NCBI GenBank assembly: GCA_013289985.1
Contig: JABCYW010000061.1
Span: 1-32,500, forward strand
From: Betaproteobacteria bacterium
GTDB lineage: Bacteria; Pseudomonadota; Gammaproteobacteria; Burkholderiales; Burkholderiaceae_C
Length of the DNA stretch: 32,500 nt
Reading direction: 5' to 3'
Part shown: in pieces, positions 1 through 32,500 of the stretch
How the letters are laid out: every line of letters begins with the position of its first letter
Position numbering within the stretch: the stretch's first letter is position 1
The notes under the pieces: generated by a model
What the model was told of the DNA's origin: nothing
What the model saw: only the letters and a program-made list of their open reading frames with translations
Database searches by the model: none
Program-made: the position numbers and the translations under genes

Positions 1-18
1 CTGAGCGGAGCGAGAAGC

Positions 19-933
19 ATGAATGCGTTGTTCGACCAGGACGCGATGCGCCGCCGCATCGAGCGCGAGCTCGTGGACGGCTACGACGAAGAGATCGAGA
101 TGGAGATGGAGGACCGGCTCGTGGCCGACCCGCTGGACGCCAGCGGCGAGGACGCGGCCGGGCGGGTGCGCTACTTCCGCGAGCTGTTCCGCCTGCAGGG
201 CGAGCTCGTGAAGCTGCAGGACTGGGTGGCCAGCACGCGCCAGAAGGTGGTGATCCTGTTCGAGGGCCGCGACGCCGCCGGCAAGGGCGGCGTGATCAAG
301 CGCATCACGCAGCGCCTGAACCCGCGCGTGTGCCGCACCGTCGCCCTGCCCGCCCCCAACGACCGCGAACGCACCCAGTGGTACTTCCAGCGTTACGCGG
401 CCCACCTGCCGGCCGCCGGCGAGATCGTGCTGTTCGACCGCAGCTGGTACAACCGCGCCGGCGTCGAGCGCGTGATGGGCTTCTGCAGCGACGACGAGTA
501 CGAGGAGTTCTTCCGCTCCGTGCCGGCCTTCGAGAGCATGCTGCAGCGCTCGGGCATCAAGCTGATCAAGTACTGGTTCTCGATCACCGACGACGAACAG
601 GAACTGCGCTTCCTGGGCCGCATCCACGACCCACTCAAGCAATGGAAGCTGAGCCCGATGGACCTGGAGAGCCGCCGCCGCTGGGAGGAGTACACCAAGG
701 CCAAGGAGGTGATGCTGGAGCGCACCCACAGCGCGGAGTCGCCGTGGTGGGTGGTGCAGGCCGTCGACAAGAAGCTGGCGCGCCTGAACTGCATCCACCA
801 CCTGCTGGGCCAGTTCGACTACACCGAGGTGGAGCATCCGGCGGTGCACCTGCCGGAACGCCTGCGCCACGAGCACTACTCACGGCAGGCGGTGCCGGAG
901 GAGATGATGGTGCCGGACTTCTACGGGCAGTAG
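19..933 (+). CDS. ppk2: Polyphosphate kinase 2 (PPK2), 304 aa
   Basis: Transfers phosphate between inorganic polyphosphate and nucleoside diphosphates (known for the family) in the cytoplasm. The single PPK2 domain spans roughly residues 50-280. The Walker A loop GRDAAGKGG starts at G83 with Lys89, and the Walker B-like FDRSWYNR (139-146) carries Asp140. The downstream WKLSPMDLESRRRW stretch is typical of one-domain class I PPK2 proteins such as Pseudomonas PA0141. The ATG has an upstream GGAG about eight bases away. A TGA at bases 2-4 may be the stop of a preceding gene. It faces pstS across a strong hairpin, so two phosphate-related genes end back to back. The family call is very secure; whether it prefers ADP or GDP, or makes ATP or polyphosphate in vivo, cannot be read from sequence. 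Confidence 0.95.
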   Translation: MNALFDQDAMRRRIERELVDGYDEEIEMEMEDRLVADPLDASGEDAAGRVRYFRELFRLQGELVKLQDWVASTRQKVVILFEGRDAAGKGGVIKRITQRLNPRVCRTVALPAPNDRERTQWYFQRYAAHLPAAGEIVLFDRSWYNRAGVERVMGFCSDDEYEEFFRSVPAFESMLQRSGIKLIKYWFSITDDEQELRFLGRIHDPLKQWKLSPMDLESRRRWEEYTKAKEVMLERTHSAESPWWVVQAVDKKLARLNCIHHLLGQFDYTEVEHPAVHLPERLRHEHYSRQAVPEEMMVPDFYGQ

Positions 934-937
934 GCCA

Positions 938-1007
938 AAGGGGTCTGGCTCCGGCCAGGATCGAACCGATCGAAGTGGAAGCGCCTCTGGCCGGAGCCAG
1001 ACCCCTT
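938..1007. terminator. Perfect 21-bp inverted repeat, likely bidirectional terminator
   Basis: The arms at 938-958 and 987-1007 are perfectly complementary (core GGGGTCTGGCTCCGGCCAG) around a 28-base spacer. The first arm starts five bases after the ppk2 stop and the second ends two bases before the pstS stop on the other strand. The hairpin therefore fills the whole convergent gap, and each orientation ends in a short TT. The length and perfection of the arms exceed an ordinary terminator, so it may be a copy of a dispersed REP-like element. Confidence 0.7.
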
Positions 1008-1008
1008 G

Positions 1009-2067
1009 TCAGTTCGCGAAGAAGTTCAGCGGCTGCCCGTCCTGCGGCCTGATGCGCGCGAAGCGCTGCACCAGCCGCGCCTGGATCTGCGCGGGCAGCG
1101 GCGTGAGGCCGCTGTTGCGCACCTCGCCGTCGCCGTTCTGCAGCGACCAGAACACGAACTGCACCGCGTCGCGCGCGCCGCTGGCGGTCTTCGGGCGGGC
1201 GTCCAGCAGCAGGTAGGTGGTGATGGTCAGCGGCCAGCTCTGCACGCCCGGCTGGTCGAGCAGCGTGGCCGTCTCGTCGCCCTTGCGGTTCAGGTCGGAC
1301 TCCTGCACGGCGGACTTGAAGGCCTCCGGCGACGGCACGATCCAGGCGCCCGCGCGATTGCGCAGGCGCACGCCCGCAAGCTTGTGCAGCGCCACGCGGT
1401 CGAACGACACGTAGCCGATCGAGTTGGGCGTGGCGGCCACGCCCTTGGCGACGCCGTCGTTGCCGTCCACGGCGGTCACCTCGCCGGGCCACTTCACCAG
1501 CTGGCCGAAGCCGACCTGGCTCTTCCAGTCAGCCGACATCAGCGACAGGTAGCGCGTGTAGGCGTCGCTGGTGCCGGACTTCTCGGCGCGCACGATGCGC
1601 ACGATGGCCGCGGCCGGCAGGTCGACGTCGGGGTTCAGCGCGGCGATGCGCCTGTCGTTCCAGCGCGTGACGGCGCCGCGCATGATGTCGGCCAGCAAGT
1701 CGCCCGTCAGGCGCAGGCGCTCGTTGGCCACGCCGCGCAGATTGACCACCGGCACAATGCCGCCGACGGCGGTGGGGATCTGCACCAGGCCCAGCCTGTC
1801 GAGATCGGCCGCGGACACCGCGGAGTCGGACGCGCCGAAGTCGACCTCGCGCGCCCCGATGCGCTTCACGCCGTCGCCCGAGCCGGTGGGCTGGTAGGTG
1901 ACCTTGGCGTCGTGCGACTTGCCGTAGCTCTCGGCCCAGGACTTGTAGACGGCGGACGGGAAGGTGGCGCCCGCGCCGTGGATCTCGGCGGCGGCTTGCG
2001 AAGCGGTGGAGAAGGCGGAAAACGAAGCGAGCAGGAGCGCGCCGAACACGGTCGGTGTGGAGGTCAT
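1009..2067 (-). CDS. pstS: Phosphate-binding protein PstS-like, 352 aa
   Basis: Periplasmic phosphate-binding component of a PstSCAB-type transporter. The chosen ATG at 2067 gives a Sec signal peptide ending near SQAAA. The mature start IHGAGATFPSAVY matches the PstS family, as do the ligand segments TGSGDGVKRI, DFGASDSAV and RAEKSGTSDAY, whose counterparts hold phosphate in E. coli PstS. An ATG 12 codons upstream (2103) would spoil the signal peptide and is less likely. No pstC, pstA, pstB or phoU follows. The gene is alone on its strand and faces ppk2, so it may be a second, orphan PstS or a phosphate sensor rather than part of a full transporter operon. Confidence 0.9.
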   Translation of the reverse strand: MTSTPTVFGALLLASFSAFSTASQAAAEIHGAGATFPSAVYKSWAESYGKSHDAKVTYQPTGSGDGVKRIGAREVDFGASDSAVSAADLDRLGLVQIPTAVGGIVPVVNLRGVANERLRLTGDLLADIMRGAVTRWNDRRIAALNPDVDLPAAAIVRIVRAEKSGTSDAYTRYLSLMSADWKSQVGFGQLVKWPGEVTAVDGNDGVAKGVAATPNSIGYVSFDRVALHKLAGVRLRNRAGAWIVPSPEAFKSAVQESDLNRKGDETATLLDQPGVQSWPLTITTYLLLDARPKTASGARDAVQFVFWSLQNGDGEVRNSGLTPLPAQIQARLVQRFARIRPQDGQPLNFFAN

Positions 2068-2163
2068 CGGGAGGGGATGAAAGCGGCAGGACGCGCCCGG
2101 CAACGGTGCCGGGCTGGCAACGGCCGCGGAGGGTCGGCTCGTCGCCCGCGTGGCGAAACGCCG

Positions 2164-2169
2164 ATTATA
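2164..2169 (-). promoter_or_regulatory. Candidate -10 box for pstS
   Basis: A perfect TATAAT on the minus strand lies in an AT-rich patch (GAATTTTC just upstream) of an otherwise GC-rich gap, about 97 bases before the pstS start. I see no good -35 hexamer 16-18 bases upstream, so an activator such as PhoB may be needed; that is inference. Confidence 0.4.
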
Positions 2170-2273
2170 GAAAATTCGCCGGGGGCGGCCCCGCGACCCG
2201 AGGCGCGCGGTTACACGCGCATGGCAAGATCGGCCGCATCGGAACTTCGATGTCCGTTGACGATCCCATCCGC

Positions 2274-3464
2274 ATGAATTTTCTCCTCCGGGGCGCCAGC
2301 GCCCTCGTCACGGCGGCCTGGTCGCTGTCCGCCGCGGCGGTCGACGCGCCCGCCGTCCCCGCCTCCGGCACGTCAGCGCCGGCCACCGCGCCCGCCCCGT
2401 GCGCGGCCCCGGGCGCCGATCGCGGCGCCAACACCGCCTGCGCCGTGGCCCTGGCCCGGCACGCCGAGGGCGAAGCCAAGGCGGGGCGCAACGACGCCGC
2501 GCTCGCCGCGTTCACGCGCGCCGACCAGTTCGCGCCCAACGACCTGCGCTTCCTGATGGCGCGCGCCAACCTGTCGCTGAAGACCGCCAACCAGATGACG
2601 CCGGCCGGCATCGAGGCCGCCGCCAAGGCCGCGCCCGACGACATCGGCGTGGCCATGCTGCATGCCGAGCTCTCGCTCGCGAAGAAGGACTACGCCGCGA
2701 GCATGGCCGACCTCGATCGCGTGATCGCAAGGCGACCCGAGGCCACGATGGCCTGGGAGATGCGCGCCACCGCCAACGTGGCCAAGCCCGACTTCGACGC
2801 CGCGCGCGGCGACGTCGGCCATGCGCTCAAGCTCGAGCCGAAGTCGACGGCCGCGCTGCGCCTGCGCGGCATCGTGCGCAACAACGCGGGCGACCATGCC
2901 GGCGCGTTGGCCGACTACCAGGCGGCGCACGCGCTGGCGCCGCACCCCGATGATCCGTTCGTGATCGGCTCCACGCAGTTCCTGCTGCGCCAGTACGGCG
3001 ACGCGGCCGCGACGATGGCCCGGCGCGCGCCGCCGGCGCCCGACGGCACCTACTGGACGCTGTGGCGCTACATGGCGCTGGCGCGCCTGACCGGCGTCGA
3101 GCGCGCCAGCGGCGCCCTCGGGCCGGGCACCGCGCCCGGCCAGGCGGTGGCGTGGCCGGTGCCGGTGATCGACTTCCTCCACGGCACGATATCCGCCGAG
3201 GCCTTGCTGGACTTCGCGAAGAAGTCGCAGGACGTGCGCGACCTGTCGCAGGTGTGCGAGGCCCGCTTCTACATGGCCGAGGACGCGTTGCTGCGCCGGC
3301 GCGGCGACGCGATCGGCCTGTTCCGCCAGGCCGCGAAGGAATGCCCGCCGAACTTCCACGAGTACGAGGGCGCGGTGGCCGAGCTGCGCGCCGCCGGCGT
3401 GCCGTTGACGGCGCCGGGCCCCACGGTGGCCGCGGCCGCCGCGTCGGCGGCGTCCGCGCCCTGA
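2274..3464 (+). CDS. Exported tetratricopeptide-repeat protein, 396 aa
   Basis: The start at 2274 gives MNFLLRGASALVTAAW, a convincing Sec signal peptide cleaved near AAAVDA. An in-frame ATG at 2250 would add eight residues including two aspartates and is the alternative; neither has a strong ribosome site. After an Ala/Pro-rich linker, helical pairs resembling TPRs run from about residue 70 to 250 (ARHAEGEAKAGRNDAALAAF, YAASMADLDRVIARRPEA, HAGALADYQAAHALAP). A less regular C-terminal half ends in an alanine-rich tail. TPR proteins act as scaffolds, so a periplasmic protein-interaction role is plausible, but no specific function can be assigned. It ends four bases before the convergent hydrolase gene. 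Confidence 0.8.
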   Translation: MNFLLRGASALVTAAWSLSAAAVDAPAVPASGTSAPATAPAPCAAPGADRGANTACAVALARHAEGEAKAGRNDAALAAFTRADQFAPNDLRFLMARANLSLKTANQMTPAGIEAAAKAAPDDIGVAMLHAELSLAKKDYAASMADLDRVIARRPEATMAWEMRATANVAKPDFDAARGDVGHALKLEPKSTAALRLRGIVRNNAGDHAGALADYQAAHALAPHPDDPFVIGSTQFLLRQYGDAAATMARRAPPAPDGTYWTLWRYMALARLTGVERASGALGPGTAPGQAVAWPVPVIDFLHGTISAEALLDFAKKSQDVRDLSQVCEARFYMAEDALLRRRGDAIGLFRQAAKECPPNFHEYEGAVAELRAAGVPLTAPGPTVAAAAASAASAP

Positions 3465-3468
3465 CGGA

Positions 3469-4452
3469 CTACTTCAGCTCGGTGCTGTAGTTCGCCGGCA
3501 CCCACTGCCACGACTTGCCGGCCGCGCGCAGGTGGCCCAGGCCGGGGAACTGCAGGTGCGCCGCGCCCACGAGCGCGCCCTCCCCGGCCGCCAGCTTGAA
3601 CACCGCCTCGCGCGAGCGCTCGGCGGCCTTGGCGTCGCTGTCGAACGCTATCGTCACGCCCGGATCGGCGAACTGCACCGCGGCCACGTGGATCAGGTCG
3701 CCGATCACCAGCAGGCGCTGGCCCTTGCTCTCGACCAGGTAGGAGGTGTGTCCCGCCGTGTGGCCATGGCTGGCCAGCGTGCGCACGCCCGGCACCGGCT
3801 CGCCGTCGGCCTCGAAGGGTTGGTACTTGCCGGCGGCCACGTACGGGTTGACGGAGGCCATCGCGCCCTGGAAGAAGCCCTTCATGCCCTCGGGCGCCGC
3901 GGCCAGCCTGTCCTGCGACAGCCAGAAGTCGGATTCGCGCTTGTCGGCGTGCAGCGTGGCGTTGGGGAACACGCGCTGGCCGTCGGCGGACAGGCCGCCC
4001 ACGTGGTCGGGATGCATGTGCGTGATGAAGATGTCGTCGACCTGCTCGGGCTGGTAGCCGGCCGCGCGCAGGTTCGCCACGAGCTTGCCCAGCGTGGGGC
4101 CGAACAGCGTGCCGGCGCCGGCGTCGATCAGCACCAGCTTCGAGCCGGTGTTGACGAGGAAGGCGTTGACCGAGGTCTCGAGCGGGTCGTGGACGAAGGC
4201 CTTGGCGAGCGCGGCGTCCGTCCGGGCGGCCGGTTCGGCCAGCAGCTTGGCCACGCCGAGGTCCACGGTGCCGTCGCTGAGCGCGGTGATCTCGAAGTCG
4301 CCCAGCATCGCGCGGTAGAAGCCGGGCGCCTGGGTGCGCTGCTGCTGTGCCGCCGCCGAAGCGGCCGTCGGCGCGACGAGCAGCGCGGCGCCTCCGAGGA
4401 CGAGCGCCGCGCTCAGCGCGGCGAGCGGGAACAGGCGTTGGAAACGGTTCAT
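3469..4452 (-). CDS. Exported MBL-fold hydrolase, methyl parathion hydrolase/dihydrocoumarin hydrolase family, 327 aa
   Basis: Binuclear metal hydrolase with a Sec signal peptide (MNRFQRLFPLAALSAALVLG, cleavage near ASAAA), so periplasmic. The metal ligands are all present: H145, H147, D149, H150 in THMHPDHVGG, then H231, D252 and H299. These correspond to H147/H149/D151/H152/H234/D255/H302 of Pseudomonas WBC-3 methyl parathion hydrolase (MPH), which it resembles along its whole length (recalled alignment). At the five positions reported to convert dihydrocoumarin hydrolases into MPH it keeps the ancestral residues: Leu70 (MPH Arg72), a one-residue gap at Ser193, His255, Ile268 and Phe270. 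I infer a lactone/aryl-ester hydrolase rather than an efficient parathion hydrolase. The start at 4452 has AAGAAG upstream; a longer frame to 4548 would bury the signal peptide. A LysR gene diverges from it. Confidence 0.9.
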   Translation of the reverse strand: MNRFQRLFPLAALSAALVLGGAALLVAPTAASAAAQQQRTQAPGFYRAMLGDFEITALSDGTVDLGVAKLLAEPAARTDAALAKAFVHDPLETSVNAFLVNTGSKLVLIDAGAGTLFGPTLGKLVANLRAAGYQPEQVDDIFITHMHPDHVGGLSADGQRVFPNATLHADKRESDFWLSQDRLAAAPEGMKGFFQGAMASVNPYVAAGKYQPFEADGEPVPGVRTLASHGHTAGHTSYLVESKGQRLLVIGDLIHVAAVQFADPGVTIAFDSDAKAAERSREAVFKLAAGEGALVGAAHLQFPGLGHLRAAGKSWQWVPANYSTELK

Positions 4453-4497
4453 GGCAGGTCTTCTTTTCGTCGGAGTTGATCGATGGGGTGGATTGTG

Positions 4498-4559
4498 TTG
4501 TTTTGCAAAATACAGAACAATTACCTCCGACGCAAAGCATCGTTGCAATCATCGCAACG
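4498..4559. promoter_or_regulatory. Divergent LysR-type operator region
   Basis: The 116-base gap between the hydrolase and lysR is AT-rich and holds two palindromes. TTTTGCAAAA at 4501-4510 is a perfect palindrome inside a looser TTGT...ACAGAACAA arrangement. CGTTGC-N7-GCAACG at 4541-4559 contains a textbook LysR box T-N11-A (TGCAATCATCGCA). The second site ends nine bases before the lysR start, fitting autorepression, and the first lies nearer the hydrolase, fitting activation. The roles are inferred from the usual LysR layout. Confidence 0.6.
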
Positions 4560-4568
4560 AAAAACACC

Positions 4569-5534
4569 ATGATCGACGCCCTCAACAGTTTCCTCGCCGT
4601 CGCCTCGTCCAGCAGCTTCTCGCAGGTGGCCAAGACGCAGGCCGTCGCGGTGTCGTCGGTCACGCGCAAGATCGACTGGCTCGAGGCGGAGATCGGCGCG
4701 CGCCTGTTCCATCGCAGTTCGCGCCGCGTGATGCTCACCGATGCGGGCGAGCAGTTCGTGCCGCGCGCGCGCAACATCCTCGCGGAGCTGGCGCAGGCCA
4801 AGGACGCGCTCGCGTCGATCAACGACGACCCGCGCGGCGTGATGACGGTCACCGCGCCCACCATCTTCGGGCGCCGCCACCTCGCGCAGGCGACGGCGAG
4901 CTTTCTGGAACGCTACCCGATGATCGAGGTCGACCTGCACGTCAGCGACACGCTGGTGGACCTCGCCGAGCAGCGCGTGGACGTCGCCATCCGCATCGGC
5001 TGCCTGGTGGACAGCGACCTCGTCGCCACGCGCCTGGCGACGCTGCGCCCGCTCGTGTGCGCGAGCCCGGACTACCTCCTGCGCCGCGGCCGGCCCGCCA
5101 CGCCCGAGGCGCTGGTCGACCACGACTGCATCACGGTCGTCACGCCCGCGCTCGCCGGCCCGGCCTGGCGCTTCGCGGGCATCCGCCGCGGCGCCGCGCT
5201 GCCCGTGAGCGGCAAGCTGCGCACCGACGACAAGGACTGCGCGCTGCAGGCCGCGCTCGCAGGCATCGGCATCGCGCACCTGGCGAGCTGGGTGGTCGCC
5301 GACGACATCGTCGCCGGGCGCCTGGTGCCGCTGTTTCCCGACGCGCGCAGCCCCGAGCCCGCGGCGCTGCCGACGATCCACGCGCTGCGCATGCCCGGGC
5401 GCTCGTACGAGGCCAAGGCGCGGCTGTTCATCGCGCACCTGCGCGAGACGATCGGCGAGACGCCTTACTGGGACGTGGCGATCGATCGCGTGGGCGCGCC
5501 GGTGCGCGCGACACGCGCGCGAACCCGCGCCTGA
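4569..5534 (+). CDS. LysR family transcriptional regulator, 321 aa
   Basis: Starts MIDALNSFLAVASSSSFSQVAK, a normal LysR N-terminus, with the winged HTH over residues 1-60 (VAVSSVTRKIDWLEAEIGARLF, LTDAGEQF). The effector-binding domain runs from about 88 to 300 and begins PRGVMTVTAPTIFGRRHLA. This belongs to the large AaeR/DmlR-like subgroup that usually controls a divergent metabolic gene. The MPH-family hydrolase shares its operator region, so a lactone, ester or released phenol is a plausible inducer (inference). In-frame sequence upstream of 4569 is open but overlaps the hydrolase and operator and lacks LysR features, so the ATG at 4569 is preferred. Its stop codon sits inside a hairpin shared with the next, convergent gene. 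Confidence 0.93.
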   Translation: MIDALNSFLAVASSSSFSQVAKTQAVAVSSVTRKIDWLEAEIGARLFHRSSRRVMLTDAGEQFVPRARNILAELAQAKDALASINDDPRGVMTVTAPTIFGRRHLAQATASFLERYPMIEVDLHVSDTLVDLAEQRVDVAIRIGCLVDSDLVATRLATLRPLVCASPDYLLRRGRPATPEALVDHDCITVVTPALAGPAWRFAGIRRGAALPVSGKLRTDDKDCALQAALAGIGIAHLASWVVADDIVAGRLVPLFPDARSPEPAALPTIHALRMPGRSYEAKARLFIAHLRETIGETPYWDVAIDRVGAPVRATRARTRA

Positions 5535-5553
5535 GCCGGCGCGCTCAGGCGCG
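5526..5553. terminator. Hairpin containing both convergent stop codons
   Basis: Perfect 11-bp arms CGCGCCTGAGC (5526-5536) and GCTCAGGCGCG (5543-5553) with a six-base loop. The lysR stop TGA is in the left arm and the GNAT stop (TCA on this strand) in the right arm. It has no U-tract, so it could be a weak bidirectional terminator or an RNA 3' end stabiliser. Confidence 0.5.
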
Positions 5554-6018
5554 CACGGCGCCTCGCGGTCGCAGCGCACGCGTGGCGCCCATCAACTCGC
5601 GCAGGTTCGCCGTGAACTCGACGCCCTTCGCGTTCTCGCGGGTGACGCTGAAGCCGAGCCGGCGATGGAAGGCCATCGACAAGCGGTTGCTCCGATAGAC
5701 GTTGCTGCGCAGGGCCGTGATGGACCGGCGCGCGGCCAGCGCGGCGATCTGCGCGAACAGCTCGCGGAACACGCTCGCGTCGCGGTGCGCGGGATGGGTG
5801 TTGAAGCCGAGAACGAACCACAGGCCGGCTTCCTGCGGCCGCAGCATCGCGTAAGCCACCAGCGTGCCGCCGCGGCGCACCGTGACGACCTCCGCCGTGC
5901 CGATCGATTGCTCGAGCAAGCGGCGTTGCGTCGCGGCGTCGAGCACGTCGCCAGCAAGCACCGTGTGCTCGCGCAGCGTCAGCAGGTCCAGGGACAGGAT
6001 TTCGTCGATGTCGAACAT
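5545..6018 (-). CDS. GNAT family N-acetyltransferase, 157 aa
   Basis: Acetyl-CoA dependent acyltransferase fold. The C-terminal part carries the usual GNAT ending (RSNRLSMAFHRRLGFSV, about residues 114-130), and the central strand LWFVLGFNTHPAHRD precedes the CoA-binding helix. The normal Gln/Arg-x-x-Gly-x-Gly loop is degenerate (HPAHRDASVFRE), so CoA binding may be unusual or the substrate atypical. The start MFDIDEILSLDLL at 6018 is five bases after the map stop, making this the third gene of a ParD-like/map/GNAT operon. That setting suggests, without proving, action on protein N-termini or tRNA-linked substrates. A simple small-molecule or antibiotic acetyltransferase is equally possible. 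Confidence 0.8.
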   Translation of the reverse strand: MFDIDEILSLDLLTLREHTVLAGDVLDAATQRRLLEQSIGTAEVVTVRRGGTLVAYAMLRPQEAGLWFVLGFNTHPAHRDASVFRELFAQIAALAARRSITALRSNVYRSNRLSMAFHRRLGFSVTRENAKGVEFTANLRELMGATRALRPRGAVRA

Positions 6019-6023
6019 CGCGG

Positions 6024-6818
6024 TCAGGCGATCGCCGCGTAGCTGCCCGTGCCTTCCGGCCACGGCGTCAATACCTCGAATCCGTCGTGCGTGACGGCTA
6101 CCATGTGCTCCCACTGCGCGGACAGCGAATGGTCGCGCGTGACCACCGTCCAGCCGTCGGCGAGCTCGCGCGTGCCGGGCTTGCCCACGTTGACCATCGG
6201 CTCGATGGTGAACACCATGCCCTCCTGCAGGCGCCGGCCGTCGCCGCGGCGGCCGAAGTGGCACACGTCCGGCTCGTCGTGGTAGACCTGACCGATGCCG
6301 TGGCCGCAGTAGTCGCGCACGATGGAGAAGCCCGCCTTCTCGGCCACCGCCTGGATGGCCGCGCCCACGTCGCCCAGCGTGGCGCCCGGGCGCACCGTGC
6401 GGATGCCGGCGCGCATCGCCTCGTAGGTGGTCTCCACGAGGCGCTTCGCCAGCACGCCCGGCGTGCCCACGTAGTACATGCGGCTGGTGTCGCCATACCA
6501 GCCGTCCTTGATGACGGCCACGTCGACGTTGACGATGTCGCCGTCCTTGAGCACCTTGTCGCCCGGGATGCCGTGGCACACCACGTGGTTGACCGACGCG
6601 CACACCGTCTTCGGGTAGCCGCGATAGCCTACGTTGGCGGGGATGGCCTTCTGCACGTTCACGATGTGGTCGTGGCACAGGCGGTCGAGGTGGTCGGTGG
6701 TGACGCCCGGCTTCACGTGCGGCACCAGCATGTGCAGGACATCGGCGGCCAGCGCGCCCGCGGCGCGCGCCATGGCGATCTGTTCAGGCGTCTTGATCGG
6801 GTTGAGCCCGCGCCTCAT
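6024..6818 (-). CDS. map: Type I methionine aminopeptidase, 264 aa
   Basis: Removes the initiator Met from nascent proteins whose second residue is small. All expected catalytic and metal residues are visible: H82 (CHGIP), D99 (NVDV), D110 (GDTSRM), H173 (CGHGIG), E206 (IEPM) and E237 (QWEHMV). The length and end-to-end similarity match E. coli Map. The start overlaps the stop of the upstream ParD-like gene by four bases (ATGA), so the two are probably translationally coupled, and the GNAT gene follows after five bases. It is not next to rpsB/tsf, where betaproteobacteria often carry a map gene. This may therefore be a second paralogue with a special role; whether another exists lies outside the window. 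Confidence 0.95.
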   Translation of the reverse strand: MRRGLNPIKTPEQIAMARAAGALAADVLHMLVPHVKPGVTTDHLDRLCHDHIVNVQKAIPANVGYRGYPKTVCASVNHVVCHGIPGDKVLKDGDIVNVDVAVIKDGWYGDTSRMYYVGTPGVLAKRLVETTYEAMRAGIRTVRPGATLGDVGAAIQAVAEKAGFSIVRDYCGHGIGQVYHDEPDVCHFGRRGDGRRLQEGMVFTIEPMVNVGKPGTRELADGWTVVTRDHSLSAQWEHMVAVTHDGFEVLTPWPEGTGSYAAIA

Positions 6819-7084
6819 CGCGCCGCCTTGCGGATGGCCTTGCGCGCCGTGGCCGACGCCGCGGCCGCCACCTCGGGCTTGACGAACGACAGCTCCGCGC
6901 CGCCGGTGCGCGCGCTGCGCAGCATCAGCTGGCAGATGTCGCCGTAGGTGAGCTCGGGATGCAGCTCGGAGAGCATGCCCACGCGCAGCCAGTGCTCGGC
7001 CTGCGCGTTGATGGAGCGGCTCAGCGCGTCGCTGGCGTCGCGCACGTTGTCGTGCATGAGGTCGGAAATCTTGACGATGCCCAT
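6815..7084 (-). CDS. ParD-like antitoxin-family protein, 89 aa
   Basis: A small protein of the ParD-like group (Pfam ParD_like, PF11903, by recollection). It has a short basic-hydrophobic N-terminus (MGIVKISDLMHDNVRDAS) followed by ALSRSINAQAEHWLRVGML, which resembles a ribbon-helix-helix or related dimerisation helix pair. The C-terminal tail is alanine/lysine rich. No recognisable ParE or other RelE-fold toxin follows; the coupled downstream gene is map. The protein probably binds DNA and may autoregulate through the palindrome just upstream. The ATG at 7084 has AAGGAAC about eight bases before it. The antitoxin name comes from family resemblance only. Confidence 0.75.
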   Translation of the reverse strand: MGIVKISDLMHDNVRDASDALSRSINAQAEHWLRVGMLSELHPELTYGDICQLMLRSARTGGAELSFVKPEVAAAASATARKAIRKAAR

Positions 7085-7096
7085 GGCGTCGTTCCT

Positions 7097-7131
7097 TATA
7101 CGATCTATATATGGAACGTATATTACCTCAA
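7097..7131 (-). promoter_or_regulatory. Promoter and operator-like palindrome for the parD-like operon
   Basis: On the minus strand TTGAGG (7131-7126) and TATAGA (7109-7104) are separated by 16 bases, a good sigma-70 promoter. It begins inside the last codons of the upstream protease gene. The inverted repeat TATACG-N14-CGTATA (7097-7102 / 7117-7122) brackets the -10 and GTTCC...GGAAC lies over the same stretch, as expected for an autorepressor site. This is the most AT-rich spot for kilobases around. Confidence 0.65.
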
Positions 7132-8123
7132 GTCCGCAGGACCTCGGCCGGGCGCACCGTGAAGCACATCGGCGCCGGCGTGCGCACGCCGCGGATCACC
7201 TTGAGAACGCAGTCGCGGTTGACGCGGCTGGCGTCGAGCGCCTGGTGCAGCGCGTCGACGCTGGCGATGGCCACGCCGTCCAGCCCCACGATGACGTCGC
7301 CCTCGCGCACCCCCACGCGCGCCGCGGGGCTGTCGGGCTCGACGCTCATCACGCGCACGCCGCTCGATTGAGGCAGTTCGTAGGCCAGCACCACGCGGCG
7401 GTGCATGTCCTGGGTCTGGCCCGCCACGCCCAGGTAGCCGCGCCGCACGCGGCCATGCTGCAGCAGTTGCGGGATCACCCAGCCGGCGATGTCCACCGCC
7501 ACCGCGAAGCAGATGGACTGCGCGCCGCGGATGATGGCGGTGTTGATGCCGATCACCTCGCCGCGCGAATCGAGCAGCGGGCCGCCGGAGTTGCCCGGGT
7601 TCAGCGCCGCGTCGGTCTGGATCACGTCGGGGATCATGCGGCCCGAGCTGGTGCGCATGCTGCGTCCCAGCGCGCTGACGATGCCCGCCGTGACCGTGTG
7701 CTCGAAGCCCAGCGGATTGCCGATGGCGATGGCGATCTGGCCGCGCTTCAGGCCGGCCGAGCGGCCCAGCGGCGCGTGCGCCAGCGAGCCCCTGGACAGG
7801 CCGTCGATGCTCAGCACGGCGAGGTCGGTGTCGGGGTCGTCGCCCACCCAGCGCGCGTCGAACTCGCGGCCGTCGGCCAGCGACACCTGGTGGCGCAGTT
7901 CCGGGCGCGCGGTCGCCGCGGGCCTGCCGGCGCGCACCACGTGCGAGTTGGTCAGCACGTAGCCGTCGGGCGTGAACAGGAAGCCCGAGCCGCCGCCCAG
8001 CGCGTCGCCCGAGTCGCCCGCGCCGCGCAGCCGCACCGCGGCCACGGCCGGGCCGGTGCGCTCCACCACCTCGCTGAGCGTGCGCGAGTAGGCATCCTGC
8101 AAAAAGGCATCGTGGGCACCCAT
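7128..8123 (-). CDS. HtrA/DegP-like trypsin-fold serine protease with PDZ, no signal peptide, 331 aa
   Basis: S1C-family protease. The catalytic triad is H61 (TNSHVV), D100 (DTDLAVL) and S179 (NPGNSGGPL). One PDZ domain occupies about residues 230-320 ([27 protein letters not shown], read in part). Unlike DegP, DegS or DegQ, the N-terminus [16 protein letters not shown] has no hydrophobic segment, so the protein should be cytoplasmic unless the start is misplaced. The start is well supported: AAGGAGA lies eight bases upstream of the ATG. It is likely a quality-control or regulatory protease with unknown substrates. The gene diverges from a hybrid sensor kinase and is followed by the independently promoted parD-like operon. 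Confidence 0.9.
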
Positions 8124-8224
8124 GGCGTTCTCCTTCGAGCTTGCAGGTGGGTGGCGGGCGGCCGGAATTCAAGGGCGCGCGAAGATCGTCCCGCCGGCCG
8201 GACAACGCAGCGCCCGTTCGCGAT

Positions 8225-8230
8225 CACAAT
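8225..8230 (+). promoter_or_regulatory. Candidate leaderless -10 box of the hybrid kinase
   Basis: CACAAT ends exactly six bases before the ATG at 8237 and no ribosome-binding site is present. Transcription would then start at or next to the A of the start codon. The same geometry occurs at three other genes in this window (near 12606, 12650 and 16790). Confidence 0.4.
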
Positions 8231-8236
8231 CCGGCG

Positions 8237-10412
<2,176 letters not shown>

Positions 10413-10438
<26 letters not shown>

Positions 10439-10955
10439 CGTCGCGGTGGCGTTCGAACAGCAGCCGGTCGAACCACCGGCCGCCCAGCTCGAAGCTGTTG
10501 CGCGAATGGCCGAACTGCACGAAGCCGTTGCGCTCCAGCACGCGCACCGAGCCCTTGTTCTCGGGCCGGGCCACGGCCTCGACGCGTCGCAATCCGTGCG
10601 CGCCGAAGGCCTGTTCCAGGCACAGCGCCACCGCCTTCGACGCGATGCCACGGCCGCCGTCGTGCTCGCCGATGCGGTAGCCGAGATCGGCGCATTGGTA
10701 GTGGGCGCGCCGCACGGCCGTGAGGTTCACGCGTCCGACGAGCCGGCCGTCCTCGAGTACCAGGTACTGGAAGGCCTGGTCGTTGGCACGCGCGGCTTCG
10801 GCCGTGGCGATCGCGGCGGCCACGCCCCGCTCGCTGTAGAACGCCGGGTCGCGCGCGTTGACCCAGTGCTCGAAGTACGCGCGATGGGCCAGCTCGAAGC
10901 GCAGAAGCTCGGCAGCGTCGGCGGCCGCCACGCGCCGGATCGCGATGCCGGTCAA
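10413..10955 (-). CDS. RimJ/RimL-type GNAT acetyltransferase, TTG start, 180 aa
   Basis: Resembles the ribosomal-protein-alanine acetyltransferase class ([20 protein letters not shown] is the acetyl-CoA loop; [26 protein letters not shown] is the following strand-helix, read in part). No ATG lies near the natural N-terminus. A TTG at 10955 overlaps the SRPBCC stop by four bases (TTGA) and gives a standard beginning ([17 protein letters not shown]), so translational coupling is likely. The 3' end runs 26 bases into the sensor kinase gene on the other strand. The true substrate (protein N-terminus, small molecule) is not predictable. Confidence 0.85.
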
Positions 10956-11470
10956 GCGGCCGGGCCGAAGTGGCCTGCCTGCGCGTGTTCGACGAGCTGA
11001 TCGAGCGCCTTGCCCCAGCCCGCGTGGAAGCCCATCTGCTCGTGCGCCTCGCGCGAGGGGATGTCGCCTTGGCGCGCGAGCGCGGTGTACTTGGTGCCGC
11101 CCTCGGCGTCCTCCAGCGCGATGATGGCCGTCATCATGAACGGCACCGCCGCGAGCGGCCCCTTGGCCTGCGGCCGGAAGCCCGGGCCCAGCACGCCGGT
11201 CCACACGAGCAATTCGTTGTCCTCCACCTGCAGGTAGCAGCCCGTGTTGGTGAAGGCCTGGCCTTCAGGGCCCTGCATGGTGGTCTGGAAGATGCCGCCG
11301 GGCTGCAGGTCGATCCGGCAGTTCGTGGTCTTCCAGGGCAGCGGGCAGAACCATTTGACCAGGTGCTCGGGCTGCGTCCACGCCTTCCACACCAGGTGGC
11401 GCGGCACGGGCACGATGCGCTCGAGCAGCAGGTCGAGTTCGAGGTCGACGTTGAAGAGGGAACGGGGCAT
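10952..11470 (-). CDS. SRPBCC/AHSA1-domain protein, 172 aa
   Basis: An AHSA1-like START/SRPBCC fold protein with a hydrophobic ligand cavity. Hallmarks are the opening LELDLLLERIVPVPRHLVWKAW (read in part), WTQPEHLVKWFCP, the GGIFQTTM strand and the closing helix EQMGFHAGWGKALDQLVEHA. Family members bind lipids or aromatic ligands or stimulate Hsp90; which applies here is unknown. The ATG at 11470 has GGAG six bases upstream; a GTG four codons earlier is the alternative. It is the first gene of a two-gene unit with the RimJ-like acetyltransferase, and the MITE-like element begins 35 bases upstream, probably within or next to its promoter. Confidence 0.88.
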   Translation of the reverse strand: MPRSLFNVDLELDLLLERIVPVPRHLVWKAWTQPEHLVKWFCPLPWKTTNCRIDLQPGGIFQTTMQGPEGQAFTNTGCYLQVEDNELLVWTGVLGPGFRPQAKGPLAAVPFMMTAIIALEDAEGGTKYTALARQGDIPSREAHEQMGFHAGWGKALDQLVEHAQAGHFGPAA

Positions 11471-11538
11471 GAACGGCTCCACGGCAAGAGGTTGCCGCGA
11501 GTCTAGGGCCTGTTCACACTAAATGCGTGCCCGCGTGA

Positions 11539-11629
11539 CCCCCAGAAAGCCTGCCTTCAAGGCGCGAGCGCGCCGACGTGGTGGCCCCACGGCAAGCGCT
11601 CGCAACGCGGAAGGCAGGCTTTCTGGGGG
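11539..11629. repeat. Internal hairpin A of the MITE, with nested stems
   Basis: The arms CCCCCAGAAAGCCTGCCTT (11539-11557) and its exact complement (11611-11629) enclose smaller nested stems GCGAGCGC/GCGCTCGC (11564-11571 / 11596-11603) and CGTGG/CCACG around 11577-11591. The whole arm can fold into one long branched helix. Confidence 0.8.
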
Positions 11630-11641
11630 ATCACCCGCAGG

Positions 11642-11742
11642 GCCAGCTGCCTGCGAAGCCCCAGGCGTCGTTGGCCGCTCCTTGCGGGCGTCCAGCCCGC
11701 CGCGTCGCGTCCGCCTAGCCTGGGGCTTCGCAGGCAGCTGGC
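11642..11742. repeat. Internal hairpin B of the MITE
   Basis: Perfect 25-bp arms (11642-11666 and 11718-11742, core GCTGCCTGCGAAGCCCCAGG) surround a GC-rich 51-base loop. The last base of the right arm is shared with the terminal repeat, so hairpin B abuts the terminal stem directly. Confidence 0.8.
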
Positions 11743-11835
11743 GCGGGCACGCATTTAGTGTGAACAGGCCCTAACTTCAGGCGACGGCCCGGCAGGCTTG
11801 GCATACTGCGGCGCATCCAACCGAGGAACCCCGTC

Positions 11836-12240
11836 GTGGCCAATCCCTTCACCGCCGGCGCCATCGTCTACGCCAAGGACATCCAGCGCGTCGCGCGCTT
11901 CTACGCCGAGGTCGCCGACCTGGAGGTGATGCACGAGGTGGACGACCACGTGGTGCTCGAGTCCGAGACCCACGAGCTGGTGATCGTGGCGATTCCCGCG
12001 GCCACGGCCGCGCGCATCGTCATCACCTCGCCGCCCGCGCGGCGCGAGAACACGGCGTTCAAGCTGAGCTTTGCGGTCGCGAGCCTGGCCGAGGCGCGCG
12101 CGGCCGCGAAGGCCGCGGGCGGCGAGCTCAACCCGCCGGAAAAGGAATGGGAGTTCCAGGGCCTGCGCGTGTGCGACGGCTGCGATCCGGAAGGCAACAT
12201 GATCCAGCTGCGCGAGGCGCCGGAGGACGCGGCCGACTAG
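11836..12240 (+). CDS. VOC superfamily (glyoxalase/bleomycin-resistance fold) protein, 134 aa
   Basis: A small vicinal-oxygen-chelate fold protein: TAGAIVYAKDIQRVARFYAE opens the first beta-alpha-beta module, and DPEGNMIQLRE closes the second with the usual metal-ligand Glu. It could be a lyase, a thiol transferase or a binding protein, and the sequence does not separate these. The start is GTG at 11836 with GAGGAA about eight bases upstream. The stop overlaps the convergent yciH stop by four bases (CTAG). The MITE-like element ends 65 bases upstream. Confidence 0.88.
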   Translation: MANPFTAGAIVYAKDIQRVARFYAEVADLEVMHEVDDHVVLESETHELVIVAIPAATAARIVITSPPARRENTAFKLSFAVASLAEARAAAKAAGGELNPPEKEWEFQGLRVCDGCDPEGNMIQLREAPEDAAD

Positions 12241-12599
12241 CCACCCGCCTTCTTGACGCTCTTGAAGCCCTGCGCCTGCAGCAGCGCCAGCACGCGATCG
12301 CGGTGATCGCCCTGCAGCTCGAAGACGCCGTCCTTGGCCGTGCCGCCCACGCCGCACGCCGCCTTGAGCTTCTTGCCCAGCGCGGCGAGTTCAGGCTCGG
12401 CCAGCCCCAGCCCGCGCACCACGGTCACGCCCTTGCCGCCGCGGCCCTTGGTCTCGAAGAACAGGCGCACGACGCCATCGGTGGCCGGCGCGACGGCCTT
12501 CTTGCAGGCGCACTGCGCGATCGGCAGGCGGCAGCCGGGACACATGCGGCCCGTCTCGGTCGAGTAGACCAGGCCGCCGTTCGGATTCACGGGTTTCAT
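12237..12599 (-). CDS. yciH: SUI1/eIF1-family translation factor YciH, 120 aa
   Basis: The SUI1 domain covers about residues 42-116 (GVVRLFFETKGRGGKGVTVV, GVGGTAKDGVFELQGDHRDRV read in part), matching E. coli YciH, which affects start-codon fidelity in vitro. The N-terminus keeps LVYSTETGR as in E. coli but then adds a four-cysteine knuckle (C20, C23, C30, C32: CPGCRLPIAQCAC) absent from the E. coli protein and likely to bind zinc. There is no ribosome-binding site. A -10-like GAAAAT lies exactly six bases from the ATG, pointing to a leaderless mRNA. The gene diverges from a secreted-protein gene across a near-symmetrical promoter. Confidence 0.93.
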   Translation of the reverse strand: MKPVNPNGGLVYSTETGRMCPGCRLPIAQCACKKAVAPATDGVVRLFFETKGRGGKGVTVVRGLGLAEPELAALGKKLKAACGVGGTAKDGVFELQGDHRDRVLALLQAQGFKSVKKAGG

Positions 12600-12664
12600 G
12601 CCCCGATTTTCGCATCCCCGGGCCGGCGGCCAGCCCGTGCACGGGATGTGAAAATCGTGGGATG
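12597..12664. promoter_or_regulatory. Mirror-image divergent promoter, leaderless in both directions
   Basis: The 22 bases 12597-12618 and the complement of 12643-12664 match at 19 positions, and each half includes its own gene's ATG. Each half carries GAAAAT ending six bases before the start codon (12611-12606 on minus, 12650-12655 on plus), and the right half also has an extended -10 TGT. Neither gene has a Shine-Dalgarno sequence, so both transcripts would start at the ATG. Confidence 0.6.
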
Positions 12665-13198
12665 ACGACGACGCGCCCCGCCTTCCCGTTGATGCTCCGC
12701 TCCCTCGCCGCCGCCTTCGCGCTGGCGGTCTCCGCCGCCGCGCACGCGGTGCAGCCGGTGGTGCAGCACGACGTGGTGCTGCTGCAGAAGGGCGAGGTCA
12801 TCGAGCAGCGCGTGGACGGCGGAGCCGACGCGATGTCGGCCTACCTGAAGACGCTGGACGACGCGCTCACCGAGACGATGCGCGCCAATCCGCAGCAGCT
12901 CCCGGCGGCCGGCTTCATCGCCATCGCGATCCGGCCGGGCAACCAGGTGCACACGTGGTTCGACTTCAGGCCCGCGCTGGCCGACAGGACGATGGCCGCG
13001 CTGGCACACGCCGTGGAGGCGACGCCCACGATGCCCGTCAAGAGCGGCGAGATCGTGTTCGCGCTGCGCGTGAGCCTGTGGAGCGACAAGCCGCCCAAGG
13101 CCTATGCGCCGGCACCGCAGGAGTGGAAGGACGCCAGCAAGGACATGCATCCGAAGCCGGACATCGACACGCTGGTCGACCTCGTCTGGCCACGTTGA
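12662..13198 (+). CDS. Exported protein of unknown function, 178 aa
   Basis: I do not recognise the family. The N-terminus is a Sec signal peptide (LMLRSLAAAFALAVSAAAHA, cleavage near AHAVQ). The mature protein has no cysteine and no membrane segment. Visible features are VVLLQKGEVIEQRVDGGADA, GFIAIAIRPGNQVHTWFDF and SGEIVFALRVSLWSDKPPKA, an alternating alpha/beta pattern like small periplasmic domains. The C-terminus is charged and proline-rich. It shares a mirror-image, apparently leaderless promoter with yciH. A periplasmic location is well supported; the function is not known. Confidence 0.75.
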   Translation: MTTTRPAFPLMLRSLAAAFALAVSAAAHAVQPVVQHDVVLLQKGEVIEQRVDGGADAMSAYLKTLDDALTETMRANPQQLPAAGFIAIAIRPGNQVHTWFDFRPALADRTMAALAHAVEATPTMPVKSGEIVFALRVSLWSDKPPKAYAPAPQEWKDASKDMHPKPDIDTLVDLVWPR

Positions 13199-13270
13199 CG
13201 TCGATTCGTCGAGCGGCGGCGGGTCGTCGCCCCGGCAGCTCCCGGCCGTGCCAGGCCGCCGCCTGAAGTC

Positions 13271-14578
13271 TCACGACGAGCCGGCGCCGCCGCCGCCGAC
13301 GCGCGCCGGCGACCACGTGCCTGGCTGCGGCCAGGCGCCGAACTCGCGCATGGCCGCCGCCTCGACCCTGTCGCCCTTGTCGATGCGCGCCCGCCGCTGC
13401 CCGAACTTGCCCGCGCGCGCCAGCACGCACACCGGGCATTCGATGATGCCGATCTTCTCTTCGTGGGCCAGGTGCACCACGCCGCACCTGGCGCAGTGGC
13501 CCAGGTGGGTGTCGGCGCCTTCGCGCATGGGCGTGAACACGTCGCGCAGCATGCGGCTGAGCGACACGCCGCAGTCGGCGTCGTAGGTGCAGGCGTAGTA
13601 GTCGTACGCCCACACCATGGCCTCGAAGGCCTCGACGCCGGCGTCCACCAGGCGGCGCTGCAGGCAGAAGATGGCCGTGGCGCTGAGGCGGCGATGCGCG
13701 CTGCCCCACAGGTCGCGGTGGTCGCGCGTGCGGTCGCGCGGCGCGCCCTTGTCGCGCCTGGGCTTCGGATTGAGCGTCTCGGCGATGCCGCGCAACTGCG
13801 CCGCACGCACATCGCTGGTGGCCAGCATGCGTTCCTCCACCTCGGTGGGCCGCATCTGGTGGCGCAGCATGGCCAGGATCAGGCTGGACGTGCCGGGCAT
13901 CAGGAAACTGGCGGGCGGCCGGCCGGAGCGCTTGCTGACGGGCGTGCGCTCGGCCACGCGGTAGGCGGCGCTTTCCTGCTGCACGGCATGGCGGATCAGC
14001 GCGAATTCCTGCTCGCAGCACTGGGTGAGCGCCAGCAGGCCGCGCAGGCTCGACTCGACGCCGTCATCGTCGGCGCGCAGCAGGCGGTCGATGATGGCGT
14101 CGCTCAGGCGCGGCACCGCCAGCAGCGTGCCGGGGTTGCCGCCCCACTCCAGGAACGCGAAGGCGGGCAGCTCCTGCAGCGCGCGGATGACCTCCCGGTC
14201 GGTGATGTCGCACACCAGCGCCGCGCTGGCCGGATCGTCGGCGTAGCGCACGAAGGTGGCCAGCGCCAGCCGGTTGATGCGCTTGACGAGCGGGCGCCAC
14301 ATCTCGTGGTCGGGGGTGAGCATGGGACGGTGCTCCGGCAGGCGCCGCACCAGGCGCTCGGTGAGCGCCGGCCGCCACAGCGCCACGGGCGTGGTGGCGA
14401 GATCGTCGAGCTGGGCATCGGGCATCGCGGCCAGCCGCATCGCCACGCCCAGCGGCACGCCGAACAGTTCCACGGCGTGCTGCGGGTTTCGCCGCGACAC
14501 CTCCGCGAGACCTTCGATCAGTTCCTCGTTGAGCGTCTTCTGGTCGCTGGGGCCCTTGGCCATGCCGGTCTGCGTCAT
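13271..14578 (-). CDS. FlhD/FlhC-like fused transcriptional regulator, 435 aa
   Basis: The C-terminal third resembles the flagellar master regulator FlhC: helical core LSATAIFCLQRRLVDAGVEA, then SRMLRDVFTPM, then a zinc site C362-x2-C365-x15-C381-x2-C384 (HCARCG ... ECPVC) followed by a basic tail, as in FlhC. The N-terminal region (NEELIEGLAEVSRRNPQHAV, VAMRLAAMPDAQLDDLA) is FlhD-like. A second similar block (LALATFVRYADDPASAALVC, REVIRALQELPAFAFLEW) suggests FlhD-FlhD-FlhC in one chain. FlhC alone is about 190 aa, so 435 aa is far longer. Start: the ATG at 14578 has AGAGGG seven bases upstream; an ATG at 14611 lacks one. It diverges from a BetR response regulator. The FlhC-like end is fairly sure, the FlhD-like halves tentative. 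Confidence 0.7.
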   Translation of the reverse strand: MTQTGMAKGPSDQKTLNEELIEGLAEVSRRNPQHAVELFGVPLGVAMRLAAMPDAQLDDLATTPVALWRPALTERLVRRLPEHRPMLTPDHEMWRPLVKRINRLALATFVRYADDPASAALVCDITDREVIRALQELPAFAFLEWGGNPGTLLAVPRLSDAIIDRLLRADDDGVESSLRGLLALTQCCEQEFALIRHAVQQESAAYRVAERTPVSKRSGRPPASFLMPGTSSLILAMLRHQMRPTEVEERMLATSDVRAAQLRGIAETLNPKPRRDKGAPRDRTRDHRDLWGSAHRRLSATAIFCLQRRLVDAGVEAFEAMVWAYDYYACTYDADCGVSLSRMLRDVFTPMREGADTHLGHCARCGVVHLAHEEKIGIIECPVCVLARAGKFGQRRARIDKGDRVEAAAMREFGAWPQPGTWSPARVGGGGAGSS

Positions 14579-14670
14579 CTCTTTGCCCTCTCTGTGCCTT
14601 GTATGGTGCAAGTGATGGTCACCAACCCACCATTTTCCATCCTGCTTGCATCAACCTTGCTGTTAATGGC

Positions 14671-14750
14671 TTTTTTGTTGGCTTGATGTGAATGTGACAC
14701 ACAAGTTTCTGCCAATCAATCCGATTTTTGTGGGCTTTTTGATGCGATTG
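14671..14750. promoter_or_regulatory. AT-rich divergent control region with an imperfect direct repeat
   Basis: The 209-base gap between the FlhDC-like gene and the response regulator is strikingly AT-rich. Two related copies, TTTTTTGTTGGCTTGATGTG (from 14671) and ATTTTTGTGGGCTTTTTGATGCGA (14724-14747, read in part), lie about 53 bases apart centre to centre, roughly five helical turns. They could be binding sites for either product. A TTGAGG at 14748-14753 has no convincing -10 partner. Confidence 0.4.
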
Positions 14751-14787
14751 AGGTTAAGCTCGATCGATCCCCTAGCTTGGCGACGAG

Positions 14788-15663
14788 ATGAACGACACCC
14801 CGCATGCGCGCACGACACTCGAGCTCGATGGCCCGGCCGAACCCGCGCTGAGCGTGGACGTGCGCCGCTTCCTGATGTCGCACGGCGTCAAGGAGCACAA
14901 CCACGCCTCGGAGATCGCCCGCATCATCAATGTCGACCGCTCGCAGTCGTATCGGCGGCTGAAGGGCGACGTGGCGTGGAGCCACACCGACCTGCGTGCC
15001 ATCGCCCGCCACTTCGGCGCGTCGGACGACCGCCTGCTCCCGCAGGACGACCTCGCGCGCATGGCAAACCAGGGCCCGGAGGCGGTACCCGCCGTGATCC
15101 GCGTGGCGCACTTGCCGCCCACCGGCCTGCTGGTGCCGGGGATCGAGCTGGGCGCGGGCGACACCAGCGATCTCGTGGCCATCCGCGTCGGCGCCGGCTG
15201 GGAGATCCACGTCAACGGCGAAGAGCCCTTCGGCGCCCGCCGCCATGCCATCGAGGCCCTCACCGTGCGCAGCCACCCGCACCTGCAGGTGGCGCTGCTG
15301 GAGGACGACACGCGCGCCGCCGAGGCGCTGGTGGAGGCGTTCCGCCCGCTGGGCATCGTGGCCACGCCGTTCGTGGACGGCGCCTCGCTGCGCACGGCCA
15401 TCGCGAACCTGCGCTTCGACGCCTACGTCCTCGACTGGCTGCTGGCCGACGGCACGGCGGCCCCCGTCGTCGAGGCGATCCGCCAGCACCGGTCGCACAT
15501 CCCCATCGTGGTGGTCACGGGCGCGCTGATGGCCGACTCGGAGATGGAGCAGCGCCTGCAGGCGCTCTCCGCGCAGTGGAACTTCTCCACCCTGGACAAG
15601 CCGGTGCGGCCGATGAACCTGGCCAACGCGATCAAGCAGCTGGTGACGGCCTCGCGCGCGTGA
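14788..15663 (+). CDS. BetR-domain response regulator (N-terminal HTH, C-terminal receiver), 291 aa
   Basis: The architecture is reversed compared with most response regulators. Residues about 20-85 form a BetR-type HTH (VRRFLMSHGVKEHNHASEIA, RSQSYRRLKGDVAWS). A middle beta-rich linker follows (about 100-165), and the receiver domain is at about 172-290. Receiver residues are the acidic pair EDD near 179, phospho-acceptor D216 (YVLDWLLADG), T244 (VVVTGAL) and K271 (TLDKPVRP), all intact. The receiver probably gates DNA binding by the HTH. No kinase is adjacent; the hybrid kinase 4 kb upstream is a possible but unproven partner. It shares a divergent control region with the FlhD/FlhC-like gene, so mutual regulation is a reasonable hypothesis. 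Confidence 0.85.
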   Translation: MNDTPHARTTLELDGPAEPALSVDVRRFLMSHGVKEHNHASEIARIINVDRSQSYRRLKGDVAWSHTDLRAIARHFGASDDRLLPQDDLARMANQGPEAVPAVIRVAHLPPTGLLVPGIELGAGDTSDLVAIRVGAGWEIHVNGEEPFGARRHAIEALTVRSHPHLQVALLEDDTRAAEALVEAFRPLGIVATPFVDGASLRTAIANLRFDAYVLDWLLADGTAAPVVEAIRQHRSHIPIVVVTGALMADSEMEQRLQALSAQWNFSTLDKPVRPMNLANAIKQLVTASRA

Positions 15664-15690
15664 GCGCGCAACCCGCCGCGCACCTTGCGA

Positions 15691-16623
15691 TCAGAGCAGC
15701 CAGGAGAAGAAGATCAGGTACAGGCCGCCCAGGATCGCCACCCATTTCGACACGTAGTACACGCGCCGGTGGCTGGCCTTGAGCTTCTTGGCCTGCAGCC
15801 GCAGCTTGTAGAAGTTCTGGAAGAAGCGGTTGATGCCGCCCACGCGCTCGCCCGCCTCGTTGGGCGCGGCCGACGCCGCCATGATGTTGTTGGCGAACCA
15901 GCGGTTGACGGCGGCCAGCAGCCGGCCGTGCAGGGGCCGCTCGATGTCGCAGAACAGGATCACGCGCTGCTGGTCGGTGGTGTTCGCGGCGTGGTGGATG
16001 AAGGTCTCGTCGAACACCACGGCCTCGCCGTCCTTCCAGAAGTAGCGCTGGCCGTCCACCTCGATGTAGCAGTCCGGCGAGTTGGGCGTGGCCAGGCCCA
16101 GGTGGTAGCGCAGCGAGCCCGCGTACGGGTCGCGGTGGCGCACCAGCGTGCCCTCGGGCGGCAGCGACGCGAACATCGCGCCCTTGATGGACGGGATCTT
16201 GTTGAGCAGCTCCACCGTGCGCGGGCACGAGGAGCGCGCCGAAGCCAGTTCCTCGCCGTACCACTTCAGGTAGAAGCGCTTCCAGCCCGAGCGGAAGAAC
16301 GAGTTGAAGCCCATGTCGTTGTAGCCGGTGGCCACGCCGATGCGGCCCGCCTCGTTCAGGCTCAGCGCCTCGGCGCGGATCTCTTCCCAGTGGGCCTGCA
16401 GCGGCGCCAGCTCGGGGAAGGCGGCCACGGGCGCGTACGGGCGCGCCTTCACGCGCGAGAACAGCACCATCAGCATGTTGTACGGCGCGAGCAGCACCGT
16501 GTAGTCGGTGAACGCCTTCATCAGGCCGAAGCGCGCGCGTCCGCGCAGGTGCACGAAGGCCGCCGATCCCATCAGGAGGACGAAGAGGCCGACGCGGATC
16601 GCGATGGAGTACGGATGAGTCAT
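15691..16623 (-). CDS. lpxO: Aspartyl/asparaginyl beta-hydroxylase family, LpxO-like lipid A hydroxylase, 310 aa
   Basis: Fe(II)/2-oxoglutarate dioxygenase. LpxO adds a 2-hydroxyl to a secondary acyl chain of lipid A. Iron ligands are H163 and the distal H210 or H211 (H163-R-D165 in VRHRDPYAG; FIHHAANTT), with R220 (QQRVILF) for 2-oxoglutarate. A membrane anchor covers residues 6-26 (SIAIRVGLFVLLMGSAAFV) and a second hydrophobic segment lies at the C-terminus (WVAILGGLYLIFFSWLL), so it sits on the inner membrane. Start: the ATG at 16623 precedes the anchor directly; an ATG at 16653 would add a short Arg-rich stretch and cannot be excluded, as neither has a clear ribosome site. The specific LpxO assignment against other beta-hydroxylase homologues is probable, not certain. 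Confidence 0.85.
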   Translation of the reverse strand: MTHPYSIAIRVGLFVLLMGSAAFVHLRGRARFGLMKAFTDYTVLLAPYNMLMVLFSRVKARPYAPVAAFPELAPLQAHWEEIRAEALSLNEAGRIGVATGYNDMGFNSFFRSGWKRFYLKWYGEELASARSSCPRTVELLNKIPSIKGAMFASLPPEGTLVRHRDPYAGSLRYHLGLATPNSPDCYIEVDGQRYFWKDGEAVVFDETFIHHAANTTDQQRVILFCDIERPLHGRLLAAVNRWFANNIMAASAAPNEAGERVGGINRFFQNFYKLRLQAKKLKASHRRVYYVSKWVAILGGLYLIFFSWLL

Positions 16624-16662
16624 GGGGTGCGCAACGCGGCGGCGACGCCGCATCAGGAGGAA

Positions 16663-16679
16663 CCCGGCATTTTGCCGGG
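16663..16679. repeat. Small perfect hairpin upstream of lpxO
   Basis: CCCGGCA and TGCCGGG flank a three-base loop within the 178-base divergent gap between lpxO and dapC. It lies 40 bases upstream of the chosen lpxO start and may fold in that transcript's leader. The role is unknown. Confidence 0.4.
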
Positions 16680-16789
16680 AATGGGCTCCCCTGTCCTCGG
16701 GCGTGTCATCCAGGGCCTGCTCGACCGTGACCGTCGCCCCCCGAAGGCTGGCCTGCCGAGTCCCCAAGCCTCGGGAGTCCGCCAAGCTC

Positions 16790-16795
16790 GATAAT
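16790..16795 (+). promoter_or_regulatory. Candidate leaderless -10 box of the dap operon
   Basis: GATAAT ends exactly six bases before the dapC ATG (16802) and there is no Shine-Dalgarno sequence between. Transcription would start at the ATG, making the dap operon mRNA leaderless. No clear -35 hexamer is visible. Confidence 0.5.
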
Positions 16796-16801
16796 CGGGA
16801 C

Positions 16802-18031
16802 ATGAATCCGCTGCTCGGCACGCTGCATCCCTATCCGTTCGAACGCTGGCGCCTGCTCGCCAGGGACGTCGTCCCCTCCCCGGCCCACCGCCCCATCAGC
16901 CTGGGCCTGGGCGAGCCGCGCCACGCGACGCCCCAGCTCGTCAAGGACGCCATCACCGGCCATCTCGGCGGCCTGGCGGTCTATCCGTCCACCCTGGGCG
17001 ACGCGCGCCTGCGCGAGGCCATGGCCGCGTGGGTGCAGGGCCGCTACGGCGTGGCGCTGGATCCGGCCACGCAGCTGCTGCCGGTGATCGGCTCGCGCGA
17101 GGCGCTGTTCTCGTTCGCGCAGGTGGTGGTCGACCCGACCTGGCGTGGGCGCCCGGGCGCGCAGCCCCCCATCGTCCTGTGCCCCAACCCGTTCTACCAG
17201 ATCTACGAGGGCGCGGCCCTGCTGGCGGGCGCAGAGACGGCCTTCGCCAACAGCGACCCGGCGCGCAACTTCGCCGCCGACTGGAGCGCCATAGCCCCCG
17301 CCACCTGGGCCCGCACGCAGCTGATGTTCGTGTGCTCGCCGGGCAACCCCACCGGCGCCGTGATGCCGCTGGAGGAATGGCGCACGCTGTTCGAGCTGAG
17401 CGACCGCCACGGCTTCGTCATCGCCAGCGACGAGTGCTACTCGGAGATCTACTTCGGCCCCGAGGGCGAGCCGCCGCTGGGCGCGCTGGACGCCGCGCGC
17501 CAGCTGGGGCGCACCGATTTCCGCAACCTGCTCGTCTTCACCTCGCTGTCCAAGCGCTCCAACGTGCCCGGGCTGCGCTCGGGCTTCGTGGCCGGCGACG
17601 CGGCGCTGGTCAAGGCCTTCCTGCTGTACCGCACCTACCACGGCAGCGCGATGAGCCCGGTGGTGCAGGCGGCCAGCGAGGCGGCATGGCGCGACGAGGC
17701 GCACGTGCGCGAGAACCGCGAGATCTACCGCCGCAAGTTCGCCCAGGTCACGCCGATGCTGGCGGGCCGGCTCGACGTGCGCCTGCCGGACGCCGGTTTC
17801 TACCTCTGGGCGGGCATTCCGCCGCATTTGCACGGTGGCGACGACGTCGCGTTCGCCTTGGGCCTGCTGGCTCAATACAATGTGCAGGTATTGCCCGGCA
17901 GCCTGCTCGCCCGCGAATCCCGCGGCATCAACCCCGGCGCCGGCCGGATCCGCCTCGCGCTGGTGGCCGAGACCGCCGAATGCGTCGAGGCCGCCGAACG
18001 CATCCTTGCCTACATCGAAAAGCTCCAATGA
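16802..18031 (+). CDS. dapC: N-succinyl-L,L-diaminopimelate aminotransferase, 409 aa
   Basis: PLP-dependent class I/II aminotransferase that converts N-succinyl-2-amino-6-ketopimelate to N-succinyl-L,L-diaminopimelate, using glutamate, in the lysine/peptidoglycan pathway. The start [19 protein letters not shown] is typical of the betaproteobacterial DapC class (as in Bordetella). Visible sites: [11 protein letters not shown] near the substrate pocket, [23 protein letters not shown], and the PLP lysine in [15 protein letters not shown]. The length is normal. The stop overlaps the dapD start (ATGA), so the genes are coupled, and the operon continues through dapE and prmB. The family and context agree, so argD-like alternatives are unlikely. 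Confidence 0.95.
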
Positions 18032-18852
18032 CCTCCAGCCTGCAAGCCCTGATCGACGCCGCGTGGGAAGACCGCGCCAAGTTCTCGCCTTCCGACGCGC
18101 CGGCAGACGTGCGCGCCGCCGTCACCTCGGTCATCGAGGACCTGAACGCCGGCCGCATCCGCGTGGCCTCGCGCACGGGCGTGGGCCAGTGGACGGTGCA
18201 CCAGTGGGTGAAGAAGGCCGTGCTGCTGTCGTTCCGCCTGAACGACAACAAGGCCATCCAGGCCGGCGGCCTGCAGTACTTCGACAAGGTGGAGCCGAAG
18301 TTCGCCCACCTCAGCGAGGACGAACTGCGCGCCACCGGCGTGCGCATCGTGCCGCCGGCCGTCGCGCGCCACGGCAGCTTCATCGCCCGCAACGCCATCC
18401 TGATGCCCTCGTACGTCAACATCGGCGCCTACGTCGACGAAGGCACGATGGTCGACACCTGGGCCACCGTCGGCTCGTGCGCGCAGATCGGCAAGAACGT
18501 CCACCTGTCGGGCGGCGTGGGCATCGGCGGCGTGCTGGAGCCGCTGCAGGCCAACCCGACCATCATCGAGGACAACTGTTTCATCGGCGCGCGCTCCGAG
18601 GTCGTCGAGGGCGTCATCGTCGAGGAGAACTCGGTCATCTCCATGGGCGTCTTCATCGGCCAGAGCACCAAGATCTACGACCGCGCCACCGGCGAGGTCA
18701 CCTACGGCCGCGTGCCCTCGGGCTCGGTGGTGGTCAGCGGCTCGCTGCCGTCGGCCGACGGCAAGTACAGCCTGAACTGCGCGGTGATCGTCAAGCGCGT
18801 CGACGCGCAGACGCGCTCCAAGACCAGCATCAACGACCTGCTGCGCGCTTGA
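18028..18852 (+). CDS. dapD: Tetrahydrodipicolinate N-succinyltransferase, 274 aa
   Basis: Succinylates tetrahydrodipicolinate with succinyl-CoA, the branch-committing step of the succinylase route to diaminopimelate. The protein starts [20 protein letters not shown] and has an N-terminal helical region. A left-handed beta helix follows over about residues 105-240, seen in its hexapeptide rhythm ([40 protein letters not shown]). The length equals that of E. coli DapD. Its ATG overlaps the dapC stop by four bases. A 107-base gap, the largest of the operon, then precedes the pilus ATPase gene. Confidence 0.97.
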
Positions 18853-18959
18853 TCCAGGGCCGCGCAGGCCGATAGAGACTTTGGCAGTTCCCTCGCCGCG
18901 ACCCGCGGCACGCACTTGAACCCCGCGCCTGCACGACAGGCGCCACCAGGAGACGCTCG

Positions 18960-20177
18960 ATGGATGGCGGAAACATGGAACGCGTGCTGCATCTGATGGC
19001 CGACAAGGGGGCCTCGGATGTCTACCTGACTGCCAACTCGCCGATCCAGCTGAAGATCAACGGCCAGCTGGTGCCGGTGTCCGACCAGATCCTCACCCCG
19101 GGCCAGCCGCGCGCGCTGCTGGCCGAGCTGCTGACGCCCGTGCAGCTGGAGGAGCTCGACCAGACCGGCGAGCTGAACCTGGGCATCGGCATCCGCGCGG
19201 TGGGCAGCTTCCGCTTGTCGGCGTTCAAGCAACGCGCGTCGATCGCGGCGGTCATCCGCTGCATCCCGCACAAGATCCCGTCGATGGACACGCTGAACCT
19301 GCCGCCGGTGCTGGCGTCGCTGGCGCTCGAGCGCCGCGGCCTGGTGCTGATGGTGGGCGCCACGGGCAACGGCAAGAGCACGTCGCTGGCGTCGATGATC
19401 GAATGGCGCAACACGCAGCTGTCGGGCCACATCCTCACCATCGAGGAACCGATCGAGTTCCTGTTCTCCAACAAGCGCTCCATCATCAACCAGCGCGAGG
19501 TGGGCCGCGACACGGCCTCGCTGCACATCGCGCTGAAGAACGCGCTGCGCCAGGCGCCCGACTGCATCATGATCGGCGAGATCCGCGATCGCGAGACCAT
19601 GTCGATGGCCATCTCGTACGCGCTGTCGGGCCACCTGGTGCTTGCCACGCTGCACGCCAACAACAGCTCGCATACGCTGGGCCGTATCCTGTCGTTCTAC
19701 ACGCCGGAAGCGCGCCCCGCGCTGCTGGGCGACCTGGCCGCCGCGCTCAAGGCCATCGTCTCGCAACGCCTGCTGCGCTCCACCGCCGGCGGCCGCGTGC
19801 CGGCCGTCGAGGTGCTGCTGAACAGCCGCTTCATCTCCGAGCTGATCGAGCAGGGCGACATCCAGGGCGTGCGCGAGGCCATGGACAAGTCGCTGGCCGA
19901 GGGCTCGCAGATGTTCGAGGCCGACATCGCCCGCCTCATCGGTCTGGGCCTGGTCACGCAGGAAGAAGGCCTGCTGGGCGCCGATTCGCCCACCAACCTG
20001 TTGTGGCGCCTGCAGAACGACATGGCGCCGGTCTCGCGCGTGCAGGCCGTCAAGGCCGAGTCCGACGCGCCCTCGTTCACCGAGATCACGCTCGACGTGC
20101 TGCCCGAGGCCCCGCCCGCCGCCCCGCGCCAACGCCTGGCCGGCACGGAGCACCTGCACCGATCGAAACACGGCTGA
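18960..20177 (+). CDS. pilU: PilT/PilU-family type IV pilus retraction ATPase, PilU-like, 405 aa
   Basis: Hexameric secretion-type ATPase that powers or assists pilus retraction at the inner membrane base. Motifs: Walker [10 protein letters not shown] (133-141, Lys139), Asp box TIEEPIEF, Walker B IMIGEIRD with catalytic E207, and His box [11 protein letters not shown] (225-235). [11 protein letters not shown] and [19 protein letters not shown] (read in part) fit PilU better than PilT. The C-terminal 50 residues are low-complexity and variable. AGGAGA sits seven bases before the ATG. Unusually it lies between dapD and dapE and not beside pilT, and its stop overlaps the dapE start (TGATG). It may be a third PilT/PilU paralogue kept in this operon. 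Confidence 0.9.
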
Positions 20178-21334
20178 TGGATTCCACGCTCGTCCTCCTC
20201 GAACAACTGATCGCCCGCGCGTCCGTCACGCCGGACGACGCCGGGTGCCAGGCGCTGATCGCGCAACGGCTGGAAGCAATGGGCTTCGCCTGCGAGCACC
20301 TGCCGTTCGGCTCGGAGGGCGGCCGCGTAGCCAACCTGTGGGCGGTGCGCGCCGGCGCGCGCCCCGGCCCGACGCTGGTGCTGGCCGGCCATACCGACGT
20401 CGTGCCCACCGGCCCGCTGGACCAGTGGAGCAGCGCGCCCTTCGTGCCCACCTACCGCGACGGGAAGCTGTACGGCCGCGGCACCGCGGACATGAAGACC
20501 TCGCTGGCCGCGATGGTGGTGGCCGCCGAGGAATTCGTCGCCGCGCGTCCGGACCATGCGGGCCGCCTCGCCTTCCTGCTCACCAGCGACGAGGAAGGCC
20601 CGTCGGTGGACGGCACCGTGCGCGTGGTCGACGCGCTGCAGGCGCGCGGCGAACAGCTCGATTGCTGCATCGTGGGCGAGCCCACCTGCGTCGGCACGCT
20701 GGGCGACATGATCAAGAACGGCCGCCGCGGCAGCCTCTCCGCGCGCCTGACCGTGGTGGGCGTGCAGGGCCACGTGGCCTACCCGCACCTGGCGCGCAAC
20801 CCGATCCACGTGGCCGCGCCGGCCATCGCCGAACTGGCCGCCACGCAGTGGGACACGGGCAACGATCACTTCCCGCCCACCAGCTTCCAGATCTCCAACC
20901 TCCATTCCGGCACGGGCGCCACCAACGTCATCCCGGGCGAGGCCGTGATCGACCTCAACTTCCGCTTTTCCACCGAGTCGACGCCGGAGTCGCTGAAGGC
21001 GCGCGTGGTCGAGATCCTGCAGCGCCACGGCGTCGAGCACCGCGTCGCGTGGACCCTGGGCGGCTCGCCCTTCCTCACGCGGCCCGGCACGCTCAGCGCC
21101 GCGCTCGTGCAGGCGATCCGCGAGGAGACCGGCGTCGCGGCGGCGCTGTCCACCACCGGCGGCACGTCCGACGGCCGCTTCATCTCGCGCATCTGCCCGC
21201 AGGTCGTCGAGTTCGGCCCGGTCAACGCCACCATCCACAAGATCGACGAGCACGTGGCGGTCGACGCCGTGCCGCGATTGAAGAACATCTACCGGCGCAC
21301 GATGGACCACCTGCTCGCACCCACCGAATCATGA
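20177..21334 (+). CDS. dapE: Succinyl-diaminopimelate desuccinylase, 385 aa
   Basis: Zinc-dependent M20 hydrolase that releases succinate from N-succinyl-L,L-diaminopimelate. Metal and catalytic residues are visible: H72 and D74 ([10 protein letters not shown]), D105 (RGTADMKTS), E139-E140 (TSDEEGP), E168 (GEPT) and the C-terminal His in TIHKIDEHV. The dimerisation domain with [15 protein letters not shown] lies mid-protein. The normal family length and the start [12 protein letters not shown] support the ATG that overlaps the pilU-like stop. The stop overlaps the prmB ATG (ATGA), so dapE and prmB are coupled. Confidence 0.96.
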
Positions 21335-22227
21335 ACCTCATCGACTATGTGAACAGGGCAAGCGCCCGCCTCGACGAGGCGGGCGTTTCGTTTGGGCACG
21401 GCACCACCAACGCGTTCGACGAGGCCGCCTGGCTGGTGCTGTGGCGCCTCGGACTGCCGCTGGACGACCTCGACGGCGTGGCCGAGCGTCCGCTCGCCGA
21501 CGCGGAGATCGCCACGCTGGACGCCTTCATCGGCGAACGCATCGCCACGCGCCGCCCGGCCGCCTACCTCACCGGCGAGGCCTGGCTGCAGGGCGTGCCG
21601 TTCACCGTCGACGAGCGCGTGATCGTGCCGCGCTCGCTGATCGCCGAAGTGCTCGCCGAAGGCCTCATCGACCCGTGGCTGCCCGCGAAGGTCGTGCGCG
21701 TGCTGGACCTGTGCACCGGCAACGGCAGCCTGGCCATCTTCGCGGCGATGGCGTGGCCCGACGTGGTCGTCGACGCCGCCGACCTGTCGAAGGACGCGCT
21801 CGCCGTGGCCGCATTGAACGTCGAGCGCCACGGGATGGCCAGGCGCGTCACGCTGCACCAGGGCGACGGCCTGCGCGCGGTGCCGGCCGACCGCCGCTAC
21901 GACCTGATCCTGTGCAACCCGCCCTACGTCAACGCCGCGGCGATGAGCGCGCTGCCGCCCGAGTTCCGCGCCGAGCCCGAGATGGCGCTGGCGGGCGGCA
22001 CCGACGGCATGGACTTCATCCGCACGCTGCTCGCCCGCGCGCCGCGACACCTGACCAACGACGCCGTGCTGGTGCTGGAGATCGGCAACGAACGCGAGTT
22101 CTTCGAAGCCGCCTTCCCCCACCTCGAAGTCGTCTGGCTTCCCACTCAATTGCATGACGACGCGGTGCTCCTGGTCACCCGCCGCATGCTGGAAGACGGG
22201 CTCAAGCCCGCTTCGAAAGCGCCCTGA
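21331..22227 (+). CDS. prmB: 50S ribosomal protein L3 N5-glutamine methyltransferase PrmB, 298 aa
   Basis: SAM-dependent methyltransferase that modifies a glutamine of ribosomal protein L3. SAM motif I is [14 protein letters not shown] (126-139) and the catalytic NPPY is at 196-199 (LILCNPPYV), the signature of glutamine N5 methylation. The N-terminal domain ([19 protein letters not shown]) and [12 protein letters not shown] separate PrmB from PrmC. The ATG overlaps the dapE stop. A strong GC-rich palindrome with a T-rich tail lies 33 bases inside the coding region. yheS starts three bases after the stop. Confidence 0.95.
21363..21393 (+). promoter_or_regulatory. Terminator-like hairpin inside the start of prmB
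   Basis: CGCCCGCCTCG (21363-21373) and CGAGGCGGGCG (21375-21385) form a near-perfect palindrome with a one-base centre (about ten paired bases with a three-base loop). TTTCGTTT follows at once. In any other place this would be called an intrinsic terminator. Here it overlaps prmB codons 11-21, so it could attenuate prmB and yheS expression when translation is slow. Confidence 0.5.
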
Positions 22228-22230
22228 AAC

Positions 22231-24288
22231 ATGATCACGCTCCGTAACCTGCAACTGCGCCGCGGCGCCAAGATCGTCCTCGACGGCGTCAACGTCAACG
22301 TCAATCCCGGCGAGAAGGTGGGCCTGGTCGGGCGCAACGGCGCCGGCAAGTCCAGCCTGTTCGCGCTGCTGGCCGGCCGCCTCCAGGCCGACCAGGGCGA
22401 CTTCGAGATCCCCGCGCGCTGGCGCCTCGGCGAGGTGGCCCAGCACATGCCCGAGACCGACGACTCGGCCACCGACTTCGTGCTGCAAGGCGACATCCCG
22501 CTGATGGAGGCGCAGCGCGAGCTCGACGCCGCCGAGGCGGCGGACGACGGCGCGGCGATGGCCGAGGCGCACATGAAGATCGGCGAGGTCGGCGGCTTCG
22601 ACGCGCGCTCGCGCGCGCAAGCCCTGCTGATGGGTCTGGGCTTCAAGACCGAGCAGGTGGAGGCGCCCGTCAACAGCTTCTCGGGCGGCTGGCGCATGCG
22701 CCTGCAGCTGGCCCGCGCGCTGATGTGCCCGGCCGACCTGCTGCTGCTGGACGAGCCCACCAACCACCTGGACCTGGACGCGCTCGTCTGGCTCGAGGCC
22801 TGGCTGCAGCGCTTCACCGGCACCATCGTGATGATCAGCCACGACCGCGAGTTCCTCGACGCGATCACCGACGTCACCATCCACCTGGACGAAGGCACGC
22901 TGACGCGCTACGGCGGCAACTACTCCACCTTCGAGGAGATGCGCGCCGAGCGCATGTCGCAGCAGGCCGCCGCGCACGGCCGCCAGCAGGAGCGCGTGGC
23001 GCAGTTGCAGCGCTTCATCGACCGCTTCAAGGCCAAGGCCAGCAAGGCCAAGCAGGCGCAGAGCCGCGTGAAGGCGCTGGCGCGCATGGAGCGCATCGCC
23101 CCGGTGCTCACCTCCGCCGACTTCTCGTTCGAGTTCAAGGAGCCGAAGAGCCTGCCCAACCCGATGCTGGCCATGTCCAACATGGAGTGCGGCTACCTCG
23201 TGCAGGACGACGTCGACCCCGACACCGAGCCCGTGCGCAAGGTGATCGTGCGCAACATCAACAAGAGCGTGCTCGCCGGCCAGCGCATCGGCATCCTGGG
23301 CGCCAACGGCCAGGGCAAGTCGACGCTGGTCAAGACGATCTCGCGCAGCATGCCGATCCTCGGCGGCGAGATGACCGAGGGCAAGGGCCTGTCGATCGGC
23401 TACTTCGCGCAGCAGGAAATGGACGTCGTGCACGCCGACGACACGCCGCTGCAGCACATGGTGCGCCTCGCGAAGACCGTGGGGCCGGAAGGCCGCGAGC
23501 AGGAACTGCGCGACTTCCTGGGCCAGTTCCGCTTCGTCGGCGACATGGTGCACCAGGTCATCGGCACGCTGTCGGGCGGCGAGAAGGCGCGCCTGGTGTT
23601 GGCCTCGCTGGTGTGGCAGCGCCCGAACCTCCTGCTGATGGACGAGCCGACCAACCACCTGGACCTCACCACCCGCGAGGCGCTGTCGATGGCGCTCAAC
23701 GAGTTCGAGGGCACCGTGATGCTGGTGAGCCACGACCGCGCGCTGCTGCGCGAGGTCTGCGACGAGTTCTGGCTGGTGTCGCACGGCGCCGTGCTGCCGT
23801 TCGACGGCGACCTGGACGACTACCAGAAGTGGCTGCTGGAGACCTCGCGCGCCATCGCCCGCGGCCAGCCCGCGCCGCCGTTGCCCGGCAACCTCAACGA
23901 GCTGCTGCCCGGCGGTTCCTCGTCGCTGGCGCCCAGGCCCGCCAAGGCCGCCGCGCCCACGCCGGCGCCCGTACCGGCTCCCACGCCGCAGACCCGTGCC
24001 GGCGCGGCCCGCAACGAAGACCGCAAGCAATCTTCCCAGCAGCGCTCGCAGGTCGCCGCGCAGACGCGCCCGCTGCGCGTCGAGGTGCAGCAGATCGACG
24101 CGCGCATGGAGAAGCTCGCCGCCGAGAAGGCCGAGCTCGAGGCGTCCATGGCCACAGGCAAGCTGGGCGGCCCGGAGATCGCCGACGCCGGCCGGCGGCT
24201 CGCCCACGTGGGCGCGGAAGTGGCCAAGCTGGAGGAACGCTGGCTGCAGCTCAACGAGCAGATCGAGGCGCTGCAGGCGGGGGGCTGA
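22231..24288 (+). CDS. yheS: ABC-F family ATPase, YheS-like, 685 aa
   Basis: Soluble protein with two ABC domains and no membrane part, of the ABC-F class that acts on ribosomes. Domain 1: Walker A GRNGAGKSS, signature SGGWRMR, Walker B LLLLDEPTNHLD. The linker (P-site tRNA interaction motif region) is helical and basic (RFKAKASKAKQAQSRVKALA). Domain 2: GANGQGKST, LSGGEKAR, LLLMDEPTNHLD. Both catalytic glutamates are present. A Pro/Ala-rich spacer and a C-terminal coiled coil (about 600-685) add length over E. coli YheS (about 637 aa). It follows prmB by three bases, so an L3-modifying enzyme and a ribosome-associated ATPase are co-expressed. Confidence 0.92.
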   Translation: MITLRNLQLRRGAKIVLDGVNVNVNPGEKVGLVGRNGAGKSSLFALLAGRLQADQGDFEIPARWRLGEVAQHMPETDDSATDFVLQGDIPLMEAQRELDAAEAADDGAAMAEAHMKIGEVGGFDARSRAQALLMGLGFKTEQVEAPVNSFSGGWRMRLQLARALMCPADLLLLDEPTNHLDLDALVWLEAWLQRFTGTIVMISHDREFLDAITDVTIHLDEGTLTRYGGNYSTFEEMRAERMSQQAAAHGRQQERVAQLQRFIDRFKAKASKAKQAQSRVKALARMERIAPVLTSADFSFEFKEPKSLPNPMLAMSNMECGYLVQDDVDPDTEPVRKVIVRNINKSVLAGQRIGILGANGQGKSTLVKTISRSMPILGGEMTEGKGLSIGYFAQQEMDVVHADDTPLQHMVRLAKTVGPEGREQELRDFLGQFRFVGDMVHQVIGTLSGGEKARLVLASLVWQRPNLLLMDEPTNHLDLTTREALSMALNEFEGTVMLVSHDRALLREVCDEFWLVSHGAVLPFDGDLDDYQKWLLETSRAIARGQPAPPLPGNLNELLPGGSSSLAPRPAKAAAPTPAPVPAPTPQTRAGAARNEDRKQSSQQRSQVAAQTRPLRVEVQQIDARMEKLAAEKAELEASMATGKLGGPEIADAGRRLAHVGAEVAKLEERWLQLNEQIEALQAGG

Positions 24289-24414
24289 CCGCCGCGGCTC
24301 CCGCCGGGCCGCGACAACCCGTGACCTTCGTCGCACTCGATTCACACGATGGCCTGCGAATTGCTGTCGTCCCGGCTGACAATGCGCCCACGATTTCTCG
24401 GATACTCGCGTTCG

Positions 24415-25110
24415 ATGAAGCCCTTGCGCCACCTGCTGCCCGTCGTGTTGCTCGCCGCCCTCTCGGGGGCGTGCGCGGCCGCGCCGGGGCCGGCGGGCGA
24501 CGGGCCCACCTACCGCATCGTCGGCCCGGACGGCAAGGTGACGTTCTCCGATCGCAAGCCCACCGACCCGCAGCTGAAGACGCGCGAGCTGGGCCAGACG
24601 GTGACCGCCCCGCTGCTGACGCCGTCCACGCAGCCCTTCGACCTGCACCCGGCCACGTCGTTCCCCCCGACCGCCCGCCCGTCCGGCAACGACGGCCTCA
24701 CCCCCGCGGCGGACATCACCGGCAAGCCCTTCCCGCCGGGCCTGCCCGACGCGGTCCTCGATGTCATCGTGCACCAGTTCTTCGTGCAGACGCTCCTGGA
24801 GACCTGCGGCCGCCTGCGTCCGGCATCCATCGAGCGCTACCAGGTCGGCGTGCTCAACTGGCGCGTCCGCAACGCCGAGATCCTCGAGAAGAGCAACCAC
24901 ATCACCTTCGCGCGCTTCACCGGCGAGCAGCGCGACACGCTGCGCGCCACCGCCCGCGCGCGCCTGGCGCAGCTGATCCCCTCCAGCGACATGCCCGAGG
25001 CCGATCGCCTGGCCTGGTGCGACCGCATGAGCACCGACCTCGCGCGCCGCCAGTTCGAGCTGGCGGGCGACATGCGGGTGGCGCCGATCCTCTATTTCGA
25101 AGCGCCCTGA
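24415..25110 (+). CDS. Exported DUF4124-like protein, 231 aa
   Basis: The start MKPLRHLLPVVLLAALSGAC gives a signal peptide. The cysteine after LSGA resembles a lipobox, but Ser at -3 is not standard, so the protein may be a lipoprotein or simply periplasmic. Residues about 34-48 (TYRIVGPDGKVTFSDRKP) match the DUF4124 motif found in many betaproteobacterial envelope proteins. The rest is helical (LPDAVLDVIVHQFFVQTLLE; RDTLRATARARLAQLI) with two further cysteines (ETCGRL, AWCDRM) that could pair. The function is unknown. A -10-like GATACT lies eight bases before the ATG. It overlaps the convergent glpD by 19 bases. Confidence 0.8.
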   Translation: MKPLRHLLPVVLLAALSGACAAAPGPAGDGPTYRIVGPDGKVTFSDRKPTDPQLKTRELGQTVTAPLLTPSTQPFDLHPATSFPPTARPSGNDGLTPAADITGKPFPPGLPDAVLDVIVHQFFVQTLLETCGRLRPASIERYQVGVLNWRVRNAEILEKSNHITFARFTGEQRDTLRATARARLAQLIPSSDMPEADRLAWCDRMSTDLARRQFELAGDMRVAPILYFEAP

Positions 25111-26693
25111 TCGAGCAAGGCCGGCGATCGCGCCGGCTCCCAATGCTCGGCGCACCAGGCCGCGACCGCCGCGCGCTCATCGGCCCCGAAGTGAAGTCCC
25201 AGCTTGCTGCGGCGCCACAGGACGTCGTCGGCACCGCGCGCCCATTCGTGCTCGTGCAGGTAGCGCAGTTCGCATTCGAACAGTCCCGGCGCGACCTCGG
25301 CGCCCGGGGGGCCGGCGTCGCCGATGACGCGGTCCAGGCGCGCGCCGTACGCCCGCGCGAGCCGGTGCAGCACGTCGGCCGCGAACTGCGGGTAGCGGCG
25401 GCGCACGGCCTGTTCGAAGCGCTCGAAGTCGGTGTCGGGGCGGCGTGCCGGGACTATCCACTTGGCCAGGTCGCCGCCCGGCAGGAACGCGCCGCGCGTC
25501 CAGGCGCCGCGTTCCGGCGCCACGCCGAGCGGCTGCATCAGCAGGTCGGCCGCATCTTCGGCCAGCCGCCGGAACGTGGTGATCTTGCCGCCCCACACGG
25601 TCAGCAGCGGCGCCTGGGCGGTGTCGAGTTCCAGCGAGTAGTCGCGCGTGACGGCCGACGGGTCGCCCGACTCGTCGTCCAGCAGCGGACGCACGCCCGA
25701 ATACGTCCACACGACATCGCCGGGCACGACGGCCTTGGCGAAGTAGCGGCTCGCCTGCTCGCACAGGTAGTGGATCTCCGACTCGTCGATCTTCGCGGCG
25801 CCGATCGGGCCGTGGTGCTCGACGTCGGTGGTGCCGATCAGCGTGAAATCGTGCTCGTAGGGGATCGCGAAGATGATGCGCTTGTCGGGGTTCTGGAAGA
25901 TGTAGGCGTGGTCGTGGTCGAACAGCCTGGGCACGACGATGTGGCTGCCCTTGACCAGGCGCAGGGCCTTGCCGTGGCTCAGGTGCGCGTGCTCGGACAG
26001 GAACTGCGCGGCCCAGGGGCCCGCGGCGTTGACGAGCGCGCGTGCCCGCAGCGTGTGGAACGAGCCGTCCGCGTGGTCCAGCGTCGCCTGCCAGCCGTCG
26101 GCCGCCCGCTGCGCGTCGCGGCAGCGCCAGCGCGTGAGCACCGTCGCGCCGCGTTCGCGCGCGTCGATCGCGTTGAGCACCACCAGGCGCGCATCGTCCA
26201 CCCAGCCGTCGGAATAGACGAAGCCCTTGGTGAAGCGCGGCTGAAGCGGCGCGCCCGACGCGTGGCGGCGCAGGTCGACGGTGCGCGAGCCGGGCAGCAC
26301 CTCGCGCCGGGCCAGGTGGTCGTAGAGGAACAGGCCGATGCGGATCATCCACACCGGGCGCATGCCGGGATCGTGCGGCATCACGAAACGCAGCGGCCAC
26401 ATGATGTGCGGCGCGCTGCGCAGCAGCACCTCGCGTTCGGCGAGCGCCTTGCGCACCAGCGCGAACTCGTTGTATTCGAGGTAGCGCAGGCCGCCATGGA
26501 TCAGCTTGGTGCTGGACGACGAGGTGGCCTGTGCGAGGTCGTCCTTCTCGCACAGCACCACCTTCAGCCCGCGCCCGGCAAGGTCGCGGGCGATACCGGC
26601 GCCGTTGATGCCGCCGCCGACGACCAGCACGTCGCAGGCGGTGGGGATTTTCGTCTCGGTGGGGCGGGGGATGTCCGGCACGTGAAGGCGCAA
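25092..26693 (-). CDS. glpD: Aerobic glycerol-3-phosphate dehydrogenase, 533 aa
   Basis: Membrane-associated flavoenzyme that oxidises glycerol-3-phosphate to dihydroxyacetone phosphate and feeds electrons to ubiquinone. The FAD-binding loop [20 protein letters not shown] is at residues 21-40, followed by [31 protein letters not shown] and LPGGD further on match E. coli GlpD throughout. The first plausible start is TTG at 26693, with a GTG at 26681 as alternative; no ATG precedes the FAD loop and neither start has a good ribosome site, so initiation may be weak by design. It diverges from glpK. The 3' end overlaps the DUF4124-like gene. Confidence 0.95.
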
Positions 26694-26757
26694 GGCGCGG
26701 CGAGGGGCGGGAGGACGGCGCCCGGGGCGATGTCCGGCGACCGAGGCGTGTTTTCCG

Positions 26758-26764
26758 TATTATC
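26758..26764. promoter_or_regulatory. Overlapping divergent -10-like boxes between glpD and glpK
   Basis: TATTAT on the plus strand (26758-26763) and GATAAT on the minus strand (26764-26759) overlap in the one AT-rich patch of the 115-base gap. They sit 46 bases before glpK and 66 before glpD. No clear -35 boxes or GlpR-like operator are visible, so this is only a candidate. Confidence 0.35.
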
Positions 26765-26808
26765 CGGGCGTCGCCCGCCCTCCCCTTTTCCAGCCGACAG
26801 GACGCCAC

Positions 26809-28314
26809 GTGATCAAACGCCCGACATGCCTCCTCGCGCTCGACCAGGGCACCTCCAGCTCGCGCAGCATCGTCTTCGACGCGCAGGGCCGCATGCTGGC
26901 CATGGCGCAGCGCGAGTTCCGCCAGATCTATCCGCAACCGGGCTGGGTGGAGCACGACCCGAAGGAGATCCTCGAGTCGCAGTTCGCCACCGCGCGCGAG
27001 GCGCTGGCCAAGGCCGGGCTGACGGCCGCGGACATCGCCTCCATCGGCATCACCAACCAGCGCGAGACCACGCTGGTGTGGAACCGCGCCACCGGCGAGG
27101 CCATCCACAACGCGATCGTGTGGCAGGACCGGCGCGCCGAGCCCACCTGCGCGGCGCTGCGCGAACAAGGCCTGGAGCCGACCTTCCGCGCGCAGACCGG
27201 GCTGATCGTGGACGCCTACTTCTCGGGCACCAAGCTGAAGTGGATCCTCGACAACGTGGACGGCGCGCGCGCCGCCGCCACGCGCGGCGAGCTCGCGTTC
27301 GGCACCGTCGACACCTGGCTGATGTGGCATCTCACCGGTGGCCGCGTGCACGCCACCGACGTGAGCAACGCCTCGCGCACGCTGATGCTGGACGTGCACG
27401 CCAACACCTGGAGCGACGAGCTGCTCGCGATCCTCGACGTGCCGCGCGCACTGCTGCCCGCCGTGCATCCGTCCAGCCACTGCTACGGCGCGACGTTGCC
27501 CGAGCTGTTCGGCGCCGCCATTCCCATCGGCGGGGTGGCCGGCGACCAGCAGAGCGCGCTGTTCGGCCAGGCCTGCTTCCGCCCCGGCCTGGCCAAGAAC
27601 ACCTACGGCACGGGCTGCTTCATGCTCATGCACACCGGCGCCACGTTCCAGAGCTCCACCAACGGCCTGATCACCACCAGCGCCGCGCAGCTGGACGCCA
27701 CGCCCGTGTTCGCGCTGGAAGGCAGCGTGTTCATCGGCGGCGCCGTCGTGCAGTGGCTGCGCGACGGGCTGCGCGCGATCCAGGGCAGCGGCGAGGTGCA
27801 GCGCCTGGCCGAGAGCGTGCCCAGCTCGGGCGGCGTGATGTTCGTGCCGGCCTTCACCGGCCTGGGCGCGCCCTACTGGGACGCGGACGCGCGCGGCGCC
27901 ATCGTGGGCCTCACGCGCGGCAGCACGGTGGCGCACATCGCGCGCGCGGCGCTCGAGAGCATCGCGTTCCAGAGCGCCGCGCTGCTGCAGGCGATGAGCC
28001 GCGACGCGGTGGCCGCGGGCGGCATGCCGGTGGCCGAGCTGCGCGTGGACGGCGGCGCGTGCGTCAACGACCTGCTGATGCAGTTCCAGGCCGACCTGCT
28101 GGGCATCCCGGTGGTGCGGCCGCAGGTGATCGAGACGACGGCGCTGGGCGCGGCCTGCCTGGCCGGGCTGTCGTGCGGGCTCTACGGCAACGTCGACGAG
28201 CTGGCCGCGCAGTGGCAGGTGGAGCGCCGCTTCCTGCCGACCATGTCGCGCGAGCGGGCGGGCGGGCTGATGGCCGACTGGGAGCACGCGGTGCGGCAGG
28301 CCACCGCGCGCTGA
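26809..28314 (+). CDS. glpK: Glycerol kinase, 501 aa
   Basis: Phosphorylates glycerol with ATP to glycerol-3-phosphate, the substrate of the divergent GlpD. The FGGY-kinase opening [20 protein letters not shown] is intact. Conserved parts include [38 protein letters not shown], the ATP-binding GTGCFMLM and [11 protein letters not shown], all as in E. coli GlpK. The start is GTG at 26809 with AGGA upstream. No glpF or glpR is in the window, so glycerol entry and control are encoded elsewhere. A clear intrinsic terminator follows. Confidence 0.97.
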
Positions 28315-28330
28315 GACAATGGGGGCCATC

Positions 28331-28366
28331 CGGCGCGGCGCCTGCATGCCCGCGCCGTTTTTCTTT
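28331..28366 (+). terminator. Intrinsic terminator after glpK
   Basis: The stem CGGCGCGG / CCGCGCCG (28331-28338 and 28350-28357) is followed by TTTTTCTTT. It begins 17 bases after the glpK stop and ends just before the ribosome site of the next gene, so that gene needs read-through or its own promoter. Confidence 0.75.
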
Positions 28367-28380
28367 CCCGAGGAGCCCCC

Positions 28381-28890
28381 ATGACCAGCGCGATGTACAC
28401 GAACTCCGTCCCCGTCTTCAAGCAGTTGCTGACGGCCCTGAAGACGATCCTGCAGACGACCGCCGCCGAGGTCGCCGCGAAGTCGCTGCAGCCCGACGCC
28501 TTCCTGCAGGCGCGCCTGTTCCCGGACATGTTCCCCCTCCTCAAGCAGGTGCAGATCGCCTGCGACTTCGCGCGCGGCATCCCGGCGCGCCTGGCCGGCG
28601 TCGACGTGCCGGCGCACGACGGCAACGAGACGAGCTTCGCCGACCTGGACGCCCTGCTGGAGACGACGCTGGCCTTCATCGGCGGACTCGACGCCGCGAG
28701 GTTCGAGGGCAGCGAAGGCCGCGAGATCGTGCTGCGGCCGGGCACCCCCAAGGAACGCAAGCTCGGCGGCCAGGCCTACCTGTCCAGCTACGGCCTGCCG
28801 CAGTTCTTCTTCCACGTGACGACGGCCTACGCGATCCTGCGCCACAACGGCGTGGCGATCGGCAAGAAGGACTACATGGGCGCGTACTGA
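28381..28890 (+). CDS. DUF1993 domain protein, 169 aa
   Basis: Matches the DUF1993 family, related to DinB-like four-helix bundles: MYTNSVPVFKQLLTALKTIL, RLFPDMFPLLKQVQIACDFA, then ETSFADLDALLETTLAFIGG and the ending YLSSYGLPQFFFHVTTAYAI with HNGVAIGKKDYMG. The fold suggests a metal-binding or bundle protein, but no activity is established that I know of. The ATG has a strong GAGGAG five bases upstream, so it should be well translated. It stands alone after the glpK terminator. The intervening sequence shows no obvious promoter outside the terminator stem. Confidence 0.88.
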   Translation: MTSAMYTNSVPVFKQLLTALKTILQTTAAEVAAKSLQPDAFLQARLFPDMFPLLKQVQIACDFARGIPARLAGVDVPAHDGNETSFADLDALLETTLAFIGGLDAARFEGSEGREIVLRPGTPKERKLGGQAYLSSYGLPQFFFHVTTAYAILRHNGVAIGKKDYMGAY

Positions 28891-28906
28891 GCGCCCCCCG
28901 CCGGGG

Positions 28907-29656
28907 TCAAGGCACCTTGGGGCGGCGCGGCGTTTCCTCGAGGGACTGCAGCTCGCGCAGGCGGCGGTGCGCGTCGCCTTCGGGGTCGAACGGCAGCTGG
29001 TGGCGCGCCTGGACGTAGTGGTGCGTGAAGACGTCCAGCCAGGCCTCCAGCACGCCCGCGGCCCGCGCCTCGCCCGCCAGTTCCAGGCACAGCGACGCCA
29101 CCTCGCTGGTGCAGAAATGGTCGTCGCGGCGCGATCGGCGCAACACGTAGCGCGACACCTGCTCGGGTGCCAGGCTCAGCACCGGGAGCCGGTCCAGGCA
29201 GGCGCTCTTGCGAAACATCTTGCGCGCCTCGTTCCAGGTGGCGTCCAGCAGGATGAACAGCGGCCGCCGCTCGCCGTCGTCCGGCACCGACCGCACCACG
29301 CGTCCCGGAGCCGCGTACTCTCCGGGAAACACCACGAACGGCTGCCATTGCGGATCGGCCAGCAACGCGAGCAGCGCGGGATCGACCTCCGTGCGCGCCC
29401 AACCGAACGCGAAGGTGTCGGGCACGACGTCGGCCACCAGCCAGCCCGTGTTGGTGGGCTTGAGCGGCTCGATGTCGGCCATCAGCAGGCACACGCCCGC
29501 GCGGGTGGGCAGCGTGCGGCGCAGCGCGCACAGGCAATGGCTGGGGATCAGCCGGCAGCCTTCGCAGCGCGGGCGCGTCGAGCCTCCGCGCGCCAGGAAG
29601 GGCTTGGCGCTGCGGGCCAGGCGGGCGGCGCGCAGGAGGGAGACGGCGTGAGGCAT
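28907..29656 (-). CDS. DTW-domain tRNA-uridine aminocarboxypropyltransferase, 249 aa
   Basis: The DTW family (TapT/YfiP in E. coli) puts the acp3 group from S-adenosylmethionine on uridine in the tRNA variable loop. A zinc-like cysteine set stands near the N-terminus (C31, C34, C41, C43: RPRCEGCRLIPSHCLCAL). The core strand-turn LFILLDATWNEARKMFRKS holds the family motif (DATW here for the naming DTW). EVASLCLEL and the tail helix complete the domain. The length is normal. The gene is convergent with the DUF1993 gene and diverges from the chemoreceptor. The family is sure; the exact tRNA position modified is inferred from homologues. Confidence 0.9.
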   Translation of the reverse strand: MPHAVSLLRAARLARSAKPFLARGGSTRPRCEGCRLIPSHCLCALRRTLPTRAGVCLLMADIEPLKPTNTGWLVADVVPDTFAFGWARTEVDPALLALLADPQWQPFVVFPGEYAAPGRVVRSVPDDGERRPLFILLDATWNEARKMFRKSACLDRLPVLSLAPEQVSRYVLRRSRRDDHFCTSEVASLCLELAGEARAAGVLEAWLDVFTHHYVQARHQLPFDPEGDAHRRLRELQSLEETPRRPKVP

Positions 29657-29722
29657 GGCGGCAATTGTCGGATGCGGCGCCAGCGCGAACGACGGTTTCG
29701 CGCCGTAGTCGTCAAAGAAGGG

Positions 29723-29749
29723 TTCATTTTATTCATTTCATGCCGAAAT
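29723..29749 (+). promoter_or_regulatory. Sigma-28 (FliA)-like promoter of the chemoreceptor
   Basis: TTCA, 15 bases, GCCGAAAT. The flagellar consensus is TAAA-N15-GCCGATAA, so the -10 matches at six of eight positions and the spacing is exact, while the -35 is weaker. It lies 52 bases before the start codon in a clearly AT-rich patch. Confidence 0.55.
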
Positions 29750-29801
29750 CACCTCGTCGCCACGCGTCTACGCTTGCAACGTCTTCGAATCGGAACACCC
29801 C

Positions 29802-31574
29802 ATGAACTTCCTTGCCCGCCTCAAAATCGGCCAACGCCTGCTCGCTGGCTTCGCGAGCGTCCTCGTGCTGGCGATCGTCGTCGGCGTCTTCTCGATCAGC
29901 CGCCTGGCCCAGGTCAACGCGAACACCAGCGACCTCGCGACGAACTGGCTCCTGGCCACCCGGATGCTGAGCGAATTCAAGACACAAGCCAGCATTCTTC
30001 GCCGCGCGGAGGCGTCGACCATCATTTCCGGCAAGCCCGACGAGGCCACCGCCCAGTCACGGCGCGCCTCGGACACGAAGGCCAGGGCGGCCGACGCGTG
30101 GAAGGTCTACATGAGCACCGTCGAACTGCCCGAGGAGCATGCGCTCGCAAGCGCCGTCGAGTCCGCCCGCGACCGCTACTACGCGGCGCTCGACAAGGCC
30201 TTCACGACGGACTACACGGCGCCGGACGCGCACGACAAGGTCGTCGCCTTCTACGAGGGCGAGTCGAAGGCGTCGTTCGACGCGCTCTTCGACGCGATCA
30301 GTCGCGACATCGAGTTCCAGACCAAGGGCGCGGACGGCGCCTACAAATCCTCGCAGGACACCTACTCCAGCGCACGCCTGGCCGTCATCGGCCTGCTTGC
30401 CGCCGCCGTGCTGGTGGGCGCCCTGATGGCCTTCGTCATCACGCGTTCGATCGTGCGCCCGCTGGACAGCGCCGTGAAGGTCGCCGAGTCCGTCGCCGAG
30501 GGCAACCTGACCTCCACCATCGTCGCCACCGGCGTCGACGAGGTCAGCCAGCTGCTGCGCGCGCTGCGCCGCATGAACGACAGCCTCGTCAACATCGTCT
30601 CGCGCGTGCGCAACAGCTCGGACTCCATCGCCACCGGATCGAGCCAGATCGCCGCCGGCAACACGGACCTGAGCCAGCGCACCGAAGAACAGGCCAGCAA
30701 CCTGCAGCAGACCGCCGCGTCGATGGAGGAACTCACCGCCACGGTCAAGCAGAACGCCGACACGGCGCGCGCCGCCACGCAGATCGCCAGCAGCGCGACG
30801 TCGGCCGCCGCCGAGGGCGGGCGCGTGGTCGGCCAGGTGGTGTCGACGATGGAGGAGATCACCTCGTCGTCGCGCAAGATCGTCGACATCATCGGCGTCA
30901 TCGACGGCATCGCCTTCCAGACCAACATCCTCGCGCTGAACGCCGCCGTCGAGGCGGCCCGCGCCGGCGAGCAGGGGCGCGGCTTCGCCGTCGTGGCCTC
31001 GGAAGTGCGCAGCCTGGCCCAGCGCTCGGCCGAAGCGGCCAAGGAGATCAAGTCGCTCATCGGCGCCAGCGTGGAGAAGGTCGAGAGCGGCTCGCACCTC
31101 GTCGACGAGGCCGGCAAGTCGATGGCCGAGATCGTCACGCAGGTCACCCGCGTCAACGACCTGATCGGCGAGATCAGCTCCGCCAGCACCGAGCAGAGCA
31201 CGGGCATCGGCCAGATCGGCGATGCGGTCAACCAGCTGGACCAGGTCACTCAGCAGAACGCCGCGCTGGTGGAGGAGAGCGCCGCCGCCGCGGAGAGCCT
31301 GAAGGTGCAGGCGGCCCAGCTCGCCCAGGTGGTGTCGGTGTTCCGGCTGAACGCGAACGACGCGGCGGCCCAGGTGCCCGTGGCCGCCGCGCCGGCGCGC
31401 CGGACCGTCCCCATGGTCGAGCCCGGGCTGCATCGCCCGGCCGCGGCCCCCGCCAGGCCCAGGGCGGCGGCCAGCGCCCCGAAGGCCGCCGTTGCCGCCA
31501 GCACGCCGGCACCCGCGCCGCGCGCGGCCCAGCCGGCCACGGTGGCCGAAGGCGCCGACTGGGAATCGTTCTGA
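29802..31574 (+). CDS. Methyl-accepting chemotaxis protein, Tar-like, 590 aa
   Basis: Transmembrane chemoreceptor. TM1 is at about 12-32 (LLAGFASVLVLAIVVGVFSI) and the periplasmic four-helix-bundle sensor at about 35-190. TM2 is at about 192-213 (LAVIGLLAAAVLVGALMAFV), then HAMP (RPLDSAVKVAESVAEGNL). The signalling coiled coil has the conserved hairpin tip GIAFQTNILALNAAVEAARA and flanking methylation helices (QQTAASMEELTATVKQNADT). A long Ala/Pro linker ends in DWESF, close to the NWETF pentapeptide that tethers CheR and CheB in E. coli Tar and Tsr. The ligand is not predictable. It is a lone receptor with no che genes in the window and sits behind a sigma-28-like promoter. Confidence 0.95.
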   Translation: MNFLARLKIGQRLLAGFASVLVLAIVVGVFSISRLAQVNANTSDLATNWLLATRMLSEFKTQASILRRAEASTIISGKPDEATAQSRRASDTKARAADAWKVYMSTVELPEEHALASAVESARDRYYAALDKAFTTDYTAPDAHDKVVAFYEGESKASFDALFDAISRDIEFQTKGADGAYKSSQDTYSSARLAVIGLLAAAVLVGALMAFVITRSIVRPLDSAVKVAESVAEGNLTSTIVATGVDEVSQLLRALRRMNDSLVNIVSRVRNSSDSIATGSSQIAAGNTDLSQRTEEQASNLQQTAASMEELTATVKQNADTARAATQIASSATSAAAEGGRVVGQVVSTMEEITSSSRKIVDIIGVIDGIAFQTNILALNAAVEAARAGEQGRGFAVVASEVRSLAQRSAEAAKEIKSLIGASVEKVESGSHLVDEAGKSMAEIVTQVTRVNDLIGEISSASTEQSTGIGQIGDAVNQLDQVTQQNAALVEESAAAAESLKVQAAQLAQVVSVFRLNANDAAAQVPVAAAPARRTVPMVEPGLHRPAAAPARPRAAASAPKAAVAASTPAPAPRAAQPATVAEGADWESF

Positions 31575-31579
31575 GCGAT

Positions 31580-31611
31580 CCGTCAAGCCGCGCGCAGTCG
31601 CGGATTGACGG
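31580..31611 (+). terminator. Hairpin after the chemoreceptor gene
   Basis: CCGTCAA-g-CCGCG pairs with CGCGG-a-TTGACGG around a six-base loop, starting six bases after the stop. One mismatch interrupts the stem and no T-tract follows, so it is a probable but not classic terminator. Confidence 0.5.
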
Positions 31612-31648
31612 CGACGTCTCCCGGACGGAAACGCGCGGTTACGGGCAA

Positions 31649-31691
31649 CCCTGTCCCGCGAACGGCGGGCTCGCGCGTTGGAGGGACAGGG
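31649..31691. repeat. 9-bp inverted repeat upstream of the crystallin gene
   Basis: CCCTGTCCC (31649-31657) and GGGACAGGG (31683-31691) are 25 bases apart and end 47 bases before the crystallin ATG. They could be an operator or a leader hairpin; I see no clear promoter boxes. Confidence 0.4.
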
Positions 31692-31738
31692 CGATGCGCA
31701 GCGTCGCGTCGCCGGCCCCTGTACAGTCCAGGAGACAA

Positions 31739-32500
31739 ATGACCTCCATCCTTTCCCGCACGCTCGCCGCCGCCGCGCTCGCCGCCGCCGCGGGCCACGC
31801 GTCCGCCGCCATCACGCTGTTCGGCCACGACAACTTCCACGGCCCGCGCGTCACGCTGACCCAGCCCGCGCCCGACTTCCGCGACTTCAACTTCAACGAC
31901 CGCGCGTCGTCGGCGATCGTCGACGGCGAGCCCTGGGAGGTCTGCCAGGACGTGGGCTTCCGCAGCCGCTGCGCCATCCTCGTGCCGGGCAGCTACCCCG
32001 ACCTCGCCGCCGTGGGCCTGGGCGACCTGCTGTCGTCCGCGCGTCCCGCGCGCCGCGAACCGCCGCCGCCCCCGCCGGTGGCGCCGCCGCCCGACGGCGA
32101 CATCGTGTTCTTCGAGCACCCCGGCTTCCACGGCCGCGACCTGAACGTGGGCGGCCAGATCGACGACTTCCAGCAGGTCGGCTTCAACGACCGCGCGTCG
32201 TCGGTGATCGTGTTCGAAGGCCGCTGGGAGGTCTGCGAGCACCCCGGCTTCTACGGCCGCTGCATGATCCTGCGCCCGGGCCGCTACCCCGACCTGCGCG
32301 CGATGGGCATGGACGACATGATCTCGTCGGTGCGCCGCGTGCGCCGCGACGCGAGCTTCGACGACGACCGCTATGCCCCGCCGCCGCAGCCCATGTACGA
32401 CTGGCGCCGCCGGCCGCAGGAATTCCTCGAGTCCGTGCCGGTGGAATCGGTGCACGTGGTCTACGCCGCGCCGCAGCAGCAATGCTGGGTGGAGCAGTCG
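31739..32500 (+). CDS. Exported beta/gamma-crystallin family protein, 3' end beyond the window (254+ aa)
   Basis: The open frame reaches the window edge with no stop. The ATG at 31739 has a perfect CAGGAGACAA ribosome site. A signal peptide ends near HASAA (residues 20-24). Two beta/gamma-crystallin domains follow: about 25-103 and 121-201, joined by a proline-rich linker. Their calcium motifs are N53-D-R-A-S-S58, a degenerate G95-D-L-L-S-S100, N150-D-R-A-S-S155 and D192-D-M-I-S-S197. Each domain has paired cysteines (EVCQ..RCAI, EVCE..RCMI) that could form disulfides. After residue 205 comes an Arg/Pro-rich stretch leading to QQQCWVEQ. In related proteins a glycine-zipper membrane module often follows, but that part is not visible here. 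Confidence 0.88.
   Translation, partial: MTSILSRTLAAAALAAAAGHASAAITLFGHDNFHGPRVTLTQPAPDFRDFNFNDRASSAIVDGEPWEVCQDVGFRSRCAILVPGSYPDLAAVGLGDLLSSARPARREPPPPPPVAPPPDGDIVFFEHPGFHGRDLNVGGQIDDFQQVGFNDRASSVIVFEGRWEVCEHPGFYGRCMILRPGRYPDLRAMGMDDMISSVRRVRRDASFDDDRYAPPPQPMYDWRRRPQEFLESVPVESVHVVYAAPQQQCWVEQS

Follow-up and report, generated by a model that had tools for sequence, protein, structure and literature searches.

FlhDC-family activators of flagella and of conjugative-element spread are complexes of separate subunits, and the complex described, in the available parts of PMC4605294, is FlhD4C2. The window analysed here, 32,500 nucleotides of a contig (JABCYW010000061.1) of a Betaproteobacteria bacterium, contains a gene which the initial annotation read as a single-chain version, with one or two FlhD-like blocks ahead of an FlhC core. 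The locus raises the questions of whether both families are represented in one chain, whether FlhD is present twice, and what such a protein may control. The features concerned are as follows.

13271..14578, minus strand: whole gene, 435 aa, with an FlhD domain, a probable second FlhD domain, a linker, an FlhC domain and a variable tail (from the open reading frame, homologs, profiles and pN/pS)
14333..14551, minus strand: first FlhD-like domain (D1), residues 10-82 (hhalign Prob 95.6, E 1.2e-8, window 1-90)
14033..14287, minus strand: possible second FlhD-like domain (D2), residues 98-182 (hhalign Prob 66.9, E 5.3e-5, window 88-190)
13889..14032, minus strand: linker, residues 183-230, helical in a low-confidence model (profile windows at noise)
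13406..13888, minus strand: FlhC-like domain, residues 231 to about 391 (hhalign match of 145 columns over residues 231-389, Prob 97.9, E 6.4e-13)
13427..13495, minus strand: four-cysteine zinc-type site, C362, C365, C381 and C384 (in 5 of 5 homologs)
14579..14787, no strand: intergenic region, in which a stretch about 110 columns long is conserved, judged by eye in a four-genome alignment
14788..15663, plus strand: divergent neighbour (BetR-REC), 291 aa, with a BetR domain (PF08667) and a response-regulator receiver (PF00072)

Conservation and domain content of the gene

The open reading frame has the extent initially given and lies on the minus strand, with its ATG at 14578; the plus strand is also open there. 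The protein was found in all three other genomes of the genus examined (4 of 60 relatives searched match, the genome itself included), one homolog locus of the genus being that of Scleromatobacter humisilvae (Burkholderiales, Sphaerotilaceae). A 399-genome sample of the order returned the genome itself as its only match, and a 399-genome sample of the family returned 16 matches, 5 of them full-length and 11 to the FlhC part only. The fifth full-length homolog (genome G129, locus L164; start codon unsure) belongs to another genus and has 36% identity; this homolog and the genus-wide presence show that the frame is not an accident of GC-rich sequence. The three domains are under purifying selection (pN 0.013-0.051 versus pS 0.22-0.39), and from residue 397 onward the tail shows no constraint (pN 0.36-0.37). 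Standard family models are nearly silent on the protein: the Pfam and NCBIfam scans yielded nothing above cut-off (below it, DUF3693 at E 0.04 and PRK00420 at E 0.05), Pfam's own FlhC (PF05280) and FlhD (PF05247) models do not report it, and sequence searches of the PDB found no match.

The C-terminal FlhC identity proposed at the outset was borne out by profile comparison. The first narrow FlhC profile matched residues 279-392 with E 6e-9, and with that first profile the FlhC part scored 57.6, above all 200 shuffles (maximum 21.1). With a diverse FlhC set E was 4e-8, improving to the listed 6.4e-13 when the 36% homolog was added, and E 2e-11 with the whole chain. The four cysteines lie where they were first placed, in a C-X2-C-X15-C-X2-C pattern shared by all five homologs; canonical FlhC rows have X16 in eight of nine and X15 in one, and across 28 FlhC-family rows the spacing varies, with the plain pattern absent from three (SetC, its copy at L108 and an Azospirillum FlhC). 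These comparisons support an FlhC domain with a predicted zinc-type site. The AF2 model has a pLDDT of about 30 in this part, and its Foldseek search named no FlhC among the 50 matches listed. Because the fusion protein sits on a very long branch of the FlhC tree (2.5 changes per column) and its placement is unsure, no origin is claimed for it.

The first FlhD-like block was likewise recovered by profile search, with E 6.6e-7 in the whole chain for the widest FlhD profile. Against the initial narrow profile, 9 of 200 shuffles scored as high as D1; with successively wider profiles none did (0/400, 0/400, 0/400, 0/600, 0/500), nor did any of 800 decoys beat it with the diverse profile. In an earlier decoy set two of 500 beat D1, one being the FlhD of L048 and the other lying within the FlhD locus L050. 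A profile lacking the AcaD-type and Ppsy rows still gave E 8e-7 for window 1-90, and blastp aligned D1 with SetD at 32% identity over 68 residues (E 0.025). The AF2 model of the chain, made from an input alignment that contained no FlhD, has a mean pLDDT of 39 and is best predicted at residues 21-60. Foldseek matched this low-confidence model to the FlhD chains 8j56_A (prob 0.93, 59 columns, rmsd 2.3; matched residues not printed), 1g8e_A (prob 0.60) and 2avu_A (prob 0.60, rmsd 1.6), with E-values of 1.5-5.3, all above 1; other FlhDC chains had prob 0.30-0.33, and the remaining rows among the matches listed 0.12 or less. The matched region is presumed to be D1, since this block contains the best-predicted stretch. 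The sequence evidence thus supports an FlhD domain at residues 10-82, and with it the presence of predicted FlhD and FlhC domains in a single chain.

Comparison with other FlhDC-family systems

According to Pfam, the genome also encodes one canonical FlhC and one FlhD elsewhere, about 60 bases apart. The fusion protein resembles flagellar FlhD and FlhC (2avu, 8j56) in having an FlhD domain and an FlhC domain with zinc-type cysteines, but it is one chain, is strongly diverged and, as the initial annotation had noted, has no flagellar genes among its annotated neighbours. The nearest known system is AcaD/AcaC of the IncA/C (IncC) plasmids, in which AcaC is FlhC-like and AcaD has two FlhD domains: each half of the 202-aa AcaD matches a single-domain FlhD/SetD profile (Prob 97.2 and 95.1). 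Among the D proteins compared, D1 has its best match in the second half of AcaD (38% over 39 residues). Unlike the fusion protein, AcaD and AcaC are two separate proteins and are encoded on a conjugative plasmid; AcaD and the N-terminal half of the fusion protein give no co-linear alignment beyond noise (Prob 2.5-4.7). The two Aca proteins co-purify, and transfer needs both, according to the accessible portion of PMC4207636.

The halves of the Pseudomonas plasmid D proteins also match FlhD (Prob 70.5 and 41.9), as do those of a D protein encoded directly upstream of its FlhC in the same bacterial family (L075; Prob 89.5 and 12.8). From these tandem matches, two FlhD domains beside a separate FlhC do exist. 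Self-comparison of AcaD detected no internal repeat, and aligning it with the Pseudomonas D proteins gave no significant match. The tandem-FlhD nature of AcaD, which bears on a well-studied plasmid regulator, is not mentioned in the available parts of PMC4207636, PMC4605294 and PMC10954446, and no paper title on fused FlhD-FlhC or tandem FlhD was found in a literature search covering mostly journals outside subscription. AcaD-type proteins of IncC-like plasmids that are annotated as hypothetical (L137:833-1441, L132:870-1451, L138:901-1503 and L139:901-1506) are likewise tandem FlhD proteins.

SetD of SXT/R391, which D1 resembles, has a single FlhD domain, and the separate SetC lacks the plain CXXC...CXXC; both belong to a mobile element. 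PMC4344509, available in part, proposes that SetCD helps to recruit polymerase. Two Burkholderiales loci (L170 and L188) resemble the present one in having an FlhDC-family fusion beside a BetR-REC gene, but there FlhC is fused with FlhC and TraI_2 is nearby: a single FlhD gene precedes a 375-aa FlhC-FlhC tandem (L170:1082-2206, L188:6306-7430), with BetR-REC ahead of the pair and TraI_2 behind it. In BisDC of ICEclc, BisC resembles FlhC; the accessible text of PMC7423338 reports no FlhD domain detected in BisD, and by that description the system is set apart. A Methylobacter plasmid gene annotated as DUF4325 (L130:2671-3279), situated between two FlhC-family genes, is partly FlhD-like (E 6e-3 in tblastn with SetD).

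A possible second FlhD domain

Residues 98-182 could be a second FlhD domain, or the chain could consist of one FlhD, an unrelated helical middle and FlhC, in which case two chains would give D2C2, and the protein would either work unlike D4C2 or need free FlhD. With the early, narrow FlhD profiles, D2 was noise (160/200, 267/400 and 153/400 shuffles at or above its score, and 125/500 decoys in an early decoy test). With diverse profiles no shuffle reached its score (0/400, 0/600, 0/500, 0/1000), and one of 800 decoys beat it, then none of 800 with the widest profile; the decoys were drawn from open frames in general and not from annotated proteins, and the stepwise widening of the FlhD profile favours D2. 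In the whole chain D2 has E 4.4e-4 and Prob 33.7. Nine control windows over residues 170-425 scored below 10 against the FlhD profile, and windows 170-240 and 170-235, covering the linker, were at noise level against both FlhD and FlhC profiles.

The aligned D2 block scores 27.2 and single D2 sequences 20.6-23.6, except that the D2 of L164 alone scores 10.3, which is noise; false positives from kinase-like proteins (L069, L070, L071) reach 21.6-23.1. Those three loci stood in one early iterated FlhD profile, were left out of profiles from the 267/400-shuffle test onward, and lie outside both 800-decoy sets, which dropped every ORF matched by FlhD or FlhC profiles. Compared directly with AcaD, D2 gave no match beyond E of about 0.1. 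A model of residues 1-175 (pLDDT 41) yielded no FlhD among the 50 of 254 Foldseek matches listed, those being noise only; both low-confidence AF2 models show the N-terminal half as rich in helices.

Since the D2 match varies with the profile used and lies only slightly above known false positives in score, it is graded suggestive: D2 is likely, from sequence comparison, to be a second FlhD domain, and a D-D-C architecture is likely. Of the D-D-C fusion first proposed, D1 and C are thus borne out and D2 is suggestive. The noise obtained with the first profiles and from L164, the proximity of the false positives and the Foldseek result speak for an unrelated middle, but the results with diverse FlhD, the silent control windows and the precedent of tandem FlhD in AcaD make that reading the less probable one, at something under one chance in three.

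The kinase-like ORFs of L069-L071 have weak Pfam FlhD matches (E 2.8e-4 to 9.6e-4) that look false; by eye they are EnvZ-like kinases, and they were rejected as FlhD.

Genomic context and proposed role

The gene does not sit alone, as had been stated, but is head-to-head with the BetR-REC gene, an arrangement found in the four genus genomes and in G129; relatives of BetR-REC also adjoin FlhD/FlhC in L170 and L188. On the BetR-REC side, gene order is kept across the genus loci to their ends. On the opposite side three genes are kept in two of the three other genus genomes, and the third contig ends there; L077 has about 2 kb extra on this side, and the next two genes outward were not detected there. 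A BetR-REC search (E <1e-20) recovered nine genomes, four of which have FlhD/FlhC domains beside the gene (G000, G003, G129, G073); the remaining five have none within the 14.7-16 kb read. BetR-REC is therefore no specific marker of FlhDC.

The favoured reading, with a probability of roughly 0.55, is a one-chain transcription activator of the FlhDC family that carries D1, a probable D2, the linker and C in that order. If D2 is real, two D-D-C chains would supply the parts of one FlhD4C2 ring. By analogy with FlhDC, and as proposed for SetCD, the fusion protein would sit on DNA next to a promoter and assist RNA polymerase. The flagellar genes, which are served by a flhDC of their own in the same genome, are probably not among its targets, and the divergent BetR/response-regulator gene may be its partner, probably as its switch. 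Assembly, DNA binding, activation, targets and the neighbour's role are all inferred. A natural single chain of this kind, with the 2:1 ratio contained in it should D2 prove real, would open subunit order and stoichiometry to direct testing.

Two other roles were weighed. The chain might modulate flagella by forming mixed complexes with FlhD or FlhC of the canonical pair, and the presence of that pair, together with a gene for a methyl-accepting chemotaxis protein elsewhere on the contig (29802-31574, about 15 kb from the fusion gene), could be read that way; this is improbable, given annotated neighbours without a flagellar gene and a position in the tree far from canonical FlhC. Somewhat less improbable, though still doubtful, is a transfer activator of a conjugative element, the role that SetCD and AcaCD have in the sources available in part; it might serve such an element to this day, or be the remnant of one, retained for a different task. 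TraI_2 has a relaxase role. It is described in Pfam as a putative helicase, and it occurs near the diverged FlhD/FlhC genes in eight of nine regions read in this Burkholderiales family (L187-L194 and L170), two of which (L170, L188) have a BetR-REC relative; this suggests that those genes encode activators of conjugative elements. The nine regions were chosen by hand (6 of 11 FlhC-only genomes, namely G1125, G1047, G1127, G999, G1007 and G1061, plus G093, G018 and G073), and TraI_2 was called by Pfam in L170 and by similarity to that of L170 in the other seven. The Pfam model also matches 3 of 14 control genomes, so TraI_2 is no proof of conjugation. Against the transfer-activator reading, TraI_2 was found in none of the four genus genomes nor in G129 (65% complete), and gene order on the BetR-REC side is conserved within the genus. 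A scenario extending the one-chain activator reading would have the covalent D-D-C fix the 2:1 ratio of D4C2 and derive, with its BetR-REC switch, from an element-borne transfer activator now governing a chromosomal, non-flagellar and non-conjugative regulon; it is offered tentatively, as distinctly less probable than the activator reading itself.

Divergent promoters for the fusion and BetR-REC genes would presumably lie in the region between them (14579-14787). The conserved intergenic stretch carries TGTG-N3-CACA in the four genomes.
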